From NCBI GenBank assembly GCA_017643395.1, contig JAEPNP010000007.1:1-64000 (forward strand): a DNA stretch of 64,000 bases. Direction: 5' to 3'. The notes under the pieces were generated by a model. The model saw nothing but the letters and a program-made list of their open reading frames with translations. It made no database searches and was not told the origin of the DNA. Below, piece after piece: positions 1 through 64,000 of the stretch. How positions within the stretch are numbered: the stretch's first letter is position 1; each line of letters starts with the position of its first letter. This stretch comes from Rhodothermales bacterium. GTDB taxonomy: Bacteria > Bacteroidota > Rhodothermia > Rhodothermales > UBA10348. A program made the position numbers and the translations under genes.

Positions 1-341
1 CCCCGACAACTGGGGCTTCCGGATCTAATGCAGCAACCCGCTCAGAGAGCAATTACACAAAAAGGGTTGCAGTCTCTCACCCGGGAAGGAACCCCTTGCT
101 ATATCTAGTTTCAACTAGACGAGAATCTACCCCGCGGACGGCCCCGTATGTCGAATATGGGGTGCCGATTCCATGTGACCGGCGGGTTGACGCTCCCGAA
201 CGGCCCCGGTTGGCCCATCGCGCCCGGCGCCCCGGCGCTGCGACCCCGCGCCCAGGCGCTGCGACCCCGCGCCCCGGCGCCGCCGGCCGGCCAGAGCCCC
301 GACGCCCCGCCCGCGCCCCGCGCGGCAGCACCAGCTAACCC
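1..341. other. Gene-free GC-rich stretch
   Basis: I see no convincing gene. It holds a short perfect hairpin at 104-119 (TCTAGTT/AACTAGA), a stretch around 151-180 resembling the 6.6-kb repeat cluster (TGTCGAAT, then GGGG, then ATTCCA), and a 21-bp GC-rich tandem repeat from 234. The open frames here have the extreme Pro/Arg/Ala composition of GC-rich non-coding DNA. Confidence 0.6.
234..281. repeat. 21-bp tandem repeat, about 2.3 copies
   Basis: The unit starts GGCGCTGCGACCCCGCGCC. Copies begin at 234 and 255 and a partial one at 276. It lies downstream of the acyltransferase stop. GC-rich simple repeats also sit beside the repeat clusters near 10.2 and 26.4 kb. Confidence 0.75.
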
Positions 342-1667
342 CTACTCCGTGAGCCCTAGTGCACCGAGTTCCGCCGCCACTTCCACCGCAAGCGCGTCCG
401 GATCAGGCACCAGCCCGGCGTCGGTGGCAAGTCCGATACGCGCCTGTCCCCCATAGGTCAGGATGCTGAAGCCCATCGGCACAGATCCGCCGCGCGGCAC
501 CCAGAACATGAGCTCCTTGAGCGTGCGGCCGGCAAGCACCAGCGGCCGCCGAGGCCCGGGCACATTCGTGATGGCGGCCGATGAGGTGCCCGACAGCTTC
601 CAGACCGCCGCGTCCTCCACAAAACCGGGAGCACGCCCCAACGCTTGCAGCAGACCAAACGCCGCTACCGGCTCCATGGAAGTGCGCGCCTCCAGCATGC
701 GTTTGCTGATCTCAGAGATGCGTGCGGCCAAACTCTTGAGGCCTACGGGAAGGGGCAGAATCACCAATCCGAAGCGGTTGCCGAGGCCGAGTTCGTCGTG
801 CCGGTGACGCAGGTTCACCGGGATAATCGCCCGCAGTTCAAAGTTGTCCTTGACCTCCCGGAAGCGCTCCAGGTAACGACGCAGCGCCCCGGCCAGTGCC
901 GCCAGCAGTAGGTCGTTGATGGTGGCGGAGTGCTTTACCGCCGCCCGGCGGAGCTGCTTCAGGTCCATGGGAAGGGTCCAGTCGACCCTTTTTTCGACAC
1001 CCTGATGGCCGCGGAAACGCGTGCGCTTGTCCCGTCCGGTGAACGCGAACTTGGCCAGCGCCAAGGCCAGCCCCGGCAGGTTCTTGAACCAGGCGACGAT
1101 GTCGCGCCATCCGAAACGGTGCTCGGGCACGGGCTCGAGCAACTCGGCCAGTTCGTCCGGCTCCTCATCGCCGGACTTGGGCATGCCGGCTAGCGAGGTA
1201 GTCATGGCAGCCCCCGCATCGTCCGCGAGTGACCGGAGGACATGAATCAACGCCAGCCCGTCGGCAATGGCGTGGTGCAGGCGAGCGACGACGGCGGACC
1301 CTTCGTTGTAGGACTCGATCACCACGAACTGCCAGGGAGGACGATCTTCGGGCAGGCCCTCACTCATTGATTCCCCCACGAGCGACTTCAGGGCCTCTTC
1401 GGTGACAGGCCCGGGGAGCGCGGAAGGCACGACGTGCCGAGAGAAATCGAAGGAGGGGTCCTCCTCCCAGTAGGGGCGGCCGCGAACCGAGGTCACCCGC
1501 AGGCGAAACCGGTCAAACGGCGCGAGGCGCTCACGCAACAGCTCCGTAAAATCCGTGACCGAGAACGGCTGGTCGAATTCCAGGACAGCCACGATGCTCA
1601 TGCGGTTGGTCGCACTGTCCATGCGCCACCACGCGGCATCGACGGGGTCCATCGGATATCGATTCAT
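342..1667 (-). CDS. WS/DGAT-family O-acyltransferase (wax ester/triacylglycerol synthase type)
   Basis: 441 aa, close to the usual family length. The condensing motif HHAIADG is seen at residues 131-137, where the second His is the catalytic base in this family. A C-terminal NVPGP motif, also typical, is present. Family members esterify fatty acyl-CoA with alcohols or diacylglycerol to make neutral lipids; the substrate here cannot be read from sequence. I chose the ATG at 1667 (MNRYPMDPVDAAWW) because the family alignment begins there. The longer frame to 1778 runs into the divergent nagB-type gene. It is transcribed away from that gene with about 96 bp between the two starts. Confidence 0.88.
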   Translation of the reverse strand: MNRYPMDPVDAAWWRMDSATNRMSIVAVLEFDQPFSVTDFTELLRERLAPFDRFRLRVTSVRGRPYWEEDPSFDFSRHVVPSALPGPVTEEALKSLVGESMSEGLPEDRPPWQFVVIESYNEGSAVVARLHHAIADGLALIHVLRSLADDAGAAMTTSLAGMPKSGDEEPDELAELLEPVPEHRFGWRDIVAWFKNLPGLALALAKFAFTGRDKRTRFRGHQGVEKRVDWTLPMDLKQLRRAAVKHSATINDLLLAALAGALRRYLERFREVKDNFELRAIIPVNLRHRHDELGLGNRFGLVILPLPVGLKSLAARISEISKRMLEARTSMEPVAAFGLLQALGRAPGFVEDAAVWKLSGTSSAAITNVPGPRRPLVLAGRTLKELMFWVPRGGSVPMGFSILTYGGQARIGLATDAGLVPDPDALAVEVAAELGALGLTE

Positions 1668-1763
1668 GAACAGTTGGGCGCCCGGCAGGACGGAAGCACG
1701 GATCAACGGGAGCCGCCGTATACTCGCTGCTCGCCCGGAATATCCACGTCCCCTGAAAGAGCC

Positions 1764-3650
1764 ATGGCGGTATCCCATCCGTCAACCGCAGGTGCCGACG
1801 GAACGCAGAAGGAGCGGGTCCCGGTACTGATTTTCGACGAGCCGGCACAGCTCAGTTTCCAGGTCGCAAGGCGCATCGCCACGCTGATTGAGGAGCGCAA
1901 CGCGGTGGGCGATTCGCTCGTGCTCGGCCTGCCCACGGGCTCCACGCCCATCGGCGTTTATGGGCATCTGGTTCGCATGCACCGGGAGGAGGGGCTGGAC
2001 TTCAGCCGGGTAGTGACGTTCAACCTGGACGAGTACTACCCCATGCAGCCGGACAGCCTGCAGAGCTACCACCGATTCATGCGGGAGAACTTCTTCGATC
2101 ACGTCAACATCCCCGAGGAGAGCATCCACATTCCCAAGGGCGATGTGGGGCGCGAAGAGCTTGAGGAGTACTGCCAGTCGTACGAGTTCGCGATCCAGAA
2201 GGCGGGCGGAATCGATCTCATTCTGCTCGGGATCGGGCGGAGTGGGCACGTAGGCTTCAATGAGCCGGGCTCTGGCGTGAAAACCCGCACCCGTCCCATC
2301 GTCCTGGACGAAATCACGCGCAAGGACGCCGCCAGTGACTTCTTTGGGGACGACAACGTGCCGCGCGAGGCGATTACGATGGGGGTCGGCACCATCCTCG
2401 ACGCGCGCGAGGTGATCCTGATCGCGACCGGGGAGCACAAGGCGCCGATCGTGCGCAGGGCGGTGGAGGAGGAGCCGAGTCGGGAGGTCACGGCAACGTT
2501 TCTCCAGCACCACAGGGACTGCACGTTTTACCTGGACCGTGCGGCGGCCAGCGAGTTGACTCGCGAGAAGACGCCGTGGCTGGTGAAGTCCGTGACCTGG
2601 ACCGACCACATGGCCAAGCGCGCCGTGATCTGGCTGTCGGAGGTAGTGGGCCGAGCCATTCTTCGGCTGGAGGAATCAGACTTCCACAGGCAGCACTTGC
2701 ACGACCTCGTATCCAATTGGCCGGACACTGACTCGCTCTGCAGGAAGGTGTTTGAGGACTTGCGACAACGTGTGAGATACCTGGAGCAACTGCCTGCGGG
2801 AGAACGCATTATCGTGTTCAGTCCGCATCCTGATGACGATGTTATTTCGATGGGCGGCATGCTGGACAAGCTGGCGCGCAACGAGAATGATCTGACGGTC
2901 GCCTACATGACCAATGGGTCGGTTGCAGTGTTTGACGCAGACGTGCGGCGGTATCTGCATTTCCTGGAGCTCAGTCTTCCGGTGATGGGAGACGAGACCC
3001 TTCAGGCCCGGGTCGAGGCAATTCGCGATGCGCTGGCGGCCAAGGGTCCGGGCGAAATCGACACTGCCGAGGTACAGCGCATCAAGGCGTACATCCGGTA
3101 CGCCGAGGCGGTGTCTGCCATCGAGGTGATGCGTCTGGGTAAGGAGCACGCCCGCTTCCTTGACATGCCGTTTTACCAGACCGGCATGGTCCGAAAAAAT
3201 CCCATCGGACCGCAGGATGTGGAGATCGTGCTCGGGTTGATGAATGAGCTCAAGCCGGCGCACATCTTTGTGGCGGGGGACCTTTCGGATCCGCACGGCA
3301 CGCACAGGATGTGCTACGCCGCCATTGCGGCGGCCGTCGATGCGTACCGGGGGCAGCACGGATTCGGGCCGCTGGTCTGGCTATACCGCGGAGCCTGGCA
3401 GGAGTGGGAGATCGACCGGGCCGAGGTGTTTGTCCCGCTCACCAAATCGGAACTGAATCGCAAGATCGAGGCGATTTTCAAACACGAGAGCCAGAAGGAT
3501 CGCGCCATGTTTCCGGGCGCGTACGATGCGCGGGAGTTCTGGGAGCGCGCGCGGGACCGCAATACTCGCACTGCAGAGGCCCTGAATAATCTCGGGTTGC
3601 CGGAGTTCTACGCGGCGGAGGCGTACGTCACGGCGGAACGGCTCATCTGA
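1764..3650 (+). CDS. nagB: Glucosamine-6-phosphate deaminase fused to a PIG-L/LmbE-type deacetylase domain
   Basis: 628 aa. The N-terminal half is NagB: GLPTGSTP (56-63), FNLDEYY (86-92) and the LGIGRSGHVGFNEPG segment (155-169). NagB converts glucosamine-6-P to fructose-6-P and ammonia. The C-terminal half carries the LmbE metal site SPHPDDD near residue 352 and a later DPHGTH motif, as in PIG-L deacetylases. This two-domain form is known from Bacteroidota and is about twice the length of a single NagB. The C-terminal substrate is unknown; an N-acetyl sugar is plausible. ATG 1764 was preferred over in-frame starts upstream because those lie inside the divergent acyltransferase gene. Confidence 0.92.
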   Translation: MAVSHPSTAGADGTQKERVPVLIFDEPAQLSFQVARRIATLIEERNAVGDSLVLGLPTGSTPIGVYGHLVRMHREEGLDFSRVVTFNLDEYYPMQPDSLQSYHRFMRENFFDHVNIPEESIHIPKGDVGREELEEYCQSYEFAIQKAGGIDLILLGIGRSGHVGFNEPGSGVKTRTRPIVLDEITRKDAASDFFGDDNVPREAITMGVGTILDAREVILIATGEHKAPIVRRAVEEEPSREVTATFLQHHRDCTFYLDRAAASELTREKTPWLVKSVTWTDHMAKRAVIWLSEVVGRAILRLEESDFHRQHLHDLVSNWPDTDSLCRKVFEDLRQRVRYLEQLPAGERIIVFSPHPDDDVISMGGMLDKLARNENDLTVAYMTNGSVAVFDADVRRYLHFLELSLPVMGDETLQARVEAIRDALAAKGPGEIDTAEVQRIKAYIRYAEAVSAIEVMRLGKEHARFLDMPFYQTGMVRKNPIGPQDVEIVLGLMNELKPAHIFVAGDLSDPHGTHRMCYAAIAAAVDAYRGQHGFGPLVWLYRGAWQEWEIDRAEVFVPLTKSELNRKIEAIFKHESQKDRAMFPGAYDAREFWERARDRNTRTAEALNNLGLPEFYAAEAYVTAERLI

Positions 3651-3699
3651 GCGATGGGGGGCTCGGGCACCCGGCGGTCATGCCGACCGCCGACTCAGC

Positions 3700-4716
3700 T
3701 CAGGCCTTGAATACCGCTCGAGCCGCCAGTAGCGCGTCATGGATGTCACGATCTCCCACATCCCGATGGGTCGTCGCGCGGATCCGGGTCGGGCTGAAAG
3801 GCACCATCAGCACGTCGTGCGCTTTCAGTTTTTCGAGCGCATCGAACGCATCAGCCACATCGAACATGACGATGTTCGTGTCGACATCGTCCCGGTCAAT
3901 GGTGACGCCGGGCAGTCCCTGAAGTCCTGCTGCCAGCGCTTTGGCCCGGCGGTGGTCTTCGGCCAGGTCCGTGCGATGCTTTTCGACGGCATAGAGTCCC
4001 GCCGCTGCGATCACGCCAACCTGCCGCATGCCGCCACCGAACACTTTTCGCCAGCGATGGGCCTTCTCGATCAGTTCGGCAGGTCCGGCAATCAAGGAGC
4101 CGATGGGCGCCCCGAGGCCCTTTGAAAGGCAGACGCTGACGGTGTCAAATGGCGCGGCGAGCGAGCGTTCCGTCGTGCCGAGTGCTGCTGCAGCATTCCA
4201 GAGGCGGGCACCGTCCAGATGGAGCGACAAACCCCGTTCCCGAGCGGCGGCAGCGACTTCGAGGACGGTCGCTTGGGGCAGAACACAGCCGCCCGCCTTG
4301 TTCGCGGTGTTCTCGAGACAGACAAGCCGGGACTGAGGCTCCCAGTAGTAGCCGTGCCGGATGGCCTCCCGGACCTGGCCAGCCGTGAGCATACCCCGAT
4401 GCCCCTGCACGGGTCGAAGCTGCACACCGGAGAGCGCTCCTGCGGCGCCGGACTCGTAGTGAACGATGTGCGCATCGGCCTCACAAATCACCTCGTCGCC
4501 GGGTGCCGTGTGCACACGCAGGGCGAGTTGATTGGCCATCGACCCGGAGGGCACGAACAGGGCCGCCTCCTTGCCGAGCAACTCAGCAATTCGCTCCTGG
4601 AGTCGCACAACCGTCGGATCCTCGCCGAATACATCGTCCCCGACTTCGGCATCGGCCATCGCCTGCCGCATGGCAGGGCTTGGCCGGGTGACGGTATCGC
4701 TTCTGAGGTCAATCAC
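3700..4716 (-). CDS. ltaE: Low-specificity L-threonine aldolase
   Basis: 338 aa PLP enzyme of fold type I. It starts with the family signature [12 protein letters not shown], has [10 protein letters not shown] near residue 26, the [11 protein letters not shown] segment (about 165-175) and the PLP lysine K199 in [14 protein letters not shown]. It cleaves threonine or allo-threonine to glycine and acetaldehyde. The start is GTG. It lies 28 bp downstream of greA on the same strand and is probably co-transcribed with it. Confidence 0.92.
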
Positions 4717-4744
4717 CGGACCGCCGAGGCGGGCGGGAGCTCTG

Positions 4745-5221
4745 TCAGGCGCGCGAGATCCCGGTGATCTCCATTTCTACCTTGCCGGCGGGCACCTTGA
4801 TAGCCACGACATCGCCCACTTCCTTGCCGAGCAGGCCCTTTCCGATGGGGCTCGTGACCGAGATGCGACCCTTGGTGATGTCAGCTTCTGCCGCGGAGAC
4901 CAGCGTGTAGGTCTGCTCCATGCCGTTGGCCTTGTTCTTGACCGTGACGTTGGAGAGGATGAATGCCTTGGAGGTATCCATCTTGCCTTCGTCCACGATG
5001 CGTGCGTTGGAGATGGTGGTCTCCATCTTGGCGATTTTTGCCTCGAGAAGTCCCTGAGCCTCCTTGGCCGCATCGTATTCCGCATTCTCAGACAGATCGC
5101 CTTTTTCCCGCGCTTCGGCGATAGCCTGCGAGATGCGCGGGCGTTCCTTGGTCTTCATCCAGCGGAGCTCGTCTTTGAGCTTCTGCAAACCGTCGGGCGT
5201 AAGGTAGACCGGCTTATCCAT
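4745..5221 (-). CDS. greA: Transcription elongation factor GreA
   Basis: 158 aa, the normal GreA length. The N-terminal coiled coil ([14 protein letters not shown]..., with [25 protein letters not shown]) has the acidic tip used to stimulate transcript cleavage in the RNA polymerase secondary channel. The C-terminal FKBP-like part ends [24 protein letters not shown] 5221 was chosen because homologues start just before YLTPDG; an in-frame TTG at 5287 would add 22 residues of low-quality sequence. Confidence 0.95.
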
Positions 5222-5427
5222 TGGAACCGTCGAGGAAGATTGAGACTGAGCCCCGATGCCAGCAGGAGCTCGAATGAGGATGGCCAATTACAAGAAAACG
5301 CCACGGCCCTGCGGAGCCCTGGCGAAATTGATGCCCTCAAACGCGATCTCGGCTGCGAAAGATCCGACTATCGGAACTGCGATCGGCAGGTCGGTTTAAG
5401 CAGTACACCCAGAGGTCAGTGAGACAT

Positions 5428-5763
5428 ATGAGTATCGACAAGTTCATGACGGGCGTGGTCGCGTTTGCCGGCGGTGTGGTTGCCGGGATCCTGCTCGCTC
5501 CACAGTCCGGCGCCGAAACCCGGGAGCGGCTGTCAGACGAGGCGCGCTCCCGCCTCAGCAGAATCGACGGCCAATTGGACGGGCTTGAGAAGCGACTGGC
5601 CGAGGTAAGCGCGCACCTGCGCGAAGCCAGCCATGACCTCGGGGAGCGAGTCAAGCACTCGACGGTGGATCAGGTTTTGCCCGATGTGCCGGAGGACCCG
5701 GAAGCGTTCGAGGTGGACCGGGACGAGGTTGCGTCTGACCTGAGGCACATGCCCCGGAAGTAG
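5428..5763 (+). CDS. YtxH-domain small membrane-associated protein
   Basis: 111 aa. One N-terminal hydrophobic segment (about residues 6-22, GVVAFAGGVVAGILLAP) is followed by QSGAETRERLSDEA, the YtxH signature, and then a charged, probably coiled-coil tail. YtxH proteins are general-stress or envelope proteins of unknown mechanism. A possible SD AGAGGT lies 11 bp before ATG 5428. A GTG three codons earlier is also possible. Confidence 0.75.
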   Translation: MSIDKFMTGVVAFAGGVVAGILLAPQSGAETRERLSDEARSRLSRIDGQLDGLEKRLAEVSAHLREASHDLGERVKHSTVDQVLPDVPEDPEAFEVDRDEVASDLRHMPRK

Positions 5764-6001
5764 TTCGGGCGATGGGGTCTTGGGCAGTTTGGAAGGCCCG
5801 GGTGTGCTGGGCGACGGGGTCTTGGTCCGGCTTGCAGCGAGGCGGCCGTTAGCGGCTTGGTCGGGGCTTGCAAGGCGCGGGGGCCGTCAGGGCAGACCGG
5901 CTAGTCCCAGGCATGCAAAGGCCCGGGGGCGATCGCGGAATCCTCGTCGCAACAACTACGTATTACAACTGCAATCCAATAAGTCTACAAGACATTTACA
6001 T

Positions 6002-6511
6002 ATGCCGTACCCCGAGCAGTTGGTCAGTCCCATGCGAGCCGAACTCACGCGTCTTGGCGTGGAAGAGCTCACGAATGCCGAGGAAGTAGATGACTTCTTC
6101 TCCGAGGCAGCCTCCGGCACGTCGGTTCTGGTTATCAATTCAGTGTGTGGCTGTGCGGCGGCGAACGCCCGCCCGGCCGTTGCCATGGTTCGCCAGCTCC
6201 CGGTGCAGCCCAATCGCTGGGGCACCGTTTTCGCCGGTCAGGATCTGGAGGCGACTGCCCAGGCCCGGATGCATCTGATGGGCGTGCCTCCGTCATCGCC
6301 GTTTATGGCCCTTTTCAAGGACGGCGATCCCGTGTTCGTGCTGGAGCGCCGCCACATTGAGGGTCGGAGCGCGCCGGCGATCGCCACGGATCTCGCCAAG
6401 GCTATCCAGAAATACGCGGGCGATGGGGCCGAGGCTTCCGGCGTGGAGACCCCCGAGGTCGAGCAAAAAGCTCCCGAAGGACTTCCGTCCACGTTCCGCT
6501 CGATTTTGTAG
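6002..6511 (+). CDS. BrxA/BrxB-family bacilliredoxin (YphP/YqiW)
   Basis: 169 aa. The CGC active site is at residues 49-51 in SVCGCAAANARP, diagnostic for this family. The family removes bacillithiol from S-bacillithiolated proteins. The core domain ends near residue 145; the remaining acidic tail is an extension compared with Bacillus proteins. ATG 6002 matches the family start (MPYPEQLVSPMRAEL). The open frame upstream back to 5780 is GC-rich and not protein-like. Confidence 0.92.
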   Translation: MPYPEQLVSPMRAELTRLGVEELTNAEEVDDFFSEAASGTSVLVINSVCGCAAANARPAVAMVRQLPVQPNRWGTVFAGQDLEATAQARMHLMGVPPSSPFMALFKDGDPVFVLERRHIEGRSAPAIATDLAKAIQKYAGDGAEASGVETPEVEQKAPEGLPSTFRSIL

Positions 6512-6829
6512 GGCGGTTTTGGGGCGTTGCGGACCGCGCTGGGCGTGTCGCTCTCGGTGCCGCAGGCGGAGGAGTGGCTTATGAGGCCCGCCCACGAGGC
6601 CGCAGAGTGGACTAGCGGGGGCTGATTCCACGTTTGACCGCTCGCTGGGGGGGCACGTGTCGAATCCGGGGCCCTATTCCACCTTGCAGTCCTGATGATG
6701 GCACCCGACGTGTAATCGCGCCCCCGAATTCCATTTGGGGGCCGCCGACCACCGAGGAAGCGCGATCAAGACGGGGCATTAAGCGGGGAACCGGCGCGCC
6801 GATACCCAAGGTGAAACGCCATCGCCCCC
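6512..6829. repeat. Gene-free region with three 51/52-bp-spaced repeat units
   Basis: The motif ATTCCA recurs at 6625, 6676 and 6728, spacings of 51 and 52 bp, each copy in a GC-rich context. The last copy lies inside a hairpin, CCCCC-GAATTCCATTT-GGGGG. No believable gene is seen. The spacing equals that of the clusters near 10.0 and 26.5 kb. Confidence 0.6.
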
Positions 6830-7081
6830 ATGCTAGCCCTAACCACGCAGGAAAAGTCGATTTATCCGGAGCCGACGCTCTCCGAGATGATGAATCTCGC
6901 CGTGGAGTTCGGCATCCTTGCTCGTGTGCGCAGGCTGAACGGTCGGGTGCGCATGGAAGTGCTGAACGAGCACTACGATGTCACGGAGGAAGAAGCGGGC
7001 ACCCTGGTCAAGGGACTGCTGCTTGGCTACTTCTACAACCAGAAGCGGGACGATCTCAGCCTCGCGCGCTGGGAGAAATAG
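6830..7081 (+). CDS. Small uncharacterised protein
   Basis: 83 aa, no recognised family. It is mainly helical and charged, with no signal peptide or membrane segment, and ends DLSLARWEK. Its amino-acid composition is protein-like and contrasts with the repeat region upstream. No clear neighbour association; it precedes the thiolase operon by about 210 bp. The true start could also be a few codons downstream. Confidence 0.5.
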   Translation: MLALTTQEKSIYPEPTLSEMMNLAVEFGILARVRRLNGRVRMEVLNEHYDVTEEEAGTLVKGLLLGYFYNQKRDDLSLARWEK

Positions 7082-7295
7082 GCACCCCAGCCAGGTAGCC
7101 GCTCCACTTCGACGGACCCCGTACCCAAGGCGCCCCGTCCGGCCCTGCGGAATCTCGCTTCGCTCCGCACGTCCAGCCGCGGACCCCATCGCCCGGAACC
7201 GCTTCCATCTTGGCCGGGAATCCACGCCACGCCGCTGAACCCGCCGCGCGCAGGCTCCGTTTAGGCCGGGTCATTTGAAACCCAGTCTGACAACC

Positions 7296-8486
7296 ATGCG
7301 GGATGTATTCGTGGTGGGTGCGGTGCGCACCCCGATTGGCCGTTTCGGCGGCGCGCTCAAGGACCATTCGCCGGTAGATCTGGCTGCGCATGTGATGCGC
7401 GGGCTGCTGGATCGCACATGCGTCGACGGTGGTGCGCTCGACATCTACTTGTCCGGCAACATCCTGCGGGCAGGGCACGGACAGCTGATTCCGCGACAGG
7501 CCGCGCTCAAAGCCGGCATCCCCGACTCCGTCGACGGCGTCGCGCTCGATATGGTTTGCTCCTCCGGCATGATGTCGGTGATGCAGGCCGCCACAATGAT
7601 CAAGGCCGGGGAGGCCGATCTGGTTATGGCAGGCGGCACCGAGTCGATGTCCGGAACTGGCTTCTACCTGAGCTCCCGTGCTCGATGGGGCTACAAATTC
7701 CTCATGGGCAACCCGGAGGGCCTGACCGACATCCTGCTGCACGACGGTCTGACCGACCCGATGTCTGGCGAGGCCATGGGCAGCCAGGCCGAACGCCTGG
7801 CCGGCGAAAAAGGCGTCACCCGCGACCAGGTCGACGCGATGGCTGCCGCCTCCCACCAGCGCGCCGCCAAGGCATGGGAGAACGGACACTTTGCCGATGA
7901 GGTGCTGCCTATTGAATACCGCGAACGCCGCAAAACGGTCACGCTCGAGCAGGACGAGGGCATTCGTGCCGACACCACCGCGGAATCCCTCGGCGGACTG
8001 CGTCCCGCGTTCGACAAGGAGGGCGTTCTCACGGCCGGCAATGCCAGCCAGATTTCGGACGGCGCCGCGACGCTACTGCTGGCCAGCGCAGACGCGGTGA
8101 AGGCGCACGGCCTGAAGCCGATCGCCCGATACAAGGCCGGCGCGTGGGCCGCGGGCGAACCCTGGCGATTCCCAGAAGCACCGATCCCCGCCGTCAAGCG
8201 CCTGCTCGACAAAGCCGGAGAGTCCATCGCCGACTACGACCTGTTCGAGAACAACGAGGCGTTCTCACTCAACAACGTGCTGTTCTGTGACCAACTCGGC
8301 GTGAAGCACGACCAGCTGAATGTGCACGGCGGCGCGGTTGCCCTCGGCCACCCCATCGGCTGCTCGGGAGCACGCATTCTGGTGACGCTGATCCACGCGC
8401 TCCGCTCGCATGACAAACAGCAGGGCCTCGCGGCCATCTGTCACGGCACCGGCGGCGGAACGGCGGTCACGCTAGAGCGGGCCTGA
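7296..8486 (+). CDS. Thiolase (acetyl-CoA C-acetyltransferase family)
   Basis: 396 aa, standard thiolase length. The acylated nucleophile is C88 in LDMVCSSGMMSV. Also seen are NNEAF, GGAVALGHPIGCSGAR with the catalytic His, and the C-terminal CHGTGGG with the second Cys. It either condenses two acetyl-CoA or performs the last step of beta-oxidation; direction cannot be told. ATG 7296 starts the canonical DVFVVGAVRTPIG. It is the first gene of an operon with crcB (gap 1 bp) and an acyl-CoA reductase. Confidence 0.93.
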   Translation: MRDVFVVGAVRTPIGRFGGALKDHSPVDLAAHVMRGLLDRTCVDGGALDIYLSGNILRAGHGQLIPRQAALKAGIPDSVDGVALDMVCSSGMMSVMQAATMIKAGEADLVMAGGTESMSGTGFYLSSRARWGYKFLMGNPEGLTDILLHDGLTDPMSGEAMGSQAERLAGEKGVTRDQVDAMAAASHQRAAKAWENGHFADEVLPIEYRERRKTVTLEQDEGIRADTTAESLGGLRPAFDKEGVLTAGNASQISDGAATLLLASADAVKAHGLKPIARYKAGAWAAGEPWRFPEAPIPAVKRLLDKAGESIADYDLFENNEAFSLNNVLFCDQLGVKHDQLNVHGGAVALGHPIGCSGARILVTLIHALRSHDKQQGLAAICHGTGGGTAVTLERA

Positions 8487-8487
8487 G

Positions 8488-8862
8488 GTGGCGAACATCC
8501 TCTGGGTCGCCTCCGGAGGCGCCATCGGGGCGGTCTTGCGGTATGTGACGGTCATGGGCGTGCACCGATTCGCGGGAACGGCCTTCCCGCTTGGCACGCT
8601 GGTAGCCAATGTCGCAGGGTCGCTGGTGATCGGGATCTTGTGGGCGATGGCGGAGAAAACGCCGCTCACACCTGCGGCCGCGTCGTTCCTGTTCATCGGG
8701 CTTTTGGGGTCTTTCACCACGTTCGCGACCTTTTCGATCGAGACCCTGGACCTGTTTCGGGACGGTCGCATGGGCCTCGCGGCCGCCAACATGCTTGCCT
8801 CAAACGTGCTCTGCCTCCTGGCGGCCTACGGGGGCCTGCGCCTCGGACACACGTGGGCATGA
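8488..8862 (+). CDS. crcB: Fluoride exporter FluC/CrcB
   Basis: 124 aa with four hydrophobic segments. Family signatures: GGAIGAVLRY (10-19), GTLVANVAG with N41, and GLLGSFTTFATFSIE (71-85) with the phenylalanines that line the fluoride pore. Dual-topology dimeric channel in the inner membrane. GTG start one base after the thiolase stop; its own stop overlaps the next gene (ATGA at 8859-8862). I see no fluoride riboswitch, as expected for an internal operon gene. Confidence 0.95.
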   Translation: MANILWVASGGAIGAVLRYVTVMGVHRFAGTAFPLGTLVANVAGSLVIGILWAMAEKTPLTPAAASFLFIGLLGSFTTFATFSIETLDLFRDGRMGLAAANMLASNVLCLLAAYGGLRLGHTWA

Positions 8863-9881
8863 CGGACGTGCGCAAGGCCATCGTCGAGGCTGCCTCCCGT
8901 TGGCGCCATGAGGAACATCCCGCGCGCGTCGAGGCGTGTGCCCGCACGCTGGAGGCGGACAATCGATTCACCGCCGAAGCCCTTGCATTCGCGGTGAATC
9001 AGCAGATGGAGCTCATCGACCGGGAATCCCTGGACGGCTGGCTGGGCGATGGGGTCTCCGCGCCCCTAGACGTCGGCGTCATCGAGGCAGGCAACGTGCC
9101 ACTCGCCGGTCTTCAGGACTATCTGGCTGTGGTCGGCCTGGGGCACCGGTTCATCGGGTCTGTATCGAGCCGATCCCCGTGGCTGCTGCCAGCGTTCGCC
9201 GAGGAAGCGGCGGCTTTCGGGGGACCGGAGGCGCAGTTTGTGGATCACGACGGGTTGCCTGAGGTCGTGGATGCGCTGATCGCGTCGGGGACTGATGAAA
9301 CGATCGAACATCTGACCATGGTGACCGACGAACTCGGCGTTCCAGCCCTGTTGCGCGGAAATCGCTATTCCGTGGCGGTGGTTGACGGTCGGGAGTCAGA
9401 GGACGAACGCCTGGGGCTGGCAGAGGACGTCTTGCTGCACGAAGGGCTCGGCTGCCGCAACGTTGCGATCGTGTTCGGCGCGGGCGACATCGATGCCGAC
9501 CCCTACTTCGAGGCGCTGTCCGTTTTTCGCGGCACGTTTCCAGCGCACGCGCGCACCTCTGGCTCGCTGAAAATGCAGCAGGCGTTCCTGGACGCCGTGA
9601 ATGCACCGCATGCGTACGGGGAAGGGCTGGTTTACCTGGTTTCGCGCGGGGATGCGGAGCCCCAGGTGCCCGGGCACTTGCGTTGGGTGCCGGTGGACGA
9701 TGTGGCCGGGGCCGAATTGTGGATTCGGGATCACGAGGAGTCGCTGCAGGTGGTCAGCGCGCGGAGTGGCTTGGATCTGCGGGTTCCGGCTGAGCGGGTC
9801 GCGCTCGGAGAGGCGCAGCGGCCGACCCTGGATTGGCACGCGGACGGCCGCGATACGGTTGCCTGGCTGCGGGCGCTGTAG
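8859..9881 (+). CDS. LuxC-like acyl-CoA reductase
   Basis: 340 aa. It resembles the short LuxC-type acyl-CoA reductases of Bacteroidota, notably in LAEDVLLHEGLGCRNVAIVFG, with a conserved Cys near residue 199. Such enzymes reduce acyl-CoA to aldehyde with NADPH. Together with the thiolase upstream and the WS/DGAT-type acyltransferase at 0.3-1.7 kb it could feed a wax-ester or long-chain lipid route; that link is inference. The start overlaps the crcB stop by four bases. Confidence 0.75.
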   Translation: MTDVRKAIVEAASRWRHEEHPARVEACARTLEADNRFTAEALAFAVNQQMELIDRESLDGWLGDGVSAPLDVGVIEAGNVPLAGLQDYLAVVGLGHRFIGSVSSRSPWLLPAFAEEAAAFGGPEAQFVDHDGLPEVVDALIASGTDETIEHLTMVTDELGVPALLRGNRYSVAVVDGRESEDERLGLAEDVLLHEGLGCRNVAIVFGAGDIDADPYFEALSVFRGTFPAHARTSGSLKMQQAFLDAVNAPHAYGEGLVYLVSRGDAEPQVPGHLRWVPVDDVAGAELWIRDHEESLQVVSARSGLDLRVPAERVALGEAQRPTLDWHADGRDTVAWLRAL

Positions 9882-9960
9882 GTCGGAAACGGCGAGGTCT
9901 GGTCTGGGATCTCGCGGACGCTACTAGTGCTCTCACACCCTGCTCGGGGTCCGGGCGGGC

Positions 9961-10115
9961 ATTAGGTTGCATCCGGGGCGGTTTTTGAACCTAAACAGCG
10001 GTGCGGGCGAGGTTTAGGTTCCATCCGGGTGATTTTGAAACCTAATCGGCGGCTCGGGCGAGGTTTAGGTTCCATCCGGGGCGGTTTTTGAACCTGATCG
10101 GCGGCTTGGGCGGCC
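9961..10115. repeat. Three-copy 51/52-bp repeat with internal inverted arms
   Basis: Units start at TTAGGTT 9962, 10014 and 10065 (periods 52 and 51 bp). Each has TTAGGTT, then CATCCGGG, then a T-rich stretch and AACCTAA or a variant, so the ends of a 33-bp block are complementary (for example 9962-9968 with 9988-9994). GC-rich filler joins the units. Related triplets lie at 6.6 and 26.5 kb. Confidence 0.8.
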
Positions 10116-10194
10116 TCGATCGGCCTGATCGGCCGCGATGAGCGGGCGGACCCGGCGGCGGGACCCCGCGATCCGGGCGCGGCAGGCCTCACCG

Positions 10195-10266
10195 GCCGCA
10201 GCAAACCCCGCGGCCATAGCAAACCCCGCGGCCGCAGCAACCCCCGCGGCCGCAGCAACCCCCGCG
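10195..10266. repeat. 18-bp tandem repeat, four copies
   Basis: Units of GCCGCAGCAAMCCCCGCG begin at 10195, 10213, 10231 and 10249 with only a few substitutions. They carry a CCGCGG (SacII-type) core. The repeat sits just downstream of the 51/52-bp repeat. Confidence 0.85.
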
Positions 10267-10337
10267 GCAGGCCTCACCGCGCGCGGCAGGCCTGACCGGC
10301 CGCAGCAACCCTCACCGGCCTCAGCGGCCCCGCACCC

Positions 10338-10595
10338 CTAACCCTCCAGCACCTCCTTCACCCCCGGCAGCACGTCATCCCACCGCGCCGCCGGATCCTT
10401 GGTAACCGTCAGAAAGTCCGGGAGAATGAACACGTTGATCACGCCCGGAATCCGAAACAGCGGTTCCCCGAGCGCATGGCCCTCCGCTTCGAGAGACGTC
10501 GCAAAACTCTCCATTCCTTCCTCGATGAAGCGCTCGGCGCGCGTGATCTTGAGGCTGTTGGGGTTGGGCGTGGGGTGCGTGGTGATCTTGCCCAT
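10338..10595 (-). CDS. Nfu/NifU N-terminal-domain protein
   Basis: 85 aa, consisting only of the Nfu N-terminal domain: TPNPNSLKI near the start, then FIEEGMESF and LFRIPGVINVFILPDFLTVTK. It lacks the CXXC Fe-S-binding C-terminal domain of full Nfu scaffolds, so a role in Fe-S transfer would need a partner. It diverges from the holin-X-like gene at 10697. Confidence 0.85.
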   Translation of the reverse strand: MGKITTHPTPNPNSLKITRAERFIEEGMESFATSLEAEGHALGEPLFRIPGVINVFILPDFLTVTKDPAARWDDVLPGVKEVLEG

Positions 10596-10696
10596 GCGGC
10601 CGGATTCCTGAAACTGTTCAAACAGCCGCGCGAACGAAGAAGGGGCCGTATCGTTGCATCCCTCAGATTTCGCGAAAGTGTATCGTTGATCAAAAC

Positions 10697-11188
10697 ATGT
10701 CCGACAGTTCAGGGCAAAACGGCCGGATCGGGCGCCTGGCTAGCGAAGCCAAGGGCCTGGTAGACGACACCCGGGAGTGGCTCGACGCCAAGCTCCGGTT
10801 GATGGAGCTCGACTTCGAGGAGAAGATTGAGGCGATGGCCGGCAAGGCCATGGCATCCGCCATCGTCGCCTTTTTCAGCGCAATGGCGGTTGTCTTCCTG
10901 ATGGTAGCCGGCGCCCTGGGTCTGGGCGCGTGGTGGGAATCCAACGCGCTTGGTTTCCTGGCGATGGGGGGTATCCTCTTCCTGGCCGCCGCGATGGTGC
11001 ATTGGCTTCGACCGACGTTCCTGCCGGGCTCGATGCGGGTGGTGGCCGGGCGGCCCCGCAAGGACCGCATGCTGCAACTACCCGGCCCGGCACATCAGCC
11101 TCCGCGGCCCGCCCTGAAGGACTCCGGCGGCGACAAGCCGAAAACCGGCACGCGAGACAACACTCCAAAGCAGAATCCGAATGGCTGA
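10697..11188 (+). CDS. Phage-holin-family-like membrane protein (holin-X/DUF1469 type)
   Basis: 163 aa. A helical N-terminus (LVDDTREWLDAKLRLMELDFEEK) leads into two membrane segments (about 52-77 and 84-103) and a polar tail. This layout matches the chromosomal holin-X family, whose members are usually found beside YtxH or DUF883-type genes and are not phage genes. It overlaps the next gene by 8 bp. Confidence 0.7.
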   Translation: MSDSSGQNGRIGRLASEAKGLVDDTREWLDAKLRLMELDFEEKIEAMAGKAMASAIVAFFSAMAVVFLMVAGALGLGAWWESNALGFLAMGGILFLAAAMVHWLRPTFLPGSMRVVAGRPRKDRMLQLPGPAHQPPRPALKDSGGDKPKTGTRDNTPKQNPNG

Positions 11189-11600
11189 TACTCGCGCCGA
11201 GCTGGAAGCCCGTCTCAAGTCGGCCAGCGACTCCATTTCCAATCGGCTCCGCAACATGGAGGACAGCGTGAAGCTGCCGGCCGTGCTGCGTGCCGGGGCC
11301 AGTGTCGAGTCAAAGACCGCGAAACGCGTCGGTCTGGCGGTCCTCCTCGGCCTCGGCATCGGACTGGCATTTGGCGGCAGCAAGCGCAAGAAGTCGGGAA
11401 TGACCGAGGAGCTCATCGACACGATCAAAGATCGCGTCAAGACTCAGCCGGCGCCTCGCCCCATCATCGAAGAGGAGACGGCCAAGAAGGGCGTAATCGC
11501 CTTTGTCGTCGGCTACGCATTCAAAGCCGCCATGAACGCGGCCGTCAAGGAGCTGGTGAATCGCTCCTTCCGCAGGAACGGGGAACAGGAGACGCCGTAA
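11181..11600 (+). CDS. Uncharacterised membrane protein paired with the holin-X-like gene
   Basis: 139 aa. An amphipathic N-terminal helix, one membrane segment (about 49-66), a KRKK stretch, then a C-terminal segment with a weaker hydrophobic patch (GVIAFVVGYAFKAAMNAAV). The arrangement recalls DUF883/ElaB-like ribosome or envelope proteins, but I cannot assign it. The 8-bp overlap implies translational coupling with 10697-11188. Confidence 0.65.
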   Translation: MADTRAELEARLKSASDSISNRLRNMEDSVKLPAVLRAGASVESKTAKRVGLAVLLGLGIGLAFGGSKRKKSGMTEELIDTIKDRVKTQPAPRPIIEEETAKKGVIAFVVGYAFKAAMNAAVKELVNRSFRRNGEQETP

Positions 11601-11666
11601 ACCGGCTCTTTTCCCTGAATCGATCTCCCCGAATCCAGCTGGCCCCAGGCCGGCCCTCCCTTACGC

Positions 11667-12311
11667 ATGAGAATCGTTCTCTTCGGCCCGCCGGGTGTGG
11701 GCAAAGGCTCGCAGGCCGCGCTCCTGCAGGAACGCCGCGGGATGGCGCACGTGTCGACGGGCATTCTTCTTCGCACGGCCATTCGACAGGGCACCGACGT
11801 CGGAAAGGCCGCCGAGCGCATGGTGAAAGAGGGCAAGCTGGTTCCGGACGCAGTGGTGCGCAAGATTGCCGAGGACGCGCTGCTGGGTCGCGATTGCGAT
11901 CAATTCGCGCTCGACGGCTACCCCCGCACCATCCAGCAGGCCGAGTGGCTGAGTGAGTTTCTGGAGGCGCACAAGGCGCCGCTGAACCGGGTAATCAGCC
12001 TCAATGCGCCGGACGAGGTCATTGTGGACCGCCTGTCCAAGCGCCGCGTGGACCGCGTGACCCGTGAGAACTACCACCTGGATTTCAAGCCTCCGCCGGA
12101 CGACCTGCCGGAAGGTCGCATCATCCAGCGAGCCGACGACAAACCCGAGATTATCCTACGGCGCCTCAAGCAGTACCGCGAGGAGACTAGCCCGGTGCAG
12201 GAGTACTACCGCGATCGCGGCATGCTCAGCGAGGTCTACGGGGTAGGGGCGTTTGAAGACGTGCACGCGACGATCCTCGACATCCTGGAGTCCAGCCGGG
12301 CCACAGCCTGA
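11667..12311 (+). CDS. adk: Adenylate kinase
   Basis: 214 aa, canonical length. P-loop GPPGVGKGSQ (7-16), the AMP-binding STGILLRTAI segment, LDGYPRTIQQA with the conserved D and R, and the lid region around RVTRENYHLDFKPPPDD, which lacks the four zinc cysteines of Gram-positive enzymes. It interconverts AMP + ATP and 2 ADP. First gene of a tight operon with a prenyl synthase, HPr and EI; its stop shares one base with the next start. Confidence 0.96.
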   Translation: MRIVLFGPPGVGKGSQAALLQERRGMAHVSTGILLRTAIRQGTDVGKAAERMVKEGKLVPDAVVRKIAEDALLGRDCDQFALDGYPRTIQQAEWLSEFLEAHKAPLNRVISLNAPDEVIVDRLSKRRVDRVTRENYHLDFKPPPDDLPEGRIIQRADDKPEIILRRLKQYREETSPVQEYYRDRGMLSEVYGVGAFEDVHATILDILESSRATA

Positions 12312-13270
12312 TGGATCTTTCGGCGCACCGGGATCGCATTGAAGCTGCCCTGGCGCGCGCAGTCGGGGCCTCGCAGCCGCCAGCGCTCTATGAGCCGGCT
12401 GAGTACGTCATGGCCGGCCAGGGCAAGCGTCTGAGGCCGCTCCTGGTCCTGCTCGCCGCAGAAACGCACGGTCTCACGGGCGATGAGGCCCTGCCGGGCG
12501 CCGTCGCCGTGGAAGTCTTCCACAACTTCACGTTGGTCCATGACGACATCATGGACAATGCAGACAGCCGTCGCGGCCGGGACACGGTGCACATCCGTTG
12601 GGATGAGCCGACAGCGATTCTGGTTGGCGACCTGCTTATGGGAATTGCCTATGAGCACATCGCCCGGCTGCCGCACGTTCCCAAAGCGCTCACATGTTTC
12701 AATGCCATGGTGCGCCGCCTCTGCGAGGGGCAGACGCTGGATATGGATTTTGAGACACGCCGTGACGTGACGCTCGATGACTACCTCGAGATGATCAACG
12801 GCAAGACGGGAGCCCTGCTGGCGTGCTGCCTCGAACTGGGCGCGATTGCTGCCGGGGCAGACGCAGAATCGAGGGCGCGCATGGCCGAGACCGGCCGCGA
12901 CATCGGCCGCGCGTTCCAGATCCAGGATGACCTGCTGGATTTGACGGCGGACAGCGCCAAATGGGGCAAGCAGGTGGGCGGAGACGTCATGGAAGGCAAA
13001 CGCACGTGGCTGCTCATTCAGGCGCTCGAGCGGGCCTCAACCCCCGAAGACCGCGCCCTGCTGGAGCGGGTGCTCGACGGCGGCGTGGATTCGGAGGAGG
13101 TACCGGAGGTCCGCGCGCTGATGGACCGACTTGGCGTACTGAAAGACACGCGGGACGCAGTTATATTTCATTCCGACGCCGCGATTGGTCGCCTGCGGGA
13201 GGTGTCGGAAAGCCCGGCCCGCGAGGCGCTGATTGGTCTAGTCCGCTCCATGCAGGCCCGCCTCCACTGA
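12311..13270 (+). CDS. Polyprenyl (isoprenoid) diphosphate synthase
   Basis: 319 aa trans-prenyltransferase. The first Asp-rich motif is DDIMD (78-82) followed by SRRGRDTVH; the second is FQIQDDLLDL. It condenses IPP with an allylic diphosphate. Chain length (FPP, GGPP or longer) cannot be settled by eye. ATG overlaps the adk stop (TGATG). Confidence 0.93.
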   Translation: MDLSAHRDRIEAALARAVGASQPPALYEPAEYVMAGQGKRLRPLLVLLAAETHGLTGDEALPGAVAVEVFHNFTLVHDDIMDNADSRRGRDTVHIRWDEPTAILVGDLLMGIAYEHIARLPHVPKALTCFNAMVRRLCEGQTLDMDFETRRDVTLDDYLEMINGKTGALLACCLELGAIAAGADAESRARMAETGRDIGRAFQIQDDLLDLTADSAKWGKQVGGDVMEGKRTWLLIQALERASTPEDRALLERVLDGGVDSEEVPEVRALMDRLGVLKDTRDAVIFHSDAAIGRLREVSESPAREALIGLVRSMQARLH

Positions 13271-13271
13271 G

Positions 13272-13541
13272 ATGATTGAACGCGAAGTCACAGTTTCCAA
13301 CCGAGCCGGTATCCACACACGGCCGGCGTCCATGATTGTGCGGACGGCGGCGCAGTTCAAGAGCGAGTTCTTCATCCACAAGGACGCTTACGAGATCAAC
13401 GGCAAGAGCATTATCGGCGTGATGACGCTCGCGGCAGAGCAGGGCGCGACACTCAAGTTGATTTTCGAGGGGCCCGATGAGGCCCAGGCCGCGGACGCTC
13501 TGGAGAAGCTCTTCGAAGACGGCTTCGGCGAGGTCAAGTAA
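13272..13541 (+). CDS. ptsH: HPr phosphocarrier
   Basis: 89 aa. The phosphorylated His is H15 in RAGIHTRPAS. The regulatory-type site has S46 in GKSIIGVMTLAA, so an HPr kinase could act on it, but none is in this window. It starts one base after the prenyl-synthase stop and is followed two bases later by EI. Confidence 0.96.
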   Translation: MIEREVTVSNRAGIHTRPASMIVRTAAQFKSEFFIHKDAYEINGKSIIGVMTLAAEQGATLKLIFEGPDEAQAADALEKLFEDGFGEVK

Positions 13542-13543
13542 CC

Positions 13544-15349
13544 GTGACCGCCAGCCCCAACATCCCTGATCCCGGCCCGGACCGGGCAGAGACCATTGTG
13601 TCCGGCATCCCCGCATCGCCCGGGATTACGATCGGTCCGGCGTACGTCTACCGGCGGGAATCCTTCTCGGAGGACCGGCGCGAGCTGGAGAGCGATGACG
13701 TCCAGGAGGAACTGGATCGTTTTGAGCGCGCCGTGGAGAAGTCCGAGCGAGACCTTGGCAAGATCATCGCGATCACGCGCGAGAAGGTGGGCGAGGAGAG
13801 TGCCGCCATTTTCGACGCGCAACGCCTGATTCTGCGAGACAGTGAGGTCTACGGCGTCGTGAAGAGCGCCATCAGCCGGGACCGTGTGAACGCTGGATAC
13901 GCCGTGGAGAAGGTGCTGGACCGGCATCGCAAGGTGCTCGAGGCGTCCGACTCGGAGTACATGCGCGAGCGCGCGCAGGACCTGGTGGACGTGAAGGACC
14001 GTCTGGTCCGGCACCTCCGCAAAGGACGGGCGCTGAGCCGCATCGACCCCAACCACATTGTGGTGGCAGAGAATCTCTCCGCCGCCGACATGGTGCTCTT
14101 CAGTCGCCGAGGCGTGCTGGGTTGCGCGATGGACTTTGGCGGCCCGACGAGCCACGTCGCCATCATGGCTCGCGCCCTTTCGGTGCCGGCCGTAGTGGGG
14201 CTGCACGGTGTTTCCAAGCACCTGGAAACGGGCGATGTGGTCGTGCTGGACGGGATCCAGGGGACCCTGATTCTGAACCCCACCGACGAAACGCTGGATC
14301 GGTACAAAACCCGCGCCGAGCGTTTTCAGCGTCTGAAGGCCGAGGAGAAGGACCTGGTGCCACTGGAATCGGAGACGCTGGACGGGCATCACATCCGTCT
14401 TGAGGCGAATCTGGAGCTCAAGGACGAGATCCCGCTGGTGGCCGAGTATGGCGCCGAGGGCGTAGGCCTGTTTCGTACGGAGATCCTGTTCCTCATGCAG
14501 GGTCGACTTGTCATCGAGGAGGACCAGCAGTACGAGATCTACAAGGAGGTCGTGGACCAGGTCTCGCCGAATCCGACGACGTTCCGTGTGATCGACCTCG
14601 GCGGCGACAAGCTGCTGCCGATGGGACACCGCGAGCACAACCCGTTTCTGGGTTGGCGGGGCATCCGCGTTCTGCTGGACAAGCCGGAGATTCTGCTGCC
14701 GCAGCTGCGTGCCATCCTGAGGGCGAGTGCCCACGGACCCGTGCGCATCATGGTGCCCATGATTACGGAGGTCGCCGAGATCCGGGAATTCAGGCAACTG
14801 CTGGAGAAGGCCCAAACCCAGTTGTCGGAGCAGGGTGTGCCCTACGACTCCGACGTCAAGGTGGGCATCATGATCGAGGTGCCCTCCGCCGCGCTTCTGG
14901 CCGACCGCTTCGCGCCGTATGCGGACTTTTTCTCGATCGGCACGAATGACCTGACCCAGTATACCCTGGCCGTGGATCGTGGCAACGACCTTGTGGCCGG
15001 GCTGTATCAGGATCTGCATCCGGCCGTGCTCATGCTGATTCGCCGAACCGTCGAGGCGGCCCGTGGTCACGGCATTCCGGTGAGCGTCTGCGGCGAGATG
15101 GCCACGAACCTGCGCGCTGTTCCGGTCCTCATTGGACTGGGAGTGGAGACACTGAGCGCATCGCCCGTGTATTTGCCGAGCATCAAGCGGGTGGTGCGCG
15201 CCATGAAACGGTCCGAAGGGCGCCTGTTGGCCTCAGAGGCGCTGCAGTCCAAGAATGCCGCCGAAGTCGGTGGCCGGCTGGATCAGTGGCTGGACGAGCA
15301 TGCGTGCGGCGTAGGCTTTTTCCTGGAGGGCACGCAGGCGGACGCGTAG
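13544..15349 (+). CDS. ptsI: PTS enzyme I (phosphoenolpyruvate-protein phosphotransferase)
   Basis: 601 aa. The phosphohistidine H204 is in GGPTSHVAIMAR. The PEP-binding barrel has GVGLFRTEILF, SIGTNDLTQYTLAVDR and C516 in VSVCGEMA. It moves phosphate from PEP to HPr. No EIIA, EIIB or EIIC is nearby, which suggests a regulatory rather than sugar-uptake role. GTG start; the family usually starts close to the SGIPASPGI motif, present here at about residue 20. Confidence 0.95.
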   Translation: MTASPNIPDPGPDRAETIVSGIPASPGITIGPAYVYRRESFSEDRRELESDDVQEELDRFERAVEKSERDLGKIIAITREKVGEESAAIFDAQRLILRDSEVYGVVKSAISRDRVNAGYAVEKVLDRHRKVLEASDSEYMRERAQDLVDVKDRLVRHLRKGRALSRIDPNHIVVAENLSAADMVLFSRRGVLGCAMDFGGPTSHVAIMARALSVPAVVGLHGVSKHLETGDVVVLDGIQGTLILNPTDETLDRYKTRAERFQRLKAEEKDLVPLESETLDGHHIRLEANLELKDEIPLVAEYGAEGVGLFRTEILFLMQGRLVIEEDQQYEIYKEVVDQVSPNPTTFRVIDLGGDKLLPMGHREHNPFLGWRGIRVLLDKPEILLPQLRAILRASAHGPVRIMVPMITEVAEIREFRQLLEKAQTQLSEQGVPYDSDVKVGIMIEVPSAALLADRFAPYADFFSIGTNDLTQYTLAVDRGNDLVAGLYQDLHPAVLMLIRRTVEAARGHGIPVSVCGEMATNLRAVPVLIGLGVETLSASPVYLPSIKRVVRAMKRSEGRLLASEALQSKNAAEVGGRLDQWLDEHACGVGFFLEGTQADA

Positions 15350-15467
15350 CAGCCCGCATGGTCGGCGGTACCCGTTCAGGCCATGCGTGGCCCCGCCCAC
15401 CCGATAACGCGGACTAAAGGCGGCGGGCGGCATTCCGACAGGGCACTCGCAAGGGTACATTCCGACC

Positions 15468-18422
15468 ATGCTTCGGCCCCCGAACCTGCTTCGTTCGTTT
15501 GCTGCCCTGGTCCTGACGCTCGCGCTGGCCGCGCCGGCCGCCGGGCAGTACGGCTATCATTTCGGCCGCAACAAGATTCAGTACGACAACTTCGAGTGGC
15601 GTGTACTGGAGACGGAGCACTTCGACATTTTCTACTACCCGGAGATGCTCGAACTGGCCCGGCAGGGGGCCTACTTCGCCGAAGAGGCCTATGAGGAGAT
15701 GCAGAACCGGTTCAACTTCTCGTTGAACAACCGGGTGCCGATGATCTTCTACTCGTCGAACCTGCATTTCAAGCAAACCAACGTGACGCCGGGCTTCATT
15801 CCGGACGGGGTCGGCGGGTTCTTCGAGTTCCTCAAAGGCCGCGTCGTGATCCCGGCCAACGGCAACATTGAGCGCTTCCGGCGGGTGATCCGGCACGAGC
15901 TCGTGCACGTGTTCACCTACAACAAGGTGCTGCGTGTCATGCGCGATCACCGGCGCCTTCCGGACCGGTTTCTCCCGCTCTGGTTCACCGAAGGCATTGC
16001 CGAGTATTGGTCAGGCGAGCCCGACCATCAGCATGACATGATCATGCGCGATGCGGTCTACTCGAACTACCTGGTCCCGGTGGAGACCATGTACCGCATC
16101 AACGGAAGCTTCGTGATGTACAAGCAGGGTGAAGCCATCTGCGAGTTCATCGCCCAGAAATACGGGCCCGAGAAGCTCCTGGACATCCTCGAATCGGTGT
16201 GGGTGGATACCGACTTCAAGATTGTGCTGGAAACCGCGCTGCGGGTGCCCTACAAGCAGTTTGCTGAAGACTGGCATGCCTGGATCCAGGAGCGCTACGT
16301 ACCGGAGGCGGGAGAGATCGGCCTGTCCACGGTCGTGGCCGATGCGGTCACCGGCATCGGGTTCAGCTCCAAGCCGGAGACCTACCGCAAGCAGGACGGG
16401 CGGCGCATGGTCTACTTCGTCGGCAACCGCACGGGTTACTCGAACCTCTACGAGGTGGAAGTGGACACGGCGTGGACGCCGGTGGCTGAGCCGCGCATGC
16501 TGATTCGAGGCGAGCGTAACGATGTCTTCGAGGCGTTCCACCTTTTTGAGAGCCGCATGGATGTGTCGGGCGATGGGCGCCTGGCGTTTGTCACCAAGAG
16601 CGGCAGCCAGGACGTGGTGCACATCTATGACCTGGAGCGGGACGAACTGGACGTGACGCTGCGGTTTGAGGACCGCGTGTCGGTATCCACACCGTCGTGG
16701 TCGCCCGAGGGCGACCGGTTCGTGTTCTCTTCCATCGACGAAAGCGGGTACTCGGATCTATTCGTGTACAGCTTCGCCGACGACTCCGTCGTGCCTGTCA
16801 CTGACGATGCGTACGACGACCTTGACCCAGCGTGGAGTCCGGACGGACGATTCATCGCGTTCACGTCCGACCGGACTTCCCTGGGCAAGGAAAAGGGGGC
16901 CTATAACCTGTTCACGTACGATTTCGAGACCGGTCGGGTCGAGTACGTGACCTTCGGCGACCAGAAGGATTTCAGCCCGTCCTGGAGCCCGGACGGCAAG
17001 TCGATTCTGTATACAAGCGCTGTGCGGGATTCGACCGGGCGATACAGCGCGCAGGACATGTGGGTGGCCGATGTCTCCGGGCAGATCGGCGCGCCGCCTG
17101 CCGTGGCGAGTCTCGCTCCTGTCGACGATACGGAGCCGCTTTCGACGCGACGACTGGACCGCCTGACGCGGTTCTCCGGTGCGGCATTCGATCCGGTCTG
17201 GACGGACGAGGACCGGGTGCTGTTCACAAGTTTTGAGGGCCTGCAATTCACCGTGCGCTCGATGCCGTTGTCGGACCGTCTGGCGGAGCCGCTCGAGACC
17301 CGAGAGGTGGACTTGAGTCAGCCGGGTCTGTCCTGGACCTACGGCAGCCTGACCGGCGACGACGCGCTACGCACGCCCTACAAGAAGCGGTTCAAACTGG
17401 ACCTGGCGCAGGGGTCCGTGTCGCAGAGCCCTGTGCTCGGCACCCTGGGTGGGGCCGTGCTGGTCTTCTCCGACATGCTCGGGGACGACTATCTGAACCT
17501 GATGGTGTTCAACACGGCCCAGACGCAGCGGGACTTTCTTCGAAGCCTGAGCTTTCAGCTGTCGCGCACGCAGCTGCATCGCCGCACCAACTTCGGATAT
17601 GGCGGCTACCGCTTCTCCGGGCTTCGGTATGACATCACCGATCCCGACGCGCCGACGGGTTTCCCGCGGTTCTACGAAACGGTTTACGGCGGCTTCGGCG
17701 CCATCAGCCACCCGATCTCCAAATTCCGCAGGCTCGATCTGGGCACGTCCCTGAACTGGAGCCGCAAGGAGATCGACATCCGCAATATTGATCGGGAGGC
17801 GCTGCTGCTTTCGAACAGCATCAGTCTGGTGCATGACAACGCGCTGTACTACTACAACGGGCCCATTCAGGGATGGCGCGCCCGCGTAACCGCGGCCTAC
17901 ACGACGGACGTGCTGTACTCGAACGTGTCGTACTACTCGCTGCTGGCTGATCTGCGCACGTACATCCGGCTGGGGCGGCACATGACGTTTGCCTCCTGGG
18001 GCATGGCGCGCATGAATCGCGGCCGGGAGGCAAGGCTGTATTACATGGGCGGCAGTTGGGACTTGCGGGGCTTCCGACTGTTCTCGGTACGCGGCCAGAA
18101 GCAGTGGTTCACGAGCCATGAGCTGCGCTTTCCGATCCTGACGCAACCGTCCGTGACGTTCCCGGCGCTGGCGGCGCTGGGCGTAGTGAATCTCAAAGGC
18201 AGCCTGTTCTTCGATGCCGCCCACGCCTGGAATCAGGACTACAATCTGAAGCAGCCGGAGATCTTTGCCGGGGAGACGCTGGGCTCGGCGGGACTGGGCT
18301 TGCGGCTGAACATGTTTGGCGGGTTTGTTTTCCGGTACGACATCGGTCACCGGTATCGAGACGGGTTCACGCGGATCGACAAGCGGTGGTTTAAGCAGTT
18401 CTTTTTCGGCTGGAACTTTTGA
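15468..18422 (+). CDS. Secreted TolB/PD40-propeller protein with metallopeptidase-like N-terminus and barrel-like C-terminus
   Basis: 984 aa. Signal peptide (cleavage near AAG-QYGYH). A peptidase-MA-like domain has HELVH at 143-147 and downstream WFTEGIAEYW, the gluzincin zinc pattern. PD40/TolB propeller repeats follow (SWSPEGDRFVFSS, AWSPDGRFIAFTS, SWSPDGKSILYTS). The last third, with many aromatic-ended strands and terminal FFFGWNF, looks like an outer-membrane barrel of BamA/TamA type. Probably surface-exposed; whether it is proteolytic is unknown. It precedes a BamB-like gene by two bases. Confidence 0.8.
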   Translation: MLRPPNLLRSFAALVLTLALAAPAAGQYGYHFGRNKIQYDNFEWRVLETEHFDIFYYPEMLELARQGAYFAEEAYEEMQNRFNFSLNNRVPMIFYSSNLHFKQTNVTPGFIPDGVGGFFEFLKGRVVIPANGNIERFRRVIRHELVHVFTYNKVLRVMRDHRRLPDRFLPLWFTEGIAEYWSGEPDHQHDMIMRDAVYSNYLVPVETMYRINGSFVMYKQGEAICEFIAQKYGPEKLLDILESVWVDTDFKIVLETALRVPYKQFAEDWHAWIQERYVPEAGEIGLSTVVADAVTGIGFSSKPETYRKQDGRRMVYFVGNRTGYSNLYEVEVDTAWTPVAEPRMLIRGERNDVFEAFHLFESRMDVSGDGRLAFVTKSGSQDVVHIYDLERDELDVTLRFEDRVSVSTPSWSPEGDRFVFSSIDESGYSDLFVYSFADDSVVPVTDDAYDDLDPAWSPDGRFIAFTSDRTSLGKEKGAYNLFTYDFETGRVEYVTFGDQKDFSPSWSPDGKSILYTSAVRDSTGRYSAQDMWVADVSGQIGAPPAVASLAPVDDTEPLSTRRLDRLTRFSGAAFDPVWTDEDRVLFTSFEGLQFTVRSMPLSDRLAEPLETREVDLSQPGLSWTYGSLTGDDALRTPYKKRFKLDLAQGSVSQSPVLGTLGGAVLVFSDMLGDDYLNLMVFNTAQTQRDFLRSLSFQLSRTQLHRRTNFGYGGYRFSGLRYDITDPDAPTGFPRFYETVYGGFGAISHPISKFRRLDLGTSLNWSRKEIDIRNIDREALLLSNSISLVHDNALYYYNGPIQGWRARVTAAYTTDVLYSNVSYYSLLADLRTYIRLGRHMTFASWGMARMNRGREARLYYMGGSWDLRGFRLFSVRGQKQWFTSHELRFPILTQPSVTFPALAALGVVNLKGSLFFDAAHAWNQDYNLKQPEIFAGETLGSAGLGLRLNMFGGFVFRYDIGHRYRDGFTRIDKRWFKQFFFGWNF

Positions 18423-18424
18423 TC

Positions 18425-19678
18425 GTGGCGCCAAATTCCTCATCTCCGCGTTGGGCTTCGGACTCCGTTCGCTGCGGCGTACGTGAGTACGCCTCACTCA
18501 CTCGCCTCGCCCGCCTTGATCTGAGAAATTTTGCACTCACGATCGGCGCCGTGCTGGTCCTCACCGGCTGCCAAACCCTGCAGCTGGATGCCCCCGTCCG
18601 GGTTGACGAGGACGACTGGTGGACCACTGGTGGATCTGCCGCGCACAACGCTGTCGTCGCTGAGGACGTGACGCCGCCGCTTGAACTGGCCTGGGAGTAC
18701 AATGCGCTGGCGGCGTTTGGCCCCGGCGGACCTCTGGTAGTTGACGACGCCGTGCTCGTGGCCAATCTGCAGGGCGAGGTGCATGCAGTGGAGCTGGAGC
18801 GTGGAAAGCGTCTGGGCAACATCTCTTTTCGGGAGGCGATTGCGTCGCAGCCGGCACTGAGCGGCAATCGAATCGTGGTCGCCAATGCGTGGGGTAAACG
18901 CACGCTGCAGGCCTACGACATTCAGAGCGCGCGGCGCTTGTGGCATCGTGATTTGGTGCGTGTGGAGGCGGGCCTCCTGCCCGTCGGAGAGGCCGTGTTG
19001 GTAGCCGACATGGAGGGCACGGTGCGCATGGTGGATCAGGCCTCCGGTGACGACATCTGGACCCACGACGACCCGGACGCGGTCACGGTGCGCGCCGCGC
19101 CGCTCCTGGCGGGCGATTTGGCCGTCGTGGCGTATGAGGACGGCACGGTCAGGGCTTTCGACCCCGCGGACGGAACGGTGGTATGGGAGACGGAGGTCGA
19201 TGCGCCTGTCTACTCGGCACCGACGGCCGCCGGCGACATGGTCTACGTGCCGACGACACGGGGCACCCTGGTGGCCCTGGACGCGGAGCGCGGCCGGATC
19301 GAATGGCAGTTCCGCACCCAGAACATTGAAGTGCGCATCGCCCAGCCTTCCGTGGTGCGCGACATGATTGTGTTCGGGGCTTCTGACGCCATGGTCCGTG
19401 CCATCTCGACCGAGTTCGGCGCGCCCCTCTGGCGGATTCAGCTGGACGCGGCGGTGACGGCCCAACCCCTGATCACCGGTCTCTACGTGTACGTGGGCAC
19501 CATGCAGAACGAGCTGTTGGCCCTGGATCTTGAGACCGGCGCGGAGATCTGGTCCGCCGAGGTCCGCGGGCGCATCAAGAGTTCGATGGCCGTGGCCGGG
19601 GGAGGCATTCTGGTGGCCCATGAGCCGCGATTCCTGAGTTACTTCAGACCGGCGGAGGCAGAGCGTGAAGCGCAGTAG
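18425..19678 (+). CDS. PQQ/BamB-like beta-propeller lipoprotein
   Basis: About 417 aa. PQQ-type blades recur: VWETEVDAPVYSAPTAAGDMVY, LVALDAERGRIEWQFR, LLALDLETGAEIWSAEVRGR. The lipobox LTGC follows RNFALTIGAVLV, so it should be membrane-anchored in the periplasm, like BamB. The start is uncertain: the only ATG/GTG/TTG starts (GTG 18425, TTG 18419) leave about 43 extra residues before the signal sequence, and that extension is encoded by a hairpin-containing sequence. A CTG just before RNFAL would give a normal signal peptide. Confidence 0.8.
   Translation: MAPNSSSPRWASDSVRCGVREYASLTRLARLDLRNFALTIGAVLVLTGCQTLQLDAPVRVDEDDWWTTGGSAAHNAVVAEDVTPPLELAWEYNALAAFGPGGPLVVDDAVLVANLQGEVHAVELERGKRLGNISFREAIASQPALSGNRIVVANAWGKRTLQAYDIQSARRLWHRDLVRVEAGLLPVGEAVLVADMEGTVRMVDQASGDDIWTHDDPDAVTVRAAPLLAGDLAVVAYEDGTVRAFDPADGTVVWETEVDAPVYSAPTAAGDMVYVPTTRGTLVALDAERGRIEWQFRTQNIEVRIAQPSVVRDMIVFGASDAMVRAISTEFGAPLWRIQLDAAVTAQPLITGLYVYVGTMQNELLALDLETGAEIWSAEVRGRIKSSMAVAGGGILVAHEPRFLSYFRPAEAEREAQ
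18427..18549. repeat. Palindromic insertion-like sequence at the 5' end of the BamB-like gene
   Basis: It contains a perfect hairpin GGCGTAC-GTGA-GTACGCC (18476-18493). AAATTCCTCATC near the left end and GATCTGAGAAATTT near the right end are imperfectly complementary, and both borders have GGCGCC. It replaces the place where a normal start codon would be expected. Confidence 0.45.
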
Positions 19679-20450
19679 TCTGATAGTCCTGGCACTGCTG
19701 CTGGCAATGCCCGTCTCCGCCCAGGAAGAGGCACCTCGCGTGCGCTCCATGGGCGTGGCCGTCGTCAACTCAAACAACCCGGCCGCGCACGTCTATGCAG
19801 ACTCGACCTGGCTGGGCCCGGCCAGTCGTGAGGTGTTCGAACTGCCTGCCGGAGTCGCAGAAATCCGCGTGGTGCCCAGCGAACTCGGCGCGTGGGGGCT
19901 GACCGCGTTCCGGCAGCCGGCGATGGGTCTGGATACCGTGCGCGTGGATGCACAATTCCCGTACGCGTATCGGCTTGAAGCGACACCCTTTGCTGCCCAG
20001 GTTACGCTGGTGAACGGGGACGAGCGACAGCCGCTGGGATCCACGCCGTTGCAGCTGTCGGTGCCGAAGCCGCTGGCTGGAACGCTGGTGTTTGAGCGGG
20101 ACGGCCACGCCGCCGTGGAGATTTTGGCGGGCGACAGGTTCTGGAATCGACATCTGGCCGTCATGCAGCCGGTGGCCGATGTGGTCGAGACGCCCTCGGA
20201 CATTCGATTGGATATGCAGCGGCGTTCCTGGCGATGGGTGGACTACGCTGCAGTCGGTGCCGCGCTAACCGGCGGCGCGCTCGCTGTGCACTACAAGCTG
20301 AAGGCGGACAAGCGGTTCGACGCCTATCAGGAAACCGGTAATCCTGACCTCAGGCCTCGGATCGAGCAGCTGGACAGGCAGTCCGCCTGGGCGCTGGGCG
20401 CCATGCAGACGGGCGTGGGCGTCTTCGCGCTGCGGCTGGTATTCCGCTAG
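19665..20450 (+). CDS. Secreted PEGA-like protein
   Basis: 261 aa. Signal peptide (LIVLALLLAMPVSAQ). Two beta-rich segments resemble PEGA domains (AAHVYADSTWLGPAS...ELPAGVAEIRVVPS and VTLVNGDERQPLGSTPLQL), which are surface-layer modules. A hydrophobic segment lies near residues 193-206 (VDYAAVGAALTGGALAV). GTG start overlapping the BamB-like gene by 14 bp, so the two are likely co-translated envelope proteins. Confidence 0.65.
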   Translation: MKRSSLIVLALLLAMPVSAQEEAPRVRSMGVAVVNSNNPAAHVYADSTWLGPASREVFELPAGVAEIRVVPSELGAWGLTAFRQPAMGLDTVRVDAQFPYAYRLEATPFAAQVTLVNGDERQPLGSTPLQLSVPKPLAGTLVFERDGHAAVEILAGDRFWNRHLAVMQPVADVVETPSDIRLDMQRRSWRWVDYAAVGAALTGGALAVHYKLKADKRFDAYQETGNPDLRPRIEQLDRQSAWALGAMQTGVGVFALRLVFR

Positions 20451-20827
20451 GGAGCGCGCCAGCGCAATCCCACGCCGGCGCCGATCGACGTTTCGCCGGG
20501 AAGGTTACCGTTTCCAAGGTGCGTGAATACGTGCCACGACGGCTGAACCGGCAGACGCCACTGCAGGGATACAAGCGCTCCGGACTCCGCGGCCGTATCG
20601 CCCGGTTTGACGGACGCCTCCAGCGGCCACGATCGAAGCCGCAGCCCATGGATGAAGAGCCGCTTCAGCGTCTCAAACGATGCCGGTGCACGGCGCGTGC
20701 CTCCAGTCAGGTGCAGTTCTGCCGCCTTTGCTGCCACAGGTGCCTCGACCACGGTCTTGGCCGCGACGCGAAGAGGTAGAGCCGGCTGAGCTGCGGCCGT
20801 CCCGACCAGGATCAACCCCACACTCAT
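20447..20827 (-). CDS. Small secreted protein, unknown function
   Basis: 126 aa from ATG 20827, beginning with a signal-like MSVGLILVGTAAAQP. A GTG at 20869 would add RALLSRSLL and give a more typical positive n-region. The body ends in beta-strand-like sequence (WHVFTHLGNGN, ETSIGAGVGLRWRAP) suggesting an outer-membrane or surface role. Its stop overlaps the convergent PEGA-like gene by four bases. No family recognised. Confidence 0.55.
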   Translation of the reverse strand: MSVGLILVGTAAAQPALPLRVAAKTVVEAPVAAKAAELHLTGGTRRAPASFETLKRLFIHGLRLRSWPLEASVKPGDTAAESGALVSLQWRLPVQPSWHVFTHLGNGNLPGETSIGAGVGLRWRAP

Positions 20828-20885
20828 GAGCAGAGAACGTGACAGGAGGGCGCGCGTATCGGGGCCCACCACCACACGTGCTACG

Positions 20886-21344
20886 ATGCTCAGAGACAAG
20901 ATCAAGTCGGATTTGACGACGGCCATGAAGGCCGGAGACTCCAACCGCGTGCGTACCATTCGCTCGCTGATGGCGGCCATGATGGAGAAGGAGATCGAGC
21001 TCCGTCAGACCGGCAATCCCGAGATCACGGATGATCTTGCGGTGGATGTGATCATGAAGGCGGCCAAGCAGCGGCGGGACGCTCAGCAACAGTATGCTGA
21101 CAATAATCGGCAGGACCTCGCCGATATTGAGGCCGCGGAGCTGACAATTCTGGAGGAGTACCTGCCGGCGCAACTGTCGGACGAGGACATCCGTACGGGC
21201 GTCGAGGAAATCGTGCAGCAAACCGGCGCCGCATCCATGAAAGACATGGGCAAGGTGATGGGCGTGGCCATGAAGCGATTCAAGGGCCAGGCAGACGGAA
21301 AACGCGTGCAAATGGCTGTGCGAGCGGTACTTTCAGGCTCGTGA
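20886..21344 (+). CDS. GatB/YqeY domain protein
   Basis: 152 aa, matching stand-alone YqeY proteins. Signatures: L(K)SDLTTAMKAGDSNRVRTIRSL at the start, YADNNRQDLADIEAAELTILEEYLPAQLS in the middle, and DMGKVMGVAMKRFKGQADGKRV at the end. Related to the tRNA-contacting tail domain of GatB; a role in tRNA amidation is assumed for the family. It overlaps cvpA by four bases (GTGA). Confidence 0.93.
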   Translation: MLRDKIKSDLTTAMKAGDSNRVRTIRSLMAAMMEKEIELRQTGNPEITDDLAVDVIMKAAKQRRDAQQQYADNNRQDLADIEAAELTILEEYLPAQLSDEDIRTGVEEIVQQTGAASMKDMGKVMGVAMKRFKGQADGKRVQMAVRAVLSGS

Positions 21345-21877
21345 GCATCCTCGATCTGATCATTCTTGCCATCCTGGCGGTCGGCGTCCTGCACGGCTAT
21401 CGCACGGGATTCTTCAAACAGGCCGGTGGCATTGCCGGCATCCTGATCGGGTTCGCGCTGGGTGTCGCGCTGATGCAACCTGCGGGGGACTACCTGGTGC
21501 GCATCTCCGGCATGGAGCCCGCGCTGGGCCCGGTTGCCGGATTCATTTCGGTGTTCGCGGCGACCTACCTCCTGGTCCAGATTGCGGCCGCTGTCGGTGA
21601 GAAGGCGCTCGGCGCGGTCAAGCTCACCATGCTGAACCGCGTGCTCGGCGGTGGCATCGGAGGGATCAAGGCCGGCCTCTTCATGAGCGTCGCCTTCATC
21701 GGCATGGCCTACGTGCAGTTGCCGCCGGAAACCTCACGCGATAACAGCACCCTCTATCATTCCGTCGCCGCAATCATGCCGACCGCGTGGTCCTACGTGT
21801 CGGCCAACTCGGGCGCACTGGACGAATTGTCCCGGCGCATCGAGGATCAGATCCCCGCTGAGGAGGCCTCGAACTAG
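21341..21877 (+). CDS. cvpA: CvpA family membrane protein
   Basis: 178 aa with four membrane segments. The N-terminal LDLIILAILAVGVLHGYRTGFFKQ and the LNRVLGGGIGGIKAGLF motif are typical of CvpA (colicin V production protein), an inner-membrane protein linked to envelope stress tolerance. GTG start coupled to yqeY. Confidence 0.9.
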   Translation: MSILDLIILAILAVGVLHGYRTGFFKQAGGIAGILIGFALGVALMQPAGDYLVRISGMEPALGPVAGFISVFAATYLLVQIAAAVGEKALGAVKLTMLNRVLGGGIGGIKAGLFMSVAFIGMAYVQLPPETSRDNSTLYHSVAAIMPTAWSYVSANSGALDELSRRIEDQIPAEEASN

Positions 21878-21891
21878 ATTCGGGCGATGGG

Positions 21892-22737
21892 CTAAAAGCC
21901 CGCTCCTCGGGGCATCACCACCAGTCCGGCACCGAGTATCCACCCGCTATCGGCCTGCAGGCGATCTGAGTCAGCCTCCAGCATGCCTGCGTTAAGGTCT
22001 AGGGAGAACCGCTGATTCAGCTTGATTCGAGCGCCCGCTTCCCAGTAGGTGTAGAAGGGATCCGCGCCGCCGAAGACCCATTTCCGGCCGCCTTCGGCGG
22101 TCAGGGTCAGCCTCCAGGATGGTTGCGCCACGGCCGAGGCCACGAGCGAGGTCCCGAGTCCTGAGGAGGCGCTTTTTGGGGCGAGCCACACCGCACCGGC
22201 ATGTCCGAGGGTGGTCAAGCCCGCGCCCGCCATCGCCCGAATATTCAAGGTGCGATCAAACGCTCCGAGCAGCAGGCTTGGGCCGGCCTGCACGTATAGC
22301 CAGTCCGATTCCGCCTGTGTGATGCCCGTTCGGTCCAGCCGCAGGAGGGTGACCTGCCCCGCCCAGGGCTGGCGCGAAACGAACAGATCCATGGCCGTTA
22401 GTCCCCATCCCAGCGATGCGTCCCGGTCCTCGCCGAAACCGCGTGCCCCGATCGCGATCTCCGCCAGGTGCAGACGCGAATCGTAACTCACATTCGGCAG
22501 CAGGAAATGCAGCGGGACCGCGCGGCGAGCATGCAGCGAGAATCCTGTAACCTCCGGCGTGGTCGCATGCCAGGCCCGTTGCTCCAGCTCGAGCGGCGCG
22601 AGGTCCCGGAAGGGATTCTGGGCTGCTGCGGGCAGCGTGATCAGTAGCAGAAAGAGGCCGGCAATCAGGCGCAAGGGCAGTCTCGTTGGATAGCGGGTCG
22701 CGACATACGGCCTCGCGCCGGAAAAGACCCCTGTCAT
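21892..22737 (-). CDS. Predicted outer-membrane beta-barrel protein
   Basis: 281 aa. Signal peptide LIAGLFLLLITLPAAAQ, then alternating amphipathic strands with many aromatic residues (WLYVQAGPSLLLGAF, WRLTLTAEGGRKWVFGG) and a C-terminal strand ending GLVVMPRGAGF. No family recognised. ATG 22737 overlaps the stop of the EamA gene upstream (ATGA), so they form one transcript. Confidence 0.65.
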   Translation of the reverse strand: MTGVFSGARPYVATRYPTRLPLRLIAGLFLLLITLPAAAQNPFRDLAPLELEQRAWHATTPEVTGFSLHARRAVPLHFLLPNVSYDSRLHLAEIAIGARGFGEDRDASLGWGLTAMDLFVSRQPWAGQVTLLRLDRTGITQAESDWLYVQAGPSLLLGAFDRTLNIRAMAGAGLTTLGHAGAVWLAPKSASSGLGTSLVASAVAQPSWRLTLTAEGGRKWVFGGADPFYTYWEAGARIKLNQRFSLDLNAGMLEADSDRLQADSGWILGAGLVVMPRGAGF

Positions 22738-23651
22738 CGGGAGCGTCTGACTGTGAGCAGACCTCCGATCACCATCGCGCCGCCGACGACCTGGCCGATG
22801 GTCAGGGGCTCGCCCAGGAAACTGACAGCTGTGATCAGTGCCACGACCGGCACGAGGTTGCTGTAGATGGCCGTGCGAGAGGGGCCGATCTGACGGACGG
22901 CATCGTTCCAGAGCACGACCGTCACTCCGGTGGAGAAGGCTCCCGAAAATGCGATGGCCACCCAAACCAGGAGGGTGACGTCACTCCAGACCACATCGCC
23001 AAGAAAAGGCCACGAGATGGCCGTGAGCGGCAGGATGGAGACGAGCAGGCCGTAGAACGTGAGGGAAACCGCCGCGGTGTTGCGGAGGAGCGGCCGGTTC
23101 ACGGTTGTGTAGGCCGCCCAGCACATCGCGGCCAGCAGCATGATGAGGTTGCCGGTCAGCAGGTCCGTGCTCAGGTCCACTTCCTGGCCGGAAATGATGA
23201 TGAAGCCGACCCCGAAGAGCGATATGATTAGCCCTACCCAGCCGAGACCGCGCAGTTTTTCGATGCCCAGGAGTGCAGCGAGTGAGGCCGTCCAGATGGG
23301 CGATGAGGCCATAATCAGGGCCGCTGATCCCGCTAATGTGCGGTCGAGGCCTAGGATGAACGCCACCTGATACACGGTGTACCCAAGCAAGCCGGTGGCC
23401 AGAATGCGCCAGGGATCTTCCCGGAACGACTGAAAGAGCGTCTGGCCATGGGTTCGCGTGTGCCAGAGGTGAAGCGCGAAGACGGCGATGAACGACGCCA
23501 GGATGCGCATGAGGTTCAGCGCCATCGCGTTCATGTACGGCATAACGGCCTTGAGCACCACGAAGTTGGTGCCCCAGATCACGACGCAGAACAGCAGCGA
23601 GGCCTCGACGGGCCACGGAAAGCGTCGCTCGGAATCGTAGGGGGTGGTCAT
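22734..23651 (-). CDS. EamA/DMT-superfamily transporter
   Basis: 305 aa with about ten membrane segments arranged as two EamA halves: VVIWGTNFVVLK (first half) and LAAMCWAAYTTVNRPLL (second half), ending SFLGEPLTIGQVVGGAMVIGG. Exports a metabolite; the substrate is unknown. ATG 23651 is preferred to in-frame upstream codons, which overlap the divergent MerR promoter region. Confidence 0.9.
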   Translation of the reverse strand: MTTPYDSERRFPWPVEASLLFCVVIWGTNFVVLKAVMPYMNAMALNLMRILASFIAVFALHLWHTRTHGQTLFQSFREDPWRILATGLLGYTVYQVAFILGLDRTLAGSAALIMASSPIWTASLAALLGIEKLRGLGWVGLIISLFGVGFIIISGQEVDLSTDLLTGNLIMLLAAMCWAAYTTVNRPLLRNTAAVSLTFYGLLVSILPLTAISWPFLGDVVWSDVTLLVWVAIAFSGAFSTGVTVVLWNDAVRQIGPSRTAIYSNLVPVVALITAVSFLGEPLTIGQVVGGAMVIGGLLTVRRSR

Positions 23652-23763
23652 GCGGCGTGGGCGCCCGCTCCTGCGTTGGGAGCGAAGTCGCGCCGAAGAT
23701 ATCGGGCCGCGTGGTGAGGGAGGCCGCCCGTTTGTAAAATGCGGAGGCATTTCCCGCACCCCC

Positions 23764-24096
23764 ATGCTTGGCGACGGCATCACCAAACTCTACTACACCA
23801 TCGGCGAGGTGGGCTCGCTCGTCGGGGAGGAGACCCACGTGTTGCGCTACTGGGAGACAGAATTCCCGCAGCTCAAGCCGCGCAAGAATCGGGCAGGGAA
23901 CCGCGTGTACACGAACGAGGATATCGACCTGGTCTTTCGCATCCGGCGCCTGCTGCGCGAGGACAAGTACACACTGGAAGGTGCCCGGCAGCAGCTGGAT
24001 CGCGGGGAGGCGAGTGCGCTCATGACGGCGGCCGATCGCCGGGATCTGAAGGACCTGCGCACGTTTCTGGTGCGGCTGCTGGATCGGATCAAGTAG
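23764..24096 (+). CDS. MerR-family transcriptional regulator
   Basis: 110 aa. The winged helix is clear: LYYTIGEVGSLVGEETHVLRYWETEFPQLKPRKNRAGNRVYTNEDIDLVFRIRRLL. It has only a short C-terminal helix, so no ligand domain. Bacteroidota carry short MerR proteins of this kind. It diverges from the EamA exporter by about 110 bp and may regulate it; that is inference. Confidence 0.92.
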   Translation: MLGDGITKLYYTIGEVGSLVGEETHVLRYWETEFPQLKPRKNRAGNRVYTNEDIDLVFRIRRLLREDKYTLEGARQQLDRGEASALMTAADRRDLKDLRTFLVRLLDRIK

Positions 24097-24141
24097 GGGA
24101 TTCGGGGTGCCCGGGTAACGGCCCTGCCCTGCCTCGCGCGC

Positions 24142-24633
24142 TCAGCCGCCCATCACGCCCTTTCGGCCCATGCACTTGGCCATGATGCTGAGCTGGCCGA
24201 TGTGGTACGACTCGTGCATCGCAAAGAAGGCGATGAGGTCCAGCAGGTCGGGGTCCTCACCGGGGATGGGCATGGGACTGGGCTTGCGGAGGTCCTCCAG
24301 GGTCATCGCTTCCATCCCGGCCACCATCGCCTCTGAGATGCCGGCGAAGGCCTCCATGATTTCGGAGACTGGCGGGCAGGGCAGGTTTGCATCGAACTGG
24401 GCCGCGAGTTTGAACGCGCCGAATTCGCCCCATCCGGGGTCCGGCGCGTCGATTCCGAGCGTCTTGGCCAGACCGTGACGCGTGGCCACGATGTGACCTA
24501 CCACTCGGTTGAACGGGTTGCAGTTCCCCAGTTGGAACGACTCCTGCTCCGGGGGCAGGTCATTTACGGCGTTGCGGAGCATCCAGGCGTTGTGCCAGAA
24601 TACGTCCAGGGCCGGGGCCAGCGGGTGCGTCAT
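24142..24633 (-). CDS. DinB-family protein
   Basis: 163 aa four-helix bundle. Potential metal ligands are H47 in RVVGHIVATRHG and the two His of MHESYHIGQL, the usual DinB triad. The DinB/YfiT-like superfamily includes thiol-dependent transferases. Function here unknown. Confidence 0.85.
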   Translation of the reverse strand: MTHPLAPALDVFWHNAWMLRNAVNDLPPEQESFQLGNCNPFNRVVGHIVATRHGLAKTLGIDAPDPGWGEFGAFKLAAQFDANLPCPPVSEIMEAFAGISEAMVAGMEAMTLEDLRKPSPMPIPGEDPDLLDLIAFFAMHESYHIGQLSIMAKCMGRKGVMGG

Positions 24634-24686
24634 TGTTGCGCGGTTTGACGCAGAATCTTACGCACCCGCCCGGATGATTGCAGGGG

Positions 24687-25052
24687 CTATTCGGCGGGTG
24701 CCGCGGCCGGCTTCAGCAGGTAGATGATGCCGACGAGCACTGCGATGTATGCCGCGTTAACGGGCAGGCTGGCCCATTCGCCGGCCCTGGCGTGTGTTCC
24801 AGCGGCGCCAATCATGACGACAATGAGCAGGAGTGCGGCCTTCTGGGCCAGCTTCGGGATCAGCAGTCCGATCGCACCGGCCAGTTCCATGACGCCGGTT
24901 ACATAGACCATCCAGGAGGGCAGTCCCCAGTTTTCGAAGCGCACAAACCAGTCTTCAACACCCATCACCTTGCCGGAAGCGGCGGCGACGAACATGACTG
25001 CAAGCAGGCCGCGGAGGACCCAGCCGACGATGGATTTGGTCTTTGGAGACAT
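24687..25052 (-). CDS. DoxX-family membrane protein
   Basis: 121 aa with four membrane segments. LRGLLAVMFVAAASGKV and YVTGVMELAGAIGLLIPKL match the DoxX/SURF4-type fold, often tied to thiol or quinone redox. It follows the epimerase-like gene on the same strand by 54 bp. Confidence 0.88.
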   Translation of the reverse strand: MSPKTKSIVGWVLRGLLAVMFVAAASGKVMGVEDWFVRFENWGLPSWMVYVTGVMELAGAIGLLIPKLAQKAALLLIVVMIGAAGTHARAGEWASLPVNAAYIAVLVGIIYLLKPAAAPAE

Positions 25053-25106
25053 AGCCGAGGGGAGTAAGGTTGGGGTTAGGTGCCAGACGGCCGGGTGCCG
25101 TTACGG

Positions 25107-26210
25107 TCAACGGGCATGCCAGGCGGCGAGAACTTCCCGTTCGCGTTCGGGGGAGATACCTGCACGGAGCTCAGCCTGGCGCTCAGGCGTGCGGGAGAAG
25201 TGAAACTCAAGGGTGTCCCGGGCGGTGTCCGCGAGAGGACGGAAGGTCAGTCCCGACTCCACTTCGGGAGTGAGGTCAAAGCGCGCGAAGCCCTCGTTGT
25301 CGCCGCGGGCCGGCATCCAGACCGGCATGTGCGAGTAGGGGCGCACGCCCTGCTCGAGCAGGAAATCGGTGTCGACCCAGGTGAACGTGGTCTCCGCCGT
25401 GGTGGCTGCGCGGATGCCGTAGAGCAGTTCGGTCATCGGACGTGGGGTAGCCGGTCCGACGCCGTTGAACGTGCCGGTTGTGCCGTTCTCAGCGAGGCGC
25501 ACCATCCATTCGGTGAGATCGCGCACGTCGATGATCTGGACCGGGTCGGTCCCGTCTCCGGGGGCAAGCACTTCTCCGCCGCGATGGATGCGGATGGGCC
25601 AGTAGCTGAAGCGGTCCGTGTTGTCTCCAGGGCCAATGATCAGACCCGGACGGAAGACGAGGGCTCGGTCTCCGAAGACCTTTTGGGCTTCCTGCTCGCA
25701 GAGGGATTTGCGCAGGCCGTAGGGGAGCTCGCGCGGAGGGGTAGAAGGGTCGATTCCGGTGGATTCGAAGCTGTGTGCCGGGGCTCCGATGTTCATCGGG
25801 ATCTGGCGGAAGTGGGCGTAAGCCGAACGGGAGCTGACGTAGATGTAGCAGTCTACGCTGTCACGCAGCGCTTCCGCAGAGAGGCGGACCCAGTCCGGGT
25901 TGGAGGCGGAGTTGTCGATGACCACGTCCCACTTGTGGCCTTTGAGGCTTTCGAGGTCGCCATTTCTGTCTCCGACCAGCTTTTCGAGCTCGGGGAAGAG
26001 GTGGGTATTGGTGCGACCACGGTTGAAGAGCGTGATTTCGTGACCGCGGTCCATGGCGTAGCGCACCTGGTGTGGGCCGATGAAGCTGGTGCCGCCGAGG
26101 ATCAGGATGCGGAGAGGGTGGCTCGCAGCGCTCATGGCCGGCCGCGGCAGGAGGGTGGCGGCTGCGGCGAGGGTGGAGGTGCGGAGGAAGTCTCGGCGGG
26201 TGGTTGGCAT
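25107..26210 (-). CDS. Tat-exported NAD-dependent epimerase/dehydratase-like protein
   Basis: 367 aa. Twin-arginine signal TTRRDFLRTSTLAAAATLL. An SDR/Rossmann fold follows, with ILILGGTSFIGPHQV as the NAD-binding glycine motif (GGTSFIG variant) and YGLRKSLCE as the YxxxK active site. Export through Tat with a nucleotide-binding domain is seen in several Rhodothermia and Planctomycetes proteins. The substrate is unknown. Confidence 0.85.
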   Translation of the reverse strand: MPTTRRDFLRTSTLAAAATLLPRPAMSAASHPLRILILGGTSFIGPHQVRYAMDRGHEITLFNRGRTNTHLFPELEKLVGDRNGDLESLKGHKWDVVIDNSASNPDWVRLSAEALRDSVDCYIYVSSRSAYAHFRQIPMNIGAPAHSFESTGIDPSTPPRELPYGLRKSLCEQEAQKVFGDRALVFRPGLIIGPGDNTDRFSYWPIRIHRGGEVLAPGDGTDPVQIIDVRDLTEWMVRLAENGTTGTFNGVGPATPRPMTELLYGIRAATTAETTFTWVDTDFLLEQGVRPYSHMPVWMPARGDNEGFARFDLTPEVESGLTFRPLADTARDTLEFHFSRTPERQAELRAGISPEREREVLAAWHAR

Positions 26211-26237
26211 GCGGGGCTTTAGGCTGGGTGGGAGGGT

Positions 26238-26245
26238 CGAAGATA
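26238..26245 (-). promoter_or_regulatory. Possible -7 element upstream of the epimerase-like gene
   Basis: On the minus strand the sequence reads TATCTTCG, close to the Bacteroidota -7 consensus TAnnTTTG, 28 bp before the ATG. Similar TAnnTTC(C)G strings precede genes at 35019 (34995-35003), 47311 (47276-47284) and 15468 (15456-15464). Confidence 0.35.
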
Positions 26246-26339
26246 GCGGTACCGCTCGTACTCCCGGTTCGACCGGCCTCGGCTGTCCTGTTACTTCTGT
26301 GGGGCTGGGTTCCTCTAGTGTAATGCGGCCGGGGCCGCG

Positions 26340-26470
26340 GTGGTCAGTCCGGAGCCCGCGGCGGGGTCCGGGGTCCGGGGTCGGGGTCGGCAGCCGGGGT
26401 CCGGGGTCGGGGTCCGCGGCCGGGGTCCGGGGTCGGGGTCGGCAGCCGGGGTTCGGCAGCCGGGGTCCGC
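26340..26470. repeat. GC-rich simple repeat (GGGGTCCGGGGTCGG type)
   Basis: Interspersed GGGGTC, GGGGTCC and CGGCAGCCGGGGT units fill about 130 bp between divergent genes. It directly abuts the 51/52-bp repeat cluster that starts at 26471. Confidence 0.8.
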
Positions 26471-26600
26471 AAGTTCACTTTGCGGCCCGGATTAAACCTA
26501 ATAGCCCGAAATGAGGGTCAGGAAGTTCCATTCGGGCCCATTTGGAACCTAACTCGGCCGTTTTTCTCCCTAGAAGTTGAATTGCGATGCCTTTTTCAAC
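26471..26600. repeat. Three-copy 51/52-bp repeat, second clear cluster
   Basis: Units start at AAGTT 26471, 26523 and 26574: periods 52 and 51 bp, the same two values as at 9962. The middle unit, AAGTTCCATTCGGG...TTTGGAACCTAA, matches the 10-kb unit TAGGTTCCATCCGGG...TTTTGAACCTAA. The third runs to AACCTTA. Confidence 0.75.
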
Positions 26601-26658
26601 CTTAGCCCCAAACCGCAGGCAAGTTGCCTGGACGACGAGCAAGAGGTGGGCGGCCCTG

Positions 26659-27180
26659 ATGAGCGATGACAAGCAGCGGTTCGCCTCCAGGCTCGGCTGT
26701 AGTGTCGCCAATGTGTATGCGCGCAACAGGCAGTTTCGGGCCACGCCGCCAGGAGGCACCGGTCTGCGTCACTTCGCCGACCGTGACGTCCACCGGCAGA
26801 TGGGTGCCATGCTGGAGGCGTCGCGCTACGAGGTGCTCGCGGCCGTCGCCTTCGTGTCACTGGAGCCTCCAGCGGTCTTCGGACAGCTTCTCGGCGCAGC
26901 ACGGCGTGGGGTGGACGTGCGACTCATCTTCCGCAGCGACAATGTGACCGGCACGCTGGTGCAGTCGATGAGGGATGCGGGGGTGACCTTCCGCACGTTG
27001 AGTGACTTGCACGCCAAGTTTCTCATCACCGACACCACCGCGATGAACGGCAGCGCCAACCTCACGCAGGCTTCGGCTGATCGGGCATCGGAGGTGGCAA
27101 CGTTCTTCAGCGATCCGGTGGCGGTGTACGCGCTGCGTACCGTGTTCCTGGGCTACTGGCAACGGGCTAGGCCTTTTTGA
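26659..27180 (+). CDS. Single-HKD phospholipase-D-like protein (putative nuclease)
   Basis: 173 aa. One HKD motif, LHAKFLITD followed by MNGSANLTQASADRASEV, as in the small dimeric PLD-type nucleases (Nuc family). An active enzyme would need to dimerise. The start at 26659 is chosen because the alternative ATG at 26587 lies inside the third repeat unit; an AGAGG lies 12 bp upstream. It immediately precedes the tRNA-Pro island. Confidence 0.75.
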   Translation: MSDDKQRFASRLGCSVANVYARNRQFRATPPGGTGLRHFADRDVHRQMGAMLEASRYEVLAAVAFVSLEPPAVFGQLLGAARRGVDVRLIFRSDNVTGTLVQSMRDAGVTFRTLSDLHAKFLITDTTAMNGSANLTQASADRASEVATFFSDPVAVYALRTVFLGYWQRARPF

Positions 27181-27327
27181 GCTAGCCGCCGTCCCGGCCG
27201 GGCCTGTCGGCGCTACCGTCGGTGATCTGCCGGTCTTCGTCGAGGATTCGATGCACCACGGGGGAATCAGTCGGGGCTAACGGACGTATATTGCCGCTCG
27301 GCCAGTGAATCACTTCGCGCGGCCACT

Positions 27328-27401
27328 CGGGACGTGGCGCAGTCCGGTAGCGCACTTGCATGGGGTGCAAGGGGTCGTGGGTTCAAATCCCGCCGTCCCG
27401 A
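27328..27401 (+). tRNA. tRNA-Pro (anticodon GGG)
   Basis: 74 nt, all four arms fold. Acceptor CGGGACG/CGTCCCG with discriminator A; D stem GCGC/GCGC; anticodon stem CTTGC/GCAAG with loop ATGGGGT (anticodon GGG, G37); T arm GTGGG-TTCAAAT-CCCGC. CCA is not encoded. Its 3' part is the attachment site of the following element. Confidence 0.95.
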
Positions 27402-27402
27402 C
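27353..27402 (+). repeat. att site, left (tRNA-Pro 3' part)
   Basis: The 50 bp from CACTTGCATGG to TCCCGAC are repeated exactly at 30819-30868. The repeat covers the anticodon arm, T arm and acceptor 3' strand of the tRNA, the classic target of tyrosine integrases. Confidence 0.92.
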
Positions 27403-27430
27403 TAGAAAACGACGTTTTTGAGTCGGTTGA

Positions 27431-27464
27431 AGCCCTCGGTGGCAGTAGCTGTCGAGGGCTTTCT
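27431..27464 (+). terminator. Terminator downstream of tRNA-Pro
   Basis: AGCCCTCG (27431-27438) pairs with CGAGGGCT (27453-27460) and is followed by a short T run. The equivalent position after the second att copy has a similar hairpin at 30897-30930. Confidence 0.7.
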
Positions 27465-27482
27465 GCATCCGGGCGACAGCTA

Positions 27483-27502
27483 CTGGTCCCATAATGCTCC
27501 CA
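27483..27502. promoter_or_regulatory. Candidate integrase arm site, left
   Basis: CTGGTCCCATAATGCTCCCA holds two TCCCA cores 11 bp apart. An 18/20 match (CTGCTCCCATTATGCTCCCA) is found near the other end of the element at 30631-30650. Placement at both ends inside the element suits arm-type integrase sites; this is inference. Confidence 0.5.
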
Positions 27503-27533
27503 AGGCGCTGTATCACTTCATTCAGGTACAGCA

Positions 27534-28640
27534 ATGGCAAGTCTATTCAAGAGGCGGGGAAACTGGCATGCGCAGTTCTTCTCGGCGGAGCGATCACCGG
27601 CCCGAAAACGGGTCAGGATTCAGGCGACTGGTAAGCGGGAGGCTGAGAGAGTTTTCTCCAAGATGCTGGTGGCCTACGGCGAAGGCGCGTGGGACCCGTG
27701 GAGTTCGCCACAGTGGCCCCCGAATCCTTCGCATGACCTGGACCTGCCTTCAGTAGGTTGCGCCTCACAGGCCTTTCTAGACAGCCGAGAGGGCCTTAGG
27801 GAGGCGACACGTAAGCACTACCGATGGGTGCTCAACCTCTTCGTCGAGTACGTGGGACCCAACGAACCGCTGGGGCGACTATGCGCACGGTCCGTGGGCA
27901 ACTGGCTGGCTTCGAATGCGAAACGCTCCGAAGCGACGCGAAATACCTATCTCACCCGGCTGCGAGTGTGGGGCAGGTGGCTTAAGTCGAAGGGCTACGA
28001 CGACTTCACAGAGGGCGTTGCGCTATCAAGTCCTCCGGAGAGGTTGCCGTCCAAGGTGATCACTACAGAGCAGGCCCGGGCGCTGGCAGAGGCGGCGCGA
28101 ATAGTGGGGCCTGATTACCTAAGTGGTGTTATCCTGGTCACACACCTCCTGGCTTTGCGATTAGGGGAGGTGTGTGCGATGACCGCCGAATGGCTAGATC
28201 ACACCGACCAAACCGTAGTTGTGCAATCGGGGGGAGCATTCACCACCAAATCGGGCAGGGTGGTTAGAAAACCCGCTACGGAAGAGGCTTGGGCCATCCT
28301 CTCAGCGGCCTCGGAGCGACATTTAGCGGGGCCTCTCTTCCGCAATTCGCGAGGCAACGCGCTGAATCCGAAATGGACCTCCAAACAGTTCAAACGCCTG
28401 GTTCGCAGGTGCGGAATGCCCGAGACCTTTACCTTCCACGGGCTCCGACACGGCGCTCTCACCGAACTGGCCAAACAAGGCGTCAATATGGACCTTATCC
28501 GGCGCTTTGCCGGTCACTCCACCATGGACATGACTCTCCGCTACGTGCATCTAGACTCCTCTGTCCTTGCTAAGGAGGTCCGGTCCGCGTTGACCTCAAG
28601 CGGTGTTCAGGACACGAGGTCGCCAAGGACCCGGAGGTAG
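27534..28640 (+). CDS. int: Tyrosine recombinase/integrase
   Basis: 368 aa. N-terminal arm-binding-type region (MASLFKRRGNWHAQFF), a core-binding SAM-like domain (about 75-165) and the catalytic domain with R209 (LALRLGEV), H302xxR305 (FHGLRHG), H328 (AGHST) and Y337 (LRYVHL). All catalytic residues are present, so it is probably active. It lies 132 bp from the att site and three bases before a small acidic gene. A truncated relative is at 30996. Confidence 0.93.
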   Translation: MASLFKRRGNWHAQFFSAERSPARKRVRIQATGKREAERVFSKMLVAYGEGAWDPWSSPQWPPNPSHDLDLPSVGCASQAFLDSREGLREATRKHYRWVLNLFVEYVGPNEPLGRLCARSVGNWLASNAKRSEATRNTYLTRLRVWGRWLKSKGYDDFTEGVALSSPPERLPSKVITTEQARALAEAARIVGPDYLSGVILVTHLLALRLGEVCAMTAEWLDHTDQTVVVQSGGAFTTKSGRVVRKPATEEAWAILSAASERHLAGPLFRNSRGNALNPKWTSKQFKRLVRRCGMPETFTFHGLRHGALTELAKQGVNMDLIRRFAGHSTMDMTLRYVHLDSSVLAKEVRSALTSSGVQDTRSPRTRR

Positions 28641-28643
28641 AAC

Positions 28644-28910
28644 ATGGAAATCGTACTGGTTACGCGGCATCCTCAGTGGGGCACCAACGTCTATCGACTA
28701 CCCTCAATCGACCGCGTCAAAGAAGTGCTGGACGATTTGGGCAAGGACTACTTCGAAGAAGGGGACGAGGCTGATTACCTTCTCCCCGGATACTGGCGAG
28801 GCAATGGAGAGGCGTCATACCTGTCAGGAGACTTCGACCTAATGATAGAGGACGAAGTCATCTACCAATGCCACATTGACATCCCGGGACGCATCCCAAG
28901 GGACGAGTAG
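28644..28910 (+). CDS. Small acidic protein of element 1
   Basis: 88 aa, no known family. About 20 Asp/Glu against 8 Lys/Arg, with no signal or membrane segment. It starts three bases after the integrase stop, so it is probably expressed with it. A recombination directionality factor would normally be basic; the acidity would rather fit a DNA-mimic or protein-binding role, but this is speculation. Confidence 0.6.
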   Translation: MEIVLVTRHPQWGTNVYRLPSIDRVKEVLDDLGKDYFEEGDEADYLLPGYWRGNGEASYLSGDFDLMIEDEVIYQCHIDIPGRIPRDE

Positions 28911-28924
28911 TCTTGCCCGGCACC

Positions 28925-29398
28925 CTAGTGATACCGACGCCAAATGGACGCGACAAGATCTAACACGTCCGCCGCTCCTAATTGCGTTTGCCGCCACACC
29001 TCTGCCTGATGGTTCCGGCCGCCACGGCTAACAATTTGCTCGGATCCCATGATGGTCGTGTCGATAGGTCCGAGCTCCGTATCCATCGCCAAGCCCCATC
29101 GACTGCTGAGAACGAGAGTCGCGCCACCGTTTATGGCTAGACCGGTCACAGACAAGTAGAGGACCGGCCCCGAACCGAACTCAGCGCAATGCGGGACACC
29201 CCGCGTTTGTAGTTGGTCGCTGACCCATTTCATCGCGCCGCTGGTCAGCACAATCCTCTGAGCATCATCGGTGGTCAGGCGGGCAGACCCGGTCATACAG
29301 CGGGCGTTTGCAATGGCATCAAGCTGAGCCGGGACGAGTTGTCCGAAGACTGCTGCTGGCGCGAGCAGTAGAACCAGCATCAAAGAAAGGATTCTCAT
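28925..29398 (-). CDS. Small secreted protein partnered with the ClpP-like protease
   Basis: 157 aa. Signal peptide MRILSLMLVLLLAPAAVFGQ. Two cysteines in the mature part (NARCMTG and VPHCAEF) could form a disulfide. No family recognised. It starts five bases after the stop of the ClpP-like gene, so the two form an operon and are both exported; it may be an inhibitor, chaperone or substrate of the protease. Confidence 0.65.
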   Translation of the reverse strand: MRILSLMLVLLLAPAAVFGQLVPAQLDAIANARCMTGSARLTTDDAQRIVLTSGAMKWVSDQLQTRGVPHCAEFGSGPVLYLSVTGLAINGGATLVLSSRWGLAMDTELGPIDTTIMGSEQIVSRGGRNHQAEVWRQTQLGAADVLDLVASIWRRYH

Positions 29399-29403
29399 AC
29401 CGG

Positions 29404-30219
29404 TCAATTGTCTGACTTGCCCCAGTCCCGTTCCACGCCGAGCCGAGAATATTCCTCCTCGAGCCAATCGAGACCTACAGGTATGCCCAATTGCACGCCG
29501 CACTTATTTGCCTCGGCGAATGCAACGGAGCCCGATTCCTCGAAACGCTTGTAGGCTAGGAGTTCTCGGCGATCAAGGCCGCAGTTGGCTATCAAGTACT
29601 CTTCCCACCAGCCGGCAACTCTACCCAACTCTTGGGACTGCCGATAAGTCATTTTTGCCGCATCCACGGAAGCCGTCCTCGCAATCGTTTCTATGACCGA
29701 AGATGGCACGTCTCGATCACGTAGGAAATCCTCCGTGATCCGGAGAACCTCCCGTTGTCGAGCTCGGGCCTGAACGGGGGTCATTTCCTTTAGCCGAATG
29801 GGATTGATGTAGGGCCGATGCAGCAAAAATCGGTCTCGGTCGAAATAGCGAACGGACGCTGAAACCACCAGGTAGAGGCACGCGCTTGCGCACACGTCGT
29901 CCTCAAAGAACCCAGCGGCGACTGGGCGCGAACTCATTTCAATGAATCTCGAGATCGCAATCGCTTCCTCAACGTCACCACCGGGCGTGTCAATCCGGAT
30001 CATCGGAGTCTGGGCCAACAGGATGAAATTCCGCTGGGTGGACGAAAACTCAATTAGCCGCTGGTAATCTCCTGGGACAATCGTCCCTTCGAGAAACAAG
30101 AGAGGCCATTCAGACTCGGGATGGTGATCCCACGAATAGCGCATCTGCGAATACCCGTCCGATGGCAACAGGGCCAGGCCTAGGCAGCAAGAAAGGACGA
30201 CGCGGAGGGAAAAGCGCAA
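29404..30219 (-). CDS. Secreted ClpP-like (ClpP/crotonase fold) serine-protease-like protein
   Basis: 271 aa. Signal peptide (VVLSCCLGLALLPSDGYSQ). The ClpP-type core is clear: RIDTPGGDVEEAIAISRFI (75-93), candidate nucleophile S112 in DVCASACLYLV and candidate His H134 in FLLHRPY. This matches the periplasmic COG3904-type ClpP relatives. Flanking cysteines at 110 and 114 are typical. A helical C-terminal tail of about 100 residues follows. No ATPase is present. First gene of the cargo operon of element 1. Confidence 0.75.
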   Translation of the reverse strand: MRFSLRVVLSCCLGLALLPSDGYSQMRYSWDHHPESEWPLLFLEGTIVPGDYQRLIEFSSTQRNFILLAQTPMIRIDTPGGDVEEAIAISRFIEMSSRPVAAGFFEDDVCASACLYLVVSASVRYFDRDRFLLHRPYINPIRLKEMTPVQARARQREVLRITEDFLRDRDVPSSVIETIARTASVDAAKMTYRQSQELGRVAGWWEEYLIANCGLDRRELLAYKRFEESGSVAFAEANKCGVQLGIPVGLDWLEEEYSRLGVERDWGKSDN

Positions 30220-30818
30220 AATCGAGGGTGGCGACTAAGCTGCTGGCAGCTATCCCGACTCAAGTTCACATTACATAGGTGAGGTCTAGCGCCTCGGAAT
30301 TCTTGTGAGGCGGACTCATCCTAAGAGTACGATCGGGGGACCGACAAGGAAAATCGAATCCAAGCTGGACGATGCCCATCTTTCCACTTGACGTTATGAA
30401 AGTGTCGCATCCGTGTCGAATCTCTGGGAGGTGCCAGTGACTCTCTTGGGTGTTGTACTTGGTCAAGAGTTTCTACTACCCACCTGGGGACCCTATCAAC
30501 CCGGGGCCCTTTGGGGGCTGCCCCCGGGTCCTGTAGGCCTGCTGCTAAATGCAAGGGGTTTGGTAGTTGAAGACCACGGAACTATGCTGGCGTTAACAAC
30601 AGTGCCTAGGAGGGTAGTTGGCAGCAGTAACTGCTCCCATTATGCTCCCACCGACTCGAACGTCGGGGTGGTTGGGACGGAGGATGTCAGGCCGGGCACG
30701 GTCTGACAACTCCTAGCAACCGCTTCTAATGGCTGGTTTTGAACCCTTTGTGCCTCTCAGGAGGGGTAGCGCTCGGTTGCGACGGACTCGCAGAGTCCTA
30801 GCAACTAGGGCCATCGGC
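30220..30818. other. Gene-free right part of element 1
   Basis: Short frames here lack protein-like composition. The region holds the right arm-site candidate (30631-30650), two CCTAGCAAC copies near 30712 and 30797, and a perfect hairpin GGACTC-GCA-GAGTCC at 30784-30798 just before the att copy. Confidence 0.6.
30631..30650. promoter_or_regulatory. Candidate integrase arm site, right
   Basis: CTGCTCCCATTATGCTCCCA holds GCTCCCA twice, 11 bp apart. It is the partner of 27483-27502 at the opposite end of the same element. Confidence 0.5.
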
Positions 30819-30868
30819 CACTTGCATGGGGTGCAAGGGGTCGTGGGTTCAAATCCCGCCGTCCCGAC
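30819..30868 (+). repeat. att site, middle (exact copy of tRNA-Pro 3' part)
   Basis: Exact 50-bp copy of 27353-27402. No 5' tRNA half precedes it, so it is not a second tRNA gene. It is followed by a paralogue of the sequence after the left site: GAGTCGG, a terminator-like hairpin, and then an integrase start. Confidence 0.92.
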
Positions 30869-30896
30869 GAGGAATGACCGATTCTGAGTCGGAATT

Positions 30897-30930
30897 AGCC
30901 CTTGGTAGCAGTTGCTATCGGGGGCTTTTT
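30897..30930 (+). terminator. Terminator-like hairpin after the middle att site
   Basis: AGCCCTTGG and TCGGGGGCT can pair, followed by TTTT. Same position relative to att as the tRNA-Pro terminator at 27431. Confidence 0.55.
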
Positions 30931-30995
30931 GCCGCTTGCTGCTATCGGATTGCTATCGAAGGGGGCGCCGTCGGTTCACTCACTACCAGAGCGCG

Positions 30996-31265
30996 ATGGC
31001 AACCCTTATCAAACAGCATGGACGCTACTACGTCCAGTTCTACTCCGCCCCGAAGAGTCCTGCCAGAAAGCGGATCCCTCTCTATACCGCGTACAAGAGG
31101 GAGGCCGTTGAGTACAAGGGAAATCTAGAGAGCTGGTTCAACCGCGGTGACTATTGTCCGTGGAGCACTCCCGACTGGCGTGTGCTGCCGGTAGTCGCAA
31201 TAGGCCGTGCGGAACCGCTTTCGATCGACTCCATAAAAGGCAAAGCATCGAGCGGACCGACCTAA
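30996..31265 (+). pseudogene. Truncated tyrosine integrase (N-terminal fragment)
   Basis: 89 aa. MATLIKQHGRYYVQFYSAPKSPARKR aligns with residues 1-26 of the complete integrase at 27534, and similarity continues to about residue 60 (WFNRGDYCPWSTPDW against YGEGAWDPWSSPQW). The rest of the core-binding and all of the catalytic domain are absent. The frame ends three bases before the stop of the convergent nuclease gene, so a deletion or insertion joined them. Confidence 0.85.
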
Positions 31266-31267
31266 GC

Positions 31268-32743
31268 TCAGGGGTGGATGGCCTCGAGGTCCTTGAATTT
31301 CTTGTTCCAAGCGTCGTCAAGAATGGACGGGAAGCTGCGATTTGGCGCTAGGTCGGCGATGTGCTGATGGAAAAGCAGCTTCCGGGTAGCGGGCTCGGAG
31401 TCTTGCGTGACGGCGTGCGTCAGCAGATCTGAGAACGTGGTGTCGCGGCGCTCGATCGCGCCACAGGCATTCTCAAAGTCCTCAATGCCGACAAAGTAGA
31501 TATGCTCAGGTGGAATCGGCCAAGAGGATGGTTCGCGTCCAGTAAGCTCAGTGAGGCGGCTGTGTCCGAGTAGGTGGACTAGCATGTGTCCTCCAGACAG
31601 GATCAAGTCCTTGTAAGTGACGACTAACAGGTAACAGTTCTCCGGTGCGTATTCGGAAGAGTCCAGACCCCTCAATCTGTCAGCGGTAGAGAGACCCTGC
31701 AGAATACCCTTGAGCACCGAGGACTCGGCTGCCCTAAGGATGTAGTCGGGGCTGTAGCTAGTCATGGCGTTGTGTCTCAACTCAACTCCCTTGGCGTCTG
31801 CAAACACTCTGGAAGCCGCGGACTTGATGAGGAAGTCCACAGTCTTCCCCGGGCCAGCAGTCTGACTAATCTGAGCCTCGTTCATGTAAGTCTCACCGCT
31901 AGCGGCCAAACAGTTCTCAACGTATCGTTCAAACAAGGGGCCGAAGCTGGTCATAAACCAATTCGCGTCGAACGCCCGGAAGCGGTCATACAGGAAGTGC
32001 TGAAGGGAGTGAATCAGAACCGGAAGGGTCGTTCTGTGGTATCGCTCAGAGACAACGACGAGAGGGTAGCGAATCAGGGGAGTGACCTCGCGATACTCGC
32101 TTTCGTGCTTGTGCGGAGGAGCGATCTGACGAAGATGGTCGCGCATCCCTTTTAGGTCAGTTGAGATAGACGCCAAGAAGGCAACCACCGTAGCTGCGCT
32201 GACCTTCAATGGCGCGAAACTCGGTAGCCCTATCCATCGCGCACGCGGCTGGGTGACGAACGTCGTCAAGAGAAACATGGCCAGCGTCAGCCAATCCTCA
32301 AGAGAGATCTCAAACTCACTCCTCATCCTCTCGGATAGCGGATGGTTCGAGTCCAAGTCACCAAATAGAAGTGTCTGGCGACAGAAACCGCTCAACGGAG
32401 GCAGACTCTGGTGCCAAAACTGTTGGTAGGCGATGCGCCGCAAGAACAACGGGAGGTTGTCCGCGTCGGGCGGGACTAGCTTTGGACCTAAGTCGTGGAG
32501 GCGGTCCACGAGTTTATTATAGGCGTGCCCATCGATCGGTCGATTTGTGGTTAGCCAATCTCCTTCCACAAGTGCCCATTTGAGCAACAAGAAGTGAAAC
32601 CACGGGGGCTGGGCTTTGAGGTAATCTAGGTCGCCGACGCGATGCTGCTGAAGGCGGCTCAGGGCCGCGAGGCAGACAGATTGCCCGGAGTACTTTCGCA
32701 ATTGATTGCGAATCGGCTTGTAGAGGTCGTAGTAACTCACCAA
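31268..32743 (-). CDS. Putative PD-(D/E)XK nuclease, cargo of element 2
   Basis: 491 aa, family not recognised. The C-terminal half has FERYVE (271-276), VDFLI with D303, and FADAKGVEL with D316-x-K318: the E, D, (D/E)xK spacing of PD-(D/E)XK nucleases. The N-terminal 260 residues are helical and may be a sensor or substrate-binding part. A lone long nuclease in a tRNA island suggests a single-gene defence function, unproven. Start is TTG 32743 or GTG 32740. Base composition is more AT-rich than core genes. Confidence 0.6.
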   Translation of the reverse strand: MVSYYDLYKPIRNQLRKYSGQSVCLAALSRLQQHRVGDLDYLKAQPPWFHFLLLKWALVEGDWLTTNRPIDGHAYNKLVDRLHDLGPKLVPPDADNLPLFLRRIAYQQFWHQSLPPLSGFCRQTLLFGDLDSNHPLSERMRSEFEISLEDWLTLAMFLLTTFVTQPRARWIGLPSFAPLKVSAATVVAFLASISTDLKGMRDHLRQIAPPHKHESEYREVTPLIRYPLVVVSERYHRTTLPVLIHSLQHFLYDRFRAFDANWFMTSFGPLFERYVENCLAASGETYMNEAQISQTAGPGKTVDFLIKSAASRVFADAKGVELRHNAMTSYSPDYILRAAESSVLKGILQGLSTADRLRGLDSSEYAPENCYLLVVTYKDLILSGGHMLVHLLGHSRLTELTGREPSSWPIPPEHIYFVGIEDFENACGAIERRDTTFSDLLTHAVTQDSEPATRKLLFHQHIADLAPNRSFPSILDDAWNKKFKDLEAIHP

Positions 32744-33011
32744 TTCGTTGAGGTAGTCGGTGGAAGCGCCGATCGGGGGTGCCGGGGCCCGGGTTATCCC
32801 CGGGAGGGACTACGACGGATTGCTTTGGCAGGGGCGACTAACTACGCCTTGCTTGCCGATGGCCTGATGCGGCCATCCACTACAATTATTTCGGGGGCGC
32901 GTTGCCCAGCGTTCAGGGCCGCCTGGCGCGCTGCGACGATTTCGGACAGAGCCTTCGGTTCTTTCTTCGCGACATCGATCACCTTCTACGAATTGCAATC
33001 AGCCCCCGCCA

Positions 33012-34625
33012 TCAACGAGCCACCACCATCGGCTTCGAAAAGGTGTAGCTATCCACGCTCAGGCGATAGAAGTAGACACCAGGCGCAAGGTCCGCACCGT
33101 AGAAGAGCCAAGAGTAACGGCCCTTGTCCATCTCACCGTCCTGAAGAAGACCAACTGACCTTCCAAGGGAGTCGAACACCTCCAATCGGATGTGTGCGTC
33201 AATCGGAATACTGGCAGTTATCAGTGTTTCAGAGCCAAAAGGATTGGGGGCGTTGTCGGCGAGGCCGAGTACGAGGCGGGGGTCCGGAGCAGCAGGCGGA
33301 TCCGGAAGAGAATCGCCGTCGCGAGAATGGAGGAGGGCATTTCGACGTTCCCGAAGGAAATCGACTCCGTCTCTAAGACGGACAATGGAATCGAACCGGT
33401 TTGCGCCTTGCGCCCAGGCCAAAGCGAAGACCATCTCGTCCGACCCGCCGGGCGGTAGTGTGAATGGCTGGGCGTAGATGAACATCTCTTGCCCGACAGG
33501 TGAAAAGCTGGTCCCACTTCCATCTGAATTGACCATAGACCAAAACGCACCGGAAACGGGATCACCGGGGTAGCCGAAAGTGGTCACGGGGCCATCGCGC
33601 CCACCCCCACCACCGCCTTCCCGGACGGGGCTACCGTCTTGAATCAGCCCCCGAACAAAGTTGTGATAGCCTGCAGCGTCAGTCGGCCACCCATAGCGGC
33701 CCCCATCGTCACTCGGGATATGACTTGCACCAATTCGGCCCTCACGACCACCGACTGTGGGAGCCTTCAGGATGGTTGCGCCCAAGGCGGGCGATGCCGG
33801 GCCAAACAACCCGTCATCGTCGTCTCCACCGTACAGGTAGACCATCGACCTACTGGTGTCGGTTCCGGCGAACTCATCTCCCCATGCGCCCGACGACCCG
33901 TCCAAGAAGATGCCGGCATAGACGCTCAGGCTGTCCGCGGTCGGGTTCTCAATCGCGAACCGGTAGAAGGTGCTATTCCCCACTATTCCGGAGGTAGCGA
34001 ACGCAAAAGCCTCGGCACGAACGACCAAGCCCGTCGGTTCTGAGCCGGTATAACGATGTTGATTGCCTCTGTCGTTCATTATCCACCAAACCGTCTGGTC
34101 TCCAAGAATGGCGGGAATGTCCCCCCCGGCCAGATCGTAGTTCCCGGAGATACCATCCCCGTCAGCAACCGGTGCGCCCTGTAGGTAGGGCCATGACTCC
34201 AGTGCTTCAGTGGTTTGGCCTGTCTGCCGGTAACGCTCAATGTCCTCCCATCGAACGTCCCAGATTCTATCCGATGCTACACAGTGGAGACTATCGGGTG
34301 CGAGGCCTGACTGGGGAAGTGGGCCAGCCCAAAACTCAGCGTCACCATATGCGGTCGCGGCAATCCTGAACTCGTCGCCCACCTCTACGCCAAGGTGAAA
34401 AGAGAACGCGGAAACCGCGTTGTGGCCGCTACCCTTTGGGACCTCGTATCTGTTTGGACCCTCTTTCCAAGTTGCCAGACCGTTGTTGGTGACGCGGGCC
34501 ACCACGTTTCCGACCTCCAAAAGGCTTTCTGCCTCTGAGGGAGGGCAGTTGCCAACGGTCTGGGCCAAGACCTGGTGGGTATGGGCTACCCACAGGAAGG
34601 CAAGGATGTGGTAGCGGGGTCGCAC
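33012..34625 (-). CDS. Surface/secreted protein with T9SS C-terminal sorting domain
   Basis: 537 aa. A signal-like N-terminus (ILAFLWVAHTHQVLAQT), then a long beta-rich region with glycine-rich loops (DDDDGLFGP, GGGGGGRDGP). The end is a type A T9SS sorting domain: NAPNPFGSETLITASIP, LEVFDSLGRSV, GVYFYRLSVDSYTFSKPMVV. It should cross the outer membrane through T9SS and be anchored or released. Function of the body unknown. GTG start. Confidence 0.75.
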   Translation of the reverse strand: MRPRYHILAFLWVAHTHQVLAQTVGNCPPSEAESLLEVGNVVARVTNNGLATWKEGPNRYEVPKGSGHNAVSAFSFHLGVEVGDEFRIAATAYGDAEFWAGPLPQSGLAPDSLHCVASDRIWDVRWEDIERYRQTGQTTEALESWPYLQGAPVADGDGISGNYDLAGGDIPAILGDQTVWWIMNDRGNQHRYTGSEPTGLVVRAEAFAFATSGIVGNSTFYRFAIENPTADSLSVYAGIFLDGSSGAWGDEFAGTDTSRSMVYLYGGDDDDGLFGPASPALGATILKAPTVGGREGRIGASHIPSDDGGRYGWPTDAAGYHNFVRGLIQDGSPVREGGGGGGRDGPVTTFGYPGDPVSGAFWSMVNSDGSGTSFSPVGQEMFIYAQPFTLPPGGSDEMVFALAWAQGANRFDSIVRLRDGVDFLRERRNALLHSRDGDSLPDPPAAPDPRLVLGLADNAPNPFGSETLITASIPIDAHIRLEVFDSLGRSVGLLQDGEMDKGRYSWLFYGADLAPGVYFYRLSVDSYTFSKPMVVAR

Positions 34626-34850
34626 TCACCAAGAACACTACTCTGGTTCGTTGCCGCTGCTATCGGTCTCCGAACCGATTCCTCGGTATGCTGAACGGGT
34701 ACAGCTCCCGGCTTCAGAGGGGACGGGATGAGCCAGTGCGTATGTCTGGATAAATCGCTGGAGGGCGCATCGAATAATCGCCCCTAACCCGCCGAAAGAC
34801 TGGAAGAGACACTTAATCGGTTTCCGGCGGGCTAGGATGGGAAGAGAGAG

Positions 34851-34866
34851 AAGTCTCCGGAGACTT
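34851..34866. promoter_or_regulatory. Perfect 16-bp palindrome
   Basis: AAGTCTCCGGAGACTT is fully self-complementary. It lies 45 bp inside the right end of element 2, upstream of the T9SS gene on the minus strand. It could be a dimeric regulator site. Confidence 0.4.
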
Positions 34867-34910
34867 GGCCTGACTTGTGTCTTCGCGTGAGTGGAGGCGT
34901 CGATACAGCC

Positions 34911-34953
34911 CATGGCGTGCGAGGGGGCGTCGGTTCAAATCCTCCGCCCTGAC
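34911..34953 (+). repeat. Degenerate tRNA 3'-like sequence (possible right att of element 2)
   Basis: CATGGCGTGC...GGTTCAAATC...CCCTGAC matches 26 of the first 30 bases of the corresponding part of the tRNA-Pro att site, then diverges with a 1-base gap. No complete cloverleaf can be drawn. Core genes resume just after it. Confidence 0.55.
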
Positions 34954-35018
34954 AGAGCCGGCCTTTTTCAGCAGCGAAATCCCCAATCCGCTCCTACCTT
35001 CCGGGCCACCCTAGCAAG

Positions 35019-36587
35019 ATGTCCCCTCCTGTGGAAGCCACAACATCCCAGCGCCCGTCCTTCGTCAACCGCGCGCTCGGAAGTATTGAGCGGATCGGCA
35101 ACAAACTGCCCGATCCCTCGATGCTCTTCCTGATCTCCATGATCATCGTGTGGGTCCTCTCGGCTTTCCTGGCCGGCGTGGAGTTCACGGATGTCGACCC
35201 AAGAAGTGGGGAGCCGCTGCGGGTGACCAACCTGCTGACGGGCTCGGCTCTGGCCACTTTCCTGTCGAACATGGTGACCATCTTCACGAGCTTCGCTCCG
35301 CTCGGGGTTGTTCTGGTGGCGATGCTTGGCGTGGGCGTGGCGGACGAGGCTGGGTTCTTCAACACGAGCATCAAGCTGATGCTGAGCCTGACGGCGAAGT
35401 TCCTGCTGACGCCCGTGGTCGTCTTGGTCGGCCTGATGAGCCACAGCGCCATCGACGCCGGCTACGTGCTCGTCATTCCACTCGGTGGGATCATCTTTCA
35501 CGCGTCCGGACGCCACCCGCTTGCGGGCATCGCGGCCGCGTTCGCGGGAGTTTCGGGTGGCTTCTCGGCAAACCCGCTTCCTTCCGCACTCGATCCACTG
35601 CTGCAGGGATTCACGCAGCCCGCGGCCCAACTTGTGGATCCGAATGTGTTGGTAAACCCGCTTGGGAATTTCTACTTCACCGCGACCTCGAGCATCCTCA
35701 TCATTGGACTGGCCTGGTTCATTACCGATCGAATCATAGAACCGCGGCTCGACCGGTTGACTCCGCTGGATGACGATGCGGAGGCCGCCAAGGAAATGGA
35801 TTCCATCACCGCAAGAGAGGGTAAAGCCTTCCGGTGGGCCAGCCTTACCATGCTGGTGGGACTCATCGCGCTGGCGGCATCCCTCTGGCCTGCGGACTCA
35901 CCGTTCCGTGATGCGGAGGGATCTCTCAATTCCTTTGCGGCTCCGATCATGCAGTCGATCGTGCCGCTCATCTTCCTCCTGTTTCTGCTTCCCGGCGTCG
36001 TATTCGGGTTTGTGTCGGGGAAGTTCAAGACCTCTCGCGACATGGTCGCAGCGATGACGAAGTCCATGGAAGGGATGGCGTACTACGTGGTCATGGCCTT
36101 CTTCTGTTCGCTCTTCGTGTACGCCTTCAACACTTCCAATCTCGGCGCGCTGCTGGCCGTCAAGGGGGCTGCTGGTCTAAAGGCGCTCGCCCTCCCCGGA
36201 TCGGTCACGATTTTCGGGATAGTGATCCTGACCGCTTTCGTGAACCTCTTCGTTGGGTCGGCATCGGCCAAGTGGGCTCTCCTGGCTCCGATCTTTGTGC
36301 CCATCCTGATGCAGGTGGGGATCAGCCCTGAACTGACGCAGGCTGCCTATCGCGTGGGCGACTCTTCCTCGAACATCATCACGCCGTTGATGCCGTACTT
36401 CCCGTTGGTGGTCGTGTACTGCCAGCGGTACGTGAAGTCTACCGGCATCGGCACGCTCACGAGCCTGATGCTGCCGTATAGCCTGGTCTTCCTCGTGGCG
36501 TGGTCACTCTTCCTCCTTCTGTACTGGGCGATTGGAATTCCGCTCGGGCTCCAGGCGTTTTATCAGTATCCGCCGCCTGGGATGTAG
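35019..36587 (+). CDS. AbgT-family transporter
   Basis: 522 aa, about 12 membrane segments, family length. Typical stretches: LGSIERIGNKLPDPSMLF, LGVVLVAMLGVGVADEAGFF, SHSAIDAGYVLVIPLG, GGFSANPLPSALDPLLQG, and GSASAKWALLAPIFVPILM. Family members take up p-aminobenzoyl-glutamate or export sulfonamide-like compounds. The likely promoter TACCTTCCG lies 16 bp upstream of ATG. Confidence 0.92.
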   Translation: MSPPVEATTSQRPSFVNRALGSIERIGNKLPDPSMLFLISMIIVWVLSAFLAGVEFTDVDPRSGEPLRVTNLLTGSALATFLSNMVTIFTSFAPLGVVLVAMLGVGVADEAGFFNTSIKLMLSLTAKFLLTPVVVLVGLMSHSAIDAGYVLVIPLGGIIFHASGRHPLAGIAAAFAGVSGGFSANPLPSALDPLLQGFTQPAAQLVDPNVLVNPLGNFYFTATSSILIIGLAWFITDRIIEPRLDRLTPLDDDAEAAKEMDSITAREGKAFRWASLTMLVGLIALAASLWPADSPFRDAEGSLNSFAAPIMQSIVPLIFLLFLLPGVVFGFVSGKFKTSRDMVAAMTKSMEGMAYYVVMAFFCSLFVYAFNTSNLGALLAVKGAAGLKALALPGSVTIFGIVILTAFVNLFVGSASAKWALLAPIFVPILMQVGISPELTQAAYRVGDSSSNIITPLMPYFPLVVVYCQRYVKSTGIGTLTSLMLPYSLVFLVAWSLFLLLYWAIGIPLGLQAFYQYPPPGM

Positions 36588-36857
36588 GGGAAGAACTATT
36601 GCGTGGCTCCCTCCGGAAGGACGACAAGTGCAGGGTGGCGAGAGGACACGCCATCTCTGAAGTGTCGCTGTCGGAGACAGGATTCCGAGGCCAGGCAACA
36701 CCCCTGCCGCGACTCCGCCACTCATTACGAGCCGTCGAAACCGATAAACTCGTGCACTACTAGAGGACCTCCGGACGCAAGAGAGTCCCGGCGTGTGCCC
36801 GACTTGTCGTAGTGCCGCTATCCTCCGTAATTGGGGTGTCCAAATCTGAGGTGTGCC

Positions 36858-37586
36858 ATGCCGGACTTGACGATCGCCCTAACCATGCTTGCAGTCATCG
36901 CCCTGGTGGTCTTCTATATACGGTGGAAGAAACACCAGGATGGGGGACCTGGCGTCGCAGATATTTCAACTAGGTGTGGTCTGGCTGAGGACTATCTGGT
37001 CCCACGAGACGGGCCATACGTCCTAAAGGTCGAGGAAGCTTGTAGCCACGTCACTGTCTCCGTCGATGACGAAATACTGCAGGTTTGGGACGCGGCGACC
37101 GGGGCAGAAAACGATCTCCGTGTGCCGGAGGGAGGCGTGGTGGCGCTTCGACTAAGTAAGGGGCAATCACTGAATATCAAGTGCGAACCGGGCAACAGAC
37201 ACAGAAGATGCAAAGCGGCACTGTACCGTCCGGACATCATGCCCGCAGCACAGAACCTATTCCAGAACGTGCAGGCCCGTCAGTGCAACGAGTGGCAGCG
37301 GATCACGCTCTGGGCTTACGACACGGTGCGTCTCCGAGTCACGTTCCAGAACCCGGTCTGCAGCGATCCGGGAGGGCCGCAACAGGCACCTTTGATCAAG
37401 GGACCCCGAGTCGGCGCAACGGGCGGAAGGTTCAGGGAGCGCCCAGTGCGCAACCGACAGTGGGAGGGCGATTTCTCGCCGGGCGGCGGTGGCGGCCTGG
37501 GCAATGCAGTTCGGTTGATGTTCAAGTGCCCAGGAAGTCAGGGGGGACCTTGCGTAGCGTCCGTGACTCTGCTCAAGCCGAGATAG
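36858..37586 (+). CDS. Single-pass membrane protein, unknown function
   Basis: 242 aa. One N-terminal membrane anchor (about residues 5-22), then a soluble part with several cysteines (RCGLAED, EEACSH, IKCEPGNRHRRC, ARQCNEW, PVCSD, FKCPGSQGGPC). It ends in beta-like sequence FSPGGGGGLGNAVRLMFKCP...ASVTLLKP. GAGGTG lies 7 bp before ATG. No family recognised. After the TAG the same frame stays open for 66 more codons. Confidence 0.6.
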   Translation: MPDLTIALTMLAVIALVVFYIRWKKHQDGGPGVADISTRCGLAEDYLVPRDGPYVLKVEEACSHVTVSVDDEILQVWDAATGAENDLRVPEGGVVALRLSKGQSLNIKCEPGNRHRRCKAALYRPDIMPAAQNLFQNVQARQCNEWQRITLWAYDTVRLRVTFQNPVCSDPGGPQQAPLIKGPRVGATGGRFRERPVRNRQWEGDFSPGGGGGLGNAVRLMFKCPGSQGGPCVASVTLLKPR

Positions 37587-37796
37587 TCCAACTGCTCTAC
37601 TCACGGCAAGACGGGGCACCCGCTCGTTTCCACCCTTGTGGCGACGGGAAAGCGGTTTGTTCTGGCGGATCCTTCAGTATGGCAGGCTAGGACTCCCGCC
37701 AATCTACCTACCGCACGTGCGGTCGTCGGTGAACTCGCCGGACTGGGGGCCGCCGGCCGTTTCATGCCTGAGAAGAGTCGGTTCTGACCAAGCTGT

Positions 37797-38363
37797 TTAA
37801 GGGTTACTCAGACCCGAAACCGTTGCCTCGCCGACGTGGTGGAGCTGAATGAGTAAGTCACGCTTGCTGAACTTGGCCGTGACATGCAGGCCCCTCCACT
37901 CGTAGTCGGTCCCTCCATCGAATCTGCGGTCTTCGAGCCACTGGAATACTGTGCCTTGGCCCTTGGCCCAGAGATCATCGCAGCTGTTGCAGTCGCCGCA
38001 GAGGGTGCCAGCGTACCAGTCGCCTCCGGAAGTCTGATTGACGTAGGCCATGAGTCCCTGGTCGATTTTCGGAGCCTTGAAGTAGATCGCGCCTTGGCAC
38101 TGGGAGTAGAAAATGGAGTCCACGAACGTGCCAAAGACGATGCCCTCCTCTGCATCAAAGGTCAGTTCACCCTCATTTGGCCCTATCTCGCAATAACTGC
38201 CTTCTAGGAACATGTCACCGGCGTAATGGAACTTGACGTCTCCCCCCATCTCGGCGGGATCAAGCTTGTTCTCGACAGCGATTGCCGCGTACCTGACTGC
38301 CTGACTGTGGAGCTTGCGTGCGAGGTCAATTCCCTCTGCAACGTCGGTCACTGAGATACCCAT
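37797..38363 (-). CDS. Uncharacterised cysteine-containing protein
   Basis: 188 aa, no signal peptide. A CGDCNSCDD cluster near residue 122 could bind metal or form disulfides. N-terminal helix, then mixed alpha/beta sequence rich in aromatic residues. Convergent with 36858-37586. No family recognised. Confidence 0.6.
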   Translation of the reverse strand: MGISVTDVAEGIDLARKLHSQAVRYAAIAVENKLDPAEMGGDVKFHYAGDMFLEGSYCEIGPNEGELTFDAEEGIVFGTFVDSIFYSQCQGAIYFKAPKIDQGLMAYVNQTSGGDWYAGTLCGDCNSCDDLWAKGQGTVFQWLEDRRFDGGTDYEWRGLHVTAKFSKRDLLIQLHHVGEATVSGLSNP

Positions 38364-38858
38364 AACGAAAAGCGCCTAGTTGCCATAAGTCTAGGGGATT
38401 GTGCGCTCGTTCGAAAGTTCATGCCAGGATTAGGGGCGATCCACCCGTCTTCGAGAGCTTGAGTCTCGTATTTCGTGGACCGGTCTGTCGGGGCGCTGCC
38501 TGAGGGCCTGGTTCTCAAAGGCTCTCGGTGCGTCTCAACTACGATGCGGCCCAGAGTGTCAAGCCCGTCGAAAACCCTAATGGCGTTGACCGCTCACCGT
38601 CGGCGAACCCATTCTGGTTGTTTTTGACTTGGTCAGCTAGTGTCTGAACGCCAGGAGAATAGTCGTTTCGCCTTATTGCACCCGCAAAGCTGCGCGTCCA
38701 TTTTGGCCATCGACCACCGTCGACTTGCCCTGTATGCCCTTTTGCCCATCGGAGAGTTGCCACTTCTACACGTGCGCGCAGGAGGAGCGTCGCCTGTAGT
38801 GATTCCAGACGGCAGCCATAGCGATGATACGAGGTCAACCACCAACCGCGATCCAGGC
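38364..38858. other. Gene-poor stretch upstream of the lipoprotein gene
   Basis: An open frame continues upstream of the lipoprotein start to 38640, but that part is not protein-like. I see no RNA gene or clear promoter. Confidence 0.5.
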
Positions 38859-39584
38859 GTGCGACTGCTCTGTATGGCCGTCAGTTTGGTCCTGACTGGC
38901 GTCCCGCTAGGATGCGATTCCAGCGCCATAGACGAAGAGCCTGACCGCCCGCCGGTGTGCACGGCAGGCCCTGACCACGGTTCACTCTGGCCGTTATCAG
39001 TTGGCAATTATTGGAGCTTTGAGTACTACTGGCGGGGTGCCCTGACAGATACTCTGCGGGTAGTCGTAGAGGAGGAGTACGCGGCCGGGCGCTTCGCTCG
39101 CGGCATCACGTTCCTGGTTCATCGCTACGGCCTGAGTGAGGCACTGCCTGCCAAGAAGGAACTCTGGACCAACTCAGAGCGAGGTCCCACCCAAGTCGGT
39201 TTCATCAGCAGGGGCGACACGGTCGACTACCTACCCCACTTTCGCTTCCCATACCCGGCACGTCGTTGGGAGGAATTCTACTCCTACAATTTCACCCGCG
39301 ATCTACGCACTGACGGACCTTGGGAAGTGGCAGATTCCTCACGATACGTCGTCGTGGCCACCGATGAGCAGACTGCCACAGTGCTCGGCCGGTTTCGAAG
39401 CCATGTCTATCGGCATCTCGACCGTCCCCTGGACGATGCCTTCGGTGACAGTGTGTACGTCTCGTATGCCCCCGGTCACGGGCTGGTCGGGATCTCGGCC
39501 TACAACGAGAGACAGGGCAGGACACGCGATCCCAACTGGCAATTCAAACTCGTTGATATCTGCATCAAGAAGCGGGCACCATGA
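38859..39584 (+). CDS. Predicted lipoprotein in the protease cluster
   Basis: 241 aa from GTG 38859 (RLLCMAVSLVLTGVPLGC), a lipoprotein-like signal with an imperfect lipobox. ATG 38874 is an alternative. The mature part starts LWPLSVGNYWSFEYYWRG, a form common in Rhodothermia lipoproteins, and is beta-rich. Its stop overlaps the metalloprotease start (ATGA), so they are translated together. Confidence 0.65.
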   Translation: MRLLCMAVSLVLTGVPLGCDSSAIDEEPDRPPVCTAGPDHGSLWPLSVGNYWSFEYYWRGALTDTLRVVVEEEYAAGRFARGITFLVHRYGLSEALPAKKELWTNSERGPTQVGFISRGDTVDYLPHFRFPYPARRWEEFYSYNFTRDLRTDGPWEVADSSRYVVVATDEQTATVLGRFRSHVYRHLDRPLDDAFGDSVYVSYAPGHGLVGISAYNERQGRTRDPNWQFKLVDICIKKRAP

Positions 39585-41428
39585 AACGACATCTCCTAGT
39601 TCTAACGGCAATGACCGTAGCCATGAGCTCAAACGACTCACTGGCCCAGGAATCGTCCGCGAGCCTTTTTGAGGTGCGGGTCGACGCGTTTGAAACGCTC
39701 GGCATCGATCAGGCCCACCGGTTCACGCGTCTTGCGCAGGCGAAGAACGCGGTCAGCGTCTCGGTCATCGACCTTGGCGATTGGAGCCGGGTGGCGAAGA
39801 AGCACTTCTTCTCGCTCTCTATGCCGGATGGTCGGCGGGTCCAGGTCCAAACTCGTGGAATCACCGAGCACGGGGCGGGCCGGATGACCTGGCAGGGACA
39901 CATCGGTGGGGATCCCACCCTCGTACGACTCAGCTTCGACGGCCTTGAGGCTGCGGGACGATTCTGGGTGGATGACCTCGAGTACAGACTCGAGAGCCTT
40001 GGTGGCGGCGAAATGGCGCTTGTCAAGACGTCCGTAATGTCTCCGCGCACATCAAGCAATCAAATGCGCACCGACACCAAGAGCGGACATGTCGCTGCCA
40101 AGTCCGCCTCAAACCTGTTGGCCGACATCGAAGTCATTGATGTGATGGTGGTCTATACGTCTGGAGCCGATGACGAGCCGGGGAATATTCTGACCTCCAT
40201 CGACAGCTTTGTTGACGAACTTAACACGGCGTTGGACAACGCCCAGCACCTGGACAGTACTCAGGTACGTCTGGTACATACCATGGAGGTGACAAAGAAC
40301 ACTTCCTGGGATATTTCGAGCGCTGTCGATGACCTCGTTGCTGGGAACGCTCCTTTCGAAAGCGTTGCCTCCGCGAGGACTACGCACGGCGCGGATGTAG
40401 TCATGCTCATTCACGACGACTTTACGGGCGCCAACGGCTGGGTCGCCGAAAACGAGGGAGACTCCTCAGAAGCCTTCGGAGCGGCGGAACTGGGCGAGGC
40501 AGAAGACAATGCGACCTTCGCGCACGAATTTGGCCACATCATCGGTGGTCTACACGATGTGGAGTGGTACAAGGACGCCTTCGGTCAGAACTGGACGGCC
40601 ACCACGGATAAGCACGCCATGTTGACGGTTGCGGAGACCCAGGGGACGCTCATGAACGCGACCGCACGAACAAATCGGGTCCTGAAGTTCTCCGACCCGG
40701 ACGACACCTTTGCCAATAGTGATCCTCTGGGCGGCGCCGACGAGGACGTAATCCAGGTATGGAGGGATCGCCGATCCACCGTCGCTGGATTCGTGGCCGC
40801 GGTTCCCGAAGATGAAGATGACCTGACGATCGACCTCGGTAGCGACACGGAGATGGAGTGGCACGAAAGCATCACGTTCGTGGCCGACCCGACCTATGAT
40901 CCATCCGAGGTAGATTGTGACGAGTGTACCTACATGTGGTATGAAAAGGACACCCCGACCGGGACCTACTACGATTCCGGTGTTTCGACTCAGACCTACT
41001 ACGATCTGTTCAGATGGACATCAGGACATGGCTTTGGAGTGGAAGTGTCTGATGGTGCGGATTCGGTAGAGGACTACATCTGGGTCGACTACTGTCCGGC
41101 GCCTTGCAGTGGCGGAGGCCCGAAGCGCGGGCCCGATTCGGAGGAGGCCGTTTCTCCAGATGCGTTCAGCCTTGAACTGGGAACCGCGTTCCCGAACCCG
41201 ATCCAGACGCGAACCGAGATTCCGTTCGCCATACCGGAATTGAGCCATGTCAGTATTGTCGTGTTTGACCTCTTGGGCAGAGCAGTAACGAGCGTCGTGG
41301 CGAGTACGCTCCCTCTTGGACGGCATTCGGCCATCTGGGACGCTTCAGAATACCCACCGGGGACCTACCTCATACGCATGCAGGCTGGCGATCGCGTGGT
41401 CTCCAACCTGGTTTCGGTTGTCCGCTAG
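39581..41428 (+). CDS. Secreted reprolysin-like metallopeptidase with T9SS sorting domain
   Basis: 615 aa. Signal peptide, a propeptide-like region (about 25-180), and a catalytic domain with HEFGHIIGGLHD: zinc ligands H315, H319, H325 and catalytic E316. The C-terminal NPIQTRTEIPFAIPE, VVFDLLGRAV, PGTYLIRMQAGDRVVSNLVSVV is a type A T9SS sorting domain. Predicted to be exported across the outer membrane to degrade external protein. Coupled to the lipoprotein upstream by a four-base overlap. Confidence 0.9.
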   Translation: MKRHLLVLTAMTVAMSSNDSLAQESSASLFEVRVDAFETLGIDQAHRFTRLAQAKNAVSVSVIDLGDWSRVAKKHFFSLSMPDGRRVQVQTRGITEHGAGRMTWQGHIGGDPTLVRLSFDGLEAAGRFWVDDLEYRLESLGGGEMALVKTSVMSPRTSSNQMRTDTKSGHVAAKSASNLLADIEVIDVMVVYTSGADDEPGNILTSIDSFVDELNTALDNAQHLDSTQVRLVHTMEVTKNTSWDISSAVDDLVAGNAPFESVASARTTHGADVVMLIHDDFTGANGWVAENEGDSSEAFGAAELGEAEDNATFAHEFGHIIGGLHDVEWYKDAFGQNWTATTDKHAMLTVAETQGTLMNATARTNRVLKFSDPDDTFANSDPLGGADEDVIQVWRDRRSTVAGFVAAVPEDEDDLTIDLGSDTEMEWHESITFVADPTYDPSEVDCDECTYMWYEKDTPTGTYYDSGVSTQTYYDLFRWTSGHGFGVEVSDGADSVEDYIWVDYCPAPCSGGGPKRGPDSEEAVSPDAFSLELGTAFPNPIQTRTEIPFAIPELSHVSIVVFDLLGRAVTSVVASTLPLGRHSAIWDASEYPPGTYLIRMQAGDRVVSNLVSVVR

Positions 41429-41684
41429 AAGAGTCGGATTGAGCCGGTCAAAGAATCTGGAGACGCTCTCTGGCTGAGTGCGGCGGCCACTCTTGACACA
41501 ACCGATACCCTGACCCGCGAGAGGAAACTGATATCTACTCTTCCTCGGCGCGATTCCGTGAGGGAATGGGGAGACCACGTTGGTCCACGTTGTTGGTCCG
41601 CCGTTCCCGGCGTCCACTCCGGCAGGCCGGATGAACGGCTGGTTTCGACTTGTGACGGTACCTGTCCGTAACGACGGAGGACCA

Positions 41685-42830
41685 ATGAACCACTTCGGCC
41701 CAGCGCAATGCTCCGGGAAGCTTGGGTCAGGCGGCCGCCGACTCGGCTTGATGGGATCGATCCTTCTTGTCGGCTGCGTCGGGTGTTCGGATCCGGAGAC
41801 GATGGCAACCAGCCCATCGGCAATCTTCAGCCCTGTTGCCACAGTTGGCCAATTAGCTCCTGGCCAACCCATTGAGGCCGCGGTTAACCACCCGACTTAT
41901 TTCTCGATTACCGACGAGTTTGTCATAGTAGGGGACAATGCTGACCCACGTCCCAAGTTGTTTTCACTGGACGGGACCTACTCCCACACCGCAGGAGACG
42001 CGGGAAACGGGCCGGGAGAGTTGGGGCGACCGACGTCTGCACTCGAAGTTGATGGCGAGCTGTGGGTGTTCGATTCCGAAACGTCTCGCGTCTCGGCGTT
42101 TGATGTGGACACTGGACAGTACCTACGCTCAGGCGTGCAGCCCTTTGCTTTTGTTCGAGCTACCTCCTCAAGCCGTTCTTCTGCAGTGGTCCTAAACCTC
42201 GCGTTGAGAGAGGGTGCCCCGGAGGCTCCGAGCTTGGTTCACGTCCTGAACCCGGAAGACTTCTCTGTGAGGACGTCGTTTGGTAATGCGCGGTCCCTGT
42301 GGACGGAACGCTTCTCGCCGGACTTGCTTCTTCTTGATCCCGGGCGGTTTTGCACCTGGGGCAATGGAGGAGTAGCGTACGCCCCGGCACTCTTCTGGGG
42401 CGAGGTGTTTCGATTCAACCAGCATGGCGAAACATCCGACAGTGGAGTCGAACGAATCCCGATTCCGGTGGGAATCCCTCCTTCGGTTGAAGTCGCCTCC
42501 CTTCTGGGAGTCTCAGAAGCAAGAGGTATTGTCTGCGGGGAGAACGGCGCATTTACGCTGTACTTAGCGCGCTCGAGTGCAGGAGGGCCGAAGGCGTTAG
42601 AAGTGTTTTCGGTTACGGATGCAGGTGTTGTAGAAAAGTCCGGCCGACTCCATGGCGTGGTGTTCCCCGAGACCGAGTATTGGGATTATCGCGTGACAAT
42701 ACAGGGTACGTCCGGCGATACGTTGGCTCTTCTTGATGCCGACCAACATGGGGATCCTCGACTCAGAGTTGGAACAATATCCTGGAGCGACAAGAGCCCC
42801 GCAGCGCAACTGACCTCGCCGGGGGCATGA
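41685..42830 (+). CDS. 6-bladed-propeller-like lipoprotein
   Basis: 381 aa. A perfect SD (GGAGG, 41676-41680) fixes ATG 41685. Lipoprotein signal GSILLVGCVGCSD. The body resembles NHL/6-bladed beta-propeller lipoproteins of Bacteroidota (GDAGNGPGELGRPTSALEVDGELWVFDSETSRVSAFD). Function unknown; surface sensing or carbohydrate binding is typical. Overlaps the next gene by four bases. Confidence 0.75.
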   Translation: MNHFGPAQCSGKLGSGGRRLGLMGSILLVGCVGCSDPETMATSPSAIFSPVATVGQLAPGQPIEAAVNHPTYFSITDEFVIVGDNADPRPKLFSLDGTYSHTAGDAGNGPGELGRPTSALEVDGELWVFDSETSRVSAFDVDTGQYLRSGVQPFAFVRATSSSRSSAVVLNLALREGAPEAPSLVHVLNPEDFSVRTSFGNARSLWTERFSPDLLLLDPGRFCTWGNGGVAYAPALFWGEVFRFNQHGETSDSGVERIPIPVGIPPSVEVASLLGVSEARGIVCGENGAFTLYLARSSAGGPKALEVFSVTDAGVVEKSGRLHGVVFPETEYWDYRVTIQGTSGDTLALLDADQHGDPRLRVGTISWSDKSPAAQLTSPGA

Positions 42831-43225
42831 TCGCGGGCTGGTCAAGGCGTCGGGCGCTAGTGTCCGCGGTCGGGCTTATGGCCTTGATGGGGGCTTCGTG
42901 CTCCGAGGAGCGAAGCGGTGGGCAAGCTTCTGCCTTTGCGGAAGAAGGGAGTTCTGTCCGTGTAGAGGGTCGTATTACCGACGTTGGCGGCGCAGGATTA
43001 CCAAGGGTTAACGTTCAGTTGACATCCACAACTGACTCGACTCGTGTGATCGGAGTTGCAACCGGGCCGGAAGGGACATTCTGGTTCTCAGAGGTTCCCG
43101 TCGACACTTTTGTTGTTCGCATTGCCCGGTATCCCGATGTCCTGATCATCGATACCCTGCGTTTGGGTGCCGGTCAGCGAATCGGGGAACTGAGATACGT
43201 AGTGACGCCCGAATCGTCGTTTTGA
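42827..43225 (+). CDS. Small lipoprotein with carboxypeptidase-regulatory-like domain
   Basis: 132 aa. A signal with SRRRALVSAVGLMALMGASC and a single CarboxypepD_reg-like beta-sandwich: VRVEGRITDVGGAGLPRVNVQLTSTTDS...ATGPEGTFWFSEVP...DTFVVRIAR. Translationally coupled to the propeller lipoprotein upstream. Confidence 0.8.
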   Translation: MIAGWSRRRALVSAVGLMALMGASCSEERSGGQASAFAEEGSSVRVEGRITDVGGAGLPRVNVQLTSTTDSTRVIGVATGPEGTFWFSEVPVDTFVVRIARYPDVLIIDTLRLGAGQRIGELRYVVTPESSF

Positions 43226-43312
43226 GATGGATGCGGCGTTGCGCCCCAGACGGGTAGCGGCGCGAGCTCTGAGGCGGGCGTCTCTCGCACTAGTCTCCAC
43301 ACTCCACAGCCC

Positions 43313-43343
43313 TGTTAACCGCCCGCCTCCAGCTCCAGTTGTA
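43313..43343 (+). promoter_or_regulatory. Putative ECF-sigma promoter before the S41-like peptidase
   Basis: TGTTAACC (43313-43320), 17-nt spacer, GTTGTA (43338-43343), followed by TGACC. Same elements and exact spacing as the two promoters between the sigma operon and the trypsin-like gene. Predicted transcript start lies about 45 nt before the ATG at 43394. Confidence 0.7.
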
Positions 43344-43393
43344 TGACCGAGAAGTCGGCCAAGAGGGCCGTCTAGTCAGCAACGCAGGAGACC

Positions 43394-44794
43394 ATGCTGG
43401 AATCGGCAACCAGGGACACGGATCACACTCACTCACGCGCAAAGGACGGGCCCTACGCCAGATCGCACTTCGATCCGCCCGGGAAGTCGACAGCCGTCTG
43501 CCTCGTGCTCGCCTTCCTGCTCGCGTCCGCATGCACCAACAACGCACAGGTAATGAGCCCCCGCGTTGCCGCAAAGTGGCAAGCTGAGCTCCATACGCTC
43601 CACGACAGCCTGCTCGCTCGTCACGTGGACCTCTACCACGAGACTTCGCGTGAGGAGTTTGAGCGGGCGGTGGCGGCGATCGAAGCCAGGCTCCCGTCCG
43701 TCAGCGTCAACGAGGCACTCGTCGAGTTCGCCCGGCTCATTGCGCTGGTGGGCGATGGGCACACCTCATTCTACGCAGGTGATCAGCGGCGAAAAACCTT
43801 TGGGTTCATACCGCTTCACCTGTGGTCCTTCAGCGATGGGCTCTATGTGACGGCAGCACCGGTCGAGTATCGACACTTGGTGGGCAAACGCATCACCGGC
43901 ATCGATCAGACCCCAATCCAGGAGGCGATCCGCCGGGTCAAGAGTACGATCGGTGTCGACAACGAAAAGGGGTACGACTACGCAGTGCCGTTCGATCTAT
44001 TGCGGCCCGAGTTGCTGCACGCGCTGGGGATCGCGACTTCAGCAGACACTGTTCGATTCGAGTTTGACGGGGGAGTGTCCGAGCCCTTTGCAACGATTCC
44101 ATTGAATGAGTACAACAAGGGCGACTACCGCACGGCCAACGGCGTCTACGCCGACGGCATCCCTCCAAGCCGCAGGCTGGAATACCTTTTTGCCACGCCG
44201 CTGTCGCTTCCGCACCTCCTCGAACGGAAATACTACTGGTGGGAGTACCTAGAGGAGGAGAACGCCATCTTCTTCCAGTACAACACCTGCTGGAACCAGA
44301 GGGATCGGCCGACTGTGGCCGAGATGGCGCAGGAGATGTTCGCCTTCATGGACGCCAACCCGGTCGAGAAACTGATTATCGACCTGAGGCAAAACACGGG
44401 GGGTGAGCCCGAGACCGCGAGAGCTTTAATCGACGGCCTCGCGGCGCGGCCTGAGTTCACGGAGGAGGGGCGGCTCTTCGTGCTTGTCGGCCGACGAACA
44501 TTCTCGGCCGCGGTCACGAATGCGGCAGAATTGCGAAGCCGAGCGAATGCCCGCCTGGTGGGAGAGGCTCCTCGTGGCAAACCCAACAGTCCCAGTGAGG
44601 GCCGCGACGTGGACTTGAAGCGCACGGGGATTTGGCTGACCGTCTCGACGCAGTTCGTGGAGCGGGATCCGGCACTCGGGGACGCCGACTTCCTGCCCCT
44701 CGAGATCGAGGTAAATCACACCTTCGCGGCATATAGGGACGCGGTCGATCTGGACCTGCGGGCCGCCCTGAACGCGGGCGTACTCGACATCTGA
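43394..44794 (+). CDS. S41-family (tail-specific/CtpA-like) peptidase lipoprotein
   Basis: 466 aa. A 30-residue polar N-terminus, then a lipoprotein signal (LVLAFLLASAC). S41 features: LIALVGDGHTSFYAGD, LIIDLRQNTGGEPETA and S371 in VGRRTFSAAVTNAAEL, the candidate nucleophile. No clear PDZ domain. AGGAGA just before ATG 43394 supports this start. A sigma-type promoter lies 50 bp upstream. Confidence 0.8.
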   Translation: MLESATRDTDHTHSRAKDGPYARSHFDPPGKSTAVCLVLAFLLASACTNNAQVMSPRVAAKWQAELHTLHDSLLARHVDLYHETSREEFERAVAAIEARLPSVSVNEALVEFARLIALVGDGHTSFYAGDQRRKTFGFIPLHLWSFSDGLYVTAAPVEYRHLVGKRITGIDQTPIQEAIRRVKSTIGVDNEKGYDYAVPFDLLRPELLHALGIATSADTVRFEFDGGVSEPFATIPLNEYNKGDYRTANGVYADGIPPSRRLEYLFATPLSLPHLLERKYYWWEYLEEENAIFFQYNTCWNQRDRPTVAEMAQEMFAFMDANPVEKLIIDLRQNTGGEPETARALIDGLAARPEFTEEGRLFVLVGRRTFSAAVTNAAELRSRANARLVGEAPRGKPNSPSEGRDVDLKRTGIWLTVSTQFVERDPALGDADFLPLEIEVNHTFAAYRDAVDLDLRAALNAGVLDI

Positions 44795-44802
44795 GGCCTT
44801 GC

Positions 44803-45390
44803 TCAAATAAGCTCGCCATCGGGACGTCCGGCGGATGGTTTCCGCGAATCTCTGGCTTCAAAGATCTTCCGAAGCCGTCCTCTCGCCCTGCTGAGCAACA
44901 CGCGCACGCTCAACTTGCTGTAGCCAGTGAGATCTGCAATCTCGGCATGGGTGTAGTTCTCCGCGTGAGCCAGCCAAAGCAGCGTGCGCTCGCGTTCCTT
45001 TAGCATGCCCATCGCCCGCTGAAGGTCCATCGGGACCTCCGGGTGAGTTTCCTTCAGGGGAGCGGATCGATCTTCTTCGAACGCGGCGATCGTCCTGGAA
45101 TACCTGGCAAGACTCTTCCGACGATCCTTTAACAGGTTCGCGGCGATCCGAAACGCGTAGCGGCGCAGCTGCTCCGGCGTCCGGGTGTCACTTGAGGTGT
45201 AGAAGGGCGATCTCCAAAGGCGGATCATCGCTTCTTGCAGGACATCCTGCGCCGCCTCGGCATCCTGCGTGCCGGCCAGAATAAAGCCGCGCAATCGGGG
45301 CACGAGGTCCTCGTAGACCTCCCGAAAGGAGTCATCGCGAGTCCCTGGCGCACCAGCCCCTGTTGCGTTCACCGTGCCGCCGTCCGACAC
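44803..45390 (-). CDS. ECF-type RNA polymerase sigma factor
   Basis: 195 aa. Region 2 (FREVYEDLVPRLRGFILAGTQDAEAAQDVLQEAMIRLWRS) and region 4 (MGMLKERERTLLWLAHAENYTHAEIADLTGYSKLSVRVLLSRARGRLRKIF) are complete. No C-terminal extension. GTG start five bases after the membrane-protein gene. The order membrane protein then sigma is the reverse of most sigma/anti-sigma pairs. Confidence 0.92.
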   Translation of the reverse strand: MSDGGTVNATGAGAPGTRDDSFREVYEDLVPRLRGFILAGTQDAEAAQDVLQEAMIRLWRSPFYTSSDTRTPEQLRRYAFRIAANLLKDRRKSLARYSRTIAAFEEDRSAPLKETHPEVPMDLQRAMGMLKERERTLLWLAHAENYTHAEIADLTGYSKLSVRVLLSRARGRLRKIFEARDSRKPSAGRPDGELI

Positions 45391-45395
45391 GCCCC

Positions 45396-45863
45396 TCAGG
45401 AGACGCGCTTCCGAGAGAGGAGGGCGAGTTTCGCGAAGTCCCCGACGCCGAGCCCGAGCCCGACGATCCCCGCCACCGCCAACAGTAGCTCAAATGGAAT
45501 GCCAGCCACGAACATCATGAGGCTGCCGTCGATCGCAACCTTCAGAGCAACGGCGAGGGTCACCAGCATGCCCCCGATCAGGGTCTTTCTGGTCGCTGCA
45601 CCCACCTCCTCAGCGTGGATCCGCTCAGGTGTGCGCGGATCCTCCAGCATGTGCCAAAGCGCCTCCTTGCCCTGTCCTGTACGAATCATCGATTCCAGGA
45701 GTGGAGGATCCGTCTTGTCCAGGAAGGCCCTGATGGAGCGCTGCCGGGAGAGTTGAGCGGCCAGCATTCTGTGCTGCCTGCTGCGGATCGCGAACAGGGC
45801 GACCACAATGATGCCGATCACCTCGGCCAGGACGACGGGCAGGGAAAGCAGGACTTCAGACAT
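45396..45863 (-). CDS. Membrane protein upstream of the ECF sigma factor (candidate anti-sigma or sensor)
   Basis: 155 aa. One N-terminal membrane segment (about 6-26), a cytosolic part with RTGQGKEALWHMLEDPRTPERIH, and a C-terminal hairpin of two membrane segments (about 96-140). No zinc-finger anti-sigma motif is seen. Co-transcription with the sigma gene and the self-type promoter upstream suggest it controls or is controlled by that sigma factor; this is inference. Confidence 0.7.
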   Translation of the reverse strand: MSEVLLSLPVVLAEVIGIIVVALFAIRSRQHRMLAAQLSRQRSIRAFLDKTDPPLLESMIRTGQGKEALWHMLEDPRTPERIHAEEVGAATRKTLIGGMLVTLAVALKVAIDGSLMMFVAGIPFELLLAVAGIVGLGLGVGDFAKLALLSRKRVS

Positions 45864-45941
45864 GGTGGTATTCGATGTAGGCGGGGCTCGGCGGCCTGCG
45901 CGAGGGCTGGACGGCGCCTCGTCGGGCAAGAGCGCCATGGT

Positions 45942-45972
45942 ATTAACTGTCGCCGGGCGAGATTGGTTAACA
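45942..45972 (-). promoter_or_regulatory. Putative autoregulated promoter of the sigma operon
   Basis: On the minus strand: TGTTAACC (45972-45965), 17-nt spacer, GTTAAT (45947-45942). Matches the -35 box exactly and the -10 box in part. It drives 45863-44803, giving a leader of about 70 nt. Confidence 0.65.
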
Positions 45973-45985
45973 TCCTCCGGGGCTC

Positions 45986-46016
45986 TGTTAACCGTGAGCA
46001 CACGAAACAGGTTGTA
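45986..46016 (+). promoter_or_regulatory. Putative ECF-sigma promoter before the trypsin-like gene
   Basis: TGTTAACC (45986-45993), 17-nt spacer, GTTGTA (46011-46016). The -10 lies inside a perfect palindrome GGTTGTACAACC (46010-46021). Back-to-back with the sigma operon promoter 13 bp away. Confidence 0.7.
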
Positions 46017-46051
46017 CAACCAGGATCGTCCAGCTATTGAAGGAAGACTCG

Positions 46052-46873
46052 ATGCCGGAATTGCGCAAAAGGGGTTCGAACCGCAACCGCCAACAGGCGA
46101 TGGTGCGCGTGGCCGTTCTCCCGTTGATCATCTTCGTCACGTCCGTCCTGGCGACCATCCCATCGGCCACTCCGATCATTATTCGGCATGATGTGAGCGA
46201 TGAGGACTACGTGGCCCTGGCAGACAGCCTGGACCTGAGCGCGGCCGTGGTCAGGTTCACCAGGACCGATATGGCCGGCACGCTCATCGCGCAGGACTGG
46301 ATACTGAGCGCAGCCCACGTGGCGCAGGAGGTTTCGCCGGGCGGGTCTCTCTTGTGGGGATCCGGAGATTCGCTTCGTGTCGAACGTGTCGTGCTCCACC
46401 CGTTGTGGCTGGAAGAGGGTTTCCCGCACGATATCGCCCTCATCAAGCTCACCACTCCGGTAGAGGGCGCCGTCACCATCCCGCTCTATCTCGACTCCGA
46501 CGAGGAGGGCCGTCTGGTGACGCTCATTGGAAACGGTGATCTGGGCGATGGCACGACAGGTCCCACGGGCAATGATGGCCGCTTCCGGGCCGCGACAAAC
46601 CGCATCGACAATCTTTCAGATTCATGGCTGGCGTGGCGATTCGATGGACCGAATGATCCCGGGACGACACCGATGGAGGGTATCAGCGGCCCCGGAGACA
46701 GCGCGGGACCCGCCTTTATCCAGCGGGATGGACGTTACTTCGTTGCCGGGGTGAGCTCAGGTCAGGACACCCAGGCTACCGGGGGCCGGGAGGGCCGGTA
46801 CGGGGTGACGGAATACTACACCCGGGTGTCTGCTTACTCGGACTGGATTGCGAGCGTTGTGGCGAGCTTCTGA
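46052..46873 (+). CDS. Secreted trypsin-like (S1) serine protease
   Basis: 273 aa. Uncleaved or long signal (VAVLPLIIFVTSVLATIPSA). Catalytic triad H89 (SAAHV), D127 (HDIALIKL), S217 (SGPGDSAGPAF). ATG 46052 has GGAAGA upstream. Diverges from the sigma operon and carries a matching promoter. It has no T9SS sorting domain of its own; an orphan one is encoded 77 bp downstream. Confidence 0.9.
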   Translation: MPELRKRGSNRNRQQAMVRVAVLPLIIFVTSVLATIPSATPIIIRHDVSDEDYVALADSLDLSAAVVRFTRTDMAGTLIAQDWILSAAHVAQEVSPGGSLLWGSGDSLRVERVVLHPLWLEEGFPHDIALIKLTTPVEGAVTIPLYLDSDEEGRLVTLIGNGDLGDGTTGPTGNDGRFRAATNRIDNLSDSWLAWRFDGPNDPGTTPMEGISGPGDSAGPAFIQRDGRYFVAGVSSGQDTQATGGREGRYGVTEYYTRVSAYSDWIASVVASF

Positions 46874-46949
46874 GGCGTTTCGCCACCGAGAGCCGGCAGC
46901 TTTCGGCGGGTACGTTGTACCATCGGCGCACCAACTTGCAAGCCGACAC

Positions 46950-47246
46950 ATGATTCTTCGGTGCAGCCGCCATTCCTGGGCCACGGCCTTGTTGATTCTG
47001 GTTCTGGCACCATCAACCGCAGCAGTCTATCCGAATCCCTTCCGGTCCGAATTGAACGTGCAGGTCCCATCGGGATGGCGATCGGCGGATATCATTGTTT
47101 TCGACGTCCTGGGCAGGCAAATCTCACAAAAAGCCGCCGCGGCGGTCAGATCATTCGATGGCGCGCACATGCCGCCAGGTGTCTATTTCGTAGTAGTTGA
47201 CTCAGGGGATCGACTACTGCGGACCACAGCGGTCAAGCTCGACTAG
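46950..47246 (+). CDS. Orphan T9SS sorting domain with its own signal peptide
   Basis: 98 aa. A signal peptide (MILRCSRHSWATALLILVLAPSTA) runs straight into a type A T9SS sorting domain: YPNPFRSELNVQVPSGW, IIVFDVLGRQI, PPGVYFVVVDSGDRLLRTTAVKL. No cargo domain exists between them. It lies downstream of the trypsin-like gene. It may be a remnant of a larger protein or a separately exported tail. Confidence 0.7.
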   Translation: MILRCSRHSWATALLILVLAPSTAAVYPNPFRSELNVQVPSGWRSADIIVFDVLGRQISQKAAAAVRSFDGAHMPPGVYFVVVDSGDRLLRTTAVKLD

Positions 47247-47310
47247 CAAGGCCTGCCGACTCAGGATCCTGTTCCTACCTTCGGGTCCACCCAAGACGCC
47301 CTCCCTCGTC

Positions 47311-50300
47311 ATGACGCGCCTCCTCCTGGCGGTGATCCTCATCGCCGTCACCGTCCAGCCCGCCTCCGCCCAGGACGTCCAGCCAGACTCAACGCTCTTC
47401 ACAAGCCTGAAATGGCGCAACATCGGCCCCTTCCGCGGCGGTCGGTCGAACGCGGTGACCGGTGTCGTGCAGCAGCCGACGACCTTCTATTTCGGCGGCG
47501 TAGGCAGCGGGGTCTGGAAGACGGACGATGCGGGCCAGAACTGGTCCAACGTCTCTGACGATGCATTCGGCACCTCATCGGTCGGCGCAATCGCAGTCGC
47601 GCCATCGGACCCGAACGTCGTGTACGTCGGCATGGGCGAACACGCGGTGCGTGGGGTGATGACCTCGCACGGCGACGGCGTGTACCGCTCCACGGACGCC
47701 GGCCGGTCGTGGACACACGTGGGGCTGCCGGGCTCCAGAGCCATCTCGCGCATTCACGTACACCCATCCGACCCGGACCTGGTCTACGTGGCCGTTCAGG
47801 GAGCACCCTACGGGCCGACGGAGGAGCGCGGCGTCTATCGCACAGAAGACGGCGGTACCACCTGGGAGAACATCCTCTACGTCTCCGACACGGCCGGCGC
47901 GTCAGACTTAGCCATGGATCCGAACAACCCGCGCATCCTCTACGCGGCTTTCTGGGATCACCAACGCTTTCCGTGGCAGGTGCGCAGCGGGGGAGAAGGC
48001 AGCGGCTTTCACCGGAGCACCGACGGTGGCGACAGTTGGACGTCCATCAATGAGGGGCTTCCTGAGCTCATGGGCAAGACAGACATCACGGTGGCCGCGA
48101 ATTCCGACCGCCTGTATGCGCTGGTCGAGGCCGATCCGGGCGGGGGACTCTACCGCTCCGAGGACCGGGGGAAGACGTGGCGCAACGTCAATCAGAACTG
48201 GTCGTTGCGTGCCCGCGCCTGGTATTACATCAACGTCTTCGCCGATCCGGTCAACCCGGACGAAGTCTGGATTCTCAACGCGCCTGCCTTCAAGTCCATC
48301 GACGGCGGCCGCTCGTTCCAGCGGGTCGCCACACCGCACGGGGACAACCACGACCTGTGGATCCACCCCGAGAATCCTGACATCGTGATCAACGCGAACG
48401 ATGGGGGTGCCAATGTCTCCCTGAACGGCGGCAGGACCTGGTCTACCCAGCAGAATCAGCCTACAGCCCAGTTCTATCGCGTCAACACCGACAACCGCTT
48501 TCCCTACCACGTCTACGGCGGCCAGCAGGATAACTCGGCCATCGCCATCGCCAGCGAGTCACCAGGCGCCGGCATCGGCTGGAAGGACTGGTACAGCGTT
48601 GCCGGTTGCGAGACGGCCTACGCGGCCTTCGACCCGGACAACCCCACCTCGGTCCTCGGCGGCTGCTACATGGGAATTATCGGGCGATGGGATGCGGCGA
48701 CGAGCTCATCGCGTGATGCCATGGCGTACACCAACCTGCCGATCGCGCTCGCTTCGCGCGACATGAAATACCGTTTCAACTGGAACGCGCCCATCATCGC
48801 ATCCCGGCACGATCCGAGCGTCATGTATCACGCTGCGAACGTGCTGCTTCGCACCACCGATCAGGGCCTGACATGGACCGAAGCCTCACCGGACCTGACC
48901 CGCGACAATGACGAGAGGCAAGGTCCAGGAGGCGGTCCCATCACGAATGAGGGCGCCGGCGGCGAGATCTACGGAACGATCATGTACGTTGCAGAAAGCC
49001 CCCATTCGCCGGATGTGATCTGGACAGGGAGTGACGACGGGCTGGTGCACATGACCCGCGATGGAGGCGAATCCTGGACCAACGTCACGCCGGACGGGTT
49101 GCCTGAAGCGCAGGTCAACGCCATCGATGTCTCGCCGCACGATCCCGCGGCGGCCTATATCGCGGTGACGGCCTACAAGGTCAACGACTTCACACCCCGC
49201 CTCTACCGCACACGCGATTTTGGCGCCTCGTGGGATCTGATTACGGACGGCATCTCGGAGGATCACCACACGCGGGTTGTGCGCGAGGACCCCAGGGTCC
49301 GCGGCCTGCTCTACGCAGGCGCGGAAAACGGCCTCTACGTCTCGTGGAACGACGGCGACGATTGGCACTCGCTGCAGATGAACATGCCCATCACGCCCAT
49401 CACCGACCTGATGGTGCAGCGGGAGCACAACGACCTCGTGGTCGCTACCGGTGGTCGCAGCTTCTGGATCCTGGATGACCTGGCTCCGCTGCAGCAGCAA
49501 GCAGGGGTAGATGGGCTGCACCTCTTCCAACCGGACCCGGCGCACCGGGTGGCCGGTGGGCAGGGCGACGGACGCGCCCGCCCGGGCCTCGGCCAGAATC
49601 CCATGCCCGGCGTTGTGATCGATTTCTTTGCCCCTGATTTGACGGACTCCAGCAGCGTCCTGGTCGAGATTCTGGATGACGACGGGGAGGTGCTACGCAC
49701 ATACGGCAACGGCCCGTCGGCGGCAGTCGGCGCGGATACCCTCAAGTTTTCGCCAGGGCACAACCGCATGAGCTGGGACCTCAGAAAGGAGGCCGTTCAA
49801 AACGTTCAGGGCCTCTACGTGTGGGGCACGTTGCGGGGAATGCGTGCCATTCCCGGGACCTATGCCGTGCGCCTGGTGGTCGATGAGGACACCCTGACTA
49901 CATCGGCCGAAGTGTTGCCCGACCCCCGGATCGACACCAACGCCTACGGGGAGCAGGACGCCTTCGGCGCGGAGGTCACTGAGACGCTGACCGCAATCCA
50001 CGACGGTATCCGCGACCTGCGAAACGTGCGTGGGCAGATCCAGGACTTTCTGGGCCGAACGCCGGAGGACGCAGCTCTGGACAGCCTCGGCCAGGCGCTC
50101 ATCGAGTCACTGAACGATATCGAGGAGGCGGTCGTGCAGAAGCGTACGGTCGATGGGCAGACCGTCATCAACTGGCCGTCCCGCATCCGTGAACGCCTGA
50201 TCTACCTGCGGGGCGCCGTCGACGGAGCCGATGGCGAAGTCACGCAGGGTACACGCGCCGCATTCGCGGACCTGTCGGCGGCGTGGCAGACCCAGCGTGC

Positions 50301-50394
50301 CCTGCTGGACGATGCGCTCGGCGCCCGGCTTGACGGTTTCAACGCCGCCGTATCCGAGAAGCAGGTGCCTGCGATTGTATTGCCGCAGCGCTGA
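47311..50394 (+). CDS. Secreted VPS10/sortilin-like Asp-box (BNR) propeller protein
   Basis: 1027 aa. Signal peptide MTRLLLAVILIAVTVQPASAQ. About ten Asp-box motifs occur (STDAGRSW, TEDGGTTW, STDGGDSW, SEDRGKTW, TRDGGESW and others), marking one or two large propellers. After residue 730 comes a FlgD-like and helical C-terminal part. In Bacteroidota such proteins are annotated as glycosyl hydrolases, without sialidase evidence. A likely promoter TACCTTCGG lies 27 bp upstream of the ATG. Confidence 0.85.
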   Translation: MTRLLLAVILIAVTVQPASAQDVQPDSTLFTSLKWRNIGPFRGGRSNAVTGVVQQPTTFYFGGVGSGVWKTDDAGQNWSNVSDDAFGTSSVGAIAVAPSDPNVVYVGMGEHAVRGVMTSHGDGVYRSTDAGRSWTHVGLPGSRAISRIHVHPSDPDLVYVAVQGAPYGPTEERGVYRTEDGGTTWENILYVSDTAGASDLAMDPNNPRILYAAFWDHQRFPWQVRSGGEGSGFHRSTDGGDSWTSINEGLPELMGKTDITVAANSDRLYALVEADPGGGLYRSEDRGKTWRNVNQNWSLRARAWYYINVFADPVNPDEVWILNAPAFKSIDGGRSFQRVATPHGDNHDLWIHPENPDIVINANDGGANVSLNGGRTWSTQQNQPTAQFYRVNTDNRFPYHVYGGQQDNSAIAIASESPGAGIGWKDWYSVAGCETAYAAFDPDNPTSVLGGCYMGIIGRWDAATSSSRDAMAYTNLPIALASRDMKYRFNWNAPIIASRHDPSVMYHAANVLLRTTDQGLTWTEASPDLTRDNDERQGPGGGPITNEGAGGEIYGTIMYVAESPHSPDVIWTGSDDGLVHMTRDGGESWTNVTPDGLPEAQVNAIDVSPHDPAAAYIAVTAYKVNDFTPRLYRTRDFGASWDLITDGISEDHHTRVVREDPRVRGLLYAGAENGLYVSWNDGDDWHSLQMNMPITPITDLMVQREHNDLVVATGGRSFWILDDLAPLQQQAGVDGLHLFQPDPAHRVAGGQGDGRARPGLGQNPMPGVVIDFFAPDLTDSSSVLVEILDDDGEVLRTYGNGPSAAVGADTLKFSPGHNRMSWDLRKEAVQNVQGLYVWGTLRGMRAIPGTYAVRLVVDEDTLTTSAEVLPDPRIDTNAYGEQDAFGAEVTETLTAIHDGIRDLRNVRGQIQDFLGRTPEDAALDSLGQALIESLNDIEEAVVQKRTVDGQTVINWPSRIRERLIYLRGAVDGADGEVTQGTRAAFADLSAAWQTQRALLDDALGARLDGFNAAVSEKQVPAIVLPQR

Positions 50395-50438
50395 CCGTTG
50401 GTCGACCGGAGTCTGGCCGTAATCCGGTGATCGCGACC

Positions 50439-53051
50439 CTACTCGATCTCCTCCAACAGTCGCGTCCAATTCTCCCAGTGCACGAGCTGTGGGCTCTTGG
50501 GGGGAGCGGTGTCTCCAAATCCGGCCTCACGACTGGATATCAGGATGCGTCCGCTGACAGGATCAAGTGTCGGGTGTTGCGCTCCGCCGCGCATCCACAT
50601 CACGGTTTCCGGCGGGCCGAGAATCTGAAAATCGGGACGCAGTTGGACTGGAATCCGTCTGATCATCGACTGATCGATGCCCGTTGCCGCCATGTCCCGG
50701 TAGTAGATATAGTCTCCCTCTCGGGACCAGAATGGAACGATTCTGTCGACGCCAATCTGCCGGCGCCAGCTACCGTCCACCGCGGCAATCCAGAGCGAGA
50801 TGGCATTGGTTTCGCTGAAGAGGGACCAGACCACGTAGCGTGAATCGGGCGAAAACCGGAACTGGACCTGGGCTCGGCCGCCGAGATCTGCCATCGACAC
50901 TTCTTCGTCCGTAACTGTGTCACGGATGATCATGCCACCGCGTTCGTAGGCCAGGTACCGGCCGTCCGGGGACTCCGTGGCCCAGACTCCGTCTATGATC
51001 TGCCTGACGGGCTCGCTGCCGTCCGCAGCCTGTATGAAGGAGGTGCCGCTGGCGGTGTAGAGGAGAGAGTCCTGCGTGGTGAATGAAGGGAAGCGAGAGC
51101 CGAGTGGAAAGGGCGTAACAAGATTTCCCGCGCTCCTGTCGATCACGATGGAGCGAGTAGTACCCGGGTCTTCAGGCACATAGACGGTGATCAGGGAACC
51201 GTCCGGCGAAAAGCGTGGGTGGAAGTACGGCAGATCGGCCCAGTCTCCCGAAAGCACGACTGGTTCCATCACCTGTGTTTCCAGGTCCGCCAGGAAGAGC
51301 CGGTGCGAGCCCTCTGGCTCTACGTACATGAGGTCGCCGCGAGGACTGAGGCTCCAGCCGTCTTCCCTCTCTACCTCGAGGGGGAAGCGACGCCAGGTTC
51401 GCGTCTGTTCCCCGGTCCGAGGGTTCGCCGGCCGGAACGCAAGCGAAGCATCCGGCCGCTGCATAACCATATATCCCATGGCGTACAGGCCAGCCTGTGT
51501 CCCGAACTGGCCGTCTCGAAACTGCCCGGACTTTGGGTCCAGAGTAAATACGCCAGTCTGTGAGGCGTCGGGGCCGTAGACGGTTCCGAAGGCCATGCCG
51601 GACTGCGCAAGAACACCGGCCAAATCGAATTGCCGGCCAGAGTCTCGCGTTGCGAAGACCTTCCTCAAATCGCCGGACGCGACGTCAACTTCCCAGATGT
51701 CTGCACTGTCGGCGGCAATGCCGGTATGGGGTGACCCGGAGAACAGCAGCGTTTCCTCGTCTCGCCACCTCGGACTCCAGCCGAAAGAGGTAATGGTCCG
51801 GGGCTCTCCGTCGGGCAGGTCTACCATCCAGATGCCGTCACCAGGGGTGTCAACCGCCAGTCGCGAGGATCCCGGTGCGAATGCCATGCGCGTAATGCGG
51901 CCCTCCCGGAGAAACCTCACCTGGCCGTCCCGCGCGTTGTAGGCAAATACGGCCGGCTTTTCGTCAACCCGGCGGCCCTCGAAGGCCAAATCAAGCCGAT
52001 CTGTTGTGATGGTCGGGTTTTCAATGTGCACCATGCCCGGCAGACTGATGAGGAGTACCCTCGGATCGGCTTGTTCGTCTGCCGGCCATGGGTCTCCGGC
52101 CGAAAACAGGCCGGCAGCAGCTGCCATGCCCAACGCCGCAGCTGCCACCACGGCGAGCCCCAGAAAAGCAGGCCAGGCTCGACGGGCCCGCCGAGGACCG
52201 GGCAATGTGCTGATCCGTGCGCCGGATTGTACCGCTCGGAGATCCGCAACCACGTCGGAGGCGCTCTGATACCGCTCCGATGGGTCCTTGGCGAGCAGCC
52301 TCGAAACGATGTTCGCAAGCCCTTCCTCGACACCGGGTCGCGCCTCCACCAGCAGGGTCGGCTCCTCATGCACAATCATGTAGGCGAGGGCCTGGGGGTA
52401 TTGGGCCTGAAACGGCGGCCGGCCGGCAAGCATTTCGTACAGGGTGACCCCCAGGCTGAAGAGGTCTGAGCGCCCATCGACTGGACCGCCCGAGGCCTGT
52501 TCAGGAGACATGTATGCCGCCGTTCCCATGGTGACTCCAGCCTGGGTAAGGGTCTGGGCCTGAGTCGGCCTGGCCAACCCAAAGTCGAGCACCTTGATTC
52601 GTCCGTCCGCGGTGCGCTTGACGTTTCCGGGTTTGATGTCCCGATGCACAATTCCGCTAGCGTGCGCGGCCTCCAGCGCACCCGCCACCCCAAGGGCCAC
52701 TTCAATCGCATCGTCTGAAGTCAGGGGCCCGTCGGCGATCAGAGACGAAAGGTCCTCGCCCTCCACGAACTCCATCGCGATGAAGAGCACGGGATCCCCT
52801 GTTGTCCCTTCGATGGGCGCTTCGCCGATCTCGTAGATCGCAGCGATGCGGGAATCCTGGAGTCGCGCGGCCGATCTGGCCTCCCGGTAGAACCGGTCGC
52901 GATGAGCAGCAGACTCGGTGTTCGCGCCGGACAGCACCTTGATGGCCACGGTGCGCTCCAGCGTAAGATCCAGCGCTCGGAAGACGACCCCCATGCCGCC
53001 GCGTCCGTGCTCTTCGAGAATCCGGTAGTGGGAGAGGGTTTTACCGACCAT
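50439..53051 (-). CDS. Membrane Ser/Thr protein kinase with TolB-like extracytoplasmic propeller
   Basis: 870 aa. Kinase domain (about 10-270): GRGGMGVVF, catalytic K38, HRDIKPGN (137-143), DFG (156-158), SPE. One membrane segment near 295-315. The C-terminal 550 residues carry PD40/TolB propeller repeats (HPRFSPDGSLITVYV, FRFSPDSRYVVWSL) and would face the periplasm. Hanks-type PknB-like kinase; ligand and targets unknown. ATG 53051 or 53060 (MPSMVGK) are both possible. Confidence 0.9.
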   Translation of the reverse strand: MVGKTLSHYRILEEHGRGGMGVVFRALDLTLERTVAIKVLSGANTESAAHRDRFYREARSAARLQDSRIAAIYEIGEAPIEGTTGDPVLFIAMEFVEGEDLSSLIADGPLTSDDAIEVALGVAGALEAAHASGIVHRDIKPGNVKRTADGRIKVLDFGLARPTQAQTLTQAGVTMGTAAYMSPEQASGGPVDGRSDLFSLGVTLYEMLAGRPPFQAQYPQALAYMIVHEEPTLLVEARPGVEEGLANIVSRLLAKDPSERYQSASDVVADLRAVQSGARISTLPGPRRARRAWPAFLGLAVVAAAALGMAAAAGLFSAGDPWPADEQADPRVLLISLPGMVHIENPTITTDRLDLAFEGRRVDEKPAVFAYNARDGQVRFLREGRITRMAFAPGSSRLAVDTPGDGIWMVDLPDGEPRTITSFGWSPRWRDEETLLFSGSPHTGIAADSADIWEVDVASGDLRKVFATRDSGRQFDLAGVLAQSGMAFGTVYGPDASQTGVFTLDPKSGQFRDGQFGTQAGLYAMGYMVMQRPDASLAFRPANPRTGEQTRTWRRFPLEVEREDGWSLSPRGDLMYVEPEGSHRLFLADLETQVMEPVVLSGDWADLPYFHPRFSPDGSLITVYVPEDPGTTRSIVIDRSAGNLVTPFPLGSRFPSFTTQDSLLYTASGTSFIQAADGSEPVRQIIDGVWATESPDGRYLAYERGGMIIRDTVTDEEVSMADLGGRAQVQFRFSPDSRYVVWSLFSETNAISLWIAAVDGSWRRQIGVDRIVPFWSREGDYIYYRDMAATGIDQSMIRRIPVQLRPDFQILGPPETVMWMRGGAQHPTLDPVSGRILISSREAGFGDTAPPKSPQLVHWENWTRLLEEIE

Positions 53052-53311
53052 GGAGGGCATGGAGTTCGGCAAAAAGAACGCGCATATGCCAAGTCGCCGC
53101 AAACGTTGGCGGCGCGCCGGCGGCGGCGGGCGCGGTTCCGGAAGGGTCGCGCGGCAAAAATCAGCCCCTTGTCGCAGCCGCGGGCAACCCATCGCGTATT
53201 CTCCCGTCAACCCACGCAGCGAAACCGTGTCGTCCTCCCTGAATGGTGCCTGAACACCCATTCGCCACGCTTTCACCCACCTCGTACAGGAAGATCAACG
53301 AACGCTTTGTG

Positions 53312-55666
53312 ATGAAAGCTACCTATGCCTGCGTGGCAGCCCTGGGGCTGCTGCTCTCCATCCCCACCCTGGCCATCGCCCAGAATTTCGGCGGAGCCAT
53401 GGCCTATGAGGACGGCCAGCTCTTTGTCGGCCAGACCTCGCAGTCCTCCGAGTCCGGAACGGTCTACGTCTACGCCAGGGGCACCGACGGCACCTGGACG
53501 GAGGTTCAGCGCCTCCAGGCCTCCGACCGGGACGGATCCGATGACCGCTTCGGACGCGCGCTCGACGTGAATGGAGGCACCCTGATTGTCGGAGCCACCA
53601 CCAAGGAGGCGCCCCTCGGAGCTGCCTACGTATTCGAGAAGGGCGACGACGGCCTTTGGGTGCAGACGCAACGTCTCGCGGCCGACGGAGAATCGGAAAC
53701 CGGAAGTCTGGGCCGCGCGATCGCAGTCGACGGCAATTGGGCGTTCGTGTCCGCAGCCGGCTACGACGAGAGTAAGGGTGCCGTGTTCGTGTACGAACGC
53801 GCAGCGGCAGGGGAGTGGGGATTGCATTCCCGGCTCATGCCTGACAGCCTTGAGGCCGGTACGCTGTTTGGCCTCGCCCTGGATATGGAGGGTGGCAAGG
53901 CCATCATCGGCGCCCAGCTCCAGGACCAGAATTCGGGAGCCATCTACGCGTACGCCTACAATGCGGAGAACAACTCCTGGGATCTGCAGGATGATGTGAC
54001 CCTGAACGGCCTGCAGGAGGGTGGATCTCTCGGTGCAGGCGTCGCCATTTCCGGTGACCGCGCCCTGGTGTCCGCACCGTTCGCCGGCACCGGGTCTGCC
54101 TTCCTGCTGGAGTACAGCAACGATTCGTGGAGTCAGACGCGCCTTCTGAGCCCCGTCGATGGAAGACCCGGCTTCTTCGGCGCACACCTCGGCCTCTACG
54201 AAAGCGAAATCTGGGTCGGAGCGCCGTTCACCAACGGTTCGGGTGCCATTTTCCGCTATCACATCGATGAGGACGGCGCTCTGCGAACAGCGGACTGGTT
54301 CGTGCCGGACTCCGTGGAGCCGGGCTCACAGTTCGGTACCCGGTTCGTGCGGGCGGGCGATGAGCTCTTTGTCGGTGCGGCCGCCGCGGACTTCGGTCTG
54401 GGCTCGGTGTTGGTCATGGCGCGGGATGGTGACGGCTGGACCGAAACCCAGCAGCTGTTCCTGGAGCAGCAGCAGATGGATGCCATCACCGGTGCCGAGG
54501 TGCGCTGCGAAGACGGCACCGCCGGAAGCTTCGAGTGCGAGGGCGTCGACATGGTGTCCTTCCTGCCGGTAGGTGACATAGGCGGCAAGCGCGGCGTCTC
54601 CCTGAACGACATCTGGGGATGGACCCACGAAGAAACCGGACGCGAGTTTGCCCTGGTGGGCCGCGTCGACGGCATGTCTTTCGTGGAGATTACCAACCCG
54701 GCCAATCCGATCTATCTGGGGGACCTTCCGAAGACCGAGGGTTCCATGTCCGCCTCGTGGAGAGACATGAAAGTGTACCGCGACTACGTCTACGTCGTGG
54801 CGGACGGTGCGGGAAATCATGGCGTGCAGATCTTTGACCTGAATGAGCTGCTGGATGTACCGGGCGCGCCCGTCACCTTCTCGGAGACAGCTCGCTATGA
54901 CGGCATCGCCAGCGCGCACAACATCGTCATCAACGAAGAGTCCGGCTTTGCCTACACGGTGGGGAATTCGATGGGCGGAGAGGTCTGCGGGGGCGGATCG
55001 CACATTCTGGACCTCACCAACCCCTTGGAGCCCACCTTCGCGGGCTGCTTCGGACATGAGGGCACCGGCAACGCCGGAACGGGCTATACGCACGATGGCA
55101 TGTGCATCCAGTACGACGGCCCCGACTCGGAGCACATCGGCAAAGAGATCTGCTTCTCAGCCAACGAAAACGCCATCAGTGTCGCGGACCTGACTGACAA
55201 GCAGAACCCGATCACGCTTGCGGCGGCCGAATACCCCAATGTGGGCTATGCGCATCAGGGGTGGATCACCGAGGATCACAGGTACTACTACTCGAACGAT
55301 GAAACCGACGAGACCGGTGGCACTGTAGATCGCACCCGCACACTGGTCTGGGATGTGAGTGATCTGGATGACCCGGTGCTGGTGACCGAGTTCATGGGCA
55401 CGACGGGCGCTTCGGACCACAACCTGTACGTGCGCGGCAACTTCATGTACCAGTCCAACTATGCGGCCGGTCTTCGCATCCTGGACATCTCGGATCCGGC
55501 GAATCCTGTGGAAGTCGCGCACTTCGACACGGCACCCGACGTGACCAACACACCCGGTTTCGGCGGTTCGTGGAGCAACTATCCGTTCTTCCAGAGCGGC
55601 ACGATCATCGTGACCAGCAGGAATGAGGGCCTGTTTCTGCTGAAGAAGTCGCAGACCGAACTCTAG
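53312..55666 (+). CDS. Choice-of-anchor-B-type secreted protein with FG-GAP-like propeller
   Basis: 784 aa. Signal peptide (ATYACVAALGLLLSIPTLAIAQ). Residues 20-390 are repeats of FG-GAP type (FGRALDVNGGTLIVGA, VFVYER). Residues about 430-780 form the LVIVD-like choice-of-anchor-B region (DIWGWTHEETGREFALVGRVDGMSFVEITNPANPIYLG, SAHNIVINEESGFAYTVG). Function unknown. A strong terminator follows. Confidence 0.85.
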   Translation: MKATYACVAALGLLLSIPTLAIAQNFGGAMAYEDGQLFVGQTSQSSESGTVYVYARGTDGTWTEVQRLQASDRDGSDDRFGRALDVNGGTLIVGATTKEAPLGAAYVFEKGDDGLWVQTQRLAADGESETGSLGRAIAVDGNWAFVSAAGYDESKGAVFVYERAAAGEWGLHSRLMPDSLEAGTLFGLALDMEGGKAIIGAQLQDQNSGAIYAYAYNAENNSWDLQDDVTLNGLQEGGSLGAGVAISGDRALVSAPFAGTGSAFLLEYSNDSWSQTRLLSPVDGRPGFFGAHLGLYESEIWVGAPFTNGSGAIFRYHIDEDGALRTADWFVPDSVEPGSQFGTRFVRAGDELFVGAAAADFGLGSVLVMARDGDGWTETQQLFLEQQQMDAITGAEVRCEDGTAGSFECEGVDMVSFLPVGDIGGKRGVSLNDIWGWTHEETGREFALVGRVDGMSFVEITNPANPIYLGDLPKTEGSMSASWRDMKVYRDYVYVVADGAGNHGVQIFDLNELLDVPGAPVTFSETARYDGIASAHNIVINEESGFAYTVGNSMGGEVCGGGSHILDLTNPLEPTFAGCFGHEGTGNAGTGYTHDGMCIQYDGPDSEHIGKEICFSANENAISVADLTDKQNPITLAAAEYPNVGYAHQGWITEDHRYYYSNDETDETGGTVDRTRTLVWDVSDLDDPVLVTEFMGTTGASDHNLYVRGNFMYQSNYAAGLRILDISDPANPVEVAHFDTAPDVTNTPGFGGSWSNYPFFQSGTIIVTSRNEGLFLLKKSQTEL

Positions 55667-55675
55667 GCAGATCGC

Positions 55676-55702
55676 GGCCCCTCCGGGATCGCCGGAGGGG
55701 CC
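55676..55702 (+). terminator. Strong hairpin terminator
   Basis: GGCCCCTCCGG pairs perfectly with CCGGAGGGGCC around a 5-nt loop, 10 bp after the anchor-B gene stop. The T run is weak (GATTTG). Confidence 0.8.
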
Positions 55703-55761
55703 GATTTGCACTCGGATGCTTCGGTCAAGTATGATTTAGGACCCCACCAAAGAGGTCCGTC

Positions 55762-56394
55762 ATGCGTGCTTGCTCCCTCCTCGCCGTCCTCGCAGTTCTC
55801 GCGATGGGCTGTGCGTCCGATTCCCCCACGCCTACTCCCGACCAGTCTCCGGCAGCCGATTCCCCTGCGCCCGGCGCTGAGCAGGCCCCTGCGGCCGATC
55901 CGCCTCCACCAGAACCCGTAAGCGTCTTTCTCGGAGACGGTGGCCTGGACGGCTATCCGGCCGGCTCGGCGTTCACCATGGAGGCCATCTCCGAAGCGGT
56001 GGCCCCGCTGGAGGTCGTCGAGACTGAAGGAGGCTCTGAGGGCATGGTCTGGACCGAATACGCCGTTGTGGCCGACTCCGGAACCCTGCTCACCATCGGG
56101 CCAGACGGCATGGGCACCCGCGTAGGCTCGGTGCGCACCTCCAATCCGGCGGTGGAGCTGGAGGGTGGCATGCGTATCGGTGATCGCTTTGGCGATATAT
56201 TCTCCGGCTCTGCCTCACCCAATTGCGTGGCCGGCATGGAGGAGATGTCCGGCCTGGTCAATTGCAATCCGCCTGGCGCCGCCCAGTTCTTCCTGGTCTT
56301 CGAAGGCTCCTGGAACGGTCCGGACGGCGAAGTGCCTCCTGCGGACGTGCTCCAGGACTGGCGGGTCCGCGAAGCATTCTGGACCTCGCAGTGA
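55762..56394 (+). CDS. Proline-rich lipoprotein, possibly DUF1131-like
   Basis: 210 aa. Lipoprotein signal LAVLAVLAMGCAS, then a Pro/Ala linker (about 22-50). The globular part (AGSAFTMEAISEAV..., GMRIGDRFGDIFSGSASPNCVAG...VNCNP) resembles RpoE-regulated YfeY/DUF1131 lipoproteins, a weak match by eye. SD AAAGAGG lies 8 bp before ATG. Confidence 0.65.
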   Translation: MRACSLLAVLAVLAMGCASDSPTPTPDQSPAADSPAPGAEQAPAADPPPPEPVSVFLGDGGLDGYPAGSAFTMEAISEAVAPLEVVETEGGSEGMVWTEYAVVADSGTLLTIGPDGMGTRVGSVRTSNPAVELEGGMRIGDRFGDIFSGSASPNCVAGMEEMSGLVNCNPPGAAQFFLVFEGSWNGPDGEVPPADVLQDWRVREAFWTSQ

Positions 56395-56400
56395 TCTCAT

Positions 56401-56784
56401 ATGGCATCTGAGATGACCCCGATACAACCCGATAACGCTCCGGCGCCAAAGGGGCACTACTCACCGGGCATGGTGCACCAGGGTGTGCTCTACATCTCCG
56501 GGCAGCTGCCGACGCACCCCGAAACGGGTGACATCCCGGCAGGCATCGAGGCACAGACACAACTCGCGCTGGAAAAGGTCGAGGCTGTCGTCAACGCGGC
56601 GGGCAGCTCCCTGGATCGGGTACTGCAGATGCGGATCTACATCTCCAACGGGGACGACTGGGGCGCCGTAAATGGCGTCTACGCGAAGTACTTCGGCGAT
56701 CATCGACCTGCCCGATGTGTTGTCCCCACCCGGGACCTGCACTACGGATGCCTGATCGAGATCGAAGGGACGGCCGCGGTCTAG
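56401..56784 (+). CDS. ridA: RidA (YjgF/YER057c) family enamine/imine deaminase
   Basis: 127 aa. Family motifs: GHYSPGMVHQGVLYISGQLP and RPARCVVPTRDLHYGCLIEIEGTA with the substrate-binding Arg and Glu. It hydrolyses reactive 2-aminoacrylate-type enamines. ATG lies 6 bp after the lipoprotein stop, so probably one operon. Confidence 0.92.
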   Translation: MASEMTPIQPDNAPAPKGHYSPGMVHQGVLYISGQLPTHPETGDIPAGIEAQTQLALEKVEAVVNAAGSSLDRVLQMRIYISNGDDWGAVNGVYAKYFGDHRPARCVVPTRDLHYGCLIEIEGTAAV

Positions 56785-56900
56785 CGGCCGGAATTCACAG
56801 ACAGGCCATACAGGACAATAACACGATTTAGTACTCTGGAATCGGAAATAGATCGTGAGATCTTCTCCCGAAGTCATAACACTCAATCCGCGGTACTACC

Positions 56901-57443
56901 ATGAACGCCCGAAACCCTCTTCCATGGATCGTCACGGTCTCGCTGCTTGTTCTCGCAGGCTGCCAGCAGAGTGCTCCGGACGCCGGTTCGCAACAGGCGT
57001 ACGAAGGTCCGAAGCTCAACTTCGCCAGCAACTCCAAACCGAACGTGCTTGAGATCGCCGTCAGCTCTGCCGATCACTCGACGCTTGTAGCCGCTGTTCA
57101 GGCAGCAGGCCTTGAGGCGGTGTTGGTGTCGGCCGGGCCACTAACCGTCTTCGCACCGACAGACGCGGCCTTTGGAGCCCTGCCGGACGGCACCCTGGAT
57201 GAGCTCCTGAAGCCGGAGAACAAGCAGGCGCTGACTAAGATCGTTACCGCCCATGCCGCTCCCGGGACCTTCAAGGGAGCGCTCTTGAGAAACGGAGACC
57301 GACTCTACATGGCTACCGGCGACTTTGCGACAATCGAGGAGCGTTCAGACGGGATGTACGTGCACGGTGCAAAGATTCTCGGCACCGTGGACGGCTCAAA
57401 CGGTGTGGTTCATGTGGTCGACAAGGTCCTTCTGTTCGATTAG
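56901..57443 (+). CDS. Fasciclin-domain lipoprotein
   Basis: 180 aa. Lipobox LVLAGC, then one FAS1 domain: LVAAVQAAGLEAVL, GPLTVFAPTDAAFGALP, ILGTVDGSNGVVHVVDKVLL. FAS1 domains mediate adhesion. A shared bidirectional terminator separates it from ahcY. Confidence 0.92.
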   Translation: MNARNPLPWIVTVSLLVLAGCQQSAPDAGSQQAYEGPKLNFASNSKPNVLEIAVSSADHSTLVAAVQAAGLEAVLVSAGPLTVFAPTDAAFGALPDGTLDELLKPENKQALTKIVTAHAAPGTFKGALLRNGDRLYMATGDFATIEERSDGMYVHGAKILGTVDGSNGVVHVVDKVLLFD

Positions 57444-57464
57444 ACCGGGCTCGCCCCTAGGCAA

Positions 57465-57497
57465 AAACCCCCGCCCTCAAGCCGAGAGCGGGGGTTT
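57465..57497. terminator. Bidirectional terminator between the fasciclin gene and ahcY
   Basis: AAACCCCCGC (57465-57474) and GCGGGGGTTT (57488-57497) form a perfect 10-bp stem with A-rich and T-rich outer ends, so it works on both strands. Confidence 0.88.
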
Positions 57498-57517
57498 CTG
57501 ACTGAAGCCAAGGACTC

Positions 57518-58825
<1,308 letters not shown>

Positions 58826-58986
58826 GGATTGCAGATTGCTCGTTATTCGAGAAAGAGGGGCTTGTACCCACGCCGTTCGTCTTGTTTCCGCGCTCGTGGA
58901 TCAGCGGAGTAAAGGTGGGACGAATAGCAGCGCGGAACGCGGGCCCGCCTGGGAGATTCATTGGCGGCCCAACCAGCCTGGATTCT

Positions 58987-59835
58987 GTGATTCGAACGAC
59001 TCTTCTGACAATCCTTCTGAGCGTATTCGCAGGTTGCAGCGCACCGGTGATGCCTCCGGATCCGGAGGCCCGGGTGAAGGTCATGTCCTACAATCTCCGC
59101 TACGGAGACGAATCTCTGGATCAGGAAGACTCGCGTCAGGTCAATTTGCTGGCGTCAATCCACCACCACCGGCCTGATCTGCTCGGCGTACAGGAAGCCA
59201 ACGAGCCTTGGATGGAGATTCTGCCGCGGGAGCTCAAGGACTATGCTTACGTGGGCGTCGGGCGGGATGACGGCGTTGCGGCCGGAGAGCGGTCCGCCAT
59301 TTTCTATCTGGCAGACAAGTTCGAGGTGATCGAAACCGGAACGTTCTGGTTGTCGGAGACCCCTGAGGAACCGTCATTCGGCTGGGGTGCCACGAACCGA
59401 CGCGTCTGCACCTGGGCGTATCTGCGCAACCGGTTCACCGGAACCGTGACCGCACACTTCAACACGCACCTGGACCACGAAGTCCATGAGGCGCGGGTCA
59501 AAGGCATGGCGATCATTCTGGACCGCATCGCCCAATCCCCGCACCCGGTGATCTTGACCGGGGACTTCAACATCATCGAGGGCTCGGAGCTCTACGAGAC
59601 GGTAGAAGCCACGAAGCTTTCGGATACCAAGCACAGCGCTGCAGAGTCACGGCCGTACAGCACCATGAACTGGTTTATTCCCGACGAGGAGACCGCCTGG
59701 GTGATCGACTACGTCTTTGCGGAAGAAGGCCGGTTCGATGTGCTGCGCTATGAAGTGGACCACACCTGGCGCTACGACGGCAAACCCGTTTCCGACCACT
59801 ACCCGGTGCTTGCAGAGTTGGCTTTGGTGAACTGA
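58987..59835 (+). CDS. Endonuclease/exonuclease/phosphatase-family lipoprotein
   Basis: 282 aa from GTG 58987, with lipobox SVFAGC. EEP-fold motifs: KVMSYNLRYG, DLLGVQEANE (catalytic Glu), NTHLDHEV, ILTGDFNI, and SDHYPVLAEL with the catalytic His. Substrate may be nucleic acid, lipid or sugar phosphate. Divergent from ahcY. Confidence 0.88.
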   Translation: MIRTTLLTILLSVFAGCSAPVMPPDPEARVKVMSYNLRYGDESLDQEDSRQVNLLASIHHHRPDLLGVQEANEPWMEILPRELKDYAYVGVGRDDGVAAGERSAIFYLADKFEVIETGTFWLSETPEEPSFGWGATNRRVCTWAYLRNRFTGTVTAHFNTHLDHEVHEARVKGMAIILDRIAQSPHPVILTGDFNIIEGSELYETVEATKLSDTKHSAAESRPYSTMNWFIPDEETAWVIDYVFAEEGRFDVLRYEVDHTWRYDGKPVSDHYPVLAELALVN

Positions 59836-59836
59836 G

Positions 59837-60205
59837 TCAACCGCGCGGAATTTCCTGGAGCACCCAGGTATTGCCGTCCGGGTCTGCGAAACCGGCGAAC
59901 AGCACGCCCCCCATGTCGACCACTTCGCTGACCTCGACGCCGCGGTCCAGGAGTTCGGCACGCACCGACTGAATCTCCTGCACCACCAGATGGAGTCCAC
60001 GCAGGGAGCCTGGAGCCATCTCGACTCCGGGCAGTCCCGTACTGAGAAGGACCGAGCAGGCAGAGCCGGGCGGAGTCAATTGCACCACGCGAACCCCTTC
60101 TGAGGGTGTCACGTCGTGGTCCAGGTGGAAGCGGATGACCTCTGTGTAGAACGCCAGGGAGGCATCCACGTCGCTAACGGGGATGGGGACGAGCTCGAGT
60201 TTCAT
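59837..60205 (-). CDS. VOC (glyoxalase/bleomycin-resistance) family protein
   Basis: 122 aa with two beta-alpha-beta-beta-beta halves: VPIPVSDVDASLAFYTEVI and LHLVVQEIQSVRAELLDRG, ending FADPDGNTWVLQEI. The Glu before the end is a typical metal ligand. Substrate unknown. It converges with the EEP gene with one base between stops. Confidence 0.9.
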   Translation of the reverse strand: MKLELVPIPVSDVDASLAFYTEVIRFHLDHDVTPSEGVRVVQLTPPGSACSVLLSTGLPGVEMAPGSLRGLHLVVQEIQSVRAELLDRGVEVSEVVDMGGVLFAGFADPDGNTWVLQEIPRG

Positions 60206-60270
60206 GGCGGAAGAATACGACTATGCAACCGCCTTCCGCGTAGGTTTCTGTGCACCCATCGCCCGAGACC

Positions 60271-60765
60271 ATGCAACCAGGCACCGCGCTAATTCCCGAA
60301 TTCGACCAGGAAACCGCCGGCACGCGCCGCATGCTTGAGCGCATCCCGGCCGATGCACTCAACTTCCGTCCTCACGAGAAATCATGGACGCTGGGGCAAC
60401 TGGCGACGCACTGCGGACAGCTCCTGTCGTGGACCCGGCCCACGCTGGAGTTGAACGAGCTGGACATCGCCAATATCCCCCCGGCCCGGGAGCGTACCAC
60501 GCCGGAGTCCATTCTGCGGCACTTTGACGAGCAGCGGGCCGACGCGCGCGCCGCCCTGGAGGCTGCTTCCGCTGCGGTGATGGCCGAACCGTGGACCATG
60601 CGAGCAGGCGAGAGGGAGTTCTTCACGCTCCCAAAGATGGTCTGCATTCGGACCTTCGTATTCAATCATTCGGTGCACCACCGGGGGCAGTTGAGCGTTT
60701 ACCTGCGGCTGCTTGATATCCCTGTGCCGGGTGTTTACGGACCCACCGCCGACGAGGCGATGTAG
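60271..60765 (+). CDS. DinB-family protein
   Basis: 164 aa. Four-helix DinB bundle with metal-binding His in QLATHCGQLL and in FNHSVHHRGQLSVYLRL, including the HxxxHHRGQ pattern. ATG 60271 or GTG 60250 are both possible. A second DinB gene of this window lies at 24142. Confidence 0.88.
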   Translation: MQPGTALIPEFDQETAGTRRMLERIPADALNFRPHEKSWTLGQLATHCGQLLSWTRPTLELNELDIANIPPARERTTPESILRHFDEQRADARAALEAASAAVMAEPWTMRAGEREFFTLPKMVCIRTFVFNHSVHHRGQLSVYLRLLDIPVPGVYGPTADEAM

Positions 60766-60841
60766 GGCAATTGCGCGCCGCTCCGAACCGCCTCCCGGGC
60801 CAGTCCGTACGCTCCAGCCAACCAGCCTTGTTCTGTCCCGC

Positions 60842-61312
60842 ATGCGCCACCTACTCCCCATACTGCTTCTGCTGCTCGTGCCGCAAGCCGCGGCACAGGA
60901 GGCCGCCGAGTCAACGCCGGAAGCGGCAATCAACAGGGCCATAGACCGCTTGTCGGCGGCGACGGCGCCAGGCGGTGGGGGTGCTGAAGCCTACGGCGCG
61001 GAACTCACCGACACATTCTCCCGGTGGACGCTGGGCTCACGAGCAACCGATACCAAGGAAAGCTGGCTGGCGGGAATTCGCTCCTGGTTTGACGAAGGCT
61101 GGGTGGTCATCGACCGGGAGACCCACCACATCACGATTGACGTTGAGGGAGGCCTGGCATTCGTGCGCCGCGTGGTTTCAGAGAGTTACCAAGGGCCTGA
61201 CGGCGAAATCACCGACCCGGCCCGCGCCGCGGTCTCGGAGGTCTGGAAATCCACTCGTGAGGGCTGGAAGCTGCACCGGGTAGAGGTCGTTTCGCTGCCG
61301 GACGCGAACTAG
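60842..61312 (+). CDS. Secreted SnoaL/NTF2-like protein
   Basis: 156 aa. Signal peptide MRHLLPILLLLLVPQAAAQ. The remainder fits an NTF2-like alpha+beta cone: AAINRAIDRLSAA, a central SRWTLGSRATDTKESWLAGIRSWF, and GGLAFVRRVVSESYQ...EVWKSTREGWKLHRVEV. Converges with the GH gene by a 4-bp overlap. Confidence 0.7.
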   Translation: MRHLLPILLLLLVPQAAAQEAAESTPEAAINRAIDRLSAATAPGGGGAEAYGAELTDTFSRWTLGSRATDTKESWLAGIRSWFDEGWVVIDRETHHITIDVEGGLAFVRRVVSESYQGPDGEITDPARAAVSEVWKSTREGWKLHRVEVVSLPDAN

Positions 61313-62769
61313 CGAACCCGAACGACGGTGCGGACGATGAGCTCGGAGCCTGCCCGAACGCGCAGGACGTAGACACCAGGGGTTGGCGGCGGGTCCAGCG
61401 ACACAGAGCTCGCGCCGGCGGAGACCTCTCGCCGCGCGACGACCCTGCCAAGCAGGTCAAAGAGGGTCACCGTTGCCGGGTTTAACAGACTGCCCAGCTG
61501 AATGCTGACCGGGCCGCTAGATGGATTGGGGACGATCACCACCTCCTCCAGGGCGCGCAGGTTGTTCTCAATGCTTGAGAGCACGTCGAGCGTGGCGCGA
61601 GTTTCGGCAGGCCTCCCTTCCTGCAGGTGGCGAACCGCCACGTCCAATTGGGCATCATAGGCACCCGATTTCCGCAGCTCGTAGATGCGAATTGGCAGCC
61701 TCAGGTCCTCCGCTGAGAAGGGGAGCATGCGTAGCGCGGCTACCGTTTCCTGCACCTGCTCCAGATGCCGGTACCTGTATTCGACGGCCGGCTCGATGGT
61801 GGTGCCTTCGCCGAAGTCGTTCCAGGTCACAAGCTGCACAAACTGCGACCCCGCTGTCACGGCCCGGTCCAGCGTCTCCTGGAGGGTGGCCCCGTCGCGA
61901 TGATCAAGAAAACCGTAGGAGGCCCGAACGCCGGCCTCCTGATAGATGTCATGGAAGCCGGGGAAGGAGCTTCCCATCCGCACCTCGTAGCCGGAGGCCC
62001 GCGCATAGTGGGCATTGAGATACTCGGTCAGGCGACCTGGAGTGAGCGTTCCGCCTCCTGAAGCCCACATTGGTGGCCAGGGGTACGCACCGTGTGCGGC
62101 GCCGGAAACCACGTTGTCAAGCGTCAGGAAGACCGGATCCGTACTGAACCCGCTGAAGGCCGTGATCCACTGCGACCCGGACCGCAGGTGCTGCGGCCCG
62201 AAGTTCAACAGCAGGGGGCGTCCCTCGTGATGCACGTAGGCACCGCCGTCCACCCAGAGGTCTCGGACTGCGTCCATATCGCGCCTTGCCTGATCCACAG
62301 CGGCCGAGCTGGCAATGCGACCCTGGGAGATCAGGTGGCCGAGCGTCTGATCCTCGTAGCAGACGGCGAACTCCAGTCCGGCCGCCGCGACCGCATCGTA
62401 CAGGAGTTGAGCGGCGGTATGGATGGTGGGGTAGTCCCACAGGCTGCCGGTCCCGTACCAGTCGACGATGACCCCATCGATCCCGGCCACCTTCATCAGA
62501 AGGGTGTGGTACTCGAGCACGTCCGGGTCTGAGGAGTCGTACGGACCGATCAGCGGGTAATGCCTGGAGGCAATCTCACGCCGCCCGTCCGAGCCGACCC
62601 GATCCGGGTCAAAGTGGTTCATCGTCCAATGCCACCCCCAATACGTGCGATGGGGTTTGGCTTCGTACCAGGGCATGTAGTGTGCGAGAAACCGGGGCGA
62701 ATCCTGGGCCTCGGCCCGGGCGCCGGCTCCAACCAGGACGCATGCAATGAGGATGCGGACGAAACGCAC
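61309..62769 (-). CDS. GH71/GH99-like glycoside hydrolase with T9SS sorting domain
   Basis: 486 aa. Signal peptide, then FLAHYMPWYEAKPHRTYWGWHW, GIDGVIVDWYGTG and TWNDFGEGTTIEPAVEY, the pattern of GH71/GH99-like (alpha-glucanase/mannanase) barrels. The C-terminal NPSSGPVSIQLGSLLNPATVTLFDLLG and PGVYVLRVRAGSELIVRTVVRV is a T9SS type A domain. GTG start. Likely a surface polysaccharide enzyme; substrate unknown. Confidence 0.85.
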   Translation of the reverse strand: MRFVRILIACVLVGAGARAEAQDSPRFLAHYMPWYEAKPHRTYWGWHWTMNHFDPDRVGSDGRREIASRHYPLIGPYDSSDPDVLEYHTLLMKVAGIDGVIVDWYGTGSLWDYPTIHTAAQLLYDAVAAAGLEFAVCYEDQTLGHLISQGRIASSAAVDQARRDMDAVRDLWVDGGAYVHHEGRPLLLNFGPQHLRSGSQWITAFSGFSTDPVFLTLDNVVSGAAHGAYPWPPMWASGGGTLTPGRLTEYLNAHYARASGYEVRMGSSFPGFHDIYQEAGVRASYGFLDHRDGATLQETLDRAVTAGSQFVQLVTWNDFGEGTTIEPAVEYRYRHLEQVQETVAALRMLPFSAEDLRLPIRIYELRKSGAYDAQLDVAVRHLQEGRPAETRATLDVLSSIENNLRALEEVVIVPNPSSGPVSIQLGSLLNPATVTLFDLLGRVVARREVSAGASSVSLDPPPTPGVYVLRVRAGSELIVRTVVRVR

Positions 62770-62802
62770 GTATACTGTTCAATTCAGACGCCCCGGAATA
62801 TC

Positions 62803-63396
62803 ATGAAAGCCCCCGTTTTCTGCCTCCTGCTCGCACTGGTCGGCACCGTTTCAGCTCAGGACCGGCCCATGGTGGCCATTGACGCCGGGCACGGCGGTGA
62901 AGTGGCGGGCGTAGTGGTCGGAGAACGTCTGGAAAAAGATGTCGTGCTCGAGATGGCGTTCGTGGTGGCCGCCGAGTTCGTAGCCGCGGGATATGACGTG
63001 GTCTTTACCCGCACGACGGACGTGGATGTGCCCTGGCCCCGGCGCAGATCCATAGCAGAGGAAGCAGGAGCCGACTTCCTGGTCATGCTGCATGCCAATC
63101 GCAACGACGATCCGGCCGTGAACGGGGCGGAGGTCTACGCCAATACCGAGCAGGCCCACCAAAAAGCGTTCGCCGGAATGGTGGCAGAGAAGCTGACCAC
63201 GGTCGGCAAGGCCGAGTTGATGCACCGACCCTGGCCGTTCCTTCAGTCAGAAACGGTCGCCACGGCCATGATTGAGGTAGCGTTCATGAGCAACCCCGAA
63301 GATGCCCGAAAGCTGGAAAGTCGGGACTTTCAGCGCGCCGTGGGGCAGGCCATGGTGGATGCGGCGGAATTCGTACGAGAGCACGGCGAGCACTAG
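62803..63396 (+). CDS. N-acetylmuramoyl-L-alanine amidase (Amidase_3)
   Basis: 197 aa. Signal peptide (VFCLLLALVGTVSA). Zinc-site motifs: DAGHGG, E in GERLEKDVVLEMA, HAN, and IEVAFMSNPED with the catalytic Glu. It lacks AMIN or SPOR domains. It cleaves the stem peptide from peptidoglycan in the periplasm. Its stop overlaps the end of the hipA-like gene by four bases. Confidence 0.93.
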   Translation: MKAPVFCLLLALVGTVSAQDRPMVAIDAGHGGEVAGVVVGERLEKDVVLEMAFVVAAEFVAAGYDVVFTRTTDVDVPWPRRRSIAEEAGADFLVMLHANRNDDPAVNGAEVYANTEQAHQKAFAGMVAEKLTTVGKAELMHRPWPFLQSETVATAMIEVAFMSNPEDARKLESRDFQRAVGQAMVDAAEFVREHGEH

Positions 63397-64000
63397 CAGC
63401 CAGGGAGCTCGAGCCGCGCACGCCGTTCAGAGAGGACCTCTCGGTACGACTCTTTCTTTTCTTCCGACAGGAAGCACGCATCCAGCAGGCGATCCCATTC
63501 TGCCTGTGCATCGACGACCTCAGAAAGCACAAGGTCGGCTGACTTCGCATTGAGGCCGAGTCGCTCCCGCGCCAGGTTTGTGACGAAATGCTCACGTTTG
63601 AAGCGGGACTTTTTGCCTGCCATGGTCAGCGCCATCTCCTCGGTCGGTTCACGCAGCACAATCGTGGAGTTGAGCATGTCGTATACCGGCGAGAGTTTGA
63701 TGGTATTGGACGCGTCCGTGATGAGTGAGAAGTTCTTGATGTGCAGGTCCTCGTTGCCGGTCAGGAATGCGACCAGAATCATGCGATACAGGTGCGTCTT
63801 CTCCAGCAAGGGAAAGGTGCAGTAGTCGTTCACCACACCTATGACGCGCTCGATAGACGACTCGTACTTGGTGTCCCGACGCAGCCCGAGAAGCTGTCCG
63901 AAGTCTTCAGTAGGCACTTTCCGATTGCGGGCGATGCGGTCAAACCGGCGGATGACGTAGCAGAGCTCCTGCTCCCGCGTCCAGATCAGGCCATGCACGG
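63393..64000 (-). CDS. hipA: HipA-like kinase toxin, C-terminal part (cut by window edge)
   Basis: At least 201 aa visible. HipA C-terminal motifs: YVIRRFDR, the catalytic GNEDLHIKNFSLI and LSPVYDMLNS. HipA kinases phosphorylate aminoacyl-tRNA synthetases (GltX in E. coli) and cause growth arrest. The N-terminus and any HipB antitoxin lie beyond the window; the frame is open to position 64000, so 63998 is not a real start. Confidence 0.88.
   Translation of the reverse strand, partial: VHGLIWTREQELCYVIRRFDRIARNRKVPTEDFGQLLGLRRDTKYESSIERVIGVVNDYCTFPLLEKTHLYRMILVAFLTGNEDLHIKNFSLITDASNTIKLSPVYDMLNSTIVLREPTEEMALTMAGKKSRFKREHFVTNLARERLGLNAKSADLVLSEVVDAQAEWDRLLDACFLSEEKKESYREVLSERRARLELPGC

Follow-up and report, generated by a model that had tools for sequence, protein, structure and literature searches.

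A compact, putatively autoregulated ECF sigma factor regulon with two predicted exported proteases in a Rhodothermales bacterium

Which genes does an ECF sigma factor encoded between two protease genes serve, and what holds it in check? The question is raised by a 64,000-nt stretch of contig JAEPNP010000007.1 from a Rhodothermales bacterium (the window), in which a promoter-like box occurs three times around a single sigma factor gene. The features of the cassette are as follows.

43313..43343, plus strand: ECF-type promoter box, TGTTAACC-N17-GTTGTA, 5′ of the S41-like protease gene
43394..44794, plus strand: S41-family peptidase, 466 aa (Pfam Peptidase_S41, 1.7e-9)
44803..45390, minus strand: ECF sigma factor, 195 aa, regions 2 and 4 only (Pfam Sigma70_r2, 1.3e-8; Sigma70_r4_2, 2.1e-11)
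45396..45863, minus strand: three-helix membrane protein, 155 aa, putative anti-sigma factor or sensor, first gene of the sigma operon
45942..45972, minus strand: ECF-type promoter box, TGTTAACC-N17-GTTAAT, 5′ of the membrane-protein/sigma operon (putative autoregulation)
45986..46016, plus strand: ECF-type promoter box, TGTTAACC-N17-GTTGTA, 5′ of the trypsin-like protease gene
46052..46873, plus strand: trypsin-like (S1) protease (Pfam Trypsin, 1.2e-14)
46950..47246, plus strand: short protein, 98 aa if the start is at 46950 (Por_Secre_tail, 1.6e-9, on ORF 46848-47246)

The sequence, positions, strands, and 17-nt spacing of the three boxes were exactly as the first-pass annotation had given them, and the -35 elements of the trypsin-gene box and the divergent sigma-operon box lie 13 bp apart. 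The pattern TGTTAACC-N17-GTTNW had 3 exact matches in the window and none in 100 dinucleotide shuffles; in the whole genome (4,506,337 bases), 3 matches without mismatch were detected, all within this cassette. The annotation's claim that three equally spaced boxes are unlikely by chance is thereby borne out, and the genome scan that it had proposed showed that the exact pattern is not common. In a PWM scan of the window, the boxes scored 27.1, 27.1, and 20.6, with 9.2 for the next-best site. Given about 4 sites genome-wide, the packing of three exact copies into 2.7 kb would have a chance of the order of 1e-6 by a rough estimate; it is this packing, not the genome-wide number, that gives the box evidence its strength.

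A looser pattern (spacer of 16–18 nt, GTT only) gave 4 matches in the genome, and the control read backwards also gave 4. The fourth match (L001) has an 18-nt spacer and is located inside a 228-aa ORF; this site and the eight one-mismatch matches all lie inside ORFs of at least 175 aa on either strand, six of the nine in ORFs of at least 375 aa. When up to 2 mismatches were allowed, 185 matches were obtained versus 153 for the backwards control, which is near background, and weaker sigma targets are not distinguishable from background at this level. A one-mismatch match (L015) situated 41 nt 5′ of a 206-aa ORF, the start of which resembled a TetR-type regulator by eye, was considered as a further target and not counted.

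The boxes have, by sequence, the geometry of ECF promoters, with AAC in the -35 element, CGT/GTT in the -10 element at a distance of 16–17 nt, and a position 5′ of the sigma factor's own operon. The sigma factor itself has the domain content of group 4 ECF proteins (regions 2 and 4 only, about 170–200 aa), and its best match among solved structures was the SigL chain 6dv9_F (1.3e-9), with RpoE chains also among the matches. The best named NCBIfam ECF family by E-value was NF058625 (sigma_PG0214/GFO_1088) of Bacteroidota; however, the score of 74.8 bits does not reach the curated cut-off (130), a different ECF factor of this genome fits better (128.6 bits), and the four family loci read have other proteins as neighbours, so that membership was rejected. 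A quick tree, for which loci were chosen by similarity and in which one row (L047) was badly trimmed, grouped the window sigma factor with those of the Acidobacteriota loci and separated them from GFO_1088 and other Rhodothermota ECF factors (48 versus 12 rows, SH-aLRT 98). The motif belongs to an ECF lineage present in two phyla, Acidobacteriota and Rhodothermota.

The same four-gene cassette, in mirror order, was found in a Rhodothermales relative (L041, gene list comprising ORFs of 130 aa or more), with a sigma factor 58–61% identical. Boxes are located 5′ of the same three transcription units, with spacers unlike those of the window; the box of the S41 gene (10011-9982, minus strand) has one base changed (GTTGGT), and that of the trypsin gene (7382-7353, minus strand) is orthologous to the window box. 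In a further locus (L042), TGTTAACG-N17-GTTGTA lies 125 nt 5′ of a gene row that encodes a probable lipoprotein, a hydrolase with a beta-lactamase fold, a membrane protein, and the sigma factor. Matches to the membrane-protein profile were obtained in 3 of 244 Rhodothermia genomes and matches to the sigma factor, at E 1e-12, in 6 of 119 genomes, the present genome being included in both counts. In two congeneric genomes neither protein was matched, and comparison of the region with them gave scattered matches of 63–91 percent identity only, from which no empty site could be named. The pattern had 6 sites in the 244 Rhodothermia genomes versus 9 for the backwards control. Single full-box matches occurred in four other Rhodothermia genomes, three of them inside ORFs of 261, 362, and 911 aa and the fourth (L089) in a gap, where no ORF of at least 80 aa follows on its strand within 1.5 kb.

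In many Acidobacteriota, a membrane protein and a sigma factor related to those of the window are encoded behind TGTTAACC-N15/16-CGTNNTA, and for the wider family CGTNNTA is the better notation of the -10 element. Among the loci first found, the box was present 5′ of the operon in all 5 having upstream DNA; one contig (L046) is cut off upstream of the operon, and its genome had no site. GTTAAC followed by CGT, close to where the upstream ORF begins, was observed in 24 of 40 profile-selected loci versus 29 of 3556 tiled windows, the windows being taken from the same 40 loci so that the 29 include most of the 24; the distance to CGT was 16 nt in 16 loci and 15 nt in 8, and GTTAAC was absent near the operon start in 14 of the 40. 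Forty sigma-carrying genomes contained 11 exact sites (backwards control, 5), each at a sigma operon, and 29 of these genomes had no exact site; 40 genomes without a sigma match contained 1 exact site (backwards control, 4), which was also 5′ of such an operon. A scan of 396 Acidobacteriota genomes gave 37 exact sites, of which 23 were directly 5′ of the membrane-protein/sigma operon. Twelve of the 37 had already been seen beforehand, and 12 of the 23 operons were outside model building. Since 34 sites were counted for the backwards pattern, the number of sites is unremarkable and only their placement is striking. In one locus (L044, Terriglobus albidus) a TPR-protein gene beside the sigma gene is boxed, and a homologue is boxed on another contig in Edaphobacter aggregans.

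Both proteases of the window look, by eye, to be exported. The trypsin-like protease has the His89, Asp127, and Ser217 triad of S1 proteases, matched elastase chains among solved structures down to 1.2e-8, and begins with a hydrophobic stretch judged by eye to be an export signal. In the S41-like protease, Ser371 and Lys396 have a spacing that we take to fit a Ser/Lys dyad, as placed by eye; the protein is possibly a lipoprotein, with a hydrophobic stretch ending in LLASAC, and a strict lipobox expression gave no match. A faint match of this protein to GFO_1087 peptidases (0.001, 18.1 bits, against a cut-off of 455) had, like the best NCBIfam match of the sigma factor, hinted at the rejected GFO_1088/PG0214 membership. 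The short protein contains little apart from a signal-like stretch and, at its C terminus, a type IX secretion tail, and its gene may be co-transcribed with the trypsin gene.

No anti-sigma domain was matched in the window membrane protein with Pfam or NCBIfam, its sequence contains no cysteine pair and neither the ASD nor the Hx3Cx2C motif of class I (ASD/ZAS) anti-sigma factors, and Foldseek of its AlphaFold2 model (mean pLDDT 74, pTM 0.49) against the PDB gave nothing at E 0.001 or better. In this model, a helical segment between membrane helices 1 and 2 is probably cytoplasmic. The protein is homologous across the phyla, with 96.8 percent and 2.8e-10 in hhalign against the Acidobacteriota partners; a profile of about 40 Acidobacteriota sequences was needed for a convincing result, smaller profiles giving 10.8 percent. 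In an hmmsearch of three sequences with the Acidobacteriota profile, the L042 protein matched at 3.4e-15 and the window protein at 1.2e-5; plain hmmsearch of the about 40-sequence profile over the window ORFs, the membrane protein included, gave no match. The membrane protein of another locus (L048, Edaphobacter aggregans) showed a faint match to Pfam DUF6249 (0.0096, 16.3 bits; cut-off, 33).

At least 29 of 47 related loci encode, 3′ of the sigma gene, a separate protein with the Hx3Cx2C zinc anti-sigma motif, in Acidobacteriota mostly with predicted membrane helices, and in these loci it would be a more orthodox anti-sigma factor than the membrane protein. In the window, such a gene is missing beside the sigma gene, which converges with the S41 gene at a distance of 8 nt with no gene between; because of this absence, the membrane protein is the likeliest anti-sigma factor. 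Proteases cleave RseA, the partner of E. coli RpoE, at two positions, beginning on the periplasmic side. The window protein differs from RseA in having almost no periplasmic part, and for this reason cleavage from outside seems unlikely.

These observations most probably describe a compact, narrow, positively autoregulated ECF sigma regulon in which the core is conserved and the exported cargo is exchanged. The sigma factor would direct RNA polymerase to TGTTAACC-N16-nGTTGTA promoters, exact copies of which are confined in this genome to sites 5′ of its own operon and of the two exported proteases. At rest, the co-transcribed three-helix membrane protein would use its short helical segment in the cytoplasm to hold the sigma factor at the inner membrane; a signal from the envelope or the membrane would release the sigma factor, and the freed sigma factor would amplify its own operon, whereupon the trypsin-like and S41-like proteases would be made and exported. 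The boxes, the operon, and the recurrent association of box, membrane protein, and sigma factor are supported by comparison of sequences. We infer that the sigma factor binds the boxes, that the membrane protein acts as its anti-sigma factor, that a signal releases it, and that weaker targets are lacking. The proposal of the first-pass annotation, that the sigma factor drives itself and two exported proteases, gains support from the confinement of exact boxes to this cassette, from boxes at the same three units in L041, and from the recurring operon box in Acidobacteriota.

Several other explanations are possible. The boxes might be sites of a dimeric transcription factor with the sigma gene merely one of its targets, as the palindromic GTTAAC and the two boxes standing back to back between divergent genes could suggest; this is improbable, since the palindrome is followed, after a spacer of nearly constant length and variable sequence, by GTT (or, in the wider family, CGT), the S41 gene has only one box, and what recurs next to the box in both phyla is the operon of an ECF sigma factor. 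That the boxes arose by chance or form a repeat family is far less probable still: raw match numbers are close to the backwards control in many genomes, but the exact copies are clustered here, the L041 boxes stand at the same places with different spacers, and placement 5′ of the operon prevails in Acidobacteriota.

The role of the membrane protein is less secure. It may instead be a sensor or helper, the sigma factor being held by an unlinked anti-sigma factor, or having none and being controlled mainly by the strength of its own promoter; about one chance in three seems a suitable weight for this reading. In its favour, Acidobacteriota operons often have the zinc-motif gene as a third gene coexisting with the membrane protein. 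Against it, there is no room for a zinc gene next to the sigma gene in the window or in L041, where the sigma and S41 genes overlap, yet the membrane protein is kept (55 percent identity in L041). Extending the reading of the membrane protein as anti-sigma factor, we tentatively suggest that it represents an undescribed anti-sigma class that senses the membrane itself, having almost nothing in the periplasm, and that it replaces the zinc-finger anti-sigma factor in these Rhodothermota cassettes. The core and promoter code would then be constant in both phyla and combined with different exported cargo (proteases, a hydrolase with a beta-lactamase fold, and TPR or propeller-like proteins), giving an exchangeable envelope-response cassette.

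Comparison with known systems is limited to the portions of the sources available. Canonical EcfG promoters have AAC at -35 and CGTT at -10 (PMC8103513), and the present system resembles EcfG of Alphaproteobacteria in AAC in the -35, CGTT in the -10, and autoregulation. EcfG governs a general stress response through partner switching (PMC8103513), whereas here the exact boxes precede only a handful of neighbouring genes and a membrane protein is the partner. The present system also resembles the E. coli RpoE-RseA envelope stress system, with an autoregulated ECF sigma factor and an exported protease among the targets (PMC8103513), and ECF270, a group whose model protein comes from Acidobacteria and whose partner is a zinc anti-sigma factor (PMC8999054). 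In ECF270 the ZAS anti-sigma factor is encoded with the sigma factor and listed as soluble (PMC8999054), whereas no ZAS gene accompanies the window sigma factor and the Hx3Cx2C protein of its relatives is mostly helix-bearing. In the accessible part of PMC3616915, the motif appears as an S. meliloti element without assignment, and in that of PMC3188799 its matches are primer sites. No description of the TGTTAACC-N15/16-CGTNNTA code was found in the literature searched, as far as its accessible text extends; the group or motif may nonetheless be published.

With relatives of both switch and promoter in a distant phylum, the control signal looks old and the controlled genes look to be changing. 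For an ECF lineage of Acidobacteriota and Rhodothermota, the analysis yields a defined set of targets together with a promoter code that can be tested, TGTTAACC-N15/16-CGTNNTA. Because no zinc anti-sigma gene lies beside the sigma gene, what the membrane partner does is open to direct test, and with so few predicted members the regulon could be transferred as a complete circuit (sigma factor, partner, three promoters, and two proteases) to a laboratory strain.

Scanning the 4.5-Mb genome (21 contigs) bore out the three boxes reported in the first-pass annotation, at their places and on their strands. The exact pattern had these three matches and no others genome-wide, all within the cassette, so that the condition which that annotation set for refuting the proposed regulon, a pattern common genome-wide, did not hold. 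The features are as follows.

Boxes and genes of the cassette
43313-43343, plus strand: box before the S41-family peptidase gene
43394-44794, plus strand: S41-family peptidase
44803-45390, minus strand: ECF sigma factor
45396-45863, minus strand: small membrane protein, upstream of sigma in the same apparent operon
45972-45942, minus strand: box before the membrane-protein/sigma operon
45986-46016, plus strand: box before the trypsin-like protease gene
46052-46873, plus strand: trypsin-like protease

According to PMC8103513, canonical EcfG promoters carry AAC at -35 and CGTT at -10; since the box shares this pattern, it reads as an ECF promoter. Its position before the sigma factor's own operon suggests positive autoregulation. 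The divergent -35 elements (45965-45993) are 13 bp apart, compared with 20 in L041 (a Rhodothermales relative) and 40 in L044 (Terriglobus albidus); at this distance both promoters are probably not occupied simultaneously, and the sigma operon would probably compete with the trypsin gene for polymerase. Directly downstream of the trypsin gene lies a reading frame (46950-47246) for a protein of about 98 aa, nearly all signal-like stretch plus a type IX secretion tail. A reprolysin-like metalloprotease with such a tail (39581-41428) lies 2 kb away from the cassette; no box before it was detected in a PWM scan of the window, in which the best score below the three boxes was 9.2.

Relaxed patterns were at background level. 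With a spacer of 16-18 nt and GTT, 4 matches were found in the genome versus 4 for the control (the same pattern read backwards), and with up to 2 mismatches, 185 versus 153. The fourth loose match and the eight one-mismatch matches all lay within ORFs of at least 175 aa on either strand, one of the nine being also 41 nt upstream of another ORF of 206 aa. With looser patterns at this level, weaker targets elsewhere in the genome are possible.

The nearest named relatives of the window sigma are Rhodothermota records, and the window's order includes one further genome with a relative, at 59 percent. In L041 (Rhodothermales bacterium IP29b_bin.67; sigma 61 percent over the best segment), apparently the same contig as that relative's, the four-gene order is mirrored: a trypsin-like protease, the divergent membrane protein and sigma, and a convergent S41 protease. 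Boxes with 17-nt spacers precede all three transcription units; two match exactly, and that of the S41 gene has a single change and ends in GTTGGT. The spacers themselves are unlike between the two cassettes. L042 (5181-8823), from another Rhodothermota genome, is more distant (sigma 43 percent); there, TGTTAACG-N17-GTTGTA lies 125 nt upstream of a probable lipoprotein gene. Next come genes for a beta-lactamase-fold hydrolase, for a membrane protein like that of the window, for sigma, and for a protein of 107 aa that has two predicted helices but lacks a zinc motif. Between box and core, L042 has the probable lipoprotein and the hydrolase instead of proteases.

The next relatives belong to Acidobacteriota, with 34-35 percent identity over the alignment. 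Among the six loci found initially (L043-L048), TGTTAACC-N17-GTTGTA was present in all five with upstream DNA (L043, L044, L045, L047, and L048), 51-67 nt before the membrane-protein ORF, which itself precedes sigma; L046 lacks its upstream DNA, and the site is absent from its genome. A second, divergent box occurs in L043-L045. The gene behind it in L044 and L045 has an exported-looking product (Pfam TPR repeats in L044), and L043 stops short of that gene. The only other site in the Edaphobacter aggregans genome (G471), on another contig, is 205 nt upstream of a TPR protein that shares 29 percent identity with the L044 protein (E 8e-35). Across eight genomes, TGTTAACC-N17-GTTGT occurred 0 to 2 times per genome, with zero backwards matches in all.

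Sigma profile A4 (E 1e-35) gave 43 matches in 40 of 247 Acidobacteriota genomes, and regions were fetched around 40 of them, covering 37 genomes. GTTAAC was found from -400 to +120 nt of the upstream ORF start in 26 of the 40 loci, a few possibly by chance, and was absent from this stretch in 14. GTTAAC with CGT 14-17 nt on, in a 330-nt stretch, occurred in 24 of 40 loci versus 29 of 3556 tiled windows from both strands of the same loci, which include most of the 24 positive stretches. CGT stood at a distance of 16 in 16 loci and of 15 in 8. Among the misses are L135, where the start of the upstream ORF had been placed too early, and L141, where the -10 has no C. Because the -10 varies (CGTTGTA, CGTATTA, CGTATAA, CGTTATA, and others), the family motif was written TGTTAACC-N15/16-CGTNNTA. 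Exact sites numbered 11 in the 40 sigma-carrying genomes, all at the sigma operon (backwards control, 5), with zero in 29 of these genomes. Forty genomes without a sigma match had 1 site versus 4 for the control. That single site belongs to a complete operon (L186:1501-2955), with the box followed by genes for a membrane protein of the same family and an ECF sigma and then by a third gene; the genome was counted as lacking sigma because its sigma scored below the threshold. The lineage is therefore wider than counted.

Extended to 396 Acidobacteriota genomes, including the earlier 80, the exact motif gave 37 sites in 32 genomes versus 34 for the backwards pattern, a count that does not exceed background. 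All places were read, and 23 of the 37 sites (20 of 30 plus 3 of 7) stand immediately ahead of genes for this family's membrane protein and sigma. Twelve sites were already known from the 80 genomes, 11 of the 25 new ones were at an operon, and 12 of the 23 operons played no part in model building. Ten of the 14 non-operon sites were covered by ORFs of at least 90 aa, 7 of them by ORFs of at least 370 aa; this is a weak measure because 12 of the 23 operon sites fall within chance ORFs as well. Two of the 14, perfect boxes at L223:1482 and L218:1501 (minus-strand count) in genomes that carry the operon box too, precede other genes, both named by eye: in L223, 50 nt upstream of an exported, propeller-like protein, and in L218, 50-100 nt upstream of an adaptor-like membrane protein. 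These proteins may be further targets.

A quick maximum-likelihood tree with 60 rows separated 48 sigmas picked by similarity (45 Acidobacteriota, 3 Rhodothermota) from 12 other ECFs with SH-aLRT 98. The 12 comprise 8 of the window's class, including 2 encoded in the window's own genome, plus 4 members of the GFO_1088 family of Bacteroidota. Of the 57 inner forks, 27 stayed open, and trimming of row L047 was poor. Across the two phyla the membrane proteins are homologous by profile alignment: hhalign gave a probability of 96.8 (E 2.8e-10) around LLDRFSSSEELLEYLQTEAGRRFL of the Acidobacteriota profile. A smaller comparison was inconclusive, and plain hmmsearch of the Acidobacteriota profile against the window's ORFs listed zero matches. 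The Rhodothermota profile, built from the window, L041, and L042 proteins, matched only those three among 244 genomes of the class. In one Acidobacteriota partner (L048:7025-7945), the C-terminal part matched DUF6249 of Pfam faintly, at an E-value of 0.0096 that does not reach the cut-off.

AlphaFold2 modeled the window membrane protein (mean pLDDT 74) with three long helices, and with two short helices in the stretch between membrane helices 1 and 2. Its charged ends suggest a cytoplasmic location for both this stretch and the C-terminus; the outer loops would be very short. The long Acidobacteriota proteins differ in carrying about 120 additional residues from a first, signal-like helix to the one that follows. 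In Acidobacteriota, sigma is followed by a third gene with an Hx3Cx2C motif (a zinc anti-sigma motif) and mostly two predicted helices, in at least 29 of the 47 loci examined; counted among the 47 are L041 and L042, which lack the motif. The convergent sigma and S41 genes of the window are separated by 8 nt, which no gene fits, and in L041 they overlap; since no gene lies between, the membrane protein is proposed to hold sigma, the weakest step of the explanation.

No described counterpart of the TGTTAACC promoter code or of the three-helix partner family was found in the literature searched, nor, in that literature, of a protease cassette without a zinc anti-sigma. The lineage may already be numbered in the 2021 ECF classification. 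ECF270, an Acidobacteria group with ZAS partners placed among sigmas with soluble anti-sigmas in PMC8999054, does not by that description fit the window. As a kind, autoregulated ECF sigmas that have membrane partners and exported targets are known. The cassette is probably a compact regulon of this kind, with two exported proteases as targets; we stop short of firmer wording because a regulon defined by exact boxes leaves room for weaker targets.
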